This document shows, piece after piece, positions 1-64,000 of a stretch of 64,000 nt of DNA. Source of the stretch: Paeniglutamicibacter terrestris (GTDB lineage: Bacteria; Actinomycetota; Actinomycetes; Actinomycetales; Micrococcaceae); NCBI RefSeq assembly GCF_012271785.1, contig NZ_JAAWVT010000001.1, forward strand, positions 1,116,001 through 1,180,000, read 5' to 3'. The number at the start of each line of letters is the position of its first letter. Position 1 is the stretch's first letter. The notes beneath the pieces are model-generated. The model saw only the letters and a program-made list of their open reading frames with translations, ran no database searches and had not been told where the DNA came from. The position numbers and the translations under genes were made by a program.

Positions 1-361
1 TGGCATAAACCACGATCTCCAGCACACCGGCAACGATCCACGCGGTGGAGGCAGCGATCACTATCACCGTGATGTCGGGACGGAACGCCATGACCAGACC
101 GGCGAGCAGCATTAGGGCTGCTGCGATGGCATAGAGGCCACGGACCGGCTTCGGCGCGCTCGGTGCGCAGGCGTAGTCCCAGATGAACTTGGCGCTGATG
201 ACCATGAAGGCGGCCAGCGAATAGGCAAGCACCTGGTTGTTGGCGTGGGGCCAGAAAATGGATACGAGCGCGAAGACGGCGGCGGTCAACGCTCGCCCCA
301 TCACGGGCGTCGCGACTTCGGCGGCTATGGTTGCGGGAATCTTTACGGCAGGCACACGCAC
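1..361 (-). CDS. HdeD-like small integral membrane protein, 3' end outside window
   Basis: An open frame on the minus strand runs off the left edge, so the C terminus is missing. The visible part of about 120 residues has alternating hydrophobic segments (around RALTAAVFALVSIFWP, VLAYSLAAFMVISAKFIW, LYAIAAALMLLAGLVMAF and VIVIAASTAWIVAGVLEIVV), typical of HdeD/DUF308 acid-resistance-type membrane proteins, whose role in Actinobacteria is unclear. The frame opens after a stop at 389-391. Possible starts are GTG at 361 or 355 and GTG/ATG at 304/301; none has a clear ribosome binding site. It lies about 40 bases downstream of the hydroxy-acid dehydrogenase gene on the same strand and may be cotranscribed with it. 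Confidence 0.5.
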   Translation of the reverse strand, partial: MRVPAVKIPATIAAEVATPVMGRALTAAVFALVSIFWPHANNQVLAYSLAAFMVISAKFIWDYACAPSAPKPVRGLYAIAAALMLLAGLVMAFRPDITVIVIAASTAWIVAGVLEIVVYA

Positions 362-398
362 CAGTCTACCGGCGATACGCGCTGCCTCTTATTCCTCT

Positions 399-1619
399 TT
401 ATTCGCGTCCCGCCCGGCGACGAATCAGTTCGGGACCGAGGTCAGCAATCTTCGCGGCACCCATTAGCTGCATGGTCACGCGGATTTCCTTGGCCAATAG
501 TTCGATGACTCGGTCCACGCCCTGTTCTCCACCTGCCATCAACCCGTATAGGTAGGCGCGTCCGATGAGGACAAAATCAGCCCCGGCGCAGAGTGCTGCA
601 ACGATATCGGCACCCGACATGATCCCCGAATCCAGAATAATCTCGATGTCCGTTCCCACCTCGGCTCGGACATCGGCCAGCGCCTCATAGGAGATCGGTG
701 CACGATCAAGCTGGCGGCCACCATGGTTGGAGACCACCAATCCATCGGCGCCCGCGTCCACCGATTTGCGAGCATCCTGGGCGGTCAGCACGCCCTTCAC
801 GAACAGCTTGCCGGCCCAGATGGAGCGAATCCACTCCAGGTCGGCAAAGGAAAGTGTGGGGTCAAACATCGAGTTGATCAGCGTCGGCAGATCGGTGCTG
901 GTATTGGACAGTGAGGCGAACTTCAACGAGTCGGTACTCAAGAAGTTGAACCACCATTCCGGGCGGTAGGACGCATCAAGCACGGTTTTGAGGTTCAGCC
1001 GCGGCGGGATCACCATGCCGTTGCGGGCATCGCGCAGGCGCTGACCCGCCACCGGAGTATCGACGGTGACCAGCAAGGTGTCGTAGCCATGTGCTGCGGC
1101 ACGCTCCAGCAGCTTGCGCGACTTCTCCCGGTCCTTCCACAAGTACAGCTGGAACCAGCGGCGGGATTCGGGAGCAGCAGCCGCCACTTCCTCCAGCGAT
1201 CGGGTGCCCATCGTGGAGAGCGAAAAAGGAATTCCTGCGCGTGCTGCAGCGCGCACTGCTCCGGTTTCCCCTTCGGCATGCATAAATCGGGTGAAACCGG
1301 TGGGCGCGATGCCAAAGGGCAGCGCCGAGGGACCGCCGGCAATGACGGTGGATAAATCGGCGTCGGCGGTACCGTGCAGGATACGTGGGATCAGCTCGAT
1401 GGAATCGAAGACCGCACGGGACCGGGTGTAGGTCAGTTCGCGCTGCGCGGCACCGTCCACGTAGTCAAAGGCCGCGGTGGGTGTCCTGCGCTTGGCGATG
1501 GCGCGCAGGTCCCACACATCGGCGGCTTTGGCCAGACGAGCCGCACGGCGGTCCAAGTTGATGGGTTCAAACTTCATCAGCGAGCGAAGTTCGGAGATCT
1601 GCGGAAGTCGACGCTTCAT
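399..1619 (-). CDS. lldD: FMN-dependent alpha-hydroxy-acid dehydrogenase (LldD/L-lactate dehydrogenase family)
   Basis: This is a TIM-barrel flavoenzyme of the glycolate oxidase/L-lactate dehydrogenase family, which oxidises L-2-hydroxy acids to 2-oxo acids with FMN. The family marks are present: the FMN-binding segment RTPTAAFDYVDGAAQRE near the N terminus, an LYLWKDR segment, the substrate-binding DTP in TVDTPVAGQRLRD, and the catalytic His/Arg block SNHGGRQLD followed by ILDSGIMSG. The length of about 406 residues is normal. I chose the ATG at 1619 (MKRRLPQ) because mycobacterial LldD1-type proteins begin at this point; an in-frame ATG eight codons upstream (1643) is also possible. No mycofactocin genes are visible nearby, so the exact substrate is open; lactate is the default guess. 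Confidence 0.85.
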   Translation of the reverse strand: MKRRLPQISELRSLMKFEPINLDRRAARLAKAADVWDLRAIAKRRTPTAAFDYVDGAAQRELTYTRSRAVFDSIELIPRILHGTADADLSTVIAGGPSALPFGIAPTGFTRFMHAEGETGAVRAAARAGIPFSLSTMGTRSLEEVAAAAPESRRWFQLYLWKDREKSRKLLERAAAHGYDTLLVTVDTPVAGQRLRDARNGMVIPPRLNLKTVLDASYRPEWWFNFLSTDSLKFASLSNTSTDLPTLINSMFDPTLSFADLEWIRSIWAGKLFVKGVLTAQDARKSVDAGADGLVVSNHGGRQLDRAPISYEALADVRAEVGTDIEIILDSGIMSGADIVAALCAGADFVLIGRAYLYGLMAGGEQGVDRVIELLAKEIRVTMQLMGAAKIADLGPELIRRRAGRE

Positions 1620-1784
1620 GGGGTATATCCGGCTTTCTGTCATGGAAATGTTATTTAGGGTTCAGCAGATGCAGGTAGTGCGAGTGGTGAACACCGCCGA
1701 AATATCAGGTGGCGGCCGGATGCATTTTCCCGTTAGCCGTGCTGACCCATATTGCGGCAATCAGCGGGCTTTGCCTGCTGAGGT

Positions 1785-3161
1785 TCAAGCACCGAGGCGC
1801 ATCCACGCATCGTTGCGCACCCGCCAACTCAGCGTGATGGCACGAGCGGCCATGAACCCTACCCCGAACGCCACCCAAATCCACCCGACGGCCGATACAC
1901 CCGCATGTTCAAAGCGTGTAATTACAACGAGCATCGGAAGGTAGACCAGCAGAGTGATCAGTCCGGCAATCGCCAGATAGCGCGCATCCCCAGCACCAAT
2001 CAACACCCCGTCAAGGACAAACACCAGCCCACAAATGGGTTGAGCCGCGGCAAGAATCCACACCCCCACCATGGTCGCCCGACGTACCGAGTCATCTGCG
2101 GTGAACAGCGCTCCCACAAAGGGGGCGATGATCGCCAGCACAGCGCCGGTAAAAATCCCGAAGTAGATGCCCCAACGCGACATGGTTTTGGTGAGGGTAT
2201 GCACCGCGCCAGCATGCCCGGCACCTAATTCCTTGCCGATCAGCGCTTGGGCGGCGATGGCCAGGGCATCCAGGGCGAAGGCCATAAAGGTGAAAATGGT
2301 AAAGACCAGCTGGTGGGCCGCGAGGGTGAGCGCTCCCTGTCCGGTGGCCACCCAGACGGTGGCGATCAGTGCCAGGCGCAGGCTGAGGGTGCGCAGCATG
2401 AGCCAGGATCCGACCTTTCCGGTACTCAGCACCCCGCTCAGGCTCGGTCTCAGCGTTTGCTCCGAGCCTCGCATTCTCGGCACCAGCATCCACAGGTAGA
2501 TGAGCGCCATCCCCCATTGCGCGATTGATGTACCCAGTGCGGCGCCCGCTACCGACATGCCCAACGGGTAAACCAGCACGTAGTTCAGCGCGATGTTTGC
2601 GGCGAATCCGAGCCCCGCCACATAAAGCGGCGTTTTGGTGTCCTGCAGGCCTCGCAGCACGCCGGTCGCGGCGAGGACCAGCAGCATGGCAGGTATGCCG
2701 AAAGTGGAATATTGGATGTAGTCAACGGCGAATCCATGTACTTCACCCGTGGCTCCCATGGCCGTGGCCAGTGCTGGCGCGCCAAAGAAGCCCACCACTG
2801 CGAGGATGAGGCCGAGCCCCAGGGCCAGGGCGATCCCGTCGCGCCCCGCTGCCATGGCTTTGCCCATGTTCCCGGATCCCATGGCTCGAGCGACGGCCGG
2901 GGTCGTGGAATAGGCCAAGAAAATCATCAGTCCGACGGCGGTCTGCAGGATGGTGGTGCCTAGCCCGGCGCCGGCAAGCTCATTGATTCCCAGGTGACCA
3001 ATGATGGCCATGTCGGCCAACAGGAAAAGCGGTTCGGCAATCAAGGCACCCAGCGCGGGGATGGCGAGCGCCAGAATGCTGCGCCCCAGTCCGCGCGAGG
3101 GTTCGGGAGTCAGAGCCTGTTTTTTTGCCGGTTGCTTCACCAACACCACACTACCGGGCAC
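1785..3161 (-). CDS. MATE-family multidrug efflux transporter (DinF-like)
   Basis: The 458-residue product has about twelve membrane segments. The N-terminal part (ILALAIPALGALIAEPLFLLADMAIIGHLG, described here in parts) matches the first helix pair of MATE/DinF antiporters, and the internal duplication typical of MATE proteins shows as a second ALAIAAQALIGKELGAGH-like helix in the middle. Such proteins export cationic drugs or metabolites against Na+ or H+. The start is a GTG at 3161 and is uncertain. The gene is transcribed away from the 3290 membrane protein, so the dyad operator at 3197-3225 lies in their shared upstream region, about 35 bases ahead of this start. It may therefore share control with that gene pair. 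Confidence 0.85.
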   Translation of the reverse strand: MPGSVVLVKQPAKKQALTPEPSRGLGRSILALAIPALGALIAEPLFLLADMAIIGHLGINELAGAGLGTTILQTAVGLMIFLAYSTTPAVARAMGSGNMGKAMAAGRDGIALALGLGLILAVVGFFGAPALATAMGATGEVHGFAVDYIQYSTFGIPAMLLVLAATGVLRGLQDTKTPLYVAGLGFAANIALNYVLVYPLGMSVAGAALGTSIAQWGMALIYLWMLVPRMRGSEQTLRPSLSGVLSTGKVGSWLMLRTLSLRLALIATVWVATGQGALTLAAHQLVFTIFTFMAFALDALAIAAQALIGKELGAGHAGAVHTLTKTMSRWGIYFGIFTGAVLAIIAPFVGALFTADDSVRRATMVGVWILAAAQPICGLVFVLDGVLIGAGDARYLAIAGLITLLVYLPMLVVITRFEHAGVSAVGWIWVAFGVGFMAARAITLSWRVRNDAWMRLGA

Positions 3162-3190
3162 GGCCGCGGCGAAGAATGTCCATCAATCTA

Positions 3191-3225
3191 TTGACACAAA
3201 CCAGTTTGCGTTACAAACTGGTTTG
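3191..3225. promoter_or_regulatory. Perfect double dyad operator overlapping a TTGACA promoter box
   Basis: CAAACCAGTTTG (3197-3208), five bases, then CAAACTGGTTTG (3214-3225) form a perfect 12-base inverted repeat. Each arm is also a dyad itself (CAAAC-2-GTTTG). The repeat starts directly after TTGACA (3191-3196), so bound protein would block the promoter for the + strand gene at 3290. The natural candidate for binding it is the winged-helix regulator encoded at 3961. Confidence 0.7.
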
Positions 3226-3289
3226 CAGAAGGACCTCAATTCCGCTCCAGATTCCTCACCACTGCACCGCGACGAAAGGACAACACATC

Positions 3290-3958
3290 ATGACTACCAA
3301 CCCAGCTTCTGGCACCGAACATGGACTCGATCCCCGGGCGGCCCTCGCCGCCATGGGACAGAGCGCTGCAGCCACCCGCGCAGCCATCGGCCCCAATCCC
3401 GCCATCATCTACTTCGTCTGGGCCGTTGCCTACCTCATCGGCTACGGCCTACTCCACGGAGCAAACTTCGGCTGGTTGCCCCTGCCCTACGGCACGGCAC
3501 TGCTCATTGGTGGCATCATCTTGTTGCTGGCGATCGCTTACACGGCGATCATCAGCATCCGTTCCGGATCCCAGATCCGGGGTGACTCCACCTTCGCGGG
3601 TTTGGCCTACGGAATGAGCTGGATGGCGGGATTCCTCATCGTGGCACTCTTCTCTATGGCGCTGGCCAAGCTTTTCTCCACGCTCCTCCCCCACGCCGAT
3701 GCATTGCAGATCGGCTGGCTGATCAACGCCGTCGCCATCCTGGTGGTGTCCCTGATGTACATGCTCGGGGCCGCACTCTTCGGTGACCGCACCATGTTCA
3801 TCCTTGGCGCATGCTTCACGGTGCTGAACGCTGCTGCGCTACTGGCCGGCCCGTCGGGCTTCATCTCCATCTTCGCCATCGGCGGCCCGATCCTGCTGAT
3901 CATCGCGGGTACGGCGACCCTGATCTCCCGGCGCCGCGTGCTCCCGGTGGTGAAGTAG
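3290..3958 (+). CDS. Six-TM hypothetical membrane protein paired with a winged-helix regulator
   Basis: The 222-residue product has a polar N terminus of about 45 residues and then six hydrophobic segments, ending in a short basic tail (SRRRVLPVVK). I do not recognise a transport or enzyme motif. The start at 3290 is supported by GAAAGGA about ten bases upstream. The gene ends two bases before the ATG of the regulator at 3961, so the two are translationally coupled. Membrane protein plus small winged-helix regulator is a common actinobacterial pair, in which the regulator usually represses its own operon. The strong dyad at 3197-3225 in front of it fits this. The function is unknown; sensing or extruding a hydrophobic compound is a guess. 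Confidence 0.75.
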   Translation: MTTNPASGTEHGLDPRAALAAMGQSAAATRAAIGPNPAIIYFVWAVAYLIGYGLLHGANFGWLPLPYGTALLIGGIILLLAIAYTAIISIRSGSQIRGDSTFAGLAYGMSWMAGFLIVALFSMALAKLFSTLLPHADALQIGWLINAVAILVVSLMYMLGAALFGDRTMFILGACFTVLNAAALLAGPSGFISIFAIGGPILLIIAGTATLISRRRVLPVVK

Positions 3959-3960
3959 CC

Positions 3961-4245
3961 ATGGGCGAACTTGATCCCGTCATCCACGCCGATGCCAGAC
4001 TGCGCGTCATGTCCTCACTGAACACCCTGGGATCCACGGAAACGATCGCCTTCCCCAAGCTGCGCACCATCCTGGGGATGACGGCGGGAAATCTCTCCAC
4101 GCATCTGCGCAAACTCGAGGATGCCGGATACATCCAGCAGAACAAGGTGATTCAGGGTCGCAGCCCGGCCACCTTCGTGGGCATCACCACCCAAGGCGCC
4201 GCAGCGTTTGAGGCCTACAAGCGTCAGCTCCTTGAACTGCTCTAA
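3961..4245 (+). CDS. Winged-helix (MarR/ArsR-like, HTH_34 type) transcriptional regulator
   Basis: This 94-residue protein is almost entirely one winged-helix domain. The recognition helix region reads GMTAGNLSTHLRKLEDAGYI and the wing follows in the QGRSPATFVGITTQG stretch. Both are characteristic of the short PF13601-type regulators, in which the motif T-x-GNLSxHLxkLExAGY is conserved. It starts two bases after the stop of the membrane protein gene and should be made from the same transcript. The most likely target is the operator at 3197-3225. Its 3' end overlaps the convergent MFS gene by four bases. Confidence 0.85.
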   Translation: MGELDPVIHADARLRVMSSLNTLGSTETIAFPKLRTILGMTAGNLSTHLRKLEDAGYIQQNKVIQGRSPATFVGITTQGAAAFEAYKRQLLELL

Positions 4246-5516
4246 GAGCTGGGCAAAGAGCTCGGCGCGGAGCCGGGGCCCGAGACCTGGCCTCGGCGCA
4301 GGCCCAGCAGCGCCAGCACCGCAGCACACACCAGCAGGCACAACACCGCCAGCACCAACCCAACCCAGTTCCCGGCATTAAAGGCGAAGCCCAGGGCCCA
4401 GCCGAAGACCGAGGAACCGGAGTAGTAGGCCAGGTTGTACAGGCTGGCGGCCTGCGCCCGACCACCGATGGCCAGCATCGGGATCCAGCCGCTGGCCACC
4501 GAATGCGCACCAAAGAACCCGGCGGTAAAAATCAGCAAGCCCACCACCACGGTGGGCAAAAAATCCACCAGCGTGACCGCCAGCCCCACCGACATCAGCC
4601 CAATGCAAAAGAGCAGCACCGGCAGGCGGTTAAAGCGCGCCACCATAGATCCCGACTTTCGCGATGACCACGTCCCGGACAGGTAGGCAACAAAGACCAG
4701 CGACGCGAGGGAAGCGGGGATGAAAAATGGTGCGGCCTCCAAGCGGAAACCCAGATAGTTGTACACGGCCACAAAACCGCCCATCAGCAAAAAACCCTGC
4801 GCATAAAGCACCAGCAGTGATCCCCTGCGCAGGTTCATCCACAACTTTTTCCACAGGGGTATCCGGTGCGGGCTGCGCCAGGGCACGGGAGTGAACCCCT
4901 GCGGCTTGGGCGCCATCGTGATGAACACGGCGGCGGCAACCGCGGCCATGAGGGAAACCACCAAGGTGCCCACGCGCCAGGAGACAAACTCACTGAGCGG
5001 CCCGGCCACCAGACGCCCGGCCAAACCACCGAGGGTGGTTCCAGAGATGTAGGTACCAGCGGCAACGGCCGAATGCAGCGGCGAAATTTCCTCGGAAAGA
5101 TAGGCCAACGCGACGGCGGGGATCCCACCGAGCGCCAGCCCCTCAATGAAACGCAGGACCAGCAAGACCTCGTACCCCGGGGAGAAGGGAACTGCCAGCC
5201 CCAGCACCACGGCGGCCAGCACCGCGAAGCTCATCGCACGCAGTCTGCCCATCCGGTCGGCCAATAAGGACCAGAACAGCACCGAGGTGGCCAAGCCCAG
5301 GGTGGCGGCGGAAACCGCAAGGGCTGCGTCGGATTCGGAGATGGCTAGATCTCGGGCGAGTTCCGGCAGCACACCTTGAACCGAGTACAACTGGGAGAAG
5401 GTGGCTACACCTGCGGCAAAGAGGGCAAGGATCATCCGGCGGTAGCCGGTGCTTCCATGCCGGTGCCCCTGCCAGGGGGACGGTGACGCGGGCTGGTCTT
5501 CGGGAACGCGATTCAC
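4242..5516 (-). CDS. MFS transporter, YnfM-like exporter
   Basis: The 424-residue protein has a polar, proline-rich N-terminal tail of about 25 residues and twelve membrane segments. The loop 2-3 signature is clear (LLADRMGRLRAMSF), as is RFIEGLALGGIPAVALAYLSEE in the next segment, which resembles the E. coli YnfM/arabinose-efflux group. It is presumably a proton-coupled exporter; its substrate cannot be read from sequence. It starts with GTG at 5516. The gene is convergent with the winged-helix regulator and overlaps it by four bases, leaving no room for a terminator between them. Confidence 0.85.
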   Translation of the reverse strand: MNRVPEDQPASPSPWQGHRHGSTGYRRMILALFAAGVATFSQLYSVQGVLPELARDLAISESDAALAVSAATLGLATSVLFWSLLADRMGRLRAMSFAVLAAVVLGLAVPFSPGYEVLLVLRFIEGLALGGIPAVALAYLSEEISPLHSAVAAGTYISGTTLGGLAGRLVAGPLSEFVSWRVGTLVVSLMAAVAAAVFITMAPKPQGFTPVPWRSPHRIPLWKKLWMNLRRGSLLVLYAQGFLLMGGFVAVYNYLGFRLEAAPFFIPASLASLVFVAYLSGTWSSRKSGSMVARFNRLPVLLFCIGLMSVGLAVTLVDFLPTVVVGLLIFTAGFFGAHSVASGWIPMLAIGGRAQAASLYNLAYYSGSSVFGWALGFAFNAGNWVGLVLAVLCLLVCAAVLALLGLRRGQVSGPGSAPSSLPSS

Positions 5517-5544
5517 GAGCGCGGGCGGCTTTCTGTCAGGAATT

Positions 5545-6309
5545 TTATTGCGGGAACAGCGGCAGCAGCGTGTAGGAAAGAATCAACGCCACCGAGTTGT
5601 TGAAAACGTGGAACATGTAGGAGTAGGCCAGCGATTTTCCGGTCAGCACGTAGGCCACCGACATCATGATGCCCAGCATCAGATAGGGAATCGCGCTGGT
5701 CAGATCGAAGGACCCGGCACCGATGAAATGCAGCGAAGCAAAAAGCACGACCGAAATGCCCACACACACCCACACGTTGAGTTTGCGGCTGAGTTTGCCG
5801 ATCAGCAGGTGCCGGAAGATGTATTCCTCCACTAGTGGGCCCATGAGCGCCGTGACAACAAACATCGTCAAAAACGGCACCGAGCGGGTCATCGCCTCGA
5901 TGGCCAACTGATTTTCGCTCTTGATCGGGTTGCCCATCGCGGTGAGCACGATGGCGCTGATGATCAGCGAGCCCAGCCAGCCACCGGGAATCATCAACAC
6001 CTTGAGCCACGTGTGATATTTGAAGGTGGCGAAGGAGATTCGCAGTGCCTCGAACGCCACGATCATCACCCCGGTGAACACTATGGCGTACATGATCAGG
6101 TTCACAGCAAATTGCGCCGAGTCTGTGTCCTTGAAGGCCCCCATAAACCCGGGGATCAGGGCCAGCAATGAGGCCGCACCGAAGATGAAAAGCACCACGT
6201 AGATCCCCAGCACCACACCATCGCCGCGCCGAAATGGCCCAACATCAATAACCGGTTGGCGCCCTAGCGCGCTCAGAGCATCGGGACGGGGGTACGGGGT
6301 GTGCGACAT
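5545..6309 (-). CDS. CPBP-family intramembrane metalloprotease (Rce1/Abi type)
   Basis: The 254-residue membrane protein carries the three CPBP motifs in order: EEYIFRHLL (the EExxxR motif), then SLHFIGAG (FxxxH-type) and a last His in MFHVFNNSVA. These residues form the glutamate/histidine active site of prenyl-protein CAAX and bacteriocin-related proteases. Eight or so hydrophobic segments surround them. Bacterial members process or protect against peptides and can act in regulated proteolysis; no obvious partner gene is adjacent here. It lies 28 bases upstream of the YnfM-like gene on the same strand and may be cotranscribed with it. Confidence 0.85.
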   Translation of the reverse strand: MSHTPYPRPDALSALGRQPVIDVGPFRRGDGVVLGIYVVLFIFGAASLLALIPGFMGAFKDTDSAQFAVNLIMYAIVFTGVMIVAFEALRISFATFKYHTWLKVLMIPGGWLGSLIISAIVLTAMGNPIKSENQLAIEAMTRSVPFLTMFVVTALMGPLVEEYIFRHLLIGKLSRKLNVWVCVGISVVLFASLHFIGAGSFDLTSAIPYLMLGIMMSVAYVLTGKSLAYSYMFHVFNNSVALILSYTLLPLFPQ

Positions 6310-6399
6310 GGTTTCCAGCCTACCGAGTCGCAGACGGCTTCACGTTCAGCGGCGGCTGAGTCACGTTACCCGCCTATCCCCCGGTAGCCGCTCGCCCGG

Positions 6400-7056
6400 C
6401 TACTCGACGCGCAAGCCCAGCTCGTTGGCAAGGATCGGGGCAAGATCCATGAGCTGTTCAAAGCTCACCGTCGCACCCTTAAGCGCCGAGATTCCCGAGA
6501 GCGTGCGCAACCGTGCCCCACGCAGATCCACGTCCTTTAGCTTGGCACCGTTCAGCGCCAGCGTATCGATGGTGCAGTCGATGAAGGTGACGCGCTCCAG
6601 GTTGGCCCCGCCAATATCAAGTTCTTCGATGTGCACATCGCGGAACTCCACGTCCTTGATCTTCGCGCGGCGCAAATTCAGGTAACCGAGCTTGGCACGC
6701 TCAAAGCGTACCGAGCGGAAGGTAGAGCCGTAGAGTTCGGCCGAGCCAATGCGCCCACCGATCACCTCGGTGTTCCACCAGCCGGAATCGGGAGCCTCAA
6801 GCACCGGTGCATTAACCTCCTCGATACGGCAATCCCCAAACGTCACGCGGGTCATCGCGGCGCCCTGCAGCGAGACGGCACGGAAGTGGCACTCGGTGAA
6901 GACCGCGTCCTCCAGGTCCACACCGTCGGCATCATCGGATTCAAAAAGCAGCCGTTCGGCACGGCCATCAATCTCCAACCCGGTCAGATCTCCGGACCCG
7001 ACGGTAGCGGGTTCCTTGAAAGCGGGCAGGCGAGGAGCTTTTACAACGGCAGGCAT
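6400..7056 (-). CDS. Pentapeptide-repeat protein
   Basis: From about residue 50 onwards the 218-residue product shows five-residue periodicity with Leu/Phe at the centre (for example VDLEDAVFTECHF, AELYGSTFRSVRF, LNLRRAKIKDVEF, LDIGGANLERVTF, LALNGAKLKDVDL). This predicts a right-handed quadrilateral beta-helix. Some family members mimic DNA and protect gyrase (MfpA, Qnr), but most actinobacterial single-domain members have no known role. I chose the ATG at 7056 over a TTG two codons upstream. The C-terminal segment ALKGATVSFEQLMDLAPILANELGL is the usual closing helix of this family. Confidence 0.85.
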   Translation of the reverse strand: MPAVVKAPRLPAFKEPATVGSGDLTGLEIDGRAERLLFESDDADGVDLEDAVFTECHFRAVSLQGAAMTRVTFGDCRIEEVNAPVLEAPDSGWWNTEVIGGRIGSAELYGSTFRSVRFERAKLGYLNLRRAKIKDVEFRDVHIEELDIGGANLERVTFIDCTIDTLALNGAKLKDVDLRGARLRTLSGISALKGATVSFEQLMDLAPILANELGLRVE

Positions 7057-7168
7057 GAGCAATAGCTTATGTGGCGCGAGAGACGATTGAGGCCGGTGCC
7101 CACGAGGGGTTTCTCACCCCCTCCGTCCTTGACGCACCGGCGGCACTAGGCTCTTCTCATGCGCGAGG

Positions 7169-9364
7169 CTACCGGGATGGCGCGAACAGCGGATCCTTGG
7201 CCAGGCCCTTCGCCAGCGCCGGTGCCAGCGAGGCGGAGAAGTCGTGGGAGAGATGGGACTTGTCGTAGTAGGTGATCAGCGATCCGATCACCGCAAAACA
7301 ACGCGTGTCACTGCAGAGGTGATCCGTCAGATCAACGCTGAGGATGCCCTTTGGCGCCTCGTCACTGGCCAAGGCGCGCTGTAGGTTGGGCGTGATCGAG
7401 GTACCGACCTTCCTCGTCACCGAACAGGCCAGCGGGTCTTCGGGGTTCGACGCCACACAGGTGGGAACGTTGGTATCACCGAGCCGCGGCAACTCGTGCA
7501 GCACCACGACCTTCTTGCCCGCATCGCTCCAGCTCTTCCACAGACTGGTGAAGCCCTGCGTGGCCGGATGCGTAAATTCGTAGCCCGGCGAGGAAACCCA
7601 GGTGCGTTTGTTGCCCTGCGCCGCCACCACAATGGCGTCGATGCTGGGGTCGGCTGCCAGCTTCGGGCCGAGGGCTCGGATCGAATCGGTGCACAGCCGC
7701 TGGGCCGTACCCCCGAGAGTTTCGGATCCCTTCAACGCCGCGAGACTGGGACTGCAGCCCGAACGGATGTGGGTTACCAGTTCCCACCCGCGTTCCTTGG
7801 CGATGAGCTCCAGCGCGGGGAGCCAGGCCGAGGCGTGCGAGTCCCCCACCACCGCGATCCGCAGTCTGGGGTGATTCCGTTCCCCCAGCAGGCAGCTGGA
7901 TTCTCCGGCCTGCAGCGTATCTGCTTCACAGCCCGGGAACATCGGTGCGCGCACCTGTTGGGAGACGGCTACCGCCGATGGGTACGGGGCGAAGGCTGAG
8001 GCTACCGGCTGGCAGTCGGCGGGATGCTCCATGGCGCGTGCCCCGTAACAGGAATCGGTGATGGGCAGTCTCGGCAAATTGGCCGATGCCGATGAAGCGG
8101 CCGTGCCGGCCCAGGACACCCCCGCCAGCACCACCATGCCGGCTAGGGCAAAGATCAGGGTATTGCGCACGGGCTGAAGCAGCGCACCAAAGCGCAGTGG
8201 ATCCTCCACCAGGCGCTGGGCCACGGCTGCCAGGACAAAGGTCAGCAGAACGATGCCTGCCTCGTGGTACCACTTGGGTTCGGCGTGCAACACAAAGGGG
8301 GCGATGATGATCAGCGGCCAATGCCAGAGGTAGGCGCCGTAGCTTTTATCTCCCACCCAGCGCATCGGGCGGATTGACAGCCAGTGGGCGTGGGAAATGA
8401 TGCGCAGGGAGGCACGTTGCGGACCGGCGGCCGCCAACACGGCCGCGGTGCCCAGCACCGGCACTAACGCCGCGGTGCCGGGGAATCGGGTATCGGCGGG
8501 GATCAGCAGGGCCCCGAGAAGCAGCGTGATCAACCCTCCCCAACCCAGCAGGGACCCAGCTAGCGACCCGATCCCGCGTTTGGCACAGAGCAACGCCACC
8601 ACACCTCCGACGGCAAATTCCCACGCCCGACCAACGGTATTAAAGTAGGCGCCGGGCGGGTTGGCGGCGGTGATCCACAGCCCGTAAGCGAAGGACAGCA
8701 CCGTGATGGCGCCCATGGTGATCAAAAAAATTGTGTGCAGCTGTGGTGCGTGAGCTGCCCCGCGCGCGCGTTTTGTGCCCGGAAGCAGTTTTTTGGCCAG
8801 CAGCACGGCGCCGAGCAGCAGCAGCGGCCAGGCAATGTAGAACTGTTCCTCCACCGACAGTGACCAATAGTGTTGCACGGCCGTGGCCATCTGCCCGGCG
8901 GCGGAGTAATCGGTGGCCTCTGCGACCAGCGCCCAGTTCTCCACATATAGTCCGGCCGCGGCGATGTGCTTAAACATCGTGCCGTGCTCGGTGGCGGGGA
9001 TAAAAACGTAGACCGCTGCGGCGGTGGCCAGCAGCACCGTGAACGCTAGCGGCAGCAACCGGCGGATGCGTCGGGCCCAAAAGCTGGCAAGTTTGATGGT
9101 GCCGGTGGCACGGAATTCGCGGAACAGGTGCGCGGTGATCAGGTATCCGGAGATGACGAAGAACATGTCCACACCGATGAAGCCGCCGCTGAGCGCACCG
9201 GGACGCAGGTGATGGACGATGACCATCAGCACCGCGATGGCGCGCAGCCCTTGAATCTCTGGCCTGAAGCCCATCGAAGAACCGGGCAGAAGGGCACCTG
9301 CAGCACCGGCCGGGGCCGTCTTACGGTGTTTTTCGGCGGGTGCGGTGCTGGGGCGAGCTGTCAC
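7169..9364 (-). CDS. OatA/OafA-type acyltransferase (AT3 membrane domain plus SGNH domain)
   Basis: The product of about 731 residues is a cell-envelope O-acyltransferase. The N-terminal AT3 domain begins with FRPEIQGLRAIAVL and has the catalytic VHHLRPG and the FFVISGYLI helix. After about ten membrane segments, a C-terminal extracytoplasmic SGNH hydrolase-like domain carries VVGDSHASAW (block I) and DKSHLS near the end (Asp/His pair). Members transfer acyl groups to peptidoglycan, teichoic acid or surface polysaccharide. The frame is open to 9526, but I place the start at GTG 9364 because the extra upstream stretch contains the terminator hairpin of the ABC operon (9495-9540) and looks non-coding. 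Confidence 0.85.
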   Translation of the reverse strand: MTARPSTAPAEKHRKTAPAGAAGALLPGSSMGFRPEIQGLRAIAVLMVIVHHLRPGALSGGFIGVDMFFVISGYLITAHLFREFRATGTIKLASFWARRIRRLLPLAFTVLLATAAAVYVFIPATEHGTMFKHIAAAGLYVENWALVAEATDYSAAGQMATAVQHYWSLSVEEQFYIAWPLLLLGAVLLAKKLLPGTKRARGAAHAPQLHTIFLITMGAITVLSFAYGLWITAANPPGAYFNTVGRAWEFAVGGVVALLCAKRGIGSLAGSLLGWGGLITLLLGALLIPADTRFPGTAALVPVLGTAAVLAAAGPQRASLRIISHAHWLSIRPMRWVGDKSYGAYLWHWPLIIIAPFVLHAEPKWYHEAGIVLLTFVLAAVAQRLVEDPLRFGALLQPVRNTLIFALAGMVVLAGVSWAGTAASSASANLPRLPITDSCYGARAMEHPADCQPVASAFAPYPSAVAVSQQVRAPMFPGCEADTLQAGESSCLLGERNHPRLRIAVVGDSHASAWLPALELIAKERGWELVTHIRSGCSPSLAALKGSETLGGTAQRLCTDSIRALGPKLAADPSIDAIVVAAQGNKRTWVSSPGYEFTHPATQGFTSLWKSWSDAGKKVVVLHELPRLGDTNVPTCVASNPEDPLACSVTRKVGTSITPNLQRALASDEAPKGILSVDLTDHLCSDTRCFAVIGSLITYYDKSHLSHDFSASLAPALAKGLAKDPLFAPSR

Positions 9365-9494
9365 TTGTGTAAGCCTAGTGCACCACCCGCGCCTCGAACC
9401 GGGCCCGAAGTCCCACCCACCACTTGCTCGCAGGGGCGGTGAGCGCAACGTCAGCGCAACGAGAAAACTACCCCCAGCGGGCCAGACACGACAA

Positions 9495-9540
9495 GGGCGC
9501 GTCGGTGGGTGGAAAATTACTCCCACTCATCGACGCGCCC
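9495..9540 (-). terminator. Terminator of the ABC exporter operon
   Basis: GGGCGCGTCG (9495-9504) pairs perfectly with CGACGCGCCC (9531-9540), and a second inner stem forms from GTGGG and CCCAC. It lies 36 bases past the stop codon of the second ABC gene. Confidence 0.65.
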
Positions 9541-9575
9541 CCTGGGCGTCATGCGGTGCCGGTACCGCTCGACGG

Positions 9576-11645
9576 TTAGCTTCCGGTGACCTCGTCCGCT
9601 GGCTCTTGGCCGGCTTCGATGCCACTGAGCACCGGGGCGCCACCGGGCGCCTCTGCATCCGGGTCCTCCGCCGGTCCGGCGAACTGCGACTGGTAGAGCC
9701 GGTAGTACGCACCCTGAGCGGCAAGCAGCACCTCGTGGTTGCCCTGCTCCACGATCCGTCCCTCTTCCATCACCAAGATCGTATCGGCGTCGCGGATGGT
9801 GGAGAGGCGGTGCGCGATCACAAAGCTGGTCCGGTCGCTGCGCAGCGCCGCCATGGCGTGCTGCACCAATAGCTCGGTGCGCGTATCCACGGAGCTGGTC
9901 GCCTCATCGAGGATCAGCAGTGACGGGTTGGCAACAAAGGCGCGCGCGATGGTGATCAGCTGCTTCTCACCGGCCGAGACGTTGGTGCCCTCCTCGTCGA
10001 TGAGCGTTTCATATCCATCGGGCAGGGCCCGCACAAACCGGTCAACGAAGGTGGCCTTGGCCGCGGCCATGACCTCCTCGTCGGTGGCATCCAGGCGTCC
10101 GTAGCGGATGTTCTCCAAAATGGATCCGCCAAAGAGCCAGGCATCCTGGAGCACCATCCCGACCTTGGAACGCAGGTCAGCGCGGCTAATCGTGGTCACG
10201 TCAACGCCGTCCAGGGTGATGGCTCCGGAGTTCAGCTCGTAGAAGCGCATCACCAGGTTCACCAGCGTGGTTTTACCCGCACCGGTGGGACCGACGATGG
10301 CGACGGTATGCCCGGGGTGTGCCTCGAAGGACAGATCGGTGATCAGCGGCTTGTCCGCCGAATAGGAGAAGGTGACGTTCTGGAATTCGACGTGACCGTC
10401 GGTGCGCGCCGGAAGTGACGCGGTGACGGAGTCGGCCTCCTGCTCATCGGCATCCAACAGTTCAAAGGTGCGCTCCGCGGAGGCCACACCGGACTGCAGC
10501 ATGTTGGCCATGCCGGCCATCTGCCCCAGCGGCTGGGTGAATTCGCGGGAGTACTGAATGAATGCCGTCGCATCGCCCAGGGACATCTGTCCGGAGGCCA
10601 CACGCAGCCCACCGACCACGGCGATGCCGACGTAGGCCAAGTAGGAGATGAAGTTCATGACCGGGAAGATCATCCCGGAGACAAACTGGGCGCCGAAGGA
10701 GGCCTTGTAGAGCTCGTCGTTCTTCTCGTGGAAGCGGTTGAGCATGTCCTGCTCGCGCCCGAAGACCTTCATCAGGTCGTGGCCGGAGAAGGACTCCTCG
10801 ATCTGTCCGTTCAGTGCACCGGTATTTTTCCACTGGGCGGTGAACATGCCTTGCGCGCGGGAGCCAATGACGCCGGCGGCCACCGCGGAGAGCGGCAGGG
10901 CGATCAGCGCGATCAGGGCCAGCTGCCAGGAGACGATGAACATCATGATGACGATGCCGATGACCGTGAGCACCGACTGCACCAGCTGGCTGATGGCCTG
11001 CTGCAGCGCGTTCTGGATGTTATCCACATCGTTGGTGACGCGGCTTAGCAGGTCCCCGCGCTGGCGGGTATCAAAGTAGTTCAGCGGCAGCCGGTTGAGC
11101 TTGTTCTCCACGTCGCGGCGCAATCCATAGACCACCTTCATGACCAGGCGGTTGAGCAGCCAGCCCGAGGCCCACATGAACAGCGAGGCGACGAAGTACA
11201 TCGAGAGCACGATCAGGATGTAGCGGCTGAGCAGCGGGAAGTCGATGCCGACGCCCGGGATCAGGTTCATCTTGGAGAACATGTCCGCGGTATTGTTCTG
11301 CCCGGAGGCACGGAGCTGTTCGATGATCGTGGCCACCGGAACATTGGCCGGCAGGTTCTTGCCGATGGCGCCGGCGAAGATCACGTCCATGGCCTTACCC
11401 AGGATCTTCGGGGCGATGACCGAGAGCACCACGCCGGCGGCGACCAGCAGCAGCACAAGGCTCATGCCCAGCTTCTCGGGGGCCAAGAGGCCCACCAGTC
11501 GCTTGGCGGAGGGCCAGAAGTGCTTGGCCTTACGCACCGGGACGGAGTCCCCAAACATGTCGGAGGCACCGGCGGTGTCAAAATCCTCGAGTTCTTCGTT
11601 TGATTCCGCGATGACGCTAGTTTCCTTCTTGGTTGCACGTGCCAT
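9576..11645 (-). CDS. ABC exporter, catalytically canonical half (permease-ATPase fusion)
   Basis: The 689-residue half-transporter has a polar N-terminal extension of about 55 residues, a six-helix type IV exporter domain (about 60-390) and an ATPase domain. Walker A is GPTGAGKTT (452-460). Walker B ends LLILDE with the catalytic Glu at 581, and the H-loop His is 612 in IAHRLSTI. The signature motif is altered to NVSAGEK (555-561) instead of LSGGQ. It pairs with the protein encoded at 11646-13379, whose stop codon is directly before this start. Together they would form a heterodimeric TM287/288 or BmrCD-like exporter with one active and one degenerate ATP site. Drugs, peptides or lipids are possible substrates. 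Confidence 0.9.
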   Translation of the reverse strand: MARATKKETSVIAESNEELEDFDTAGASDMFGDSVPVRKAKHFWPSAKRLVGLLAPEKLGMSLVLLLVAAGVVLSVIAPKILGKAMDVIFAGAIGKNLPANVPVATIIEQLRASGQNNTADMFSKMNLIPGVGIDFPLLSRYILIVLSMYFVASLFMWASGWLLNRLVMKVVYGLRRDVENKLNRLPLNYFDTRQRGDLLSRVTNDVDNIQNALQQAISQLVQSVLTVIGIVIMMFIVSWQLALIALIALPLSAVAAGVIGSRAQGMFTAQWKNTGALNGQIEESFSGHDLMKVFGREQDMLNRFHEKNDELYKASFGAQFVSGMIFPVMNFISYLAYVGIAVVGGLRVASGQMSLGDATAFIQYSREFTQPLGQMAGMANMLQSGVASAERTFELLDADEQEADSVTASLPARTDGHVEFQNVTFSYSADKPLITDLSFEAHPGHTVAIVGPTGAGKTTLVNLVMRFYELNSGAITLDGVDVTTISRADLRSKVGMVLQDAWLFGGSILENIRYGRLDATDEEVMAAAKATFVDRFVRALPDGYETLIDEEGTNVSAGEKQLITIARAFVANPSLLILDEATSSVDTRTELLVQHAMAALRSDRTSFVIAHRLSTIRDADTILVMEEGRIVEQGNHEVLLAAQGAYYRLYQSQFAGPAEDPDAEAPGGAPVLSGIEAGQEPADEVTGS

Positions 11646-13379
11646 TTAGGCCACCTCCTCCACTGCTAGCTGGCTGGTCACAATTTCTTGGTAGGTCTCC
11701 GAGGATTCGAGCAGTTCCTCGTGGGTTCCCCGCGCCACAATCTCGCCGTGGTCAAGGACCAGGATCTGATCGGCCCCGGTGATGGTGGAGACGCGCTGGG
11801 CGACAACAATCACCGCCGCGTCCTTCGTGGGTTCCTTCAACGCGGCACGCAGCCGTGCGTCGGTGGCCACGTCCAATGCGGAGAAAGAGTCGTCAAAGAG
11901 GTAGATGTCCGGCTTGGCCGCCAGCGCACGGGCGATGCACAGGCGTTGGCGCTGGCCACCGGAGACGTTGGTGCCGCCCTGGGAAATATTCCCGTCCAAC
12001 CCGTCCTCGCGTGCCGCGACAAAGGATTCCGCCTGGGCGGTGCGCAGCGCATCCCAGAGTTCTTCGTCGGTGGCTTCATCGGCGCCGAAGCGCAGATTCG
12101 AAGCGACGGTGCCGGAGAACAGGTACGGGCGCTGCGGCACCGTGGCCACCGCGCTCGAGAGCTGTGCACGGGTCAATTCCGTGACCGGGACCCCGCCCAC
12201 CAGTACCTGGCCCGCACGGGCATCGTAGAGCCGCGGGATCAGATTCAACAGTGTGGACTTGCCCGAGCCAGTGGAGCCGATAATGGCGGTCATCGCCCCG
12301 CGCTTGGCGGTAAAGGAGATGTTGTTCAGCACCGGAGCCTCGGCTCCGGGGTAGCCGAAGGTGACGTTGCGGAACTCGACGGTTCCCGGAGCGTCCATGT
12401 CACGAACGTGTTCGTGCTGGTCGGTGAGGCTCGGGACCATGGTGGTGACCTCGTCGATGCGTTCGGCGCAGACGATGGCACGCGGGATCATCATGGCCAT
12501 GAAGGTGCCCATCATGACGGCCATCAGGATCTGCAGCAGGTATTGCAGGAAGGCGGTGAGCGCACCGATCTCCATGCCGTTGTTTTCCACACGCTGCCCA
12601 CCAAACCAGAGCACCGAGGCGGTGGCAATGTGCAGGATCATGCCGATCAGCGGGAACATCAGGACAAAGAGGTTGCCGACCTTTACACCCACACGGGTGA
12701 GTTTGACGTTGGCTTCCTCAAAGCGTTCGGTCTCATGGGGTTCGCGAACGAAGGCACGCACCACGCGGATACCGGTGATTTGTTCGCGCAAAACCCCGTT
12801 GATCCCATCGATGCGGTCCTGCATTTGGCGGAAGAGCGGCATCAGGAAGATGACCAGGGTGCCAACGACTACCAGCAATACCGGTACCGAAACCCATACC
12901 AACCAAGACAGTGCCGGGTCTTCGCGCAGCGCCATGATGATGCCGCCGATGCACATGATGGGGGCCGAGACCATGAAGTTCAGGCCCATCAGCACCAGCA
13001 TCTGGACCTGCTGCACGTCGTTGGTGCCACGGGTGATCAGCGTGGCGGCACCAAACTTGTTCACATCCTGTGCGGAGAATCCGGTGACGGCGTCAAAGAC
13101 CGCGTGGCGCAGGTCCCGGCCGATGGCCATGGCCGTTTTAGCGCCAAAGTAGACGGCGGCAATGGCCGTGAGCACCTGGATAAATGCCACACCGAGCATC
13201 AGACCGCCGGTGCGCCAGATGAAGTCGGTGTCTCCATTCGCAACGCCCTGATCGATGATCCGCGCGTTGAGGCTGGGCAGGTACAGAGTGGCAATGGTGG
13301 TGGCGAGCTGGAAGAACAGCACAGCGCCGATCCACCACTTGTACGGTTTGGAATGTCTAAGTATCAATTTTAAGAGCAT
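11646..13379 (-). CDS. ABC exporter, degenerate-site half (permease-ATPase fusion)
   Basis: The 577-residue half-transporter has six membrane segments (about 15-300) and an ATPase domain. Walker A is GSTGSGKST (368-376) and the signature NVSGGQ (471-476) is canonical. The Walker B glutamate is replaced by Asp (IYLFDD, residue 497) and the H-loop His by Gln (VVAQRVSTI, residue 528). This is the pattern of the inactive site in heterodimeric exporters, and it matches the altered signature of the partner, which completes the same site. The start at 13379 has GAGGA ten bases upstream. The next gene starts on the base after its stop codon. Confidence 0.9.
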   Translation of the reverse strand: MLLKLILRHSKPYKWWIGAVLFFQLATTIATLYLPSLNARIIDQGVANGDTDFIWRTGGLMLGVAFIQVLTAIAAVYFGAKTAMAIGRDLRHAVFDAVTGFSAQDVNKFGAATLITRGTNDVQQVQMLVLMGLNFMVSAPIMCIGGIIMALREDPALSWLVWVSVPVLLVVVGTLVIFLMPLFRQMQDRIDGINGVLREQITGIRVVRAFVREPHETERFEEANVKLTRVGVKVGNLFVLMFPLIGMILHIATASVLWFGGQRVENNGMEIGALTAFLQYLLQILMAVMMGTFMAMMIPRAIVCAERIDEVTTMVPSLTDQHEHVRDMDAPGTVEFRNVTFGYPGAEAPVLNNISFTAKRGAMTAIIGSTGSGKSTLLNLIPRLYDARAGQVLVGGVPVTELTRAQLSSAVATVPQRPYLFSGTVASNLRFGADEATDEELWDALRTAQAESFVAAREDGLDGNISQGGTNVSGGQRQRLCIARALAAKPDIYLFDDSFSALDVATDARLRAALKEPTKDAAVIVVAQRVSTITGADQILVLDHGEIVARGTHEELLESSETYQEIVTSQLAVEEVA

Positions 13380-13634
13380 CGGGGCGAGTCCTCAAGATTC
13401 TTTCAGCCGCTTGGGGCCACCGTGGTTCGGCGTCCCAAAGGCCTATCACCCGACGCTTTTCGGCCGGGCAATGGTCACTCTACACTCGATCCCCCACGCT
13501 TTGCGCCCTCTTCACGGAGGATCTTTCCACTGGTTCTACATCCCCTGGTGTAGGGGCGAGTGTAGCGGCGTCGAGCGGGCCGTACGGCCGGCTGAGCAGC
13601 GGGATGCACCGGGGGTTCGCGACTCCCCACGGCG

Positions 13635-13706
13635 GTGAGCAAGGTGGTGAGTGCGGCGGTGAGTGCGGCGGTGAGCAAGGTGGTGAGTGCGGCGGTGAGT
13701 GCGGCG
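13635..13706. repeat. Two tandem copies of a 36-base repeat built from 12-base units
   Basis: The unit at 13635-13670 is repeated exactly at 13671-13706. Each unit is one gtgagcaaggtg followed by two gtgagtgcggcg, so the whole is six 12-mers. It lies in the 430-base gap between the ABC operon start and the permease terminator, where I see no gene. Period 12 keeps any reading frame open, which explains the open frames on the minus strand there. It looks like a slippage-type minisatellite. Confidence 0.85.
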
Positions 13707-13726
13707 GTGCCCGGTGCACAAAACAC

Positions 13727-13782
13727 CAACGCCCGCTCGCCATTCTCACGGTGATCATCGTGAAAATGGCGAGCGGGCGTTG
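13727..13782 (-). terminator. Long-stem terminator after the asparagine operon
   Basis: Arms at 13727-13750 and 13759-13782 are 24 bases each with a single mismatch and an 8-base loop. On the minus strand the stem is followed by a GGTGTTTTGTG tract. It begins 30 bases after the permease stop. Confidence 0.8.
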
Positions 13783-13811
13783 AATGTTTCCTACGTGAGA
13801 GTTTCCTGGAG

Positions 13812-15329
13812 CTAGTTGCTCTCGGTGGCACCGATGGTGCTGGTGGAGCGTTCGTGCAGCGCGTCAGCGCTGGCACGGGCCGCCGCGATGTCACCAATAC
13901 GCCCGCGCGAGGCGTACCAACCGATCATCAGCGCCGGAATGATGACGATGATTGATGCCACGGTCCAGGTGCCCACCGGAGAATCGAAGGCCATCAAGAC
14001 GATGACCGCCACCAGGAAGGCCAGGGTCAGGTACCCGGTATAGGGTGCCCCGATCATCCGGAAGGCCGGACGCTGTGCCTCGCCACGCTTGGCCAGGCGG
14101 TAGAGCGCCAGCTGGCAAAGCACGATCATCCCCCAGGAGGCGATGATGCCCAACGCGGCCATGTTCAGCACGATCTCGAAGGCGTCGGCCGGAACCACCG
14201 CGTTCAGAATCACGCCAAGACCCGCCACGGCCGCGGTCAGCATGATGCCACCGTAGGGCACACCCTGCTTGTTCAGCTTGGCGGTGAAGCGCGGAGCGGA
14301 TCCGGCCAACGCCATCGAGCGCAGGATACGACCGGTGGAGTACAGCCCGGCGTTCAGCGATGACATGGCGGCGGTGAGCACCACCAGGTTCATGATCGAG
14401 TCCATGCCCGAGACGCCGATGGAACCGAAGAACGTCACGAACGGGGATTCCCCGGCCTTGTACGCGCTGTACGGCAAGAGCAGTGAGAGCAGTACCAGCG
14501 AGCCCACGTAGAACACCGCGATGCGGATGATCACGGTATTGATCGCCTTGGGCATGACCTTCTCGGGGTTCTGTGTTTCTCCCGCGGCGGTGCCAATCAG
14601 TTCGATCGAGGCGTAGGCGAAGACAACACCCTGCATCACCACGACCACCGGAAGCAGCCCGTTGGGGAAGAATCCGCCGTTGTCGGCAATCAGTGAGAAG
14701 CCCACCTCGTGCCCGGGGATGGGGGATCCGAAGATGACGAAGTAGATGCCCACGGCCAGGAACCCGAGCAGCGCGACGACCTTGATCAGCGCAAACCAGA
14801 ATTCGAGCTCACCAAAGACCTTCACCGAGACCAGGTTCAGCCCCAACACGATCAGCAGCGCGGCAAGCGCCCAGACCCATTGCGGCACCGAGCCGATCCA
14901 TGGCACGTACTTGGCGAAGAAGTTCATGTACAGCGCGATCGCGGTGATATCCACGATCGCCGTCATCGCCCAGTTCAGCCAGTACAGCCAGCCGGTGACA
15001 AACGCCGCCTTCTCGCCGAAGAACTCGCGAGCGTAGGAGACGAAGGAGCCGGAGGAGGGACGGTGGATGACCAGTTCGCCCAGGGCGCGCAGGATCAAAA
15101 ACGCGAAGAACCCGCAGACCGCGTAGCTGAACATCAAGGCCGGACCGGCCCCGGCTAGGCGGCCGCCGGCACCCATGAACAGCCCGGTGCCAATGGCCCC
15201 ACCGATCGCGATCATCTGGATCTGGCGGGATTTCAGGCCCTTGTGCATGCCCTTGTCTTCGGCGGTCAGGGCCGAGTTCGGGGTGTCATGGACCGGGGTG
15301 GAGCGAGTTTGGGGAATATCACTCTTCAT
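13812..15329 (-). CDS. ansP: Amino-acid permease, probable L-asparagine permease
   Basis: The 505-residue protein is an APC-superfamily permease of the AnsP/GabP/AroP group. It has the polar N terminus ending [15 protein letters not shown], the first-helix motif [12 protein letters not shown], twelve hydrophobic segments and a polar C-terminal tail. These carriers import amino acids with protons. AnsP is chosen because the genes immediately upstream on the same strand encode asparaginase and aspartase. The start at 15329 has GAGAGG ten bases upstream. The gap to aspA is about 90 bases, and the operon ends at the hairpin at 13727-13782. Confidence 0.8.
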
Positions 15330-15421
15330 GCGCAGGTGCCTCTCGGGGAGTGTCTAGGAGGTGCTCAATAGGGGGTTCAACGGGGTTCAACGGCGGTTGC
15401 CGGAAAACGGTGGTGCAGAAC

Positions 15422-16855
15422 TTATTCGCTGAGATTGGCCAGGCGCTCGGGACGCAGCAACTCATCGAGCTGCGCGGCCGTGAGCAACCCGTGCTCCAGG
15501 ACCAACTCGGCCACGCCGCGGCCGGTGGACAGGGCCTCCAGTGCGATCTTGGTGGAGGCGGCGTAACCCAGCTGCGTGGTCAGTGCGGTGACCAGGCCGA
15601 TGGAGTTTTCCACCTGGGCGCGCAGCTTGTCCTCGTGAGCGGTGATGCCCACGATGCATTTGTCGGCCAGCGTGATGCAGGCGGCCTCTAGGTGACGCAT
15701 CGACTTGGTCAGGCTGTGCACGATGATCGGTTCAAAGGCGTTCAGCTGCAGCTGCCCGGATTCGGCGGCCATCGTGATGGTCACGTCGTTGCCGATGACC
15801 TCGTAGGCCACCTGGTTCACGACCTCCGGGATCACCGGGTTGACCTTGCCGGGCATGATCGAGGATCCGGACTGAACGGCGGGCAGGTTGATCTCGCCCA
15901 GCCCGGCGCGCGGGCCGGAGGAGAGCAGGCGCAAGTCGTTGCAGACCTTGGACAGCTTGACCGCAACCCGCTTGAGCACGCCGGAGAGGTGCACAAACGC
16001 GCCCACATCGGCGGTGGCTTCGATGAGGTCAAAGGCGGTTTCCAGCTTCAGTCCGGAGATCGCTGCCAGGTGGGTGCAGGCCAGGGCGGAGTAGCCGAGC
16101 GGTGCGTTCAGCTCGGTGCCGATCGCCGTGGCACCGAGGTTGATTTCGTGAATCAGCAGCGTGGATTCGGCCAGGCGGGCACGGTCCTCGCCGAGGGTGA
16201 CGGCGTAGGCGTTGAATTCCTGCCCCAGGGTCATCGGCACGGCGTCCTGCAACTGGGTGCGTCCCATCTTGACCACGGTGCGGAACTCGACGGCCTTGGC
16301 GGCGAAGGCGGCGCCCAGATGCTCCATGGCGGTGACCAGCGAGGTGGCGCCGAAGATCGTGGCCACGCGCACGGCGGTGGGGTACACGTCGTTGGTGGAC
16401 TGGCTAAGGTTCACGTGGTCATTGGGGTGCAGGTACTGGTACTCGCCCTTGGCATGACCCATGAGTTCCAGCGCGCGGTTGGCGATGACCTCGTTGGCGT
16501 TCATGTTGGAGGAGGTCCCGGCACCGCCCTGGATTACGTCCACCACAAACTGGTCGTGCAGCTTTCCGGCGATGATTTCGCGGCAGGCGTCGATGATGGC
16601 GGTGGCGCGCGGCGCATCAAGCAGTCCGAGTTCCTGGTTGGCCTGCGCAGCGGCCTGTTTGACCATGGCCAACGCGGTGACCAGGTGGGTGTTGGTGGAC
16701 AGCGGTTGGCCGGTGATGGGGAAGTTTTCCACGGCGCGCAAGGTGTGAACACCCCAATATGCCTCTACGGGAATGTCTCGATCGCCGATCAGATCGTGTT
16801 CGCTGCGTACGGCCAGCGGTGCAGCAGCCTGCAAGATGGCGGTGGATTCGGACAT
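15422..16855 (-). CDS. aspA: Aspartate ammonia-lyase (aspartase)
   Basis: This 477-residue enzyme of the fumarase/aspartase superfamily converts L-aspartate to fumarate and ammonia. The superfamily signature GSSIMPGKVNP is intact, with the catalytic Ser in this loop. The N-terminal segment SEHDLIGDRDIPVEAYWGVHTLRAVENFPITG is shared with AspA rather than fumarase. The open frame reaches 16933, but the ATG at 16855 has AAGGAGAA seven bases upstream and matches the family start. It follows the asparaginase gene, so asparagine would be turned into fumarate and two ammonia molecules in two steps. Confidence 0.92.
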   Translation of the reverse strand: MSESTAILQAAAPLAVRSEHDLIGDRDIPVEAYWGVHTLRAVENFPITGQPLSTNTHLVTALAMVKQAAAQANQELGLLDAPRATAIIDACREIIAGKLHDQFVVDVIQGGAGTSSNMNANEVIANRALELMGHAKGEYQYLHPNDHVNLSQSTNDVYPTAVRVATIFGATSLVTAMEHLGAAFAAKAVEFRTVVKMGRTQLQDAVPMTLGQEFNAYAVTLGEDRARLAESTLLIHEINLGATAIGTELNAPLGYSALACTHLAAISGLKLETAFDLIEATADVGAFVHLSGVLKRVAVKLSKVCNDLRLLSSGPRAGLGEINLPAVQSGSSIMPGKVNPVIPEVVNQVAYEVIGNDVTITMAAESGQLQLNAFEPIIVHSLTKSMRHLEAACITLADKCIVGITAHEDKLRAQVENSIGLVTALTTQLGYAASTKIALEALSTGRGVAELVLEHGLLTAAQLDELLRPERLANLSE

Positions 16856-16966
16856 GGGATTTCTCCTTGGGGTGGCAAAGCAGGGTGACGATAAAATAGG
16901 GGGCGGTAAAGCTTTTTGGGCGCACAAAAGCACCCGGGTGAGGAAGTAGAATCGGGCGGTGCGCGA

Positions 16967-17932
16967 CTACGGCAGCGGCAAACCCGCCAGGTGACCGACG
17001 TTATGGCCGCCGCCGAGCACTGACAGATTGTTAAACGGTATTAATAGCTCGGGGTTAACACCCAGCGCCTCGAGGGCGGGGACGGCTGCGGGCATTCGGG
17101 CCCGGTCCGATCCATCGGCGACTTTCAGCGCCACGGCCGATCCATCCTCAAGTGCAATGAACTGAATTCCTTCAAACCCGTCCTTGGCCAGCAGTCCGGG
17201 CACCGCGCGCATCAACTCGGTGACATCGCGTCCCTCTCCGGCGACCATCTCGGGGTAGGCCCGCATGGCGGCGGCCACCTCATGCTCGGCGGTACCAACG
17301 GGTGCGCTGACCAGGGCACTGAACGCCCGCGCCATGCCGATCAGCGAGAGGGCGAAGACCTCGGTGCCGCAGCCGTCGGTGCTGATCACGGTGATGGGCT
17401 CGCCGGTCAGTTCCTCAACTACCTCGCGCATCAGGGTGGGCAGCGGGTGCTCGTGCTGTAGGTACGTGGTGGTGTCCCAGCCGTTGAGCACACAGGTGGC
17501 CAGCATGGCCGCGTGCTTTCCCGAACAGTTTTGGGCCAGCTGCGTGGCTCCGTTGCCTTCGCGAATCCAGGCTTCACGTTCGGCCACACCGTAGGGCAGG
17601 TCGGTGGAGTTGCCCAGTGCCGCGGCTTCAACACCCGCTTCGGCCAGAATCTTTGCGGCCGTATCCCGATGATCGGCGGAGCCCGAGTGGCTGGCGGCAG
17701 CCAGGGCCAGCTGCTCGGCCGGCAGGGCAAGTCCCGCGCGCACCATGGCGACGGCGAAGAGCGGCTTCAGGGCAGAACGCGGGTACATCAGGGCCGATGG
17801 TTCGCCGCGCTGCACAACGATTTCTCCCGCCGCGTCCAGTGCCACGAGTGAGCCGAAGTGGACGCTCTCAACCTTTTCGCCACGGGTTTGCACGGCAATC
17901 GGGGTGTGGGCGGGGAAGCTGGCGAGGTTCAT
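16967..17932 (-). CDS. L-asparaginase of the thermolabile/rhizobial type (PF06089)
   Basis: The 321-residue cytoplasmic enzyme hydrolyses asparagine to aspartate. It belongs to the family of Rhizobium etli asparaginase rather than to the E. coli AnsA/AnsB type. The sequence shows the serine-lysine pair in RSALKP (SxxK), the NCSGKHAAML segment and DGCGTEVFALSL, all conserved in this family. Its start codon overlaps the stop of the upstream FadR-type regulator gene by four bases, so regulator and enzyme are coupled. The end of the gene lies about 110 bases before aspA. Confidence 0.85.
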   Translation of the reverse strand: MNLASFPAHTPIAVQTRGEKVESVHFGSLVALDAAGEIVVQRGEPSALMYPRSALKPLFAVAMVRAGLALPAEQLALAAASHSGSADHRDTAAKILAEAGVEAAALGNSTDLPYGVAEREAWIREGNGATQLAQNCSGKHAAMLATCVLNGWDTTTYLQHEHPLPTLMREVVEELTGEPITVISTDGCGTEVFALSLIGMARAFSALVSAPVGTAEHEVAAAMRAYPEMVAGEGRDVTELMRAVPGLLAKDGFEGIQFIALEDGSAVALKVADGSDRARMPAAVPALEALGVNPELLIPFNNLSVLGGGHNVGHLAGLPLP

Positions 17933-18636
17933 GCTTTTGTTGCTCCAAGGATCTGGGTGAGTGCTGCGTCGACGGCCACGAGGTGTGCGGACATGGCTTG
18001 CGCCGCCGCGGTGCCGTCGCCGCCCTGTATGGCGGTGAAGATGGCTCGGTGCTCGGCATCCGAGGGGTGCTGGCGGCCGGTAATGAGGTTGAGGGTTTCG
18101 GACTGGTTAACCATGGCGTCGCGAATGTCGTTAACTACCCGTTCAAAAACACCATTGCCGCTGGCCGCCGCGATGGTGGCGTGGAAGCTTGCGTCAAGCG
18201 TGACCCACATTTCCGGATCGTCTTCGATTTCCATGGCGTCGATGATGCCGCGCAGTTGCTCGAGCTGCTCCGCCGTGGCCCGCTGCGCCGCGAGGGCTGC
18301 GGCGGGAACCTCGATGTGCGGGCGAGCCTCCATCAGGCTTCGTGCCGAGAACTGCCCGAGCACTAAATCAGCGCCCGATCGGTTGGCGATGACAAATGTG
18401 CCCTTGCCGGTGCGCGTCTCGGTGAGCCCGAGTGCCGCGCAGGAGCGTAGGGCCTCGCGAACTACCGAACGGCTGACGGCAAATTTCGCGGCAAGCACCG
18501 ATTCGGCGCTCAGCTTGTGGCCCACGGGCAACTCCCCGGACTCGATGGCATCGCGAATTGCCGTGAAGACGGCCTCGGCCGCGCTTACCCGGACAATGGG
18601 TTGCGGTCCTGCCGTCCGGCTGTCTGACAGGTTCAT
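17929..18636 (-). CDS. GntR-family (FadR subfamily) regulator of the asparagine operon
   Basis: The 235-residue protein has an N-terminal winged helix (AAKFAVSRSVVREALRSC as recognition region, TRTGKGTFV as wing) and a C-terminal FCD ligand domain with the metal-binding Asp/His residues in LDASFHATIAAASGN and AEHRAIF. FCD domains typically bind small carboxylates, so aspartate or asparagine is a reasonable ligand. I use the ATG at 18636, because a promoter-like pair (TTGACA, 17 bases, ACATAG) ends eight bases upstream of it and would give a leaderless message. A GTG at 18660 is the alternative. It is the first gene of the ansA-aspA-ansP operon. Confidence 0.85.
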   Translation of the reverse strand: MNLSDSRTAGPQPIVRVSAAEAVFTAIRDAIESGELPVGHKLSAESVLAAKFAVSRSVVREALRSCAALGLTETRTGKGTFVIANRSGADLVLGQFSARSLMEARPHIEVPAAALAAQRATAEQLEQLRGIIDAMEIEDDPEMWVTLDASFHATIAAASGNGVFERVVNDIRDAMVNQSETLNLITGRQHPSDAEHRAIFTAIQGGDGTAAAQAMSAHLVAVDAALTQILGATKA

Positions 18637-18644
18637 GTGTTGAA

Positions 18645-18673
18645 CTATGTCATCCCTCACAAAACGCTGTCAA
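18645..18673 (-). promoter_or_regulatory. Promoter of the asparagine operon, probably leaderless
   Basis: On the minus strand TTGACA (18668-18673) is followed by a 17-base spacer and ACATAG (18645-18650). Transcription would start at or within about two bases of the ATG at 18636. There is no ribosome binding site at the usual distance. Confidence 0.5.
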
Positions 18674-18877
18674 GGCAACATCTCTGCCAGGACTCAACAC
18701 CCGCCGACGATTGTCCGACTTGACCCCCTTAGCCCCGACCAGCCAGCATCCCATCCACCCATGCCAACGGGCATATCAAGGAAGTTCTTCGTTAAACCAA
18801 CGCTGATTTCGTGGCCAAACTAAGGCCACCAGCAACCTTTCCCACCTCGAGAGACTAGTTACAGATCACAACGAAAT

Positions 18878-18923
18878 TGGTTGCCATTTCGCAACCATTT
18901 TCATATAGTTGATATCAATCAAC
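18878..18923. promoter_or_regulatory. Two dyads upstream of the DHA2 exporter, candidate MarR operators
   Basis: TGGTTGC (18878-18884) and GCAACCA (18891-18897) form one inverted repeat. GTTGA (18908-18912) and TCAAC (18919-18923) form a second one, around TTGATATCAA. Both lie in the 317-base gap between the FadR-type gene and the exporter, close to the exporter start. The MarR gene cotranscribed with the exporter is the likely binder. Confidence 0.5.
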
Positions 18924-18953
18924 CATATTCCCCCCGTTCTTTGGAGTCCCGTT

Positions 18954-20666
18954 TTGTCCCAGTCATCCACCATCAAGGCGGAGCCGACGTTGTCCGAATC
19001 GGGCATGACCCACCGCCAAGTGATGCAATCACTCACGGGCCTGCTCATGGGCATGTTCGTTTCGATCCTGGCCGGCACCGTCGTGTCCACCTCGCTTCCA
19101 GTCATCGTTTCCGATTTGCACGGTGACCAGACCTCCTACACATGGGTTGTCACGGCAACACTGCTGGCCACCACCATCTCGACCCCCATCTGGGGCAAAC
19201 TGGCCGACCTGGCCAACCGCAAGTTGCTATTGCAGCTCTCCTTGTTGGTCTTTGTCGTCGCCTCGGCCATCGCCGGGTTCTCGCAGGACACCAACATGCT
19301 CATTACCATGCGCGTGTTCCAGGGCTTGGGCGCCGGCGGATTAACCGCGCTGACCCAGATCGTCATGGCCGACATCATCTCCCCGCGTGAACGCGGCAAG
19401 TACATGGGCCTCTTCGGCGCCGTCATGGCCCTTGGCACAGTCGGCGGACCGCTGATCGGTGGATTCATCACCGACGCCATCAACTGGCGCTGGAACTTCT
19501 TTATCGCCCTGCCCTTCGCCGCCATCGCCATCGTCCTGATCCAGAAGACGCTTCACCTTCCGGTCCAGGCCAAGCGCAAGGTATCGATCGACTACGCGGG
19601 CATCGTATTACTCTCCGCAGGTGTCTCTTCGCTGCTGATCTGGGTTTCGCTGGCCGGCAAGGACTTCGAATGGGCCTCACCGACCTCCGCATGGATGGTC
19701 GGCGGCGCACTGATCGCGTTGATCGCCTTCGTCATCGTGGAACTCAAGGCCTCCGAGCCGATCATCCCGCTGAGCATGTTCAAAAACCGAACCTTCACCC
19801 TCTCGGTGGTTGCCTCGATCTCCGTGGGCGTATCGATGTTCGGCACCTCGGTCTTCCTGGCCCAGTACATGCAGCTGGCTCGTGGCGCTAACGCCACCCA
19901 GTCCGGTTTGATGACCATTCCGATGATGGCAGGCCTGCTCATCGTCTCCACCATTGCCGGCGCCATGATCTCCAAGCACGGAAAGTGGAAGGCCATCATG
20001 GTCATCGGCTCGGTGCTGCAGCTCGCCGGACTCTACCTGCTGGGCACCATCCACTACGACACCAACTTCGTCCTGGTTTCCGTCTACATGTTCATCCTCG
20101 GCGCTGGCCTGGGCATGGTCATGCAGAACCTGGTGCTGATCGTCCAGAACGCGGTGACCCCGGCCGAAATAGGCGTGGCTTCCTCCGGCATTGCCTTCTT
20201 CCGCTCCTTGGGCGGCACCATCGGCGTCTCGGTCCTCGGGGCCCTGATGGCCACCAAGGTCGCGGATCTGATGGCCGCCAAGAGCGCCGAACTGGGCGCC
20301 GCCATTGCCGGGCTCGGCGAAAAGGGCAAGGATCTGGCCGCCTCGCTGGCCTCCGGGAACATCCCCGCCGTTCATTCCCTGCCCGAATCGGTGCGCACCA
20401 TCATCGAGGCCTCCTACGGCGATGCCGTCGCCTACGTCTTTATTGTGGCCGCCCCACTGAGCATCCTGACCATCCTCGCGATTGTCTTCCTTCCAAACCT
20501 AGAGTTGAGCAGCCAGACTCGCCACGAGCGGGCAACGGCCGATGCCGCGGAAGCCGGCGAGAACTCCGCATTGATCGAGGCCGAGGAAAACCTCGTGGAG
20601 GTCAGCGAGGCTGCCATAGCAGCAACTCCGCAGGCAACCACCGAGAATCCCTTGATTCGGAAGTAA
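18954..20666 (+). CDS. DHA2-family 14-TM multidrug MFS exporter
   Basis: The product of about 570 residues has fourteen membrane segments. Marks of the DHA2 (EmrB/QacA) branch are WVVTATLLATTISTPIWGKLADL for helix 2 and its loop, RVFQGLGAGGLTALTQIVMADI, and motif C GAVMALGTVGGPLIGGFITD in helix 5. A cytoplasmic tail of about 60 residues follows. I place the start at TTG 18954, with GGAG eight bases upstream; the frame itself is open from a TTG at 18909. The MarR regulator gene begins two bases after its stop. Export of drugs or toxic small molecules is expected. Confidence 0.88.
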   Translation: MSQSSTIKAEPTLSESGMTHRQVMQSLTGLLMGMFVSILAGTVVSTSLPVIVSDLHGDQTSYTWVVTATLLATTISTPIWGKLADLANRKLLLQLSLLVFVVASAIAGFSQDTNMLITMRVFQGLGAGGLTALTQIVMADIISPRERGKYMGLFGAVMALGTVGGPLIGGFITDAINWRWNFFIALPFAAIAIVLIQKTLHLPVQAKRKVSIDYAGIVLLSAGVSSLLIWVSLAGKDFEWASPTSAWMVGGALIALIAFVIVELKASEPIIPLSMFKNRTFTLSVVASISVGVSMFGTSVFLAQYMQLARGANATQSGLMTIPMMAGLLIVSTIAGAMISKHGKWKAIMVIGSVLQLAGLYLLGTIHYDTNFVLVSVYMFILGAGLGMVMQNLVLIVQNAVTPAEIGVASSGIAFFRSLGGTIGVSVLGALMATKVADLMAAKSAELGAAIAGLGEKGKDLAASLASGNIPAVHSLPESVRTIIEASYGDAVAYVFIVAAPLSILTILAIVFLPNLELSSQTRHERATADAAEAGENSALIEAEENLVEVSEAAIAATPQATTENPLIRK

Positions 20667-20668
20667 TC

Positions 20669-21151
20669 ATGCACAGCGCGGCCGCGCCGGCCGAGTCCTC
20701 TACCGGCGCTGGTGATCCGATTCACTGGGAAGTGGTTGACGAAGTCGAGCGGCAATTCGGCATTCTGATGGTCAACGCGAAGAACAGCCTGAAGACCCGG
20801 GCCGCAGCGATTGATCCGCAGTTATCGATGATGGGCTTTAAGGTCCTCACGCTGCTGGTTCGTTCCGGAGCCAAGCAACAGGGCTTCTTGGCCGAACAGA
20901 TGGAGATCGACAAGGCAATGATGAGCCGGACGATCAAGAGCCTGGAGTGTTTGGGACTTGCTGAGCGGCGCATGGACCCCGAAGACGGGCGCGCACAGTT
21001 GGTCAGCATGACCACCGAGGGGCGCCAGCGGATGGATACCATGCTGGCGGGTGACCGCAGGATGCTCCAGGATCGCCTGTCCGAATGGGGCACCGAGGAA
21101 GTGCGTCGTTTCGCCGACCTTTTAGCGAAGCTCAACGACTCGAAAAGCTAG
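20669..21151 (+). CDS. MarR-family transcriptional regulator
   Basis: The 160-residue protein has the MarR winged-helix core: FKVLTLLVRSGAKQQGFLAEQMEIDKAMMSRTIKSLECLGLAERRMDPEDGRAQLVSMTTEG, seen here in pieces, with the DPEDGRAQ wing. The flanking helices form the dimer interface. It is coupled to the DHA2 exporter (two-base gap), and such pairs normally repress the exporter until a drug binds the regulator. The dyads at 18878-18923 are candidate sites. A strong hairpin follows the gene. Confidence 0.88.
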   Translation: MHSAAAPAESSTGAGDPIHWEVVDEVERQFGILMVNAKNSLKTRAAAIDPQLSMMGFKVLTLLVRSGAKQQGFLAEQMEIDKAMMSRTIKSLECLGLAERRMDPEDGRAQLVSMTTEGRQRMDTMLAGDRRMLQDRLSEWGTEEVRRFADLLAKLNDSKS

Positions 21152-21166
21152 CAGGCCTCTGGAATA

Positions 21167-21217
21167 CGCGTTGGCTCCGTTTCACACTCATCGTGAGTTT
21201 GAAACGGAGCCAACGCG
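21167..21217. terminator. Bidirectional terminator between marR and the EamA gene
   Basis: CGCGTTGGCTCCGTTTCA (21167-21184) pairs perfectly with 21200-21217. The 15-base loop can form a further small stem (ACTC/GAGT). It lies between convergent genes ending at 21151 and 21238. Confidence 0.8.
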
Positions 21218-21228
21218 CTGAAAGCGTC

Positions 21229-21257
21229 CTTCGGGGATCAGCTACCGATCCCCGAAG
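21229..21257. terminator. Second hairpin, overlapping the end of the EamA coding sequence
   Basis: CTTCGGGGATC (21229-21239) pairs with GATCCCCGAAG (21247-21257) across a 7-base loop. It includes the EamA stop codon. It may act as that gene's own terminator. Confidence 0.5.
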
Positions 21258-22158
21258 CCAGTGGTTCCTCGGCGTCCGCAGAGCGTTGATCGGCAACAGG
21301 CTGGGCTCTTTCGCCCGTTCGTGTCGCCCCAATCCCGGCCAGAATGACCAGCACAATGCCCACCACGGCGAGGGGACGCGGCACCTGGTGCATAAATACC
21401 AACCCGACCACCAGGGCGATGGCTGGCTCCAAGCACATGAGTGTCCCGAAGGCCGAGGCACTGAGTTTGCGCAGCGCCAGCATTTCCAGACTGAAGGGGA
21501 TCACCGGCAGCAAAAGCGCGATGCCAAATCCGAACAGAATCAGCCGCAGGTCCAGCTCCGCGACAACCGATGGCCCCACCACAAAGGTTGCTGCCACCGC
21601 CGCCACCGGCATGGAAATCGCCAGAGCGCCGATGCCATCCACCGCGTCGCCGGCACGCTGAGTCAGCACAACGTACACGGCCCAGCAGACGGCGGACCCC
21701 AGGGCAAAAAGTACGCCAGTCATATCGGTGGCACCGTGCCAGGGCTCGGTCAGCCCCAACACCCCGACGGCCGCCACCAGCGCCCACCAACGCCCCGCAC
21801 CCCTACCCTGAATCACGGCGATGGACAGTGGGCCCAGAAACTCCAGCGCGCTGGCAGTACCCATCGGAATGCGTTCGATTGCCAACATAAATCCGAGGGT
21901 CATTCCCGCGGTGGCAAGGCCCAGTAAGACACAGATCCCCAACGTCGAGCGGCTAAAGCGAAGTCGCCAGGGGCGAGCGATGACCACCAAGATGATGGCC
22001 GCCCAGGCCAGTCGCAGCCAGGCGACTCCCGTCGGTCCCATGTCATCGGCAAGTTTGAGGGATGCAGCAAGTCCCAGCTGGACACATGCCATCGCACCGA
22101 AAGCCATCATCGATCCAATGGGTGCTGTGTTTTTAACAAGGGCGGGGGTTGTACTCAT
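21238..22158 (-). CDS. EamA-family (RhtA-like) metabolite exporter
   Basis: The 306-residue protein has ten membrane segments in two EamA repeats. The repeat marks include GPTGVAWLRLAWAAIIL in the first half, RIPMGTASALEFLGPL at its end, and LSASAFGTLMCLEPAIALVVGL in the second half, which is the pattern of E. coli RhtA (threonine/homoserine exporter). It probably exports amino acids or related metabolites. It is divergent from a LysR-family gene at 22244 with about 85 bases between the starts, which suggests that the regulator controls it. Confidence 0.82.
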   Translation of the reverse strand: MSTTPALVKNTAPIGSMMAFGAMACVQLGLAASLKLADDMGPTGVAWLRLAWAAIILVVIARPWRLRFSRSTLGICVLLGLATAGMTLGFMLAIERIPMGTASALEFLGPLSIAVIQGRGAGRWWALVAAVGVLGLTEPWHGATDMTGVLFALGSAVCWAVYVVLTQRAGDAVDGIGALAISMPVAAVAATFVVGPSVVAELDLRLILFGFGIALLLPVIPFSLEMLALRKLSASAFGTLMCLEPAIALVVGLVFMHQVPRPLAVVGIVLVILAGIGATRTGERAQPVADQRSADAEEPLASGIGS

Positions 22159-22243
22159 GCCTCCAAGTAAAGACGAGACCCGTCATCCACGTCCACGCGA
22201 GAATTATCAACATATTGTTCACGAATCCTGCACAATAGAGTTC

Positions 22244-23143
22244 ATGGAAACGCGTCGACTTCAGTACCTCTATGAGCTCTCCCGCATGGGATCGATGCGA
22301 GCAGTTGCCGATCTGTTGGGCACCACCACCTCCAGCGTTTCTCAGCAGATCGCCCAGCTCTCCCGGGAAGCCGGTGTGCGCCTCCTGGAACCCGACGGTC
22401 GCGGGGTTCGGCTAACTCCCGCCGGGCGCCGACTTGCCGAACACGCGCAGAGCATCCTCGTTGCAGTTGAATCTGCACGGTTGGACCTTGATCCCCGGGC
22501 CGAACCAACGGGGACATTACGCGTGGCAGGGTTCGCCACAGCGATCCGAGCGACACTGATGCCCATCATCGAAGATCTGGCTCTGCGGCATCCGCAACTA
22601 GGAATCATGGTGCTGGAACACGAACCAAGCGAGGCCATGAACCAACTGGCCGTGGATGGGATCGACCTGGCCCTAACCTACGACTACAACCTCTCCCCCG
22701 ACCCGGTCGGGAACGACGTGGAAACCTTGGCACTGTGGAGTGCACCCTGGGGGTTGGGAGTACCCAGCGCGGACGCGCAGAAGTTCATCGGTTTAGGCCG
22801 GGAGATCGGGGCCATCGAGGTGTTTTCCGCTTTCCAGCACCATCAATGGATCGGCAATTCGCGCAATATCGCCGACGAAAATGTTCTGCGCTTACTTGCT
22901 TCCATGGCCGGATTTGAGCCAACAATGAGCCACAAGTCCGACAGTCTGGACCTGGTTGAGGACCTGATTCTTGCCGGGCTCGGCGTGGGCCTACTTCCCG
23001 AGAATCGCCCCGTACGCGCCGGGCTCACGATCCTGCCGCTGCGCAATCCAGATCTTCGATTGCGCGCCTACGCGCGGACCCGACGTGGTCGCAGTAACTG
23101 GCCCGCCTTGGGACTGGTACTCGATCGCCTCCGCCAAGGCTAG
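22244..23143 (+). CDS. LysR-family transcriptional regulator, divergent to the EamA exporter
   Basis: The 299-residue protein starts with the winged helix METRRLQYLYELSRMGSMRAVA, where the recognition helix is TTTSSVSQQIAQLSREAG and the wing includes PAGRRLAEHA. The rest is a LysR substrate-binding domain (TLRVAGFATAIRATLMPII onwards). The open frame extends far upstream, but the true start is the ATG at 22244, as judged from the family. LysR regulators usually bind the shared intergenic region and control the divergent neighbour, here the RhtA-like exporter. The effector is not evident. Confidence 0.85.
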   Translation: METRRLQYLYELSRMGSMRAVADLLGTTTSSVSQQIAQLSREAGVRLLEPDGRGVRLTPAGRRLAEHAQSILVAVESARLDLDPRAEPTGTLRVAGFATAIRATLMPIIEDLALRHPQLGIMVLEHEPSEAMNQLAVDGIDLALTYDYNLSPDPVGNDVETLALWSAPWGLGVPSADAQKFIGLGREIGAIEVFSAFQHHQWIGNSRNIADENVLRLLASMAGFEPTMSHKSDSLDLVEDLILAGLGVGLLPENRPVRAGLTILPLRNPDLRLRAYARTRRGRSNWPALGLVLDRLRQG

Positions 23144-23178
23144 TGAGGCGTTCCTTCTCGGCTGTAGAGTCAGCGAGA

Positions 23179-23643
23179 TCAGGCCGAGGCCACTGGCGGA
23201 TTTCTGGGACTGCGCAATTTGCCCCGCACAATCAACAAGGCATAAATCACCACCGGCACCACGGCCCATAACCAGTCACCAGGAATCAGTTCGAAGGTAT
23301 CGCCGAGGTTTCCTCCGGTATTAATCAGTGCGGCCAGCGGAGCGGAAAAGAGCCATGCCAACCCGACGGCAATCATGCCTGCCGAGCAGGTGGCCAGCTT
23401 CAGGCACTTAGCGGCAAGGGCGCTGAACAGCGCTGTGAGCAGGACGAAGCTAAAGGACACCAGAAGCACGGAGTTAAGCATCCGGTACTTCGCCAATCCA
23501 CCCACGCTGTTATTGCTAATGGCGATGAAAATGGTGAAAGTGATGGCCGCCGTCCACATCATGCCAAAACCGTTAACACGGACCCAGTTCACCATGAAAT
23601 CACGCCCCGCAGGTTCCTCGGTTGTTCGGTCAAGATCTGCCAA
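23179..23643 (-). CDS. Small four-TM hypothetical membrane protein
   Basis: The 154-residue product has an acidic N terminus (MADLDRTTEEPAGRD), then four hydrophobic segments and a short basic tail (RGKLRSPRNPPVASA). I recognise no family motif. It lies convergent to the LysR gene and is followed upstream by a 315-base gap. The coding potential looks real, because hydrophobic periodicity and codon bias agree with the neighbours. Confidence 0.6.
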   Translation of the reverse strand: MADLDRTTEEPAGRDFMVNWVRVNGFGMMWTAAITFTIFIAISNNSVGGLAKYRMLNSVLLVSFSFVLLTALFSALAAKCLKLATCSAGMIAVGLAWLFSAPLAALINTGGNLGDTFELIPGDWLWAVVPVVIYALLIVRGKLRSPRNPPVASA

Positions 23644-23776
23644 CGGCCACGGGAAGGTCCTCGCAATGATCGCAGGCAGGGCATAGCCCGTCCCAACCTC
23701 TGAAATTGCTTGTCCCTGGGATGCAGCATGACTCCTCGTATTTGATGGTGGCGTAAAAACCTCATACCATCATATA

Positions 23777-23803
23777 ATCAATCACTTGGATAAAGTGGTT
23801 GAT
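23777..23803. promoter_or_regulatory. Dyad in the gap before the FGE-fold gene
   Basis: ATCAATCACTT (23777-23787), five bases, then AAGTGGTTGAT (23793-23803) form an 11-base inverted repeat with one mismatch. It lies in an AT-rich part of the 315-base gap 23644-23958, which otherwise holds no visible gene. It could be an operator for either flanking gene. Confidence 0.45.
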
Positions 23804-23958
23804 ATAGGTCGCGGCTCTCCGAATGCCGTAAATTCACCCCTCAAATCACCCTGCCAACGGATCACTTTCGCCCTATCTGACGGATGGAGACAACGGCCTC
23901 CACCGCGTCTAGTTCCTCCTTTGTGGTTTTGGCCGGAGTCATCGATAAGACTGGAAGC

Positions 23959-24777
23959 ATGAACTCTGATTTTGAACCAGTTCCGCAGGCAGGAGGCGGT
24001 GGCATTCATGCGCCAATGAAGCCGGTTCCGGCGGGAACTATCACTATGCGAAACGCCAGGACCAACTCAGTGCGCGATGTTGAATTAGCGGAATTCCTCA
24101 TTTCAGCAACCCAGGTCACTCGCGGGCAATGGGCACATCTATGCGGAGAATTAGGACCCGAGAGCTCCGAAGCGGAGATTCCCGTTCATCCCGTCACCTT
24201 TTTTGATGCGGTGCGCTGGTGCAACAAGGCTTCGCAGTTCGCAGGATTCTCCCCCGCTTACACCTTCAATGACACCAGCGTCAGCTGGGACGTGTCGGCT
24301 AACGGGTACCGCCTTCCCACGGAGGCCGAATGGGAATGGGCGTGCCGCGCCCGAACCACCACGCCCACCTATGGCGCGCTGGCCGAGATTGCTTGGACCC
24401 AAGGCGATCAGATGGGTGGCCCACAGCCGGTGGCGCGCAAGGAGTCAAATGACTTCGGGCTCTACGACATGATCGGGAATCTGTGGGAATGGTGCTGGGA
24501 TTATGCCGATGTTGCACGCTACGGCTCTTACCGTTCGCTGCGCGGAGGCGGTTGGGCCGATGCCCCATACAGCGCCCGGGCGTCGGTACGTCGTGGAAGC
24601 GCACCGGACGCCATCCTCGAAGACGTCGGATTTCGGGTGGCCCGTGGCGCTGTTGGCGCGCCCGGCCTGAATGCTGCACAGGGGTGGTCTGCGGCCGCTG
24701 ACCGGCTGCGGGCAGATATTCGCGGACCACTTCCCATGGGCTGGACCCCACTGCGGAGCCTCCTGAACGACTATTAG
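23959..24777 (+). CDS. FGE-sulfatase-fold (SUMF1/PF03781) protein lacking the catalytic cysteines
   Basis: The product of about 272 residues has the formylglycine-generating-enzyme fold marks: PVHPVTFFDAVRWCNKAS, the GYRLPTEAEWEWACRA motif, DMIGNLWEWCWD, and the C-terminal SLRGGGWADAP...ARASVRRG...VGFRVAR. True sulfatase-activating FGEs have two copper-binding cysteines in the segment after RGG; here that segment has none. The protein is therefore probably not a sulfatase maturase, and no sulfatase gene is visible. Other members of this fold act in ergothioneine synthesis, kinase-linked sensing or phage receptors. I use the ATG at 23959; an upstream in-frame ATG at 23884 is also possible. Confidence 0.75.
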   Translation: MNSDFEPVPQAGGGGIHAPMKPVPAGTITMRNARTNSVRDVELAEFLISATQVTRGQWAHLCGELGPESSEAEIPVHPVTFFDAVRWCNKASQFAGFSPAYTFNDTSVSWDVSANGYRLPTEAEWEWACRARTTTPTYGALAEIAWTQGDQMGGPQPVARKESNDFGLYDMIGNLWEWCWDYADVARYGSYRSLRGGGWADAPYSARASVRRGSAPDAILEDVGFRVARGAVGAPGLNAAQGWSAAADRLRADIRGPLPMGWTPLRSLLNDY

Positions 24778-24863
24778 GACCGCAGACCTGGTTTCATCAC
24801 TGGGTATACTTTTTCCATGACCCGTTTAATCTCATCTAACCTGCCCGCGTGGCGCTTGGAGGT

Positions 24864-24886
24864 AGCCGGCGTATTTTCCGCCGGCT
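24864..24886. other. Small hairpin in the gap after the FGE-fold gene
   Basis: AGCCGGC (24864-24870) and GCCGGCT (24880-24886) flank a 9-base loop. It could be the terminator of the FGE-fold gene. The remaining gap 24778-25060 holds only a 25-codon open frame from 24818 that I do not support. Confidence 0.35.
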
Positions 24887-25060
24887 CGAGATAACGCTGT
24901 CGTTTTCCGGTGATCTTCCGCGCCCTGACTCGGCGCATACACAGCCAGCGCGATCAATCACGATCTGGACTTCTAGCTCCGCTGTGCTTCCCCACCCGAA
25001 TTTCTTCCCTCATGACCGCCGTGCGCCCTGAGGGATACCGACAGATTGGCATCATTTTCC

Positions 25061-25552
25061 ATGCTTCCGCTGACCGAAAATCTCATTCGATCCTCCTTCA
25101 TCAACGCCTCGCTTCGCGAACGCAAAGCTCTCACCCTGCCAGCCAATTTCGATACCATCACGTGGGAAAATATTGACTTCCTAGGCTGGCGAGATCCCAA
25201 ACTTCCCCAGGTCGGTTACATCATCAGCGTGGTCGATGATCTCCGCGTGGGAATCATGCTTCGCAAGGCCGATGGCAAAATTCGAAACCGCGCCCAATGC
25301 TCGTGGTGCGAGGACGTCAACCTGCCCAATGACGTGGTCTTCTTCAACGCCAAGGCAGGTGGCCAGGCCGGGCGCGACGGTGACAGCATCGGCATGTTGC
25401 TCTGCGCCAACTTCGAATGTTCCTTTAACGTGCGCACCATGCAGTCCCTTCCCTACATCGGCTTTGACCGCGAGGCAGAGATGGAACGACGCATCAAGGT
25501 GCTCCAAGACCACGTGCAGAGCTTCATCCAGCGCGTGCACGACGGAAAATAG
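25061..25552 (+). CDS. FBP-domain zinc protein (EF-G-binding/FusB-related)
   Basis: The 163-residue protein matches the FBP family (PF16571), whose C-terminal treble-clef zinc finger is shared with the fusidic-acid resistance proteins FusB/FusC that bind elongation factor G. The zinc ligands are visible as C80 and C83 (CSWCED) and C115 and C120 (CANFEC). VDDLRVGIMLRKADGK precedes the finger. The ATG at 25061 is preferred to a TTG five codons upstream. Genomic copies may help ribosome recycling or give low-level fusidic acid tolerance; this is inference from the family. It stands alone between the FGE-fold gene and the convergent rhamnose operon. Confidence 0.75.
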   Translation: MLPLTENLIRSSFINASLRERKALTLPANFDTITWENIDFLGWRDPKLPQVGYIISVVDDLRVGIMLRKADGKIRNRAQCSWCEDVNLPNDVVFFNAKAGGQAGRDGDSIGMLLCANFECSFNVRTMQSLPYIGFDREAEMERRIKVLQDHVQSFIQRVHDGK

Positions 25553-25573
25553 GCGCCGCTTTCCTGGAACAAG

Positions 25574-25635
25574 CAAGCCACCCCGTTTTTCCCTCGCCAG
25601 CGTGCCACGCTGACGGGGAAAGCCGGGGCGGCTTG
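25574..25635. terminator. Bidirectional terminator between the FBP gene and rhaB
   Basis: CAAGCCACCCCG (25574-25585) pairs with CGGGGCGGCTTG (25624-25635) with one mismatch. Two inner stems (TTTCCC/GGGAAA and CAGCGT/ACGCTG) extend it. It lies between convergent genes. Confidence 0.75.
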
Positions 25636-25646
25636 TCTTATGCCCG

Positions 25647-27149
25647 CTAGTTGCCCGAGATCGCTGCACTGACTCCACGGGGAACATAATGTTCCATGGC
25701 CACCGAGTCGCGAACCAAGGTCCGCATATCTGCCAGAGACCAGCTCTCGCCGGACAGCGTGCGCAGTTGCACTAAGACATTGCCCAGTGCCGTGCACTCC
25801 ACCGGACCAGCCACCACGGGAACACCAGATCTGTCGGCGGTGAGCTGACATAGGAGCGCGCTCTGCGAGCCACCACCGACCATGTGGATGGTCTCTGGCT
25901 TAAATCCGCCCTGGGCACCGGCGGCAAATGCCTCAAAGGCAAAACTGCTCGCCAAGCTGTCCAGAATGATGCGTAAAATTTGCTCACGGGATGTTGGACG
26001 CGCCCCTCCGGCCTCCATGACTGCGGCAACGATGCGCTCGGGAATATCTCCCGGGGCCATAAACCGTTCCTGAGCCGGATCGATCAACACGTTCGGGGCA
26101 TCAAGGGCCTCGACCACGGGAAGGAGTTCTTCCAAGCTCACGGTGTCCCCCGGGGCGGAGTGAAGATTCCAGTACCTGATCGACTCGCTGAGCAACCAGG
26201 TCCCGGTGACGTTTTTAAGCAACCGCACCGTGGAATCCAGACCCATTTCGTTGGTAAAGCCGGCCGCTCGCGCCGCCTGCGTAAGCACTGGCGCCGGTAA
26301 TTCAACACCCACCAGCCCCCAGGTTCCGCAGGAGACATAGGCTGCGTGCGCCGAAGCCAACGGAGCGGCGACCACGGCACTGGCGGTGTCGTGGGAGGCC
26401 ACGGCGATCACGGCGACATTGCCAGCGGCACCCAGTTGCGCGGCAAGTTCGGGCAGCAGGGTACCCACCGTGACGCCGGGCCCCAGTACCTGCGGCAGGA
26501 TGTGATCAACACCGAGATGCTTCGCCAGCTGAGCATCCCAGGTACCCGTGTTTACGTCGAGTAGTCCGGTGGTCGACGCGTTGGTGCGCTCGGCACCCTT
26601 AACACCGGTCAGCAGCCAATTGATGTAGTCAGGGACCAGCAACAACGTATCGGCTAAGGCCAGACGCGTGTCACCGCGCTCGGCCTCCAGCTGATAAATG
26701 GTGTTAAACGGCAGGAATTGCAGGCCGTTGCGTCCAAAGAGCTCGCTTCGGGGGAACGTTTTTTCCAGTTGAGCGACGGCCCGCTCATTGCGCGGATCGC
26801 GGTAGTGCCGCACCTGCCCCAGCCGCTGCCCGTCCTTGAGCAACGCGTAGTCAACGGCCCAGGAGTCAACACCAATGGAGGCGATATCCGGGCGCTGAGC
26901 AAAGGCCAGGGCCAACCCGTGACGGATCTGGGTCCACAGCTCATCTAGGTCCCAGGCCAACGCATCGGGTGCCGCCGTCGCCTCGAAAGAGGAGAGCGGG
27001 ACCGCGCCATTGGCGAAGCGGTGCACCTGGGTGAGCACCACCTTGCCATCGACCAGCTCGCCGAGCATCACCCGTCCGCTGGTGGCACCCAAATCGATGG
27101 CTGCCACCGGAGCGTTTCGGCCCGGAACCGTTGACTTCGCTTCACTCAT
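25647..27149 (-). CDS. rhaB: L-rhamnulokinase
   Basis: The 500-residue FGGY-family kinase phosphorylates L-rhamnulose to rhamnulose 1-phosphate. The N-terminal ATPase motif AIDLGATSGRVMLGEL and the C-terminal MVGGGSQSALLCQLTADRSG are the FGGY marks of RhaB; WAVDYALL near residue 105 fits the sugar-binding region. Its start overlaps the stop of the rhaEW gene by four bases (ATGA). It is the last gene of the operon rhaM-rhaI-transporter-rhaEW-rhaB, all on the minus strand. A strong terminator follows. Confidence 0.93.
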   Translation of the reverse strand: MSEAKSTVPGRNAPVAAIDLGATSGRVMLGELVDGKVVLTQVHRFANGAVPLSSFEATAAPDALAWDLDELWTQIRHGLALAFAQRPDIASIGVDSWAVDYALLKDGQRLGQVRHYRDPRNERAVAQLEKTFPRSELFGRNGLQFLPFNTIYQLEAERGDTRLALADTLLLVPDYINWLLTGVKGAERTNASTTGLLDVNTGTWDAQLAKHLGVDHILPQVLGPGVTVGTLLPELAAQLGAAGNVAVIAVASHDTASAVVAAPLASAHAAYVSCGTWGLVGVELPAPVLTQAARAAGFTNEMGLDSTVRLLKNVTGTWLLSESIRYWNLHSAPGDTVSLEELLPVVEALDAPNVLIDPAQERFMAPGDIPERIVAAVMEAGGARPTSREQILRIILDSLASSFAFEAFAAGAQGGFKPETIHMVGGGSQSALLCQLTADRSGVPVVAGPVECTALGNVLVQLRTLSGESWSLADMRTLVRDSVAMEHYVPRGVSAAISGN

Positions 27150-29182
27150 CGCAGGAAGGCCGCCGCAACACCGGAATCCACCGGGATGTGCAGTCCGGTG
27201 GTGCGGGTGAGTTCCGAACCAGTGAGCACGTACACGGCATCTGCCACGTTCTGAGGAATCACCTCACGCTTGAGGATGGTGCGGTTCGCGTAGAACTGGC
27301 CCAAGTTTTCCTCATCCACACCATAGGTGGCGGCGCGGTTGGCGCCCCAGCCGGAGGCGAAGATGCCCGAGCCGCGCACCACCCCATCGGGATTGATGCC
27401 GTTAACGCGCACACCATATTCGCCCAGTTCCACGGCCAGCAGGCGCACCTGGTGTGCCTGATCTGCCTTGGTGGCGGAATAGGCGATGTTGTTCGGACCG
27501 GCAAAGACGGAGTTCTTGGAGGAGATGTAGATGATGTCCCCTCCCATCCCCTGATCGATCAAGGCCTTGGCAGCTGCCTTGGAAACCAGGAACGAGCCCT
27601 TGGCCATCACGTCGTGCTGCAAATCCCAGTCGGCCTCGGTGGTATCCAACAACGATTTGGACAGTGAAAGCCCGGCATTGTTCACCACCAGGTCGATGCC
27701 GCCGAAGGCCAGCACCGTAGCGTCAATGGCGCCCTGCACCGCTGCGGCATCGGCAACGTTGGCCGAAATGCCGATGGCCACGTCCGTGTTGCCTAGTTCC
27801 GCTGCTGCAGCCTGAGCCTTGGCCAGATCTAGGTCGGCAATCACGACGCAGGCGCCCTCTGCGGCCAGCCGGGTGGCGATGGCCTTGCCAATGCCGGAGG
27901 CGGCACCGGTGACGAAGGCGATGCGCCCGGCATGAGATTTGGGCTTGGGCATGCGGGCCAGCTTGGCCTCTTCCAGCGCCCAGTACTCGATGCGGAACTT
28001 CTCGGCATCGGAGATCGGGGTGTAGGTGGACAGTGCCTCGGCGCCGCGCATGACGTTGATGGCGTTGAGGTAGAACTCCCCCGCCACGCGTGCTGTCTGC
28101 TTATTTGCCCCGTAGGAGAACATGCCAACACCCGGAACCAGCACGATCAGCGGATCGGCTCCGCGCATCGCCGGGCTGGTGGCATCGGCGTGGGTCTCGT
28201 AGTAGGCAGCGTAATCGGCGCGGTAAGCGGTGTGCAGCTCACCGAGGCGGGCCAGCTGTTCCTCGATCGTGGCGTCAGCGGGCAGATCAAGGACCATCGG
28301 CTTGATCTTGGTGCGCAGGAAGTGATCCGGGCAGGAGGTGCCCAAGGCTGCCAACGGAGCGAGCTTTTCCCGCGACAGGAAATCCAGCACACGCGCATCG
28401 TCACTGAAGTGTCCGACCATGGGCTTGTCCCGGCTGGCCATCCCGCGGATGGTCGGCGCCAGTGCCGCGGCGCGAGCCAGGCGTTCGGTGTCATTGAGGG
28501 CTTCAAAGCCCGGCACCACGGCGCCGAAGGGCTCCGGGGAACCGTTTTCTTCGATGTAAGCGGCGGCGGTGTTGATGATCCACAGCGAGTTGGCCTCGCA
28601 TTCATCGCTGGTATCTGCCCAGGCGGAGATGCCGTGGCCACCGAGAATGCAGCCGATGGCTTCCGGGTTGGCTTCCTTGATGGCCGCGATGTCCAGGCCC
28701 AGCTGGAAACCGGGACGGCGCCAGGGCACCCAGATCACCTTGGAGCCAAAAATCTTCTGCGTCAGCACCTCACCGTCCGCTGCGGTGGCGATGGCAATAC
28801 CGGCATCCGGGTGTAGGTGATCCACGTGGGGAGCGTTAACTAGTCCGTGCATGGCGGTGTCGATCGACGGAGCGGCTCCACCCTTGCCGTGCAGGCAGTA
28901 GTCGAAGGCTGCCACCATCTCATCCTCACGTTCCAGGCCCGGGTAGACGTTGACCAGGGCCCGCATGCGATCCAGGCGCAGCGTGGTGAGCCCGGCTTCC
29001 GTCAGGGTTCCCAGGTCTCCGCCGGAACCCTTCACCCAGAGCAGTTCAACGTCCTCGCCGGTGACCGGGTCACGGTCGATACCCTTGGCCGAGGTGTTGC
29101 CGCCGGCGTAATTGGTGTTCTTTTTATCGGCACCCAGTCGGTTGGATCGGGTGATGAGTTCGTGTGCGGTAGTTGAGGTCAT
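27146..29182 (-). CDS. rhaEW: Bifunctional rhamnulose-1-phosphate aldolase / lactaldehyde dehydrogenase
   Basis: The 678-residue fusion has an N-terminal class II aldolase/adducin domain (to about residue 400), with the zinc histidines in HVDHLHPDAGIA. The C-terminal short-chain dehydrogenase domain (about 405-678) has VTGAASGIGKAIATRLA as nucleotide site and YSATKADQ with the catalytic Tyr/Lys. The first domain cleaves rhamnulose 1-phosphate to dihydroxyacetone phosphate and L-lactaldehyde; the second is known in this family to oxidise lactaldehyde to lactate. I start it at ATG 29182, with GGAGAG six bases upstream, rather than at the open-frame edge. Confidence 0.92.
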   Translation of the reverse strand: MTSTTAHELITRSNRLGADKKNTNYAGGNTSAKGIDRDPVTGEDVELLWVKGSGGDLGTLTEAGLTTLRLDRMRALVNVYPGLEREDEMVAAFDYCLHGKGGAAPSIDTAMHGLVNAPHVDHLHPDAGIAIATAADGEVLTQKIFGSKVIWVPWRRPGFQLGLDIAAIKEANPEAIGCILGGHGISAWADTSDECEANSLWIINTAAAYIEENGSPEPFGAVVPGFEALNDTERLARAAALAPTIRGMASRDKPMVGHFSDDARVLDFLSREKLAPLAALGTSCPDHFLRTKIKPMVLDLPADATIEEQLARLGELHTAYRADYAAYYETHADATSPAMRGADPLIVLVPGVGMFSYGANKQTARVAGEFYLNAINVMRGAEALSTYTPISDAEKFRIEYWALEEAKLARMPKPKSHAGRIAFVTGAASGIGKAIATRLAAEGACVVIADLDLAKAQAAAAELGNTDVAIGISANVADAAAVQGAIDATVLAFGGIDLVVNNAGLSLSKSLLDTTEADWDLQHDVMAKGSFLVSKAAAKALIDQGMGGDIIYISSKNSVFAGPNNIAYSATKADQAHQVRLLAVELGEYGVRVNGINPDGVVRGSGIFASGWGANRAATYGVDEENLGQFYANRTILKREVIPQNVADAVYVLTGSELTRTTGLHIPVDSGVAAAFLR

Positions 29183-29207
29183 GATTCTCTCCAGCTCGAT
29201 ACGTTTT

Positions 29208-30527
29208 TTAGACTTTGGCCGCGGCATGGGCCGCGCCATAGCGTTGTGACTCAATGTCCTCGAGGGACTTGCCTTGGGTATCCGGGGCCCAAATGGTGCC
29301 GATCAGCAACGCCGCGACGAGCAGGCCGATGATGATCATCCCGACTTTTTCCAGCCCGATGCTGTTGAGCATGATCGGGAAGACCAGGGACAACAGGCCA
29401 ACCATGACGCGGGCGAGCATAAACAGCACACCCTGGGCGCTGGCGCGGTACTTGGTGGCAAAGAGTTCGGCGGCCCAGAGGCCATAAAACGCCTGCGCGC
29501 CCAGTCCGGCGGAAACGCCCCACGCGACGGCGAAGTAGAACAGCGAGAAGGCGCCCGGAGGGGCGAAGATCAGCACGACCCAGGCGGAGACGCCCAACAG
29601 GGCGCCGGCGAAGTACAGCCAGCGGCGGCTGACCTTATCTCCGTAACGCATAAAGCCGAAGTAGGTGGCCAGTGCCGTGAGGGTCCAGACCAGTACCTGC
29701 AAAAGGTTCTGGTGGGTTGCGCTCTCCACTCCGGCTGCGGCGTACACCCGCGGCTGGAAGATGCCCGACTGGCCTGCCACGGTATTCCAGAGTCCGTACA
29801 CACCGAGCAGGAAGGCCAGTGCGCCAAAGTTCTTGCGGTTGCTGAACAGTCCGCGCATGCCCGAGAAGAAGGAGATCTTGGTACCGATGCGCACCTGTTC
29901 CTTGCGCAGAGTTTTCCACGCCTTGGATTCGGGCAGACCGCGGCGCACCCACCAGGTGATGCCGGCGATGATGAACAGGTGCAGGAAGATCAAGCGGCTG
30001 CCCATCACCCCCAGCGGAGCGACCAAGATGGCCAAGGCAAATCCGATGGCCGGGCCGATGGACCAGGCCAGCTGTGCGGCGCCCACGTGGGCCGCGCGGT
30101 GTTCGCTCGGTGCTTCCTCGGCGATGTAGGTCCAGGATGCCGGCACCCCTGCGCCCACGGCGATGCCCATGAGGATGACGCCGATCATCAGCGGCACCAC
30201 GCCGCTGGCGAAGGTGAGCATCAGCGCGCCAATCATGAACACCAAAAGATCGTAGGTGTAGATGAATTTGCGGCCCAGCCGGTCACAGAGTGGTCCGCCG
30301 ATCGCGGCACCCACTGCGGAGCCGAAGGCGTTGGCCGAGACCGCTGCGATGACGCCGACCAGGGCGTCGTCAAAGCCGAAGGCACCTTGCCAGAGTGTGA
30401 GGCTGGTGGCCAGAGCGATGATCGCGCCGGCTTCCATGTAGTTGGACATGGCCACCGCTGCGGTGGCTTTCCAGCCGCTGATGGAGCGTCTGGGTTTTTT
30501 CTGAGGTGTCAGTGTTGTGGTGCTCAT
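29208..30527 (-). CDS. MFS sugar transporter, probable L-rhamnose importer
   Basis: The product of about 439 residues is a twelve-helix MFS permease. It shows the loop 2-3 motif GGPLCDRLGRKFIYTYD, IAVGAGVPASWTYIAEEAPSEHRA (the PxxxAE-R type motif of sugar porters) and the matching loop in the second half. The start at ATG 30527 lies seven bases after the rhaI stop codon, and the gene is followed by rhaEW after 25 bases. This central place in the operon makes L-rhamnose the likely substrate. It replaces the RhaT or ABC importers found in other bacteria. Confidence 0.85.
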   Translation of the reverse strand: MSTTTLTPQKKPRRSISGWKATAAVAMSNYMEAGAIIALATSLTLWQGAFGFDDALVGVIAAVSANAFGSAVGAAIGGPLCDRLGRKFIYTYDLLVFMIGALMLTFASGVVPLMIGVILMGIAVGAGVPASWTYIAEEAPSEHRAAHVGAAQLAWSIGPAIGFALAILVAPLGVMGSRLIFLHLFIIAGITWWVRRGLPESKAWKTLRKEQVRIGTKISFFSGMRGLFSNRKNFGALAFLLGVYGLWNTVAGQSGIFQPRVYAAAGVESATHQNLLQVLVWTLTALATYFGFMRYGDKVSRRWLYFAGALLGVSAWVVLIFAPPGAFSLFYFAVAWGVSAGLGAQAFYGLWAAELFATKYRASAQGVLFMLARVMVGLLSLVFPIMLNSIGLEKVGMIIIGLLVAALLIGTIWAPDTQGKSLEDIESQRYGAAHAAAKV

Positions 30528-30534
30528 GTTCTGC

Positions 30535-31707
30535 TTAGGCTCCCCATCCGGCCTGGACGCCGCCGACACGTTCGGCTTCGATGCGGCTCTGGTAGTCCGA
30601 GGCGCGGAAGGCGGCCTCGGGGTCGGCCGGAAGGCCGCGGGATTCGCGCCACTGAGCCAAATCGCCGCGCACGTCGGTGTAGAAGGCGTCCATGAAGACG
30701 GCATTAGCGGCCAGGACATCACCGGAGCGCTGTGCGGCCACGAGCGCATCATGGTCAACCAGAAGCGCCCGGGCGGTCATTTCCTGCACGTTGAGTACCG
30801 AGCGGATTTGGCCCTGGATCTTATTTTCGACGTTGTGGCACTGATCGAGCATGAACGCGATCTCGGTGTCCGCATCGAGGCCGCCACCGCGGATGACCTC
30901 AAACATGATGCGGAAGAGCTGGAACGGATCAGCCGCGCCAACAATCAGGTCATCATCCGCGTAGAAGCGCGAGTTGAAGTCGAAGGAGCCAAGCTTGCCC
31001 AAGCGCTGGAGCTGCATCACGATGAATTCGATGTTGGTGCCCGGCGCATGGTGACCGGTGTCTAGGCAGACCTTCGCACGATCTCCGAGTGCTGCCACCT
31101 GGGCGTAGGAAGTGCCCCAGTCCGGAACATCGGTGTGATAGAACGACGGTTCGAAGAACTTGTACTCCAGCATCAGGCGCTGATCCCCGGAAAGGCGGGC
31201 GTAGATCTGCGCCAAAGATTCGGCCAGACGATCCTGACGACCACGCATATCGGCCTGTCCCGGGTAGTTTGAGCCCTCGGCAAGCCAGATCTTCAGATCG
31301 CGGGAGCCGGTGGCGTCCATGACATCGACGCACTCGAGGTGATGGTCAATCGCCTTGCGTCGAACGGACGGATCCTCATGGGTCAGGGCACCGAACTTGT
31401 AGTCATCGTCCTGGAAGGTGTTGGAGTTGATGGTTCCCAGCTCGATGCCCAGATCGTTCGCGTAGGTGCGCAGGGCGCCGAAGTCATCAACCTTGTCCCA
31501 CGGAATGTGCAGTGCCACCGACGGGGCCAGACCTGTCAGCCGGTTGACCTCGGCGGCGTCGGCGATCTTTTCAAAGGGATCGCGCGGGGTGCCGTCGGTG
31601 CCATAAACCTTAAAGCGGGTTCCGGAGTTGCCGTAGGCCCAGGACGGGACCTCGATGGCCTGGCGCTCAAGTACGGCAAGGATCTCGGGGCTCAGCATTG
31701 TGCCCAT
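30535..31707 (-). CDS. rhaI: L-rhamnose isomerase (RhaI type)
   Basis: The 390-residue TIM-barrel metalloenzyme converts L-rhamnose to L-rhamnulose. It resembles the Pseudomonas stutzeri/Rhizobium RhaI type rather than E. coli RhaA. Metal-site segments include LAEGSNYPGQ, CLDTGHHAPG and FDFNSRFYADDDL. The ATG at 31707 has TTGGAG about seven bases upstream; an earlier in-frame start at 31719 lacks one. It follows rhaM by about 45 bases and precedes the transporter gene. Confidence 0.93.
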   Translation of the reverse strand: MGTMLSPEILAVLERQAIEVPSWAYGNSGTRFKVYGTDGTPRDPFEKIADAAEVNRLTGLAPSVALHIPWDKVDDFGALRTYANDLGIELGTINSNTFQDDDYKFGALTHEDPSVRRKAIDHHLECVDVMDATGSRDLKIWLAEGSNYPGQADMRGRQDRLAESLAQIYARLSGDQRLMLEYKFFEPSFYHTDVPDWGTSYAQVAALGDRAKVCLDTGHHAPGTNIEFIVMQLQRLGKLGSFDFNSRFYADDDLIVGAADPFQLFRIMFEVIRGGGLDADTEIAFMLDQCHNVENKIQGQIRSVLNVQEMTARALLVDHDALVAAQRSGDVLAANAVFMDAFYTDVRGDLAQWRESRGLPADPEAAFRASDYQSRIEAERVGGVQAGWGA

Positions 31708-31752
31708 GGGGATCTCCAATCTAGTTTTTTGGTGTAGGGATCTGGCGTGGAT

Positions 31753-32094
31753 TTAGTGAGTCACGCCAGCAAGCTGGTCTTCGAGGTTAAATACCTCGGT
31801 CAGTTGTTGCGCGTTCTGGTCCGGACGGCCGGCGAGGGAAACAAAAAATTCGGACATCTGCGCTTCCCAATCTGCGGTGCGCGGGTCGGCATCCAATGCG
31901 CGCTGGGCTGCGGCGTCATCATCAACCTCGTAGTAGCCAATCAACAGGCCGTCATTGCGCAGAAAAAGCGAGTAGTTACGGCGACCCGAATCTTTAATGG
32001 CTTCAAGCATCTGCGGCCATACGCTGGCGTGACGTTCGGTGTATTCAGCGATGCGCTCTTCGCGCACCTGAAGCTGGAAGCAGACTCGGGACAT
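31753..32094 (-). CDS. rhaM: L-rhamnose mutarotase
   Basis: The 113-residue protein of the RhaM/YiiL family interconverts the alpha and beta anomers of L-rhamnose. The hallmark segments are RVCFQLQVREERIAEYTERHASVWPQMLEAI, read in parts, NYSLFLRNDGLLIGYYE and the final part with FNLE. It is the first gene of the rhamnose operon. AAGGG lies about nine bases upstream of the start. A LacI-type operator candidate lies 65 bases upstream. Confidence 0.93.
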   Translation of the reverse strand: MSRVCFQLQVREERIAEYTERHASVWPQMLEAIKDSGRRNYSLFLRNDGLLIGYYEVDDDAAAQRALDADPRTADWEAQMSEFFVSLAGRPDQNAQQLTEVFNLEDQLAGVTH

Positions 32095-32158
32095 CGTTGT
32101 AACCCTTCTGGCTGTGGACTCGACGCCCGCGGGGATAACTAGCGTTCAATCGCACTTA

Positions 32159-32170
32159 TGAATCGTTTCA
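32159..32170. promoter_or_regulatory. LacI-type operator candidate before rhaM
   Basis: TGAATCGTTTCA is a near-perfect dyad around a central CG, the usual shape of LacI/GalR-family operators. It lies 65 bases upstream of the rhaM start. Confidence 0.55.
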
Positions 32171-32246
32171 ATTTCTTGTGAGACTCGAGCATAGACCTAG
32201 ATCACAGTAAATTTCAAGCCGAATTGCGACGCCGGTCACGCGTGAA

Positions 32247-32260
32247 TTGAATCCATTCAA
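32247..32260. promoter_or_regulatory. Second dyad in the rhaM/LacI intergenic region
   Basis: TTGAAT-CC-ATTCAA is a perfect 6-base inverted repeat, 86 bases upstream of the LacI-family gene. It may serve autoregulation. Confidence 0.45.
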
Positions 32261-32345
32261 CTTAGTCGGTGAAATGCAGTCGAAACAAGCCAGCGGATAT
32301 ACTCAATAGATCACCCCCGCAGCCACAGGAAGGGCCAGATTTCCC

Positions 32346-33377
32346 ATGGCTATCAGTGTTCGAGATGTCGCGCGCGAAGCAGGCGTTTCGGTCGGCACCG
32401 TGTCCAATGTGCTCAATAGACCCGAGGTCGTCGCCCCCGCCACCGTCACCCGCGTACAGGCCGTGATCGAGCGCTTGGACTTTGTGCGCAACGACGCCGC
32501 CCGGCAACTGCGCGGCGGGCGAAGCCGCAGCTTCGGACTCGTGGTGCTTGACGCCCGCAACCCCTTCTTCATGGACATCACCCACGGCGCACAGAGCCGT
32601 GCCCTGGAAAGTGGCTACACGGTCTTAATGGGCGCCAGCGATGATTCCTCACACAACGAACAACGCCTGCTTGACCTCTTTGAGGAACAACGCGTGGCCG
32701 GGGTGCTCATTTCCCCGCTGCAGACAGATTTGAGTCGGCTGTGGAAGTTGCGCGACAGCGGTACCCCGGTCGTCATGGTCGACCGGGGAAGCGGGGACCG
32801 TTCCTTCTCCTCGGTCTCCGTGGACGACGTGGCCGGTGGCCTCATGGCCGCCCAACACCTGATCGACATTGGCCGCCGGCGCATCGCCTTCATCGGAGGT
32901 CCGGTGGAGATTGAACAGGTCCGCCATCGCCTCGAGGGCGCCCAAGCTGCTGTTTCCGCGGTGGGGGATGCAACCCTTGAAGTCTTCACCGCGCGTTCGC
33001 TGAGCGTTCTTGAGGGTCGACGCATCGGCTTCGAGCTGGCCCAGCTCCCCTCAAACAAGCGCCCGGATGCAGTATTTGCCGCTAATGATCTGTTGGCACT
33101 GGGCATCTTGCAGGCCATCATGATTGATGGGACCCTGCGCGTACCGGATGATATTGCGCTGGTGGGCTACGACGACATCGACTTTGCCCGTTCCTCCATC
33201 GTTCCCATTACCTCGGTGCGCCAACCCGCGGTGGAGATTGGACGCACGGCCGTCGAGCTGATGTTGCGTGAGGCGCAGGCCGGAGAAGACGCGGTGCGTG
33301 AGCAATTTGTCTTCGCCCCCAAACTCATGGTGCGCGCGTCAACCGGCATTGCGCCCGGTGCAACGGAACAGCACTAG
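32346..33377 (+). CDS. LacI-family regulator of the rhamnose operon
   Basis: The 343-residue protein has the LacI headpiece ISVRDVAREAGVSVGTVSNVLN with the hinge following, and a periplasmic-binding-like effector domain (FGLVVLDARNPFFMDI, GYDDIDFARSSIVPITSVRQP). It is divergent from rhaM with 251 bases between the starts and a LacI-style dyad on each side. It is therefore the likely rhamnose-responsive repressor. GGAAGGG lies about ten bases upstream of the start. Confidence 0.88.
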   Translation: MAISVRDVAREAGVSVGTVSNVLNRPEVVAPATVTRVQAVIERLDFVRNDAARQLRGGRSRSFGLVVLDARNPFFMDITHGAQSRALESGYTVLMGASDDSSHNEQRLLDLFEEQRVAGVLISPLQTDLSRLWKLRDSGTPVVMVDRGSGDRSFSSVSVDDVAGGLMAAQHLIDIGRRRIAFIGGPVEIEQVRHRLEGAQAAVSAVGDATLEVFTARSLSVLEGRRIGFELAQLPSNKRPDAVFAANDLLALGILQAIMIDGTLRVPDDIALVGYDDIDFARSSIVPITSVRQPAVEIGRTAVELMLREAQAGEDAVREQFVFAPKLMVRASTGIAPGATEQH

Positions 33378-33420
33378 GGAGCATCGCGGTGGGCAGGTAC
33401 GCCGCGATGCTCCCTAGTGC
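33371..33420. terminator. Bidirectional terminator between the LacI gene and allB
   Basis: GCACTAGGGAGCATCGCGG (33371-33389) pairs perfectly with 33402-33420 across a 12-base loop. The first arm contains the LacI stop codon. It separates the rhamnose and ureide regions, whose genes converge here. Confidence 0.85.
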
Positions 33421-33446
33421 TGGCCGATAGCTCACTCGATCCGGTG

Positions 33447-34838
33447 CTAGACCTCGCCACGGCGGATCAGCTGACCCCGCGGGGTCTTGAAGTCAACCTC
33501 GGTGCCGCGTACGAAGGTCCGGCGGACCTTCCCGGCCAGCACCTTGCCCTGATAGGGCGAGATCGGGTTCTTGTGGTGCAGCTTGTTCACGTCCACCACG
33601 AAGCTGTCATCCGGTCCGAAGAACGCGAAGTCCGCGTCATTGCCCAGCGCGATGGCGCCCTTGTGATGCAGGCCGGCGATTTGGGCCGGGCGCTCGGACA
33701 TCCAATTCAGCACGGTCTCCAGCTTGATGCCGCGGCGCTTGGCCTCGGTCCAGATCAGCGCCAGGCCCAGCTGCAGCGAGGCAACCCCGCCCCAAGCCAC
33801 GCCGAAGTCGCCGTTCTCGATGTCCTTCAAATCCAGCGTGGAGGGCGAGTGATCCGAGACGATGCAGTCGATGATCCCGTCCTCTAGGCCCTTCCAGAGC
33901 AGTTCGCGGTTCGATGCCTCGCGGATCGGCGGGCAGCACTTGAAGGCGGTGGCCCCGTTGGGGATTTCCTCGGCCAGCAGCGTCAGGTAGTGCGGGCAGG
34001 TTTCCACGGTCAGCTTCACGCCGTCGCGCTTGGCCGATTCGATCATCGGCAGTGCGTCGGAGGAGGACAGGTGCAGGATGTGGGCGCGGGCCCCGGTCCA
34101 GCGGGCGCGCTCAATGACCTCGGCCACCGCAACGTTCTCGGCGCCGCGGGGGCGGGAGGCCAGGAACCTGTCGTAGTGGTCGCCCTCGGCGTTCGGGGCA
34201 CGGTCGATGGCGCGCGAGTCCTCGGCGTGCACCAGCATCATCGAGTCGAAGGAGGCGATCTCGCTCATGTCCTCCTCCATCTCGTCGGGTTCGAGGTACG
34301 GGAATTCCTCGACGCCGGAGTGCAGCAGGAAGCACTTGAAGCCGAAAACGCCGGCGTCGTGCAGCTTGCGCAGCTCGGGCTTGTTGCCCGGGATCGCACC
34401 TCCCCAGAATCCGACGTCGACGAAGGCCTTGGTCCGGGCCGCGTCCTGCTTGAGTTCTAGGGCCTCGACGTTGACGGTCGGCGGGATGGAGTTCAGCGGC
34501 ATGTCCACGATGGTGGTCACCCCGCCGGCCGCAGCGGCCTTGGTGGCGGACTCGAAGCCTTCCCACTCGGTGCGGCCCGGCTCGTTGACGTGCACATGGG
34601 TGTCAACCAGGCCCGGGATCAGCACTTCTTCGGCGGACAGCTCGATGAGCTGCGCACCACAGAGGTTGTTGCCCAACGGCTCGATGGCGACGATCTTGCC
34701 GTCGCGGATGCCGATTTCGCGGGCGACGGTTCCGGCGCTCGTGACGATCCGCTCGCCGCGGATCACCAGGTCGAAGTCTGCGCCTGAAGTTGCTTCCGTC
34801 CGTGGCGTCGCTGCCTCGTTGAGCTCGGTGTTGCCCAT
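33447..34838 (-). CDS. allB: Allantoinase
   Basis: The 463-residue amidohydrolase opens the hydantoin ring of allantoin to allantoate. The dinuclear metal site is readable: H81 and H83 (DTHVHVNEPGRTEWEG), the bridging lysine K168 (FGFKCFL), H204 (LVHAED), H256 (HILHLSSS) and D329 (VSDHSP). The ATG at 34838 has AAGGA ten bases upstream; the upstream open-frame part is not coding. It is the last gene of the operon hyi-glxR-gcl-glycerate kinase-allB, so ring opening and glyoxylate assimilation are made together. Confidence 0.93.
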   Translation of the reverse strand: MGNTELNEAATPRTEATSGADFDLVIRGERIVTSAGTVAREIGIRDGKIVAIEPLGNNLCGAQLIELSAEEVLIPGLVDTHVHVNEPGRTEWEGFESATKAAAAGGVTTIVDMPLNSIPPTVNVEALELKQDAARTKAFVDVGFWGGAIPGNKPELRKLHDAGVFGFKCFLLHSGVEEFPYLEPDEMEEDMSEIASFDSMMLVHAEDSRAIDRAPNAEGDHYDRFLASRPRGAENVAVAEVIERARWTGARAHILHLSSSDALPMIESAKRDGVKLTVETCPHYLTLLAEEIPNGATAFKCCPPIREASNRELLWKGLEDGIIDCIVSDHSPSTLDLKDIENGDFGVAWGGVASLQLGLALIWTEAKRRGIKLETVLNWMSERPAQIAGLHHKGAIALGNDADFAFFGPDDSFVVDVNKLHHKNPISPYQGKVLAGKVRRTFVRGTEVDFKTPRGQLIRRGEV

Positions 34839-34887
34839 GGTTTCGTCCTTACGTTTCGTGCGGTGGGAATGGTGGTGGCGCCCGGGG

Positions 34888-36036
34888 TTAGGCGTTGGCC
34901 GCGTGGACAGCCAGGAATTCGAAGGCCAATTGGGTTGCCGCCCGTTGCACAAGAGATCCACCCTCACTCATGCAACGAGCAACATCGTCTTCCAGCTCAA
35001 GCAGCGATCGCACCGCGGTGAAGCCCGCGGCGGTTGCCTGCTCGGTGGAAAGTTGATTGCGTCCACAAATTGCGTAGACGGGAATGCCGTGGGCGGCGGC
35101 CAGCTGGGCCACGCCCACCGGGGTCTTGCCCTCCAGCGACTGCGTGTCCAGGCTGCCCTCGCCGGTGAACACCGCGACGGCCCCGGACAGCGCCTCTTCC
35201 AGGCCGGTCAGCTCCAGCACCACATCGATGCCGCGGCGCCGGGTGGCACAAAGCACCGCCAGGGCGGCGAAGCCCACCCCGCCGGCTGCCCCGGCACCCG
35301 GCGATGTGGCGAGCTCGGCGATCCTTCCGGCGTTGGGCCCGAGGCCGAGCACCTGCGCCCAACGGCCCAGCGCGGCGTCAAGGTCCCGCACCTGATCCGG
35401 GCTTGCGCCCTTCTGCGGGGCAAAGACGAACGCCGCGCCGTGTGCTCCGCTCAGCGGGTTCTCCACATCGGCCGCAAGGGTGAAAGTTGTCGCGGCGATC
35501 CGGGGATCCAGCGTGTCCAGCTCGACGCGGGCCAGGGAGGCCAGCGCCCCGCCGCCGGGGGCAAGGTCGTTGCCCGCGGCATCAAGCAGCCGCGCGCCCA
35601 GGCCCTGGAGCATGCCGGCCCCGCCGTCGGTGCAGGCGCTACCGCCCACGCCGAGGATGATCTGGGTGGCGCCGGCATCCAGGGCCGCGGCAATCAGTTC
35701 TCCGGTGCCGCGGCTACTCGCCCCGAGGGCGTCCGGGGTGCCGCCGGGCAGCCGGTCCAGGCCGGAGGCTTCGGCCATCTCCACGACGGCCACCTCGCCC
35801 CGGAGACCGAAGGCGGCTCGCACTACTTCGCCGGTGGGGCCGGTGACAAGCGCGTGGCGCTGCTCGAAGCCGCATTGCACGGCGGCGTCAAGGGTTCCCT
35901 CCCCGCCGTCGGCGACGGGTACCGTGAGAATGCGCGCCTGCGGCAAGGCCGCGCGCACCCCCGCCTCGATGGCGGCGGCAACCTGCGCGCCGGTGAGCGA
36001 TCCCTTGAACTTATCCGGTGCCACTACTACCAACAT
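34888..36036 (-). CDS. glxK: Glycerate kinase (GarK/GlxK type)
   Basis: The 382-residue type I glycerate kinase phosphorylates D-glycerate, the product of tartronate semialdehyde reduction, to 2-phosphoglycerate. It starts with the family motif VVVAPDKFKGSLTGAQVAAAIEAG and contains LGVGGSACTDGGAGMLQGLGARLLD, read in parts, and VFTGEGSLDTQSLEGKTPVGVA. GAGGAGG lies nine bases upstream of the start. It lies 29 bases after gcl and 49 bases before allB. Confidence 0.92.
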   Translation of the reverse strand: MLVVVAPDKFKGSLTGAQVAAAIEAGVRAALPQARILTVPVADGGEGTLDAAVQCGFEQRHALVTGPTGEVVRAAFGLRGEVAVVEMAEASGLDRLPGGTPDALGASSRGTGELIAAALDAGATQIILGVGGSACTDGGAGMLQGLGARLLDAAGNDLAPGGGALASLARVELDTLDPRIAATTFTLAADVENPLSGAHGAAFVFAPQKGASPDQVRDLDAALGRWAQVLGLGPNAGRIAELATSPGAGAAGGVGFAALAVLCATRRRGIDVVLELTGLEEALSGAVAVFTGEGSLDTQSLEGKTPVGVAQLAAAHGIPVYAICGRNQLSTEQATAAGFTAVRSLLELEDDVARCMSEGGSLVQRAATQLAFEFLAVHAANA

Positions 36037-36065
36037 GGTGTGCCGCCTCCTCTCGCTGTTTCTTC

Positions 36066-37871
36066 CTAGACCGATGTGCCGGCGTGGACGCCGCGCGCTG
36101 CTTCCAACGGGGTCAGCGCCGTGGGGGCATCGGCCGCTGCGGCGGCCAGGTCCTCGAATTCGTTCACTGCGTCCAGTTCAGCACCCATGGCGATGTTTGT
36201 CACACGCTCCAGGATGACCTCGACGACGACGGGCACCTGGAACTCCTCGGCCAGGCGGCCGGCCTCGGCGAAGCCCTCGGCCAGTTTGGAGGGATCCTGA
36301 ACGCGCACGGCCTTACAGCCCAGACCCTCGGCGACCTTGACGTGGTCAACGCCGTAGCCGTTGGTCTCTGGGGAGTTGATGTTCTCGAAGCCCAACGAGA
36401 CGTGGTAATCCATCTCGAACGGGCGCTGCGACTGACGGATCAGACCCAGGTAGGAGTTGTTCACGACCACGTGGATGTAGGGCAGCTTGAACTGCGCGCC
36501 GACCGCCAGTTCCTCGATCATGAACTGGAAATCATAGTCGCCGGAGAGCGCAACGACGGTCGAGTTCGGCTTGCCGCGCACCACGCCCAGGGCTGCGGGA
36601 CCGGTCCAGCCCAGCGGGCCGGCCTGCCCGGCATTGATCCACTGGCGCGGGCCGAAGACGTGCAGCATCTGCGCACCGGCGATCTGGGACAGGCCAATGG
36701 TGGAGACGTAGGTGGTGTCGCGGCCGAAGGCTGCGTTCATTTCCTGGTAGACGCGCTGCGGCTTAATCGGTATGTTCTCAAAGTTGGTCTTGCGGTGCAG
36801 CGTGCCCTTGCGCACGGTGCACTCATCGGCCCACGACGAGTAGTCCGGCATGGTGCCTGCGGCCAAACGGCCACGGGCTGCGGCCAGCAGCTGGTCGATG
36901 GCCGCCCCGGCGTCGGAGATGATGCCCAGATCCGGGGAGAAGACCCGGCCGATCTGGGTGCCCTCGATGTCGATATGCACAAAGGTGCGGCCCTTGCGGT
37001 ACGTGTCCAGGCCGCCGGTGTGGCGGTTGGCCCAGCGGTTGCCCAGGCCCAGCACGAAGTCGGAGGCCAGGAAGGAGACGTTGCCGTAGCGGGTGTGGGT
37101 CTGGATGCCGACCATGCCCGACTGCAGAGGGTGGTCATCCGGGATCGAGCCCCAGCCCATCAAGGTTGGGGAGACCGGCACGTTCAGCAATTCGGCCAGC
37201 TCGACGAGCTGCTGAGAGGCGTTGGCGTTGATGACCCCTCCCCCGGCAATGATCATCGGGTGCTTGGAGGCCACCAACAGATCCAGGACCTTCTCGGCCT
37301 GGGCGCGGGTTGCCGCGGGCTTGTCCGGGACCAGCGGCTCGTAGGCGTTGATATCGAATTCGATCTGCGCCATCTGCACGTTGATCGGTAAATCGAGCAG
37401 GACCGGGCCGGGACGTGCCGAGCGCATGATCTGGAAGGCCTTGGCGAAGTAGCCCGGGATCTGGCCCGGCTCCAGGACGGTGGCTGCGAATTTAGTGACG
37501 GGCTTGGCGATGGACTCGATGTCCACGGCCTGGAAGTCTTCCTTGTGCAGCTTGTCGGTCGGCGCCTGCCCGGTAATGCAGAGCATCGGAATGGAATCGG
37601 CGATGGCCGCGTACAGTCCGGTGATCATGTCGGTGCCGGCGGGGCCGGAGGTGCCCAGGCACAGCCCGATCTTGCCGGTGGCACGCGAGTAACCGTCTGC
37701 CATGTGGCTGGCACCCTCGACGTGGCGGGCCAGTGTATGGCGGATGGTGCCCCGGCGCTGCATGGCCGAGTACAGCGGGTTAATCGCCGCTCCCGGCAGG
37801 CCGAAGGCCTCGGTGGCGCCTTCCTTTTCCAAAATCAAGACAATTGCATCAACGACGCGCATTGTTGCCAT
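36066..37871 (-). CDS. gcl: Glyoxylate carboligase (tartronate-semialdehyde synthase)
   Basis: The 601-residue thiamine-diphosphate enzyme joins two glyoxylates to tartronate semialdehyde and CO2. The N-terminal segment [18 protein letters not shown] has Val at position 51, where other ThDP enzymes carry the catalytic Glu; this Val is the known mark of Gcl. The ThDP motif appears as [15 protein letters not shown] with the following [16 protein letters not shown] lies nine bases upstream of the start. It sits between glxR and the glycerate kinase gene. Confidence 0.95.
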
Positions 37872-38035
37872 GTTGTACTGCTCCTTGTATCAATCCCGGG
37901 CGCCGGCAAGGCCTGGCGGCAGGGAGGGGGGTGAAGTTTGGCTGGACGCTCTGCGCGGCTGATGCTGCGCGGCAGTCCGGGTGGTGTGGGCGGCGCGAGT
38001 CCCTGCCGGGTAGCGGGGAATCGCGCCGGCGGCGC

Positions 38036-38959
38036 TTACTGCTGGGTGGCGGCCACGGGTTCGGCCGGAACGTCGGCGGATCCGCTGAGGCGTTGTACGC
38101 CGCGGAAGAGTCCGGAGTGGTCCAGGGCGCCGTCGCCGCTGGCCACGGTGGAGGCCACGAGCTGGGCGACGAGTGCGCCGAGCGGAAGCACGACGCCTGC
38201 CTCGCGGGCTGCGGAGGTCACGATCCCCATGTCCTTGTGGTGCAAGGCCAGGCGGAAGCCGGGTTCGAAGGACCGGTCAAGGATTTTCTGGCCTTTCTGG
38301 TCCAAGACCTTGGAGCCCGCCAGCCCGCCGCCAAGGACGTTCAGCGCGGCGTCAGTGTCGACGCCATAGGCCTCAAGGAACACCACGGCCTCGGATAGCG
38401 CCTGGATGTTTGCCGCCACGATGAGCTGGTTTGCCGCCTTGACGGTCTGGCCGGAGCCCGAGGGCCCCACCAGCACGATGGTCTTGCCCACGGCGTTGAA
38501 GACCGCGTCGGCGTCGGCGAAGTCTGCTGCCTCGCCGCCGACCATGATGGAGAGCACGCCGCCGATAGCGCCGGCCTCGCCGCCGGAGACCGGTGCGTCG
38601 AGCGGGCGGATGCCCGCGGCGCGGGCCTCGTCGGCCAAGTGGGCGGCCACGTCCGGGCGGATGGAGGAGTTGTCGATCCACAGGGCGCCGGCCTTGGCGT
38701 GGGCGAAGACGCCTGCCTCGCCGGTGACGACTGCCTCCACGTCAACGGAGTCCGGGACCATGGTGATGATGACGTCGGCACCGGCAACCGCTTCGGGAAT
38801 CGAACCTGCGCCCTTGCCACCGGCGGCCACCAGTTTGGCGGTCTTTTCGGGGCTGCGGTTATATCCTGTGACCTCGAAGCCTGCCTTGGCCAGGTTGATG
38901 GCCATGGGAAGTCCCATGATACCCAAGCCGATGAATGCGATCTTTTGCGTGTTCGACAT
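38036..38959 (-). CDS. glxR: 2-hydroxy-3-oxopropionate (tartronate semialdehyde) reductase
   Basis: The 307-residue beta-hydroxyacid dehydrogenase reduces tartronate semialdehyde to D-glycerate. It has the Rossmann motif IGLGIMGLPMAINLAKAG at the N terminus, the substrate motif DAPVSGGEAGA (121-131) and the catalytic Lys174 in GQTVKAANQL. AGGAG lies seven bases upstream of the start. The 164-base gap to gcl downstream holds nothing recognisable, and cotranscription is still likely. Confidence 0.93.
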   Translation of the reverse strand: MSNTQKIAFIGLGIMGLPMAINLAKAGFEVTGYNRSPEKTAKLVAAGGKGAGSIPEAVAGADVIITMVPDSVDVEAVVTGEAGVFAHAKAGALWIDNSSIRPDVAAHLADEARAAGIRPLDAPVSGGEAGAIGGVLSIMVGGEAADFADADAVFNAVGKTIVLVGPSGSGQTVKAANQLIVAANIQALSEAVVFLEAYGVDTDAALNVLGGGLAGSKVLDQKGQKILDRSFEPGFRLALHHKDMGIVTSAAREAGVVLPLGALVAQLVASTVASGDGALDHSGLFRGVQRLSGSADVPAEPVAATQQ

Positions 38960-39034
38960 ACCGTGCTCCTGAAAACTCGTGTGTGGGTGGCCGGGGCGTG
39001 GAATTCCCGGTGGGGTTTGTTGTGGGGGTGCGGG

Positions 39035-39826
39035 TTAGGCGGACTGGCGGATGAGCCAGGTGAATGCCTCTGCCGCTGCGGCCTTGTATTCCAAGGCGAC
39101 GCCTCCGGCGTAGCCGAGGTCGCGGGAACGGGTGACCCATTGCCCCAGCGGCAAGGTTCCGGTTCCCGGTGCCCCGCGTCCCGGGTCGTCGGCGATCTGG
39201 ATATGTCCGAATTCGTGGGCGTGGCCCTCGATCAGTGCTGCCACATCGTCGCCGTTCACGGCCAAGTGGTAGAAGTCGGCGAGCAACTTGACGTTGGCGG
39301 CGCCGGCGGCGTGGACCTTCTGCAGGACGAAGAAGGCATCGGCCGAGGTCTTCAGCGGGTAGGCCTCGGTACCCGAGACTGGCTCGAGCAACACCGTTCC
39401 GCCGATGCGCTCGACGCCCTTGGCCGCTGCGACCAGGTTTGTCACGGCCAGCTTGTCTTGCGCCTGGCCGTCAATCCCCGGCTGGCGGTTGCCGTACAGG
39501 GCGTTGAAGGCCTTGCATCCGGTGGCCTCGCCGATGGCGGCGACCACGTCGATGTTGTCGAGGAACTCGGATTCGCGTCCAACCCAGGAAACCAGTCCTC
39601 GGTCCCCGGCCGGCATGTCACCGGCGAAGAAGTTCAGGCCCTCGAGCGTGACGCCCGCGTCCTTGATGGAGGCAATGAAGGCGTCGATCTCGGAGCCGGC
39701 GGGTACCGCGGTGGCGAACGGCCACCAGAATTCAACGCCGTCAAAGCCCGCTGCCTTGGCCGCTGCGGCGCGCTCAAGCAGGGGGAGCTCGGTGAGCAGG
39801 ATTGAACAGTTGACGGTGTAGGTCAT
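39035..39826 (-). CDS. hyi: Hydroxypyruvate isomerase
   Basis: The 263-residue TIM-barrel protein interconverts tartronate semialdehyde and hydroxypyruvate. It matches Hyi/OtnI, with YTVNCSILLTELPLLERAAAAKAAGFDGVEFWWPF, read in parts, near the N terminus, LLEPVSGTEAYPL in the middle, and HIQIADDPGRGAPGTG near the end. The ATG at 39826 has AAGGAG six bases upstream. It is the first gene of the glyoxylate-assimilation operon, and the regulator box at 39851-39865 lies 25 bases upstream of it. Confidence 0.92.
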   Translation of the reverse strand: MTYTVNCSILLTELPLLERAAAAKAAGFDGVEFWWPFATAVPAGSEIDAFIASIKDAGVTLEGLNFFAGDMPAGDRGLVSWVGRESEFLDNIDVVAAIGEATGCKAFNALYGNRQPGIDGQAQDKLAVTNLVAAAKGVERIGGTVLLEPVSGTEAYPLKTSADAFFVLQKVHAAGAANVKLLADFYHLAVNGDDVAALIEGHAHEFGHIQIADDPGRGAPGTGTLPLGQWVTRSRDLGYAGGVALEYKAAAAEAFTWLIRQSA

Positions 39827-39850
39827 CTTCGACTCCTTCATGGTTCCAAT

Positions 39851-39865
39851 TTCCATATTGTGAAA
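39851..39865. promoter_or_regulatory. Candidate IclR/AllR box before hyi
   Basis: TTCCATATTGTGAAA matches TTCCA-N5-TGGAA at nine of ten half-site positions. It also carries the dyad CATATT-4-AATATG. It lies 25 bases upstream of the hyi start, directly before the ribosome binding site. Confidence 0.6.
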
Positions 39866-40027
39866 TATGTTTATTGCTTGATGAGAACTCTAGCGAGTGG
39901 CCCGAGTCACTGTCAAGACGTCCGCAACCCGGCGCCACCAACCCAAGGCCCGCGCATCTGATGATTTGCAAAGCAACACCCACCCCGGGAACGGTCCCGC
40001 CGGGAACCCGGATATATTTCACCGTTA

Positions 40028-40042
40028 TTCCACCAGACGGAA
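40028..40042. promoter_or_regulatory. Candidate IclR/AllR box before the allantoin permease
   Basis: TTCCACCAGACGGAA matches TTCCA-N5-TGGAA at nine of ten half-site positions. It lies 87 bases upstream of the permease start, within the 302-base gap shared with hyi. Confidence 0.55.
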
Positions 40043-40128
40043 ATGCTTTTCTTTTATGTGGAACCGTGTCATTATCGATCAATCAAGTAATCTCCGTCAC
40101 ACCCCCGTGGTGAAAGGTACGAGCTCTT

Positions 40129-41649
40129 ATGACCCATCCAGATGTGCGCATAGCGACGTCAGAATCACACGTCCTGCCATCGGCCCAGCACGGACCGAAT
40201 CCCCAAGGACTCAGCGCCTCGCTATACAACAACGACCTTGCACCCACCACCAAGGCGGGAAGAACCTGGTCCAGCTACAGCATCTTCACCCTCTGGGCCA
40301 ACGACGTCCACTCCCTTGGAAACTACGCATTTGCGATCGGGCTCTTCGCACTCGGGCTGGGCGGCTGGCAGATCCTTCTCGCTTTGGGCTTCGGCGCACT
40401 GTTGCTCTTCGGGCTGTTGAATTTCTCCGGCTTCATGGGTGAAAAGACCGGCGTCCCCTTCCCGGTCATGAGCCGCATTGCCTTCGGCATCCGCGGGGCC
40501 CAGATTCCCGCACTCCTGCGCGGCGCGGTAGCCATCGCTTGGTTCGGCATCCAGACCTACCTGGCCTCCGTCGTTCTGGTGGTCATGATCCTGGCCGTGG
40601 CTCCGTCCGCAGCGGGCCTGAACTCCAACAGCTTTCTGGGCCTTTCCGCGCTCGGCTGGATCTGCTTCGTGGCACTCTGGGCGCTGCAGCTCGTAATCGT
40701 CAGTTATGGCATGGAAATGATCCGCAAGTATGAGGCCTTCGCCGGCCCGGTCATTCTTGTCACCATGGGCGCGCTAGCCGTCTGGATGTTCACCCGGGCC
40801 GGCGGCTCCATCGCTTGGTCCACCGGCAACACCAAGACCGGGCTCGACATGTGGCTCGGCATCCTGGGAGGCGGAGCCCTGTGGGTCTCCATCTATGGCA
40901 CCTTCGTGCTGAACTTCTGCGACTTCACCCGTAGTGCCAAGTCCAAGGGTTCGATCGTGCGCGGCAACTTCTGGGGCATTCCCTTGAACATGCTGCTCTT
41001 CGGCGTGATCGTCGTGGTCATGACCGGTGCGCAGTTCAAGATCGACGGCACCATCATCGACAGCCCCTCGGACGTCGTGGCGGCTATCCCGAACACCTTC
41101 CTGCTGCTAGCCGCCTCGGCCGCACTGCTGATCCTGACCGTCGCGGTGAACCTGATGGCCAACTTCGTGGCCCCGATCTACGCGCTGACCAACCTCTTCC
41201 CGAAGGTGCTGAACTTCCGCCGTGCCGGCATCATCTCCGGGGTCATCGGACTGCTGATCCTGCCGTGGAACCTCTACAATTCCCCTGCTGTCATCACCTA
41301 CTTCCTCGGCGGCCTGGGCGCGCTGCTCGGCCCGTTGTTCGGCATCATCATGGCCGACTACTGGATCCTGCGCCGCGCGAAGATCAACATCCCAGACCTC
41401 TACCGCAGCACCCCCAAGGGGACTTACTACTTCACCCGCGGCGTGAACTTCCGCGCCATCCTTGCATTGGGCATCTCGGCGATTGCCGCACTGATCCTCG
41501 CGTTCTCCCCAGCCCTCGGCAACGTCTCGGCCTTCGCCTGGTTCATCGGTTCTGCCCTCGGCGCCATCATCTACTTGGTCATCGCCAAGCGCGGCCAGGT
41601 TCATCAGGACATCGACGGCGAGGCCATCGCCGTGGCCCCCACCCACTAG
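40129..41649 (+). CDS. NCS1-family allantoin permease
   Basis: The 506-residue protein is a nucleobase:cation symporter-1 transporter with about twelve membrane segments and a polar N-terminal tail. The stretch YNNDLAPT...GRTWSSYSIFTLWANDVHSLGNYAFAIG, read in parts, is the family signature also seen in B. subtilis PucI and Mhp1. The placement among ureide genes makes allantoin the likely substrate, with hydantoins as an alternative. GAAAGG lies about 12 bases upstream of the start. It is followed by the racemase-like gene after 46 bases on the same strand. Confidence 0.88.
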   Translation: MTHPDVRIATSESHVLPSAQHGPNPQGLSASLYNNDLAPTTKAGRTWSSYSIFTLWANDVHSLGNYAFAIGLFALGLGGWQILLALGFGALLLFGLLNFSGFMGEKTGVPFPVMSRIAFGIRGAQIPALLRGAVAIAWFGIQTYLASVVLVVMILAVAPSAAGLNSNSFLGLSALGWICFVALWALQLVIVSYGMEMIRKYEAFAGPVILVTMGALAVWMFTRAGGSIAWSTGNTKTGLDMWLGILGGGALWVSIYGTFVLNFCDFTRSAKSKGSIVRGNFWGIPLNMLLFGVIVVVMTGAQFKIDGTIIDSPSDVVAAIPNTFLLLAASAALLILTVAVNLMANFVAPIYALTNLFPKVLNFRRAGIISGVIGLLILPWNLYNSPAVITYFLGGLGALLGPLFGIIMADYWILRRAKINIPDLYRSTPKGTYYFTRGVNFRAILALGISAIAALILAFSPALGNVSAFAWFIGSALGAIIYLVIAKRGQVHQDIDGEAIAVAPTH

Positions 41650-41695
41650 TCACCGGCATTCCACCGGTTCCACCAGCACCACAGGAGTTTTCCCC

Positions 41696-42442
41696 ATGCG
41701 AATTCTGGTCCTCAACGTCAACACCACCGCGTCCATGACCCGTTCCATCGGCGACTCGGCCCGCTCGGCAGCCTCCCCGGGCACCGAGATCATCGAACTG
41801 ACGCCCAACTTCGGTGCCGACTCCTGCGAGGGAAACTTTGAAAGCTACCTCGCGGCCATCGCCGTCATGGACAAGGTCGTTAACTACACCGAACCCTATG
41901 ACGCGGTCATCCAGGCCGGCTACGGCGAACATGGCCGCGAGGGACTCCAGGAACTGCTGGACGTACCGGTCGTGGACATCACCGAGGCGGCGGCCTCCAC
42001 CGCCCAGTTCCTGGGCCACAAGTACTCCGTGGTCACCACGCTGGATAGGACCGTGCCGCTGATCGAGGACCGGCTGAAGCTGGCCGGGCTGTCCGAGCGC
42101 TGCGCCTCGGTGCGCGCCAGTGGGCTGAGCGTGCTTGAGTTGGAATCGGACGCCGACCGCGCGGTGGCAGCCATCGTGGAGCAGTCGCGCCAGGCGGTTC
42201 AAAACGACAAGGCCGAGGTCATCGTGCTGGGCTGCGGCGGGATGGCGGAACTTGAAACCAAGGTCGCGGCGGCGACTGGGGTGCCGATCGTGGACGGAGT
42301 GCGGGCAGCCGTCACCATCGCCGAGTCCCTAGTCCGCTTGGGCCTGAGCACCTCCAAGGTGCGCACCTACGCAACTCCGCGGCGCAAGGTCATCACCGGC
42401 TGGCCCATCACCAAGACAACAGCCAATCTCATCCGCGGCTAA
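41696..42442 (+). CDS. Asp/Glu/hydantoin racemase-superfamily protein, possible allantoin racemase
   Basis: The 248-residue protein belongs to the superfamily of hydantoin and allantoin racemases (HpxA), which interconvert ring enantiomers with two catalytic cysteines. The second cysteine is present (Cys180 in VLGCGGMAEL). At the first site, where racemases have an ACFGDPG-like motif, this protein reads QAGYGEHGREG with Gly75 instead of Cys. It may therefore be a one-cysteine variant, a lyase or isomerase, or an epimerase with a changed mechanism. It shares an operon with the allantoin permease. Confidence 0.75.
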   Translation: MRILVLNVNTTASMTRSIGDSARSAASPGTEIIELTPNFGADSCEGNFESYLAAIAVMDKVVNYTEPYDAVIQAGYGEHGREGLQELLDVPVVDITEAAASTAQFLGHKYSVVTTLDRTVPLIEDRLKLAGLSERCASVRASGLSVLELESDADRAVAAIVEQSRQAVQNDKAEVIVLGCGGMAELETKVAAATGVPIVDGVRAAVTIAESLVRLGLSTSKVRTYATPRRKVITGWPITKTTANLIRG

Positions 42443-42491
42443 CGCGGGCGACATCTATCAACGCCAACGATAGGCCCGGGGCGGTTGATGC

Positions 42492-42529
42492 CGAGGACCT
42501 ACATCCTCGTGCGGAAAAGTCCGCTTGTC
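42492..42529 (+). terminator. Weak double hairpin after the racemase-like gene
   Basis: GAGGA/TCCTC and GCGGA/TCCGC form two adjacent short stems in the gap between the racemase-like gene and the convergent GNAT gene. A T-rich tract follows only weakly. Confidence 0.35.
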
Positions 42530-42575
42530 CCTCCCGGTCGGCGATAACATCCCAAGAATCGCGTTGTGACATTCC

Positions 42576-43181
42576 TCAGCCGCGCGAGACCAGGTAATCG
42601 AGGACCTCGGGCGCCAAGGTGCGGTCGGCGAAAATGAGTCGCTGCACCGAATCCCGCCCCACCGCAGCGCGGGTCTTCGCCGACGGTTCGCCCGACCACT
42701 TCAGCGCCAGCCCCGCCTTGAGCGCTACCTTCGCGGAGGCAGGATTGGTGGAAAGTACCCGGGCAATGACCGGCACCGCGGCCAGGGTTTCACCCGCACA
42801 CGCCACGGCCCGTTGGGCCAGCTCGGTGGCGAACCCTTGGCCCCAGCAGGTCGGATCCAGCCGGTAGCCAAGATTCCAGAACCGGCTTCCGCTAGGCGTT
42901 TCAAAGAGGTGTACTCCCCCGGTCCCCAGCACCTGGCCCTGCTTGAGCCCCGGATACTGCCCGTCGCTTGCCAGCCGCACCACCCAATGCGAGAGACCAT
43001 TCTCCTGCCAACCGCTGCCAAACATTGCCAGCGTGGCTTCGATCTGTGCTGGATCGGTGATCAGTTCACCCGGGATGTGCGCCCAAGTCCGCGGGTCGCT
43101 GGCAATGGCAAAGACCGCGTTCAGGTCCCCGGGAACGGGTGGATCAAAACCTAGCCGTGGTGTCCGGGGATCGTCGGTCAT
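42576..43181 (-). CDS. GNAT-family (RimJ/RimL-like) N-acetyltransferase
   Basis: The 201-residue protein shows the layout of GNAT acetyltransferases: LGFDPPVPGDLNAVFAIASDP at the N terminus, GTGGVHLFETPSGSRFWNLGYRLDPTCWGQGFATELAQRAVA as the acetyl-CoA binding motif A, read in parts, and ARVLSTNPASAKVALKAGL as motif B. The substrate is unknown. It is not part of the ureide operons; it lies convergent to the racemase-like gene and divergent from the DinB-family gene. Confidence 0.82.
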   Translation of the reverse strand: MTDDPRTPRLGFDPPVPGDLNAVFAIASDPRTWAHIPGELITDPAQIEATLAMFGSGWQENGLSHWVVRLASDGQYPGLKQGQVLGTGGVHLFETPSGSRFWNLGYRLDPTCWGQGFATELAQRAVACAGETLAAVPVIARVLSTNPASAKVALKAGLALKWSGEPSAKTRAAVGRDSVQRLIFADRTLAPEVLDYLVSRG

Positions 43182-43355
43182 TTCACCAATCTATCCCGCG
43201 CGTAGGGCTCACACTGGGTGCGGCGGGTCCGTGCCCGAGCTCGGGTCTGACAGGCCCGGACGCAATTAACGGTGAAATCGTATGAGTCAATACTCGTTGC
43301 ATATCTATTACTTCCCGGGACCGTTCGACTGCTGGCCATTGGGTAGGGTGTGACC

Positions 43356-44054
43356 ATGATCAACTCAGCCCGCTTGCACTCGGACCTCTCCCGCCTCAGC
43401 CGCGAAACCGGCATGATGCTGGCCACCATCGATACGCTCTCCGACGACGAAATGGCTGCTCCCTCCCTCTGCGAGGGATGGAGCCGCGCGGACGTCATCG
43501 CGCACCTCGCATCCAACGGCCGCACGCTGGTGAAGCTCATCGATTGGGCCACCAGCGGGGAGCCGCAGCAGCTTTATGCTTCCCCGGAGGCCCGCACCGA
43601 AGAGATCGCCGCACTCGCGGCGCTTCCCCGCGAGGAGCTAATTGCCCGTTTCCGCGAGTCCGCCCAGTTCTTCGCCGAGCAATCGGATCGACTCACCGGA
43701 GACCTGGCGATCGACGAAGTGGACCTGCATGGCAAGGTCATCCCCGCCACCTCCATCGTGGCGCTGCGCATTTCCGAGATCGTCGTCCACCATCACGACC
43801 TGGACACCGCGTGGACCATTGCGGAGGCGGACCCGGACTCGCAGCTGAACGCCGTGGAGGCCGCGGTGCGCACCATGCGGGCCAAGGGCGCGCCGGGCAT
43901 GAGCATTGTGACCGAGGAAGGTGACGAGTGGGTGATCGGCGACGGAGCCTTGAGCGTGAAATCTGACCGCGAGGGCCTGATTGAATGGCTGGCCCGCGGC
44001 CAGGGTCGCTACATCGAAGCCGACGGACCTTTGCCGGTCTTGCCCACCTGGTAG
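43356..44054 (+). CDS. Maleylpyruvate-isomerase/DinB-family protein, probably mycothiol-dependent
   Basis: The product of about 232 residues matches the actinobacterial MDMPI/DinB_2 group. The N terminus LSDDEMAAPSLCEGWSRADVIAHLASN holds the first metal-binding His and the typical P-S-x-C-x-x-W motif; VALRISEIVVHHHDLDTAW holds the later His residues. A C-terminal domain follows. Family members use mycothiol as cofactor for isomerase or S-transfer reactions. I start it at ATG 43356 rather than GTG 43350. No substrate can be inferred from the neighbours. Confidence 0.75.
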   Translation: MINSARLHSDLSRLSRETGMMLATIDTLSDDEMAAPSLCEGWSRADVIAHLASNGRTLVKLIDWATSGEPQQLYASPEARTEEIAALAALPREELIARFRESAQFFAEQSDRLTGDLAIDEVDLHGKVIPATSIVALRISEIVVHHHDLDTAWTIAEADPDSQLNAVEAAVRTMRAKGAPGMSIVTEEGDEWVIGDGALSVKSDREGLIEWLARGQGRYIEADGPLPVLPTW

Positions 44055-44125
44055 AACAGCCATTGAGAGAAGGTCCGCTTTCTCGCCGGGAGCCGGCCAA
44101 TAATCCCGCCGGTGGTCCCTCCCCC

Positions 44126-44176
44126 AACGACGTCGGGCTCGTCGAACGCAATGCGTTCGACGAGCCCGACGTCGTT
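44126..44176. terminator. Perfect 24-base-arm bidirectional terminator
   Basis: Arms at 44126-44149 and 44153-44176 are exact reverse complements with a three-base loop. It lies between the convergent DinB-family gene and allE, and so ends the 49.3-44.2 kb ureide operon. Confidence 0.85.
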
Positions 44177-44192
44177 TAAGGGTTATTCCCGC

Positions 44193-45029
44193 CTACAAGG
44201 CGATCTGGCGGTTCTGGTCCTTGTAGAGCAGGTAGCGGAAGTTCGACGGTCCGCCGGCGTAGCAAGCCTGCGGGCAGAAGGCGCGCAGCGACATGTAGTC
44301 GCCGGCCTCGACCTCAACCCAGTCGGCGTTGAGGCGGTAGACCGCCTTGCCCTCGAGCACGTAGAGACCGTGCTCCATGACGTGGGTTTCCGCGAACGGA
44401 ATCGAGGCGCCCGGTTCGAACGTCACGATGTTCACGCCGAAGTCGAACGCCACGTCCTGCGGGTCGAGCATGCGCGTGGTGCGCCACTTGCCCTCGGTCT
44501 CCGGCATGGCGCCGGGCTCGATGTCGCGCTCGTTGCCGACGACCGGCGCCGGTGCAGCGACGCCCGCCAGGACCTCGTAGCGCTTGCGGATCCAGTGGAA
44601 GGTTGCCACCTCGACGCCGTTGTTGTGCGCCTGCCACGCCGTGCCGGCCGGGACGTAGGCGAAGCCGCCCTCTTCCAGGGTGTGCACGGCGCCGTCGATA
44701 CTCACGGTTAGGCGGCCGGAGACCACGAAGACGAAGGACTGGACCTCGGCCTGCGGCTCCGGGTGATCCGAGCCGCCGCCCGGGGCGACCTCCACGATGG
44801 ACTGAGCGAAGGTGGTCGAGCCGCCGGCGACCGGGCGGTTCAACACCCAGGCGCGGGTGCCGGTCCACTCAGGGAAGACCGAGGTGACGATGTCGCGCAG
44901 CACCCCGCGCGGGATGACGGTGTACGCCTCGGTGACGATGGCGCGGTCGGTCAGCAGGTCGGTCTGCGGCGGATGCCCACCGTAGTTCGTGTAGTAGCTT
45001 GCATCGCCACGAGTCTGGATCTTAGACAT
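44193..45029 (-). CDS. allE: (S)-Ureidoglycine aminohydrolase, bicupin
   Basis: The 278-residue double cupin hydrolyses (S)-ureidoglycine to (S)-ureidoglycolate and ammonia. The first cupin has the GGSDHPEPQAEVQSFVFVVSGRL stretch, and the second has the metal-binding FAETHVMEHGLYVLEGKAVY with His, Glu and Gln-type ligands. The N-terminal SYYTNYGGHPPQTDLLTDRA is typical of AllE/UGHY. The ATG at 45029 has GGAGG seven bases upstream and overlaps the end of the DUF6986 gene by eight bases. Its substrate is normally made from allantoate by AllC, which is not in this window. Confidence 0.92.
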   Translation of the reverse strand: MSKIQTRGDASYYTNYGGHPPQTDLLTDRAIVTEAYTVIPRGVLRDIVTSVFPEWTGTRAWVLNRPVAGGSTTFAQSIVEVAPGGGSDHPEPQAEVQSFVFVVSGRLTVSIDGAVHTLEEGGFAYVPAGTAWQAHNNGVEVATFHWIRKRYEVLAGVAAPAPVVGNERDIEPGAMPETEGKWRTTRMLDPQDVAFDFGVNIVTFEPGASIPFAETHVMEHGLYVLEGKAVYRLNADWVEVEAGDYMSLRAFCPQACYAGGPSNFRYLLYKDQNRQIAL

Positions 45030-46299
45030 TCGAGTCCTCCGTCTGTGTTGCTCGCGCCAGGGCGATTGATTCAAGGGTGGATAGGGATATTTCGGCCGTC
45101 GAGGTGATTTCCTCGGCGGTCAGTGCGCCACAAATCAGCCCGCGGCGGATGAAGTTGGCCAGCGCCTTCGCGGTTGCCGGTTCATCCATGATGGACGATT
45201 CGAAGCGGTGCACGTAATTGCGCAGGCGTGCCGCGGCGGCGGCAAAGCCTTCGCGGTAGAACGCGTAGGTCGCCAGGTAGCGGGTCGGCAGCTGGTTCTG
45301 ATGTAGGTCCCAGCCCTGATAGATCCCGCGTTCCAGGTGGCGGCGCACCAGGCGGGCATGAAGCGCCCAGGCGGCCTGGATTTGTTCCGGGTCACCCAGC
45401 GGCAGCATGTTGGTCGAGCCGTCGGAGAGGTGCACGCCGGTGCCGGCGACGGCCACCTGCATGACGTTTTTGGCGTGGTCCGCTGCCGGATGCTCCATGG
45501 ACTGATAGGCCGCCGCGATCCCCAGCGAGGCCGAGTAGTCGTAGGTGCCATAGTGCAGCGAGGAAATCCTGCCCTCGCCGACGTGCAATAGTGTGGCCGC
45601 CGGCACGGTTCCCTCATGGGAGAGGATCAGCTGCGGGGTTTCCATCTGCACCTCGAAGCGCAGGCGTCCAGCGGGTAGCGAATGCGCTGCCTCCAGCTGC
45701 TCGCAAACGAAGACCATGGCGCGGACCTGGTCGACGGTGGTGACCTTCGGAAGAGTCAACACCAAGCCCTCGGGCAGTTCGCCGGCGCGTGCCAGCGTGG
45801 AGACGAACAGATCCAACGTGCGCAAACCCCGGGCCCGGGTCGGTGCCTCGAAGCACTTGAAGCGGATGCCGATGAACGGCGGGGCCACACCCGCCGCCAC
45901 GGCCTTGGCGACCTGTTCGGCCGCGGCAATGGCCGCGGCGTCCTCGGCCGTATCGCCGCGATTGCCGTATCCATCCTCGAAGTCCAGGCGCAGGTCCTCG
46001 ATAGGCTCGTTCTGAAGCTTCGCGGCGACCAGCGTTGCCAGTTCCTCCGGCTGGGCCAGATCCAGCTTTTCGGCCAGCGCGGCCAGGCCGGCCACGCCGC
46101 CGGCGACCTCAAGGGCCGCGGTGCCCCAGGCTGCGGGCAGCTCGGGGGTGAAGCGGTCGGCAGGAACATAGGCGGTGTGGATCGGCTGGCGCCGTCCATC
46201 GTCACCCGGGTAGTTCTTCTCCAGCAGTTCGTCCGTGGCCGCCAACCCGCCGTCAATGCTTGCCAGGGCGGCCGCGCTCAGCGCGCCTTGCTGGCTCAT
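45022..46299 (-). CDS. DUF6986 protein, CitE/HpcH-like lyase fold, function unknown
   Basis: The 425-residue protein looks like a TIM-barrel lyase of the CitE/malyl-CoA lyase kind. RLDFEDGYG (about 104-112) and [13 protein letters not shown] (about 215-227) match the positions of the metal-binding Asp/Glu residues in that superfamily. [23 protein letters not shown] provides a conserved Arg. Its start overlaps the malate synthase stop (ATGA), and its end overlaps allE. It is thus locked between a glyoxylate-consuming and a ureidoglycolate-forming enzyme. A role in releasing or using glyoxylate, for example cleavage of ureidoglycolate or of a malyl-type ester, is plausible but unproven. Confidence 0.75.
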
Positions 46300-47924
46300 T
46301 TTGTCACCAGTTCGGTGCTCAGCAAGTGGTAGGCAGGCAGCGTGAGGAAGTCCTCGAAGTCCTCGTCACGCCCGGAGACCAGACGGCCGATGAGCTCGGC
46401 GGCCGGGACATAGTACTTCTCGAAGGTCTCGGCGTTGTCGACCTCGCCGCGCAGCTTCTCCACCTGGACGGCGAGTGCCTTCGCGACGAGCTCGGCGGTG
46501 ATGGTATTTCCGGTGTCCGCGGCCACGACCTGGTTGCGGATCTGCTGCCAGATCTGCGAACGCGAGATCTCGGCGGTTGCCGCGTCCTCCATCAGGTTGT
46601 GGATGGCCACCGCGCCGGTGCCCGAGAGCCACACGGCGGTGTAGGCCACCGCGACGTAGAGGTTGGTGTTGACCCCGGCCTCGGTAACCGTGCCCGGTGC
46701 GGAGGCGACGTCGAGCAGCTGATCGGCGGTGACCGAGACCTCGGGGCGCTGGCGGTCGATCTGGTTGGGCTTGTCGCCCAGCACGGAGTCGAAGACCTCC
46801 ACGCAAACCGGGACCAGGTCCGGGTGCGCCACCCAAGAACCGTCGAAGCCGTCGTTGGCTTCGCGGGTCTTGTCGTTGCGGACCTTCTCGAAGGCGGCGG
46901 CGGTGATTTCGGGTTCGCGGCGGTTCGGGATGACCGCGGCCATGCCGCCCATCGCGAAGGCGCCGCGCTTGTGGCAGGTCTGCACCAGAAGCTCGGTGTA
47001 AGCGCGCATCATCGGGGCCGTCATCGCCACGTCGGCGCGGTCCGGCATGATGAACTTGTCTCCGGCCGCACGGAAGTACTTAATGATGGAGAAGAGGTAG
47101 TCCCAGCGTCCGGCGTTCAGGCCCGAGGCGTAGTCGCGCAGCTCGAAGAGCATCTCGTCCATCTGGAAGGCGGCCGGGATGGTCTCGATGAGCATGGTGG
47201 CTCGGATGGTGCCGTGCTCGATGCCCAGCTCGGCCTCGGCGAAGGCGAAGACCTCGTTCCAGAGGCGGGACTCGAGCGCGGACTCCATCTTCGGCAGGTA
47301 GTAGAACGGGCCCTGGCCCGATTCGCTCAGGACACGCGCGTTGTGGAAGAAATGCAGGCCGAAGTCGACCAGTGCGCCCACGGCCGGCGCGCCGTTGATA
47401 AGCACGTTGGCCTCCGGCAGGTGCCAGCCGCGCGGGCGGACCACGACGGTGGCCAGCGGCGCGTCGGTGCGCAGGGCGTAGGACTTGCCGTTGCCCGCGT
47501 CCTCGAAGGACAGGGTGCCGGCCGCGGCATCGGTGAGGTTGATCAGTGCGTCGATCACGTTGTGCCAAGTCGGGGTGGAAGCGTCCTCGAGGTCCGCCAG
47601 CCAGACCTTGGCACCGGAGTTCAGCGCATTGATGGCCATCTTGGCCGGGGTGGCCGGGCCGGTGATCTCTACGCGGCGGTCCGCCAGCGCCGCGGGAGCG
47701 GGAGCGACCTTCCAGTCGCCGGCCCGGATGTCCGCGGTCGACGGATCAAAGTCGAGGGTGCCCGTCTTGGCTACGGCGGCTCGCGCAGCGGTGCGCGCTT
47801 CCAGGAGATCTCCGCGGGTTGCGGCGAACTTCTCGTGCAGCTTCTCCACGAAGGCCAGTGCCTCGGCGGAAAGGATCTCATCGGCCTTGGCAACGGCCGG
47901 GGTGTGCGTCAGGGTGATGCTCAT
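46296..47924 (-). CDS. aceB: Malate synthase A
   Basis: The 542-residue enzyme condenses glyoxylate with acetyl-CoA to malate. The family signature is visible in [65 protein letters not shown], read in parts, with the catalytic Arg/Glu region, and the catalytic Asp region follows [31 protein letters not shown]. The length is that of isoform A. It lies 23 bases after the malic enzyme gene and overlaps DUF6986 by four bases. No isocitrate lyase is adjacent, so it serves ureide-derived glyoxylate here. Confidence 0.95.
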
Positions 47925-47947
47925 GGTGGTGGACCAGATCTTTCTAG

Positions 47948-49336
47948 CTACTTGTTCTTCGATGCCGCGCCGGAAACGGCCTCGGCAACATCTGCTGCCA
48001 CGTGCGGGTCGAAGACGGAGGGAATGATGAAACCGGGGTTAAGTTCATCTTGGCTCACCCGGGCGGAAATGGCATCGGCTGCGGCCAACAACATGTCGTC
48101 GGTGATGTCTGAAACGTGTGCGTCGAGCAGTCCGCGGAAGAAACCCGGGAAGGCTAGGACGTTGTTGATCTGGTTCGGGAAGTCGGAACGGCCCGTGGCG
48201 ACCACTGCGGCGTGGCGTCCGGCGGCGATCGGGTCGACCTCCGGGTCGGGGTTGGCCATGGCGAAGACAATGGCGTCCTTGTTCATGGCCTCGATGTCGG
48301 CCTTGTCCAAGATGTTGGGTGCCGAGACACCGATGAAGACGTCGGCGCCGACCATGGCCTCCTTGAGCGTTCCGGTGAACTGCTCGGGGTTGGTGTTCTC
48401 TGCAAGCCACTGGCGGTGCGGGTCCGCGGAAACGTCCGCGCGGCTGATCGCTCCGTTGCGGCCCGCGGCGATGATGTTCTTGGCGCCCCGGGCGGCCAGG
48501 AGCTGGATGATGGCGTTGCCGGCGGCGCCGACGCCGGAGACGACGATGCGGACCTTGTCGATCTGCTTGCCGACCACCAGCAGCGCGTTATTCAACGCAG
48601 CCAGGGTGACGATGGCGGTGCCGTGCTGGTCGTCGTGGAAGACCGGGATGTCGAGTTCCTCGCGCAGTCGGGCCTCGATCTCGAAGCAGCGCGGTGCGGC
48701 GATGTCCTCGAGGTTCACCCCTCCGTAGACCGGGGCGAGGGCCTTGACGATCATGATGATCTCTTCGGTGTCCTGGGTGTCTAGGCAGACCGGCCAGGCA
48801 TCGACATTGGCGAACTGCTTGAAGAGCGCCGCTTTACCTTCCATGACGGGAAGGGCTGCTGCCGGGCCGATGTTGCCCAGGCCCAGGACGGCGGAGCCAT
48901 CGGTGACCACGGCAATGGTGTTGCGCTTGATCGTGAGGTTGCGGGCGTCCTCGGGATTCTCGGCAATGGCCAGGCACACGCGGGCCACACCGGGGGTGTA
49001 GGCGCGGGACAGGTCGTCGCGGTTGCGCAGGGCGACCTTGGGGACGACCTCGAGCTTGCCGCCCAGGTGCATGAGGAACGTGCGGTCCGAGACGTTGCGG
49101 ACGTTCACACCATCCAGCGCGTCGAGCGCCTCGCGGACGGCCTGCCCGTGTTCGGCATCGGTGGTGTTGCAGCTGACGTCGACGACCATGTGGTCGTGAC
49201 CGGATTCGGCCACGTCAAGTGCGGTGATCGAACCTCCGGCGCGACCCACGGCCGCTGCCAGTTCGCTGGTTGCAGTGATCGAGACGGGCGTTTGGACACG
49301 CAACGTCAGGGAATATCCCGGGCTTGGAACAGCCAT
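47948..49336 (-). CDS. NAD(P)-dependent malic enzyme with N-terminal ACT domain
   Basis: The 462-residue enzyme decarboxylates malate to pyruvate. An ACT-like regulatory domain occupies about residues 8-85 ([27 protein letters not shown]). The malic enzyme core follows with [53 protein letters not shown] and the nucleotide motif [22 protein letters not shown] lies six bases upstream of the start. It leads the operon malic enzyme-aceB-DUF6986-allE, and a candidate IclR box lies 20 bases upstream. With AceB it turns glyoxylate plus acetyl-CoA into pyruvate. Confidence 0.93.
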
Positions 49337-49355
49337 ATCGTCCTCCTGAAAAAGT

Positions 49356-49370
49356 TTCCGTATAGTGGAT
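49356..49370. promoter_or_regulatory. Candidate IclR/AllR box before the malic enzyme operon
   Basis: TTCCGTATAGTGGAT matches TTCCA-N5-TGGAA at eight of ten half-site positions. It lies 20 bases upstream of the malic enzyme start, directly before its ribosome binding site, just as in front of hyi. Confidence 0.5.
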
Positions 49371-49437
49371 ACTATTATCTACTGAGTGAAATTACAAGCA
49401 CTTATGTGCGCTGGGCCACGGGAATTGTGCGTCAAAG

Positions 49438-49452
49438 TTTCGGATCGTGGAA
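49438..49452. promoter_or_regulatory. Candidate IclR/AllR autoregulatory box
   Basis: TTTCGGATCGTGGAA matches TTCCA-N5-TGGAA at eight of ten half-site positions, with a perfect right half. It lies about 105 bases upstream of the IclR-family gene. Confidence 0.4.
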
Positions 49453-49556
49453 TAATTCTCTGGGGCTCCGGTATTGTTGGGCCCAAAGACAAGACCATTG
49501 GCGGGATCATCCCCATTGATTCGCGCTCGCGCACCAGCAGATCCAGGAGCATCTCC

Positions 49557-50321
49557 ATGGCCGAAGTAAAGACGACATCGGGCGTCCAATCCGTCGAGCG
49601 CGCCTTCGAGCTCCTCGAGCTCATTGGCCGGGCCGGAGGCGAAGCGGCCCTGAGCGAACTGGCCGTGGACACCCCGCTTCCACTTCCCACCATCCACCGG
49701 CTGCTGCGCACCCTGGTGGGCATTGGATACGTGCGCCAGCTAAACAACCGCCGCTACGCCCTGGGCCCACGGCTGATCCGACTGGGAGAGGTCGCCAACC
49801 GCCAGCTCGGCGCACTCTCCACGCCCATCCTCCAGACCCTGGTCAACGACCTGGGCGAATCGGCCAGCATCGCGGTTCTCGACGGCGACATGGTCACCTA
49901 CATTTCCCAAGCCCAGTCGCCACACGCGATGCGCATGATCACCGAGGTCGGACGCCGCTCGTCGCTGCACGGAACCGGGGTGGGCAAGGCAATCCTGGCG
50001 GTGCTGGAGAACGAAAGGGTTCAGCGCCTGGTCAACCAGGCTGGCATGCCTGCCCATACGCCAAACACCATAGGGACCATGCACCAACTTTTCGACGAAC
50101 TCGAAAAGGTGCGAGCACGCGGCTACGCCATCGACGAGGAAGAGCAGGAGCTCGGCGTACGCTGCCTGGCGATGGCCGTCCCCGGCGCACCGACCCCGAT
50201 GGCAATCTCCGTCTCCGGGCCGGTCACCCGACTCAACGAAGAATTCGCCACCCGGGCCGTGCCGCACCTGCGGGCCGCCACCGCGCAGCTATCCGCCGCA
50301 TTGGCCGTCACCACAGGCTAG
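49557..50321 (+). CDS. allR: IclR-family regulator, probable ureide/glyoxylate regulator (AllR-like)
   Basis: The 254-residue protein has the IclR winged helix (SGVQSVERAFELLELIGRAGGEAALSELAVDTPLPLPTIHRLLRTLVGIGYV, read in parts) and the effector domain with GRRSSLHGTGVGKAILAVL, GYAIDEEEQELGVRCLAMAVPG and a final AISVSGP. AllR of E. coli, of this family, senses allantoin and glyoxylate. The ATG at 49557 has AGGAG seven bases upstream; the frame is open further upstream but without coding character. It is divergent from the malic enzyme operon and sits between two ureide gene blocks. The TTCCA-N5-TGGAA boxes are its likely targets. Confidence 0.85.
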   Translation: MAEVKTTSGVQSVERAFELLELIGRAGGEAALSELAVDTPLPLPTIHRLLRTLVGIGYVRQLNNRRYALGPRLIRLGEVANRQLGALSTPILQTLVNDLGESASIAVLDGDMVTYISQAQSPHAMRMITEVGRRSSLHGTGVGKAILAVLENERVQRLVNQAGMPAHTPNTIGTMHQLFDELEKVRARGYAIDEEEQELGVRCLAMAVPGAPTPMAISVSGPVTRLNEEFATRAVPHLRAATAQLSAALAVTTG

Positions 50322-50342
50322 GCTGCGCCGAAGACGCGCAAC

Positions 50343-50402
50343 AGGGCGGTCCGCCCGGCCATCGGGAATCAATTTTTCCCCGGTCCGGGCTGACCGCCCT
50401 GA
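50343..50402. terminator. Terminator between the IclR gene and the urate permease gene
   Basis: AGGGCGGTCCGCCCGG pairs with CCGGGCTGACCGCCCT with one mismatch. The loop contains a TTTTT tract. It lies between convergent genes. Confidence 0.7.
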
Positions 50403-50428
50403 GCTTTGTGCCTGGCCGCGACGGCCGT

Positions 50429-52033
50429 CTAGTGAAGAGGCGGGTGCGGGCCGGAGCGCACGAACTCCGACTCGTCGGGACAGGGGATGCCGGCCTCCTC
50501 GCATTTCCTGCGGTGCTCCTCCACGATGCCCTTGAACTCGTTCTCGTCGACGACGGGGATTTCCGCTCCGTCCGCGTCGATGATCTTGCCGGACTTGAAG
50601 CGATCCCCCTCGAGCAGTCCGCGGACCTCCTCCGCCTTAACGATGCGTGGAACCTGCTCAGCGATGACCATGCGCGGCGGGGCCGCCGCAAAGGCGGAAC
50701 CGTCCTTCTTGGGCGTTCCCAGCTTCAGCTCATTAAATAACAGGTTCAGTAACACGGCCATAACCGCCGCCGAGCTAATGCCCGAGTGGAAGATGGTGGC
50801 GAACCACGTTGGGAACGCGTCGTAGAAGTCTGGCTTCACGATTGGCACGGCACCAAAGGCGATCGAGGTCGCCACGATGATCAGATTAAGGTTGTTCTCG
50901 TACTTCACGTTGGCTAGGGTGCGAATGCCGGATGCCGCAACGGTGCCGAAGAGCACGATGCCCGCTCCGCCCAGCACAGGTGTAGGGATGGCGGCAACCA
51001 CGCGACCGAGCACCGGCAATAGGCCTAGCACCACGAGGATTCCGCCACCGGCAGTGACCACAAAACGGGACTTGACGCCGGTGATGGCCACCAGCCCGAC
51101 ATTCTGCGCGAACGCGCTCTGTGTGAAGGTGTTAAAGACGGGGGCAAGGATGCTCGAGGCCATGTCTGCCCGCAGGCCGTCGGCGATGCGCCGCGAATCC
51201 ACCCGCGTCTTGGCGATCTCGCCGACCGCCAGGATGTCCGCGGTGGTTTCGGTGAGGATCACGATGACGACAATCGTCATCGAGACGATGGCACCGACCT
51301 CGAAGACCGGCCAGCCGAACGCAAGGGGCTGCGGGAAGGCGAAAATGGTGCCGCGGCCCACCGCGGAGAAGTCCGCCATTCCCAAAAATATCGCGATAAT
51401 GGTGCCGATGACCATGGCCAGCAGGATCGATAGGCGAGAGATCGCCGCCTTTCCGACCTTAGAAAGCAGCAGCACGATCACCATGGTCAGTGCGGCGAGC
51501 CCGATGTTGGCCAATGAACCGTAATCATCGGCCTTGGCGTTGCCCCCCATCGCCCAGTTGGCGGCCACCGGGGTGAGCGAGAGTCCGATCATCGTGATAA
51601 CCACGCCGGTCACCACCGGCGGGAAGAATCGTACAATTTTCGCGAAGAACGGGGCGATCAGGAAGCCAATCACGGAGGCGGCCAAGACGGCACCAAAAAC
51701 TGATGGCAGACCACCATCCCCATTAACAATCGCCACCATGGTGGACACCGAGGCGAACGACGTGCCTTGGACCAGGGGCAATTGGGCGCCAAAGAACGGG
51801 ATGCCAACCGTTTGCAGGATCGTGGCCAGACCGCCGACAAAAAGGCAGCTGGCAACCAGCACGCCGATTTGTTCCGGGCTCAGCCCGGCGGCACCGCCAA
51901 TGATCAGCGGTGGGGCAATAATGCCGCCGTACATGGTCAAGACGTGTTGGAGCCCGTAGGCGACGGTTTTGCCCAGTGGCAGCCGTTCGTCCTCGGGCCG
52001 AGATGTTGTACTTTTGACTTGCGCAGCCTTCAT
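50429..52033 (-). CDS. NCS2-family urate/xanthine permease
   Basis: The 534-residue protein is a nucleobase:cation symporter-2 of the UacT/PucJ/UapA type with fourteen predicted helices. The marks are YGLQHVLTMYGGIIAPPLIIGGAAGLS at the N terminus, the QNVGLVAITGVKSRFV motif and the GAGIVLFGTVAASGIRTLA segment, both diagnostic for this family. A hydrophilic C-terminal tail of about 90 residues is longer than usual. AAGGAG lies seven bases upstream of the start. It is the last gene of the uraD-pucM-pucL-permease operon, so urate is the most likely substrate. Confidence 0.9.
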   Translation of the reverse strand: MKAAQVKSTTSRPEDERLPLGKTVAYGLQHVLTMYGGIIAPPLIIGGAAGLSPEQIGVLVASCLFVGGLATILQTVGIPFFGAQLPLVQGTSFASVSTMVAIVNGDGGLPSVFGAVLAASVIGFLIAPFFAKIVRFFPPVVTGVVITMIGLSLTPVAANWAMGGNAKADDYGSLANIGLAALTMVIVLLLSKVGKAAISRLSILLAMVIGTIIAIFLGMADFSAVGRGTIFAFPQPLAFGWPVFEVGAIVSMTIVVIVILTETTADILAVGEIAKTRVDSRRIADGLRADMASSILAPVFNTFTQSAFAQNVGLVAITGVKSRFVVTAGGGILVVLGLLPVLGRVVAAIPTPVLGGAGIVLFGTVAASGIRTLANVKYENNLNLIIVATSIAFGAVPIVKPDFYDAFPTWFATIFHSGISSAAVMAVLLNLLFNELKLGTPKKDGSAFAAAPPRMVIAEQVPRIVKAEEVRGLLEGDRFKSGKIIDADGAEIPVVDENEFKGIVEEHRRKCEEAGIPCPDESEFVRSGPHPPLH

Positions 52034-52109
52034 GTCTGACTCCTTGATGGATTGCGACGCTTCGGGGGTGCCCGCGTGGCAGCGCGGGCACCCCCGAGAA
52101 CCTCATCGG

Positions 52110-53036
52110 CTAGCAGAATCCGGGCGTGTTTTCCCAGATGGGGTGGGCCGCAGAAGCCCCTTCCCGGGTGATGGCAGCCTCGATCAGGCCGTACGGACGA
52201 TCCGCCGCAAAGAAGACCTCATTCGGGTTGTCCTGACCAAATGGCGTCAAGTCAACAAGAAAGTGATGCTTGTTGGGCAGGGAGAACCTGATTTCCTCGA
52301 TCTCCGGATGGGCTTCGAGTACGGCCTCGCCCATGTCGAACATCGTTTGCTGCAAAGCAAAGGAATGCCTAGCGGCGAAACCCGTTAGCAGCAGTTTACG
52401 CACCGAGGCATAGACGGCGTTGAAATCCAGGGCTCCGCCGGCAACCGCGGCCGAGCCGTAGCGCCAGCGGCTGCTGACATCGGTGGCCAGAATCCTGTCA
52501 TCGGTTTCCTGCAGCGTGGTGTAGCGATCAATTGGATAGTTGCGAAATTCACTGGCGGTGGATTTGAGCACCGTCAGGTCCTTGATCCCGGCCAGCACGG
52601 TCGGCTCGCCATCAGTGATTTCCAGTACGGCGGTTCGCACCTCGGACTTGTTCCGGGAAAAGGCGTGGTCGTGATTCTGGATGCGGTCCCAGAAATATTG
52701 TTCGGCTGCCCATCGGCCACCGGTGATCCAGTCAAATTCCGTGGTGAAGTGCTTACCGAGCCGCAGTAGGAACGCCTCCGGTGAGCCAACCCCATCCCGG
52801 GCAAGGCCGTAGACGGTGTTCTTCTGCGTGTCGGTGGCAACGACGTGCCGGTTGTCCCCATCGACGTGCGCGGCGAGAAAATCGCCGCGAAGCTGAGAAG
52901 TGACGTTCAAATCCTCGATCTGGTGGCGGGCGGTGTCGCGCGTGATTTTCACCAGACGGACTTCGGCCTTGCCATATTGATTGGCTCCAAGCACGATCTT
53001 GGTGCCTGTTCGATTTTTGGTTGCTGCGGTATTCAT
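52110..53036 (-). CDS. pucL: Urate oxidase (uricase)
   Basis: The 308-residue cofactor-free oxidase converts urate to 5-hydroxyisourate and hydrogen peroxide. It closely resembles Arthrobacter uricases as I know them: VVLGANQYGKAEVRLVKI-type start, TDTQKNTVYGLARDG with the catalytic Thr, HAFSRNKSEVRTAVLEI and SLPNKHHFLVDLTPFGQDNPNEVF, read in parts. A short Ala/Gly-rich stretch (GSAAVAGGAL) before DFNAVYASV seems longer than in those enzymes. GGGAG lies nine bases upstream of the start. It follows the HIU hydrolase gene by six bases. Confidence 0.96.
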   Translation of the reverse strand: MNTAATKNRTGTKIVLGANQYGKAEVRLVKITRDTARHQIEDLNVTSQLRGDFLAAHVDGDNRHVVATDTQKNTVYGLARDGVGSPEAFLLRLGKHFTTEFDWITGGRWAAEQYFWDRIQNHDHAFSRNKSEVRTAVLEITDGEPTVLAGIKDLTVLKSTASEFRNYPIDRYTTLQETDDRILATDVSSRWRYGSAAVAGGALDFNAVYASVRKLLLTGFAARHSFALQQTMFDMGEAVLEAHPEIEEIRFSLPNKHHFLVDLTPFGQDNPNEVFFAADRPYGLIEAAITREGASAAHPIWENTPGFC

Positions 53037-53041
53037 GTTCT

Positions 53042-53398
53042 CTAGCTCCCTCGGTACGTGGAATAAGCAAACGGGCTGATAAGAAGAGGCACGTGGTAGT
53101 GAGCAGCTGTGTCGCTAATGACGAAATCGATGCTGACCACGGGAAAGAAGGTTTCCGTACCCGTCATTCCGAAGTAGTCACCCGTGCCGAAGGTAATTCG
53201 GTGGTGACCAGCTTCAACCTTTGTCGGACCAAGGGTCTGGATGCGTCCATCGGCATCGGTGACTCCTGACCCGATTTCTTGCCATCCGGATGCCGTCTTG
53301 GCTTCCAGCGTGGCCTTGACACCGGAGGCAGGCCTCCCGGTCCCGGTGTCGAGTACATGGGTGGTGATGTGGCTTCTCGCAGCCTGGGTGATACTCAT
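53042..53398 (-). CDS. pucM: 5-Hydroxyisourate hydrolase (transthyretin-like)
   Basis: The 118-residue protein hydrolyses 5-hydroxyisourate to OHCU. It has HITTHVLDTGTGRPASGV at the N terminus with the catalytic His, GRIQTLGP in the middle, HYHVPLLISPFAYSTYRGS at the C terminus, and the terminal YRGS tetrapeptide that defines HIU hydrolases. The ATG at 53398 has AAGGAG eight bases upstream. It lies between uraD and uricase, so the three enzymes act in sequence on one transcript. Confidence 0.95.
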   Translation of the reverse strand: MSITQAARSHITTHVLDTGTGRPASGVKATLEAKTASGWQEIGSGVTDADGRIQTLGPTKVEAGHHRITFGTGDYFGMTGTETFFPVVSIDFVISDTAAHYHVPLLISPFAYSTYRGS

Positions 53399-53457
53399 CA
53401 AGGACTCCTTTGGATTCGTTGAAGGGGAAAGAAAACCGGCAAATTTTGGCCTGCGAT

Positions 53458-53964
53458 TTAGCGGGCGGGCACACGGTTGAACGCCGCGGCAAGACGCAGA
53501 AGCGCGATGGCACGCAGCTGCTCGTCGACTTCCACCAACTCGGTCTCAAAGTCGTTCCTCAAACGGCGACGCAGTTCTGCAAGAATTTCTTGGCTGCTTC
53601 GGCCTGCGGCCCGGATGAGAAAAAGCCGGGAGAACCGTTCTTCGTAGGCGCGGTTCCCAGCCAGCAGCTCGGCGGCAACCTGCACGTTGAAGGTCAGATC
53701 GGATTGTTCGACGCGGCTGAGCGCGGCTTCTGCCGAGGGCCCGGCGGCGCGCTCCCCGATGCGGGGATGGTGGGCCAGTGCCGCGTTGATCTCCGCTTCG
53801 GTGAACGGGTTGGCGGCAGTTTGGGCACAGGCCAGAAGTTCTTCAAGAGAACTAAAAGGGCGGGCGCCCAGAGTGGCTTCAACCCAGCGATCTATGTCGG
53901 CACATGGTCGAAGGACTGCGTCTGCTGTCTTTACATCGAGTGCATTGAATCGAGAAATATCCAT
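53458..53964 (-). CDS. uraD: OHCU decarboxylase
   Basis: The 168-residue enzyme decarboxylates 2-oxo-4-hydroxy-4-carboxy-5-ureidoimidazoline to (S)-allantoin. The catalytic His motif is visible in ALAHHPRIGERA, and the substrate-binding region in NRAYEERFSRLFLIRAAGRSSQEILAEL. It is the first gene of the urate operon. The 326-base upstream gap contains a degenerate IclR-type box at 54059-54073 and a perfect one at 54251-54265. Confidence 0.93.
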   Translation of the reverse strand: MDISRFNALDVKTADAVLRPCADIDRWVEATLGARPFSSLEELLACAQTAANPFTEAEINAALAHHPRIGERAAGPSAEAALSRVEQSDLTFNVQVAAELLAGNRAYEERFSRLFLIRAAGRSSQEILAELRRRLRNDFETELVEVDEQLRAIALLRLAAAFNRVPAR

Positions 53965-54058
53965 GGGGTGATCAGCTCTTTCAAACCTGCTTGGTATGCC
54001 GACACCATCCAGGGCTGAACACCCTTACCACCGGCGTGAACCGGCTTCGACTCGATGT

Positions 54059-54085
54059 TTCTGGATGGTGGAACTTTGCTTCCAC
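54059..54085. promoter_or_regulatory. Overlapping dyads before uraD, candidate regulator site
   Basis: TTCTGGATGGTGGAA (54059-54073) has a perfect TGGAA right half and a poor left half. It overlaps a separate dyad GTGGAA-6-TTCCAC (54068-54085). It lies about 95 bases upstream of the uraD start. Confidence 0.4.
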
Positions 54086-54250
54086 ACCATGTAACTCCGA
54101 TCACACCCCATCCGTCAAGGGCATCGGCCAATCTCCTTTGGCAGCCCGCTGCCCCCAGGCCACCCGGGCCGGGCATGAAGCAAATCACATCACCCTCTTG
54201 CGGTTCTCATGATTCGAGTTCATACTTATTCTCACAAAGCAATATTAAGT

Positions 54251-54265
54251 TTCCATATTATGGAA
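54251..54265. promoter_or_regulatory. Perfect IclR/AllR-type box before the small ORF
   Basis: TTCCATATTATGGAA is a perfect 7+1+7 dyad and the best example of the TTCCA-N5-TGGAA motif in the ureide region. It lies 25 bases upstream of the GTG at 54291, the same spacing as the box before hyi. Confidence 0.65.
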
Positions 54266-54290
54266 TCCGCATCGTTCAGAGGAGGATCAC

Positions 54291-54482
54291 GTGAAAATCA
54301 CCCAGCCCATCGCTGAAGTATCCAGCGAGACACACCCACACACGGTTCCGGAAACGTCTGCGGCGCTGAGCACTGGCATGTTCCATCCCATCAGGGGGTT
54401 AGATCCGGATCTTAGTATCGAACCGCGTCGCACCAAGCCACGTATCGGGCTCTGGTCGCGGTTCTGGACCACGCGCAACTAG
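54291..54482 (+). CDS. 63-residue small protein of unknown function in the ureide region
   Basis: A GTG-started frame of 63 codons follows an excellent ribosome binding site (AGAGGAGG, about six bases upstream). The product is hydrophilic and ends in a basic, aromatic tail (KPRIGLWSRFWTTRN). I recognise no family, signal peptide or membrane helix. The perfect dyad 25 bases upstream matches the box before the hyi and malic enzyme operons, so it is probably expressed together with the ureide genes. A peptide partner of an enzyme or transporter, or a regulatory peptide, is possible; none of this is shown by the sequence. Confidence 0.6.
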   Translation: MKITQPIAEVSSETHPHTVPETSAALSTGMFHPIRGLDPDLSIEPRRTKPRIGLWSRFWTTRN

Positions 54483-54694
54483 CACCAAGGCGACCGGCAT
54501 CCCGCCCGATGTCGAGGACCGCGACATGATGCCATTAACCGGGAAACGCCAACACAATGACCGCCAGCCCATGGGCTACTTCCCAGACGGCGGTATCAAC
54601 ACCAGCAGGCTGGGAGCTAATCACCGCGCAGCTCATCCTCAGGACAGACTTCGCAGAGAAGAATGACAGCCTCACGCGCAAAGGATGATTTCAC

Positions 54695-55462
54695 TTGAAT
54701 CCAGTCCAGAATCAAGGCGGGCCCGCGCCGCGAACCATGCTGGTCACAGGAGCCGGTTCCGGGATCGGGCGTTCGGTCACCCGACGGATGCTCGCCGCGG
54801 GGTGGAACGTGGTCCTCGCCGGTCGACGTGAGGCACAACTGGAGCAAAGCGCCGACAAGCACCCCAACGCCCTCGTGGTGCCGACGGACATCACTGACTC
54901 GATGGCGGTCGAGCGGCTTTTCCTCGCGGGAATCGAGCGCTTCGGCACGATCGATGTCCTCTTCAACAACGCCGGGATTTTCGGCCCCGCCGCCACCATC
55001 GGCGAGCTTTCAGCGCAACGGTGGCAGGAGGTCTGCGCCGTGAACCTCAGCGGGGCCATGTTCTGCGCTGGAGCCGCCTTCAGGCACATGCAGGAATCCG
55101 GCGGTGGGCGCATCATCAACAACGGTTCAATCAGCGCCCACGTGCCACGACCGGCTTCCGTTGCCTACGCGGTGACCAAACACGCCGTCACAGGATTGAC
55201 CAAGTCCATCGAGCTGGACGGTCGCCCCTATGGCATTTCCTGCTCGCAGATCGACATCGGCAACGCCGCCTCGGAGATGATGCATGATGTCGGAGCAACT
55301 TCGGGTGCCTTGCAGACCGACGGTAGCCGGAAGGTCGAGCCGACCTTCGACATGGAGCAGGCCTCGGCCATCGTGGAGTTCATTGCCACCGCCCCGGCCG
55401 AGGTCTCGATCAACAATGTCACCATCACCGCGGCCGGAATGCCGTACATCGGCCGCGGCTAG
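54695..55462 (+). CDS. Short-chain dehydrogenase/reductase
   Basis: The 255-residue SDR has the cofactor motif TGAGSGIGRSVTRRM, the NNAG motif (LFNNAGIFGP), the catalytic Ser in INNGSISAH and the YAVTKHA Tyr/Lys pair. The Arg in AGRREAQ after beta-2 suggests NADPH preference. The start is probably TTG 54695, with AAGGA eleven bases upstream; ATG 54737 is the alternative but would cut into the Rossmann strand. The substrate is unknown. It stands alone between the small ORF and the convergent SRPBCC gene. Confidence 0.85.
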   Translation: MNPVQNQGGPAPRTMLVTGAGSGIGRSVTRRMLAAGWNVVLAGRREAQLEQSADKHPNALVVPTDITDSMAVERLFLAGIERFGTIDVLFNNAGIFGPAATIGELSAQRWQEVCAVNLSGAMFCAGAAFRHMQESGGGRIINNGSISAHVPRPASVAYAVTKHAVTGLTKSIELDGRPYGISCSQIDIGNAASEMMHDVGATSGALQTDGSRKVEPTFDMEQASAIVEFIATAPAEVSINNVTITAAGMPYIGRG

Positions 55463-55477
55463 GAATGATGCGACGGC

Positions 55478-55924
55478 CTAAAGGTGAGCGGCGAACAAGG
55501 CCTCTAGTTTAGTGAATGAGGACTCCCAGCCGGCGCGGGCCGGAGCCAGAACCTCACCCGGCAGTGGACCCTGGGTGATTGTCAGCGCGGTGCCCATCGG
55601 GCAGTCGGCGAATTCCACACGCATGGTGATCACCAGGTTCAGGGTCATTTCATGGGGCCCGTCTTCACCCACGAGCAGTTCATGTTCCCGCACTTCGGTG
55701 AACTTTGCGTGCACCGGCGAAGTCTGGGTGGGGTCCTCGAGCAGGTGCATCACGAACTTCTGTACGCCCCCGATGCGTGGCTCGATGGTGACGGTGTCCA
55801 CGTGCACGCCCCAACCCTCTGGGCCGAACCACTCGGCCAGGATCTCGGGTTCGGTGAAGGCCGCCCACAGTGCCGCACGGGGTGCCGCAAATTCATGATT
55901 AATAACCAGTTCGCCCATATCCAT
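55478..55924 (-). CDS. SRPBCC/AHSA1-domain protein
   Basis: The product of about 148 residues has the START-like AHSA1 layout: [32 protein letters not shown] at the N terminus, read in parts, and [20 protein letters not shown] as the long C-terminal helix. Such proteins bind hydrophobic ligands or act as Hsp90-activator-like factors; the single-domain bacterial ones are mostly uncharacterised. I chose the ATG at 55924. The gene is convergent with the SDR gene. Confidence 0.82.
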
Positions 55925-56020
55925 GCGCTCGAGATTACCGTGGATACGGCCGCGAATCGAATATTGGTGGCACCGTGTGATGGCAAACATGCATCAGGTG
56001 ATGATGAAAGGATTACGGGT

Positions 56021-56356
56021 ATGACTGTGATCAAATCAATCCTGCTTTTTGGTGTTGCCGCGGTGCTGGAAATCGGCGGCGCCTGGCTGATCTGGCAGGG
56101 TATCCGTGAGCATCGGGGCTGGTTATGGATCGGTGGCGGTGCGGTAGCACTGGGACTTTATGGCATCGTGGCCACGCTCCAGCCCGATGCCAACTTCGGC
56201 CGTATTCTGGCCGCCTACGGAGGCGTCTTCATTGCTGGTTCACTGATCTGGGCGGTGTTCCTTGATGGATTCCGTCCAGATCGTTGGGACATCACCGGTG
56301 CCATCATTGCCCTGGCCGGAGTGGGGCTGATTATGTACGGCCCGCGCGGCTCCTAG
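56021..56356 (+). CDS. YnfA (UPF0060) family membrane protein
   Basis: The 111-residue protein has four membrane helices and the family motifs [32 protein letters not shown], read in parts, and [29 protein letters not shown]. YnfA proteins are related to small multidrug resistance (SMR) transporters, and some contribute to dye or drug efflux. AAAGGA lies nine bases upstream of the start. It is divergent from the SRPBCC gene and convergent with the amidohydrolase gene. Confidence 0.9.
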
Positions 56357-56394
56357 GAGTACTGCACCTCGCGACCCCTGATTTATCGCTACAC

Positions 56395-58050
56395 CTATAC
56401 GGCATCCACCGAGATGCCGGCGGGGATGCGGCGACCGTTGACCCAAGTTTCTAGGATCCGGATGTCCCCCAACTCGGTGGCGGGAACTTCTAGGGGATTC
56501 CGTTCCAAGATGACGATGTCGGCAAGTTTCCCGGCCTCCAGCGACCCAACCTCGTGGTCGGAAAAAAGCTGCCACGCCGCATCGATAGTTTGTGCCTTGA
56601 GCGCATCGCGGATTCCTATGCGGAACTGCGGTCCCAGAACCTTGCCCGATGGCGTCTGGCGGAGAATCGCCGCCTGCATGTTGATCAAGGGTGATTCAGG
56701 CGTCACCGGCGGATCGTTGTGCAGCGAGAAGCGCATTCCAACCTCCGCCGCGGCCCCTGCGGGAGTCCACGCCTCGGCATTTTCGCCGAAAAGACCCGAC
56801 AGGATATCCCCGTAGTAGTGGATGTGCGCGACAAAGAATGAGATGCCCACGCCAAGTTCCCAAGCCCTCTTCACCTGTTCGGGGGTGATGGAGCCGCAAT
56901 GCTCCATCCGCAGGCGGCCGTCGGCGCGCGGGAATTCACGTTGAACCTGCTCAAAAACGCTGAGCACCGTGTCGACGGCAATGTCGCCGTGCACATGGCA
57001 CGCCATCTGCCAGCCGTTGGCGTAATGCTGGCGGCAAATGGCCAGCAACTGCTCCTCGGTGTAGTTGGAGCAGCCCTGGTGGCCGGCACTCAGCCCGATG
57101 GATTCGGTTTGGACGCTGTCTTCGTATCCGAAGCTCGTCTCGATATTCCCGACCCATGGGGAACCGTCGGTCCACACCTTCACACCGGTGGGGCGGAACA
57201 TCGCGGTGCCCGGGCCCATCAAGGGATCGGTGCCCGGGGCAGGAATGCTTTCGCGGATTCCCGACATCTCGTAGGAGCGTATGCGTGCGGGTGGTTCGTG
57301 CGCGCGCTGGTATTCCTGCATTAAGGGATAGGAGTCAGGGTGAAAGGCGAGGTCACCGGTGGTGGTGACACCCGCAGCGGCCATGCGGCGCAACTCGAAG
57401 TCTAGGAACCCGGAGAACTTCTCTGCACCGGCATGCATCTTCGGGCCCATGAAATTCATAACAGCCGGAATTTCCAGTGCCTCGCCAGTAAGCTCGCCTG
57501 CCTCGTCACGCAGGTATTGCGAGGCACCGGGATCCTCCGAGTTGCGATCGAGGCCCAGGGCCTGCAGTGCCGCATCGTTGGCCCACGCCGAATGGGCAGA
57601 GTAGTGCATGACCGACAGCGGAACCGTGGGAGAGAATTCGCTGAGCCAGGTGCCGCTGATGCGGGGCAGCTCGGGCAGCAACAGCGGGTCCCAGCCGAAG
57701 GCAGCAACCCATGCGCCTGGCCCGGCGGTTTCTGCCTCGGCAACGGCCGCGCGGAGTTTCTCCAGCACCGCCTCTGCGCTGCCGCACAGCGAAGCCCGGA
57801 TATCGATGGCGTCCGGGCCGATGAAGTTCATTTCGGCGGTCGGGTGCCCGTGTGCCTCGACGAAACCAGGAAGGACGGTGTTGCCCTCTAGATCGCGAAT
57901 CTCGGTGTCAGGTCCGGCCGTCTCCATAACATGTTCGGTCGAACCGACGGCAAGGATCTTGCCGTCCTTGAATGCGATGGCCTCAGCGGTGCCGAAGTCC
58001 GGATCGACGGTGAGAATTATGGCGTTGTGGAGAATCGTTGTCGCGTTCAT
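56395..58050 (-). CDS. Amidohydrolase of the YtcJ/PF07969 type, substrate unknown
   Basis: The 551-residue metal-dependent hydrolase has an N-terminal DGKILAVGSTEHV domain and LPGFVEAHGHP, the YtcJ variant of the HxH metal motif. Later come ACHVHGDIAVDTVLSVFEQ and RMEHCGSITPEQV, the metal-ligand histidines, and near the C terminus HNDPPVTPESPLINMQAA and GSLEAGKLADIVILERNPLEV. The start at ATG 58050 has GAGAGG; the upstream frame overlaps the MFS gene and is not coding. It lies 14 bases after the MFS gene, so it probably hydrolyses what that transporter moves. A candidate IclR-type box precedes the pair. Confidence 0.88.
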   Translation of the reverse strand: MNATTILHNAIILTVDPDFGTAEAIAFKDGKILAVGSTEHVMETAGPDTEIRDLEGNTVLPGFVEAHGHPTAEMNFIGPDAIDIRASLCGSAEAVLEKLRAAVAEAETAGPGAWVAAFGWDPLLLPELPRISGTWLSEFSPTVPLSVMHYSAHSAWANDAALQALGLDRNSEDPGASQYLRDEAGELTGEALEIPAVMNFMGPKMHAGAEKFSGFLDFELRRMAAAGVTTTGDLAFHPDSYPLMQEYQRAHEPPARIRSYEMSGIRESIPAPGTDPLMGPGTAMFRPTGVKVWTDGSPWVGNIETSFGYEDSVQTESIGLSAGHQGCSNYTEEQLLAICRQHYANGWQMACHVHGDIAVDTVLSVFEQVQREFPRADGRLRMEHCGSITPEQVKRAWELGVGISFFVAHIHYYGDILSGLFGENAEAWTPAGAAAEVGMRFSLHNDPPVTPESPLINMQAAILRQTPSGKVLGPQFRIGIRDALKAQTIDAAWQLFSDHEVGSLEAGKLADIVILERNPLEVPATELGDIRILETWVNGRRIPAGISVDAV

Positions 58051-58064
58051 GGTGGCCTCTCTGG

Positions 58065-59540
58065 TTACGCCGTTGCCCGGCGGTTGCGCGGGGTTAATAG
58101 CAGGAAGATCAACGCGGCAGCGATCACGAAGAAGAGTGATTGGGCCGCCAGACCCATGCCGTAGGCATGGGCTGTCATGATGCCGTCCTGCATGAAAATG
58201 GTGGACATGGGTCCAGCCAGGGCAAAGCCCAAACCGAACCCGAACTGGCCGACGGCGGGCTTGACCGCGCCGACGGCGCCAAGCTGGTCGGCCGGCGCCG
58301 AACCCATGATGACCGCGCTCTGCGGGTTCTGCATCCACATGACCGCGAAGCCCACAATGAACAAGCCGGCAGCAGGCAACGTGATGTTGTGAGGGTCCTT
58401 CATGAAAATCTGGCTTGCTAGACCGGCGGCGCACAACAGAAGGCCACTGGTGAACATGGTGCGGTTGCTCGCGCCGAAGCGCTTCTGCGCAAGGCCGGCC
58501 ATCGGTGCGCCGCAGATCATGCCGATGTACATGACGGCGACGACCACCGAGACGGCCGAGGCCGGAACCCCGGCTGGCAGCGCCAACGCCGGGTATTGGC
58601 CCAGCATGGAGGCATCGGCCCAGTTGAAGAGCACGCCCGCCAGGCACGCCGCCGAGAACGCGGGCTTCTTGAACAAATCAACGGGGAATGCAGGGCTCTG
58701 AATGCGGCGTTCCCAGAGCGCGAAGCCGGCCAGGATGACCAGCGCTGTGAAGATGCCGCCGATGACCAGCGGGCTGCCCCAGCCACGCGTGGAAGCCTGA
58801 CCGATCGAGTAGACAAGCGCAATGAGGCCTGCTGCGGCGAGGACCACGCCGACGCTGTCGAATTTCCGCTGGGCGGAGGTGTTGTTCTCGGGCAGCAGGC
58901 GGAGCGCAGTAAAGGTCAGGGCCAAGCACAGCACCGCAGTGCTGATGTAGGTTGCACGCCAGCCGAAGGCACCCTGGATCGATCCGGATAAGGAGGTTGC
59001 TATCACGATGAGGGTGGCGCCTGCACCGAAGAACAATCCGAAGGCCTTGGGCAGGTCCTTCTTTTCAAAGAGGGTGGGGATCAGCGCTAGGCACATGGCG
59101 AAGGACATGGCCGTGGAAACACCCATCAGCACGCGCCCGACGGCGAAAACCAGCGGATTTGGTGCCACGGCGGTGATGAACGCCGCGACGCCCATCAAGA
59201 GGATTCCGGCAACCAAGACCTTCTTGCGCCCGTGCCGGTCACCGATGATTCCGACGCCGAGCATGCTGGCGGCAAGCACAATGGTTCCGATGCTCTTGAG
59301 GAACGATGCCAATGCAGGGTCCATGCCAAGGGCCTTGGCCGCGGCCGGCATAGCAACCGAATGCAGAGCGGGGTCAACGCCCTGCATGCCCCCAACCAGC
59401 GCAATGCAGATCATTGCCGCCATAACGGGCTTGCGAGCCCGTAGCCGGTGCGCCGGCCAGGCCTGTTCGGTCGGCGTCTGAATCTGCGGCGTGGCCGCAA
59501 TGCGCGCTGTTGCACGCCGGTGAGTTGATTGGGTTTCCAT
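58065..59540 (-). CDS. MFS transporter paired with the amidohydrolase
   Basis: The 491-residue protein has an N-terminal polar tail of about 40 residues and fourteen or so hydrophobic segments. Motifs include the helix 1 region ALVGGMQGVDPALHSVAMPAAAKALG and the loop 2-3 sequence GIIGDRHGRKKVLVAG, similar to the DHA2 branch. The ATG at 59540 has AAGGA eight bases upstream. With the amidohydrolase gene 14 bases downstream it makes an uptake-and-hydrolysis or export pair. The substrate is not predictable. The perfect dyad at 59626-59640 lies 86 bases upstream. Confidence 0.85.
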   Translation of the reverse strand: METQSTHRRATARIAATPQIQTPTEQAWPAHRLRARKPVMAAMICIALVGGMQGVDPALHSVAMPAAAKALGMDPALASFLKSIGTIVLAASMLGVGIIGDRHGRKKVLVAGILLMGVAAFITAVAPNPLVFAVGRVLMGVSTAMSFAMCLALIPTLFEKKDLPKAFGLFFGAGATLIVIATSLSGSIQGAFGWRATYISTAVLCLALTFTALRLLPENNTSAQRKFDSVGVVLAAAGLIALVYSIGQASTRGWGSPLVIGGIFTALVILAGFALWERRIQSPAFPVDLFKKPAFSAACLAGVLFNWADASMLGQYPALALPAGVPASAVSVVVAVMYIGMICGAPMAGLAQKRFGASNRTMFTSGLLLCAAGLASQIFMKDPHNITLPAAGLFIVGFAVMWMQNPQSAVIMGSAPADQLGAVGAVKPAVGQFGFGLGFALAGPMSTIFMQDGIMTAHAYGMGLAAQSLFFVIAAALIFLLLTPRNRRATA

Positions 59541-59625
59541 TACGGGTCCTTGGTGAGGAGGAGGCATGAGGTGCGTGGTGGCCACGAGCAGAAGAGGCCC
59601 AGTGTCACGCGTCACAACCATATTA

Positions 59626-59640
59626 TTCCACGCCGTGGAA
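59626..59640. promoter_or_regulatory. Perfect TTCCA-N5-TGGAA dyad before the MFS/amidohydrolase operon
   Basis: TTCCACGCCGTGGAA is a perfect 7+1+7 dyad with the same half-sites as the boxes in the ureide region. It lies 86 bases upstream of the MFS start. The ROK regulator encoded just upstream is an alternative binder. Confidence 0.6.
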
Positions 59641-59683
59641 AATGTCGATACCTTTTTCCCGCAAGGTTGTTTCGGGGGTTTTT

Positions 59684-60961
59684 CTAGTGTGCGGCCGCCG
59701 CGGGGTGTTGTGCCACGGCGCGCCCGGCGGCGATGTGCATACCGTTGTTGACCGGGGCGAACGGGTCACCAGCGAAGATGATGCCCAGCTCCGCGATGGA
59801 GGGCAGCGCTCCGATGGATGCCAACTGCTTACCCATCTCGGGGCGGAGGAACTCCTGCAGCGCGGCAAGGTAGCCGTCGATGATGAGCGTCCGTGGATTG
59901 ACTACTGCGGCAATGGTGTCCACGGTGATTCCCAGCCAATATCCGGCGCGATCTAGTTCGCGGAGTACCACTTGTTCGCCAGCCCGCGCTCGGGCCAGTA
60001 GCTCCCCGACCATTTTTTCGTGGCGCTGGGCAAGCTGGGGCACCAGCTCCGCCTCCGTAATGCCCGAACCGCTGCACCGGGCGTAAAGGCACGCCAGCCC
60101 GATCCGCGTTTCCACGCAACCGCGCCGGCCGCACCAGCATTGGGCGCCCGCGGGGTCGATGACAAAGTGACCGAATTCGCCGGCCAGGCCGGTTGAGCCG
60201 TGCTCGAGCGCCGATCGGCTATAGATTCCGCCACTGACGGCATAGAGGCCGCCCAAGTGAGCCACCGAGTCGATCTCACCGGGCAGCTCCAGATCTCGGA
60301 TCCGGGACAAAAGCGAGTAATTGGTGGCGCGGTCTATCCCCACGAGGATCGACGGAGAAACGCCACCTTCGATGTGCGAGAGCAAGTTCAGGAGCTCTTG
60401 GCGAAGCGGGTAAGGGCGGGACCAGCCGTTGAGAATCGAGCGCATCATGACACCGGAGGAGCTGTTGACTGCCCCCGGGACCGATGCTTCGACAGCGAGC
60501 AGTTCGTGTCCGCTGCTGCGGCACTCCGCGGCGATTTGATTCAAGGCAATGCCGACGTACTCGATGTATTCGTCGATTTCCAGCGACATGGGTGTCGGAA
60601 CGGAAAATGCGGTGCTGTGCTTTCCGTCAATCCCACCGATGGAAGCGTGGATGGTGCCATTGTCCAGGCTCAGCGAGGCGGTGGCCCAGTGGTGCCTGGC
60701 CAGGGCGATGAGATTCGTCGGCCTGCCCATCGCTGCCGGATTGGTGTCGGAAACCTCGATGACAAGCTGCCTATCGCGCAGCTCCGCAATGAGTTTGGTC
60801 ATCGCGGTGATCCCAAGTCCCGTGCGTGCGGCGATCTTGGAGCGCGAGAGCGGGGACTCTGCAGCTAGGACCAGAAGCACCTGCGAGAGGTTGTGCTCCC
60901 TCAGATCCACAATCGACCCACCGCTTGTGCCAAGCGGTCTTGGCGGATTCACGATACTCAT
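59684..60961 (-). CDS. ROK-family transcriptional regulator
   Basis: The 425-residue protein has an N-terminal winged helix (RSKIAARTGLGITAMTKLIAELRDRQLV, read in parts) and a ROK sugar-kinase-like domain. The zinc motif GEFGHFVIDPAGAQCWCGRRGCVET is intact. The kinase active-site signature (DxGxT) is not evident in LVGIDRATNY, so it acts as a regulator and not as a kinase. Members respond to sugars or sugar phosphates. The gene lies directly upstream of, and on the same strand as, the MFS/amidohydrolase pair, which it may control. The ATG at 60961 is the most likely start. Confidence 0.85.
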   Translation of the reverse strand: MSIVNPPRPLGTSGGSIVDLREHNLSQVLLVLAAESPLSRSKIAARTGLGITAMTKLIAELRDRQLVIEVSDTNPAAMGRPTNLIALARHHWATASLSLDNGTIHASIGGIDGKHSTAFSVPTPMSLEIDEYIEYVGIALNQIAAECRSSGHELLAVEASVPGAVNSSSGVMMRSILNGWSRPYPLRQELLNLLSHIEGGVSPSILVGIDRATNYSLLSRIRDLELPGEIDSVAHLGGLYAVSGGIYSRSALEHGSTGLAGEFGHFVIDPAGAQCWCGRRGCVETRIGLACLYARCSGSGITEAELVPQLAQRHEKMVGELLARARAGEQVVLRELDRAGYWLGITVDTIAAVVNPRTLIIDGYLAALQEFLRPEMGKQLASIGALPSIAELGIIFAGDPFAPVNNGMHIAAGRAVAQHPAAAAH

Positions 60962-61072
60962 CCTTGCTGTTGCCGACCCATAGGTACCCAGTCTATGCGG
61001 CCGGACATGCGCTGGTGTGATGTCTGCGAGCACCGCAAAGCAGAGCATCGTGTGTTGCCGTCAGAGGTTTGT

Positions 61073-61270
61073 CTAGACCATTGCCGCCACCATTGCGTGT
61101 GCGGTGACGCCCATGAAGGCCTTCTCAGCCAGGCTCAGGTACCAGTAGACCATTGCGCAGGTGACTCCTAGGGTCTTGCCGATATGCCTCGGAATGTAAT
61201 CTCGCCCAGCCGCGGGCGAACTGACCCGCTTGTCGATCTCACACCGCGACGGGCCATCACCAAGAAGCAA
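61073..61270 (-). pseudogene. Remnant resembling the C terminus of a tyrosine integrase
   Basis: A 65-codon frame contains RDYIPRHIGKTLG followed by VYWYLSLAEKAFMGVTAHA. This resembles the end of transposon-type tyrosine recombinases, where LGH...TYWYL...ELM carries the catalytic Tyr. The His of LGH is lost and everything upstream is missing, so it would be inactive. The surrounding gap 60962-61463 has no other gene I can support. Confidence 0.35.
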
Positions 61271-61463
61271 ATATTTGGAGGCGCATAAACAGAGGGAACC
61301 CGGAGCATCTGGAATCGCGTATATACAGCCCGAGATACTGTCCCGGGAAGCTACCCCAACCGCTGCCCCAGGGCCACTCGATACCCCCTGCCCTCAGCCA
61401 ATGGCATCCTTCATTTTCAAACAGCTCAGTCCTCGCCTGCAGGTGCCCCCTTGAAAGCAACAG

Positions 61464-62180
61464 CTAAGTGGTCGGCGAACATTCGCGCATACCAACTTTC
61501 CGCAAAGGGGAAAAGAATCTGACCCCGTTGTACACAACCATCAAGCTGGGCGGCCAACTTGATGAACCGACGAGCAACGGTACGGTGGCATCCGGCAGGG
61601 GCTCCCACAAGTCTTCCTCCGGAAGCAGCATCGCTATTTCGCTGCATTTTGCAGCCAAGTAAAGCGGCACAGGCTCGGCGTCAGTCTCCGGCTGCGTTAA
61701 GTATTTCTCCGGAAAGAAGACACAGCGTTCACCAGCAAGATAAAGGGTCCTGGGAACCGTCATACCAGTTTCCTCCATCACAAGGCAGGTATTTACATAA
61801 TGCGGATCTTGATCTGCATACACGTTGGGAAAGAGCACTGCCGCTGATGCGTCCATCATTTCCTTTTGCCGCCCAGATTCGCGCACCTCTGCACTGCTCA
61901 TCCCGAACCACTCCTGAGTGAAGCCTTCTATTTTCTCCGTAAGAGCCGGATCCACGGACTGGTCACGGCCCAGGTCGTCATCTACTACAAAGGATTCTTC
62001 ATCGGTTGGGTCATCCTTGGGATCGTCCGGATCCCCCAAATCAAATGCTGACAAGTCACGTCCACACATCTCACCATCGATCCAGGGCTTCCCAGGGAAA
62101 AACCCTTCCCAGACAGCCTGGCGACGATTCAGCCACATCCAATCATCATCATTGGTCTCATAGCTGACCTGCCAGACCAC
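61464..62180 (-). CDS. Orphan acidic protein, probably lacking its N terminus
   Basis: The visible 238 residues are acidic (DLGDPDDPKDDPTDEESF and similar), rich in Trp and without signal peptide or membrane helix. I recognise no family. The first possible start is a GTG at 62180 with no ribosome binding site. The same frame stays open further upstream with protein-like sequence, across the point where the resolvase gene breaks off, so the gene was probably cut by a rearrangement near 62230. Its base composition is clearly lower in GC than that of the neighbours, which points to acquired DNA. Immunity or toxin-linked proteins have similar character, but that is speculation. Confidence 0.5.
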   Translation of the reverse strand: MVWQVSYETNDDDWMWLNRRQAVWEGFFPGKPWIDGEMCGRDLSAFDLGDPDDPKDDPTDEESFVVDDDLGRDQSVDPALTEKIEGFTQEWFGMSSAEVRESGRQKEMMDASAAVLFPNVYADQDPHYVNTCLVMEETGMTVPRTLYLAGERCVFFPEKYLTQPETDAEPVPLYLAAKCSEIAMLLPEEDLWEPLPDATVPLLVGSSSWPPSLMVVYNGVRFFSPLRKVGMRECSPTT

Positions 62181-62478
62181 ATACCATGCAACGGCATTTG
62201 CTGAGGCTGGGCTGAGGGTAGATGGGGGAATCGATCAGGGAACGGCCGAGTCGGTCGACCCGCCAGACCACCACGGTGTCCCCGGCCTCGGCGTACTCCA
62301 GGAGCTTCTTCATCCCTGGCCGCTCGATCGCCGCCCTGCGTCCGGAAGTGACATCGACGAACACGTCCCGCTTTTGCACCCCGTCCTTGACCAACGCATC
62401 AAGCTGCAGCTGCGCATCCCGGCTCGAGGTGCTCACCCGCGTGTATCCCAAAAGTCTCACCTCGCCATTTTGGCTCAA
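62158..62478 (-). pseudogene. Truncated serine recombinase (Tn3-type resolvase)
   Basis: The first 82 residues are a good resolvase catalytic domain: LLGYTRVSTSSRDAQLQ with the nucleophilic Ser, TSGRRAAIERPGMKKLLEYAEAGDTVVVWRVDRLGRSLID, read in parts. Family members are about 190 residues long and continue into a DNA-binding helix-turn-helix. Here the match stops at GRSLID, near 62230. The last 24 codons are unrelated and overlap the orphan protein gene. The gene is therefore a remnant of a transposon or genomic island. Confidence 0.75.
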
Positions 62479-62522
62479 AACCCCTCGATGCCAACCGTGT
62501 AAGACTCTTTACGGCAAGACGA

Positions 62523-62600
62523 CTTTTCGAGACACATGGCGCCCCGCCACCCAGGGTCAGCCGATTTTCGGATTGGGTCTCGTGCCAATGTCTCAAAAAG
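62523..62600. repeat. Inverted repeat upstream of the resolvase remnant
   Basis: CTTTTCGAGACACATGG (62523-62539) and CCAATGTCTCAAAAAG (62585-62600) are imperfect inverted copies of a TGTCTC-AAAAG element. Resolvase res subsites and Tn3-family ends have this general look. It lies 45 bases upstream of the resolvase start, where a res site would be expected. Confidence 0.4.
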
Positions 62601-62976
62601 CTTCAGGTTTATAGGACATGGGATGGGCCGTGACCGAAGCGAACGCTTCTGTTTGTCAACGGTTCCTGTTGAACGTCAAATTCGGGCTTTCAAACTGGCG
62701 CTGCGTCGCCGATCCGGATGCCTCGTGCCCCTCAAGAACCCCGTCCAGGTCAAGATGCTACACGACGGAAAACTCCCTCGCACAGCATGCATGCAGCGGC
62801 CACCGCCAGAACGCCCGCCCCGAGAAAACACGCCCCGAGAAGAAACGATCCGGGTAAAGAGCACAGCCGCGGACCACCCCGGCATCTCTCGGACTATGAA
62901 CTAGGATTATTCGAAAACTAGTCCACATGCTTGATAAACCGGATAAGGACTCCTCATTAATTCTTTTTCGAATCCA
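62601..62976. other. Gap without a recognisable gene
   Basis: Short open frames on both strands here have neither a good start context nor protein-like composition. The stretch lies between the mobile-element scar and the lipoprotein gene and should contain the promoter of the latter. Confidence 0.5.
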
Positions 62977-64000
62977 ATGCGTAGCATGCAGGGCACGTCG
63001 CGGACCCGGACCCTCTTGGCTCTTGGAATTGTCGGCACCGTACTGTCCCTTGGACTGACCGCTTGCATGCCTTTGTCCCAGCCAACCGCCGTACAGCCCC
63101 CGAACGTAGCGGCACCCCCGGCACCGGCACCTGTTCCCTTGGTGTGGGCCGATGGCACCAGGGTCACCGCCAATGTCCAAGGAATCGAGCATGCCCGGGT
63201 GGCAACAAAAGACGAGGACTTCACCTTAGAATCCGAGACTCGTGGCCTCGTGAACGAGAAAATGGCATTCCTGGTCGAGGCGGTGGACTCCTCCGGAGCC
63301 TTGGTGGGAGTCTATGGACCTCGCCAAACGGTTCAGGAGCAGGAGAAAAACGGATATGTCATCGATCCGGAATCCCAGCGCCTCGGGCGCTACGTTGAGG
63401 GGGCCTTTGAGCCGTTCACCGTCGCGGGAACTTCAAAGAAGGACTATTTGGCGCAAGAAATTTCCGGTATGACGGTGACCGATGCAGGGATAATTTGGGG
63501 CGAAATCTATTCCGAGAATGCCTCGAGCAGGGGATGGAAAATCCTCAGCGTCTCTCCGGGAAGCACCGAGGTCCGGGTGCTGGCGACGCGTTCATGGAAA
63601 AAGGGTCTCAACGATATCTTGGAACACACGATGCTCCGCTCTCCCGTATTGGTCGACGGCAGGGTCTATTGGAACTTCGAACGCTCCAATTCGGACGATG
63701 ACTTCTATGAAAAGAAACTGTTTTCCGTCGACCTTGAAGAACCCGGCACCGTGCGGGACGAATTCGATCCGGCCCTCACCGATGCGAAGCCGCCGACAGG
63801 TCCCCTGTATGTGTGGGAAGACAGGGTACTGGCTGCGGTCGATGTCCCGGACGACAGCGAAGAGGGCTACAGGGATACGATCAGTTCCTACGCGCCGGGA
63901 GGAAAACGGGATGAAATCCTTCGCGTGGCAGAGGACTCCACCGCGGAATATGCCATGTGGTTGTGGGGCTCCGATGAGCGTGGGTTCGCGGTGGAATATG
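62977..64000 (+). CDS. Secreted lipoprotein of unknown function, 3' end outside window
   Basis: An open frame from ATG 62977 runs off the right edge after 341 codons. It starts with a lipoprotein signal: basic residues (MRSMQGTSRTRT), a hydrophobic stretch and the lipobox LTAC, with the lipidated Cys at position 30. A Pro/Ala-rich linker (about 31-55) follows, as is usual for surface-exposed lipoproteins. The rest has repeating hydrophilic beta-strand-like stretches with W/Y-rich segments (GIIWGEIYS, DGRVYWNFE, GPLYVWEDRVLAAV), which suggests a beta-propeller, although no family is recognised. A second ATG at 62986 is possible. The function is unknown. Confidence 0.75.
   Translation, partial: MRSMQGTSRTRTLLALGIVGTVLSLGLTACMPLSQPTAVQPPNVAAPPAPAPVPLVWADGTRVTANVQGIEHARVATKDEDFTLESETRGLVNEKMAFLVEAVDSSGALVGVYGPRQTVQEQEKNGYVIDPESQRLGRYVEGAFEPFTVAGTSKKDYLAQEISGMTVTDAGIIWGEIYSENASSRGWKILSVSPGSTEVRVLATRSWKKGLNDILEHTMLRSPVLVDGRVYWNFERSNSDDDFYEKKLFSVDLEEPGTVRDEFDPALTDAKPPTGPLYVWEDRVLAAVDVPDDSEEGYRDTISSYAPGGKRDEILRVAEDSTAEYAMWLWGSDERGFAVEY

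Follow-up and report, generated by a model that had tools for sequence, protein, structure and literature searches.

Uricase has been studied in depth and serves as a drug, and we know of no accessory protein of a bacterial uricase. Small accessory proteins of transporters and enzymes are familiar, for instance the MetS-type and KdpF-type subunits, and to our knowledge no small protein figures among the targets of AllR, the regulator of an IclR-type ureide regulon in E. coli. Motifs of the IclR family include a WTT-11-AAW class, of which WTTYCRYW3RYGRAAW is one form (PMC8222616).

In the window (the whole stretch of DNA analysed, 64 kb), a small gene of 63 codons is found at 54291-54482 on the forward strand, starting with GTG and ending with TAG. 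The first-pass annotation had read this frame together with a Shine-Dalgarno sequence, and both are in place, the ribosome-binding site AGAGGAGG (54278-54285, forward strand) being kept in relatives. On one side the gene is flanked by a divergent urate operon on the reverse strand, made of uraD (OHCU decarboxylase, 53458-53964), a 5-hydroxyisourate hydrolase (HIUase) gene (53042-53401), the uricase gene (52110-53036) and a gene for a xanthine/urate permease family (NCS2) protein (50429-52033), and on the other by an SDR gene. Like the MetS- and KdpF-type subunits, the product is a short protein whose gene neighbours those of a permease and an enzyme acting in one pathway; unlike them, it has no transmembrane segment (45 members) and resembles no curated family in sequence, and its gene is divergent rather than within the operon. 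Transcription-attenuating leader peptides also come as short frames behind a regulated promoter, which is what we predict for the small gene, but the latter has no constant downstream gene, and its amino acids are conserved over genera. As in the AllR-type ureide regulons, an IclR-family gene is part of the cluster, and boxes are found before several ureide genes. The box of the small gene fits WTTYCRYW3RYGRAAW of the WTT-11-AAW class exactly, whereas the E. coli AllR motif, KTTGGAAWAWTWTTCCAAC, has its half-sites in the other order (PMC8222616).

The conservation of the frame was analysed in 15 genomes of the home genus. A first search matched 13 of them, G002 proved to be the fourteenth, where the same position holds a divergent copy, and the fifteenth, G001, has neither the small gene nor uraD. 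In all 14 uraD-carrying genomes the frame is open, with no frameshift and no internal stop, and is accompanied by the same operator and ribosome site; in most relatives the start codon is ATG. Among 19 tested pairs, 18 gave dN/dS values of 0.05-0.35 (Nei-Gojobori counts). The exception was the closest pair, the window and L019, where the value of 0.76 rests on 10 substitutions only and is uninformative alone. The pN/pS ratio was 0.33 in frame 0; of the five other frames, four gave 1.27-1.76, and reverse frame 1 gave 0.42, as is to be expected when its third positions mirror those of frame 0. Third positions accounted for 126 of the 230 substitutions. Selection on the amino acids is purifying in most pairs. 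The conserved frame next to uraD that the first-pass annotation proposed to look for is present in 14 genomes out of 14, and neither of the findings it had named as refuting its reading, a frame not conserved in relatives or frameshifts in it, was observed there. From these comparisons, the small gene is almost certainly a real coding gene.

Its peptide has a core, FHPIRGLDPD, and a basic tail, KPRIGLWSRFWTTRN. No match above the cut-off was found in Pfam, NCBIfam or the PDB sequences, in agreement with the initial view that it falls in no known family; a HupE/UreJ match in Pfam was dismissed (E 0.14, far below the cut-off). A plasmid search gave no match, and a search of one library of papers found nothing on the gene. 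The AF2 model is of low confidence, with a mean pLDDT of 63 and a pTM of 0.19, and has two short helices. The tail had been described as basic and aromatic. Its basic character holds throughout, with a net charge of +1 to +7 across the last 22 residues in 31 of 31 members (alignment A3); the aromatic part stands less generally, W55-S56 being invariant in the home-genus alignment and the aromatic residue partly kept in other genera. The amphipathic signal of the tail is weak (mean z 1.05). In the 45 members the best 19-residue Kyte-Doolittle mean is 0.96, and with no transmembrane segment we rejected a membrane-spanning transporter small subunit or a type I toxin.

A profile from the home genus led to a second large genus and two more, and successive improved profiles combined with reading of the loci extended the family to about 55 genomes in 12 genera of the host's taxonomic family (g1, g5, g8, g10, g11, g18, g20, g21, g22, g23, g31 and g32). 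The figure of about 55 is our own count, with some members, e.g. four g10 genomes and G060, checked by coordinates only. DPD is invariant in the family alignments, GGxDPDF is the usual form in most genera, and the sequence varies freely outside this small core. Order- and class-wide profile searches (396 and 326 genomes sampled) yielded no convincing member beyond the host's taxonomic family, and since these were samples, absence outside it is unproven. One of the matches to the small gene lies in a Micrococcaceae metagenome-assembled genome. Short-frame matches from outside the taxonomic family, at L168, L176, L183 and L118, were rejected for having no box, no ureide genes, or repeats, and weak matches at L078 and L079 for overlapping longer frames away from ureide genes. 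In the searched representatives of eight uricase-carrying genera (g3, g6, g7, g13, g16, g24, g25 and g28) no copy was detectable, so the small gene does not appear to be essential for uricase. As judged from sequence, this is an undescribed family, in none of the databases searched, and soil bacteria of 12 genera or more carry it.

The small gene is preceded by an IclR-type operator, TTTCCATATTATGGAAT (54250-54266), whose dyad, TTCCATATTATGGAA (54251-54265), is perfect, as announced by the first-pass annotation, with arms of 7 bp. It stands 25 nt before the GTG, and 24 nt separate the box before hyi (39850-39866, dyad 39851-39865) from the hyi ATG at 39826, which bears out the claim of a common spacing. 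Across the 4.34 Mb genome, the small-gene dyad alone matches TTCCRYANTRYGGAA perfectly; the hyi box has one mismatch to that motif, and sites with two mismatches are found before the NCS1 gene, in the IclR/malic-enzyme region and at the uraD promoter. We then scored all 17-mers of the window with a matrix built from relatives' boxes only, the window and its nearest relative being left out. The small-gene box ranked first (26.4 bits), the hyi box second (25.1), and the next best site reached 16.7. Lower-ranked boxes were those of the NCS1 (allantoin-type) permease (40027-40043) and of the region between the malic enzyme and IclR genes (49355-49371 and 49437-49453), and one near 59625. In genomes where the small gene went undetected, the relatives' matrix still picks out boxes upstream of uraD, malic enzyme and further genes of the cluster; as this matrix was moreover built without the window, assigning the gene to the regulon is not circular. 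Nearly every examined copy of the small gene has an IclR-type box upstream. Common to 29 upstream sequences are hexamers of the TTGCC and CATACT type, a box at 22-33 nt from the start codon (degenerate in a few of them) and, usually, a strong ribosome site. The alignment of relatives points to a promoter at 54198-54226, forward strand, composed of TTGCGG (54198-54203), a 17 nt spacer and CATACT (54221-54226); given this promoter, the operator would lie at about +18 to +32 of the predicted transcript. Membership of the small gene in the IclR/ureide regulon, already suspected on first reading, is thus very likely in view of the relatives' boxes. The regulator is likely the IclR-family protein encoded at 49557-50321 on the forward strand (inferred start, within a frame open from 49386); its gene lies within the cluster at most loci.

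Some other sites and genes were encountered on the way. The box at 59625-59641 (15.1 bits) lies just upstream of an MFS gene starting at 59621 on the reverse strand, with an amidohydrolase-like frame adjoining, and may mark another target of this regulator. Ureide clusters elsewhere, in other genera, have IclR-type boxes ahead of a pyruvate-dehydrogenase-E1-like (aceE-like) gene (L109, 7299-7315; L156, 14302), an identity read from sequence. A DUF6986 protein is encoded at 45022-46299, between malate synthase and a ureidoglycine aminohydrolase-like cupin in the ureide cluster, and is still beside the cupin in another genus (L157).

The first-pass annotation placed the small gene between the urate operon and an SDR gene. 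This is correct in the window, but neither uraD nor the SDR gene is constant among relatives. In the home genus and in g23, g18, g21, g5, g11 and g31, the small gene is divergent from uraD, which heads a uraD-HIUase-uricase-permease operon. In 10 genomes (g10, g20, g32) uraD is elsewhere, and in 10 out of 10 the small gene is divergent from uricase. In g22 it sits between the IclR gene and uricase, directly behind the former. The one exception is G074 (g8), with the small gene about 9.5 kb from uricase; G096, of the same genus, has it in the usual place. The gene on the 3′ side varies (SDR, TetR-like, sialidase-like, others) and is convergent in about half of the loci, so that the small gene looks like a stand-alone unit. 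Gene order thus supports uricase, rather than uraD, as the constant neighbour.

Our preferred reading, to which we give a probability of about 0.7, is that the small gene is a translated member of the ureide regulon whose product acts as an accessory of the uricase/urate-permease module, a role chosen because uricase is the neighbour that stays. The IclR-family repressor of the cluster would occupy the operator, a short way past the transcription start, and come off when purine or ureide catabolites appear. The product would be a ureide-induced, largely disordered, soluble peptide, whose DPD core may dock it on the uricase/urate-permease module, where it could keep the enzyme close to the permease, for instance, or modulate its activity, while the basic tail might add contact with the membrane or an acidic surface. 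The small protein is probably a part of uric acid breakdown not known before; that it is a partner of uricase or the permease in particular is more tentative, a little short of an even chance.

The main rival is an unlikely one, in which the IclR-controlled peptide would itself bind that repressor, or a different regulator, and so determine how strongly or when the ureide genes respond. It would account for an operator class common to the small gene and the regulon, for the presence of the IclR gene in the cluster at most loci, and for the g22 arrangement. Against it, when clusters are split the small gene remains divergent from uricase, and both IclR box and IclR gene occur in genomes with no detected small gene. 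That the product is a general protective peptide with no specific partner, induced with the pathway against hydrogen peroxide, which the uricase reaction yields, or against poorly soluble urate, strikes us as distinctly improbable: a disordered, basic peptide, variable outside its core, would suit such a task, yet a DPD core that hardly varies speaks for a specific contact. It is also very improbable that the transcript matters and not the peptide, either as a leader peptide or as a regulatory RNA holding an open frame by chance. The transcript is short and apparently regulated, and the fold of the peptide is of low confidence, but the amino acids are under selection, Rfam gave no match, and no downstream gene is constant, with a convergent one coming next at roughly half of the loci; a leader peptide was rejected for want of a constant co-directional downstream gene. 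Lastly, a chance frame beside a real operator serving only the divergent uraD operon, which the position of the box between two divergent genes might suggest, is scarcely credible and is refuted as far as sequence can do so, as frame, start, Shine-Dalgarno sequence and core persist across 12 genera, a separate box and promoter belong to the uraD operon, and the small gene stays by uricase where uraD is elsewhere.

On the opposite strand, uraD has a predicted structured leader RNA (53962-54083, reverse strand) that ends with the uraD ATG and comprises P1, a hairpin P2, and P3; an inferred promoter, TTGACG - 17 nt - GTTACA, conserved in relatives, lies at 54090-54118 on the same strand. P1 is formed by CACCATCCAG/CTGGATGGTG, and P3 by GGGTGTTCAGC/GCTGATCACCC, adjoining the ATG and closing over the start codon region; P1 interlocks with P3 in a pseudoknot. 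Of 37 leaders, nearly all are able to form the three helices. Pairing with the own partner, compared to strands of other species, gave z values of 8.9 for P1, 10.1 for P2 and 2.0 for P3, scores that sequence relatedness can inflate. P3 is mostly invariant and is therefore supported by conservation, not by covariation, and since P1 overlaps an IclR-type box, the operator may account for part of the conservation there. A covariance model matched the leader in 80 of 295 genomes, in 11 genera, the hit in G019 (g6) being weak and away from uraD. Rfam 15 gave no match, and a search of the same library of papers found nothing on a urate riboswitch. We regard this conserved, covarying leader as a candidate for a riboswitch, or for another kind of cis-regulatory RNA, in urate catabolism. 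A decayed second copy lies upstream of xanthine dehydrogenase genes in G206 (L209, 2755-2861); a truncated uraD-like start follows and conserved bases are lost, and we rejected it as evidence on the ligand. Four genera (g7, g10, g24 and g28) have a different conserved uraD leader, TGCTGAAATAACAGTTCCACGATGCGA ... CGCATAGCC ... CCGTGGATGCCAGCA, with self-complementary parts (region 4403-4431 of L102, also L104, L110, L114 and L124) and no match in Rfam.

Taken together, the interval between uraD and the SDR gene might hold, one on each strand and both under one IclR repressor, two components of urate catabolism not described before: a dedicated partner protein of uricase or its permease, and a pseudoknotted leader RNA sensing a metabolite of the urate pathway and controlling uraD translation. 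We put this combination forward as a doubtful one. A conserved, regulated small protein that stays with uricase when genomes are rearranged would allow a direct test for a cellular partner of uricase. More generally, an operator examined together with relatives can reveal small genes that are missing from annotation libraries.
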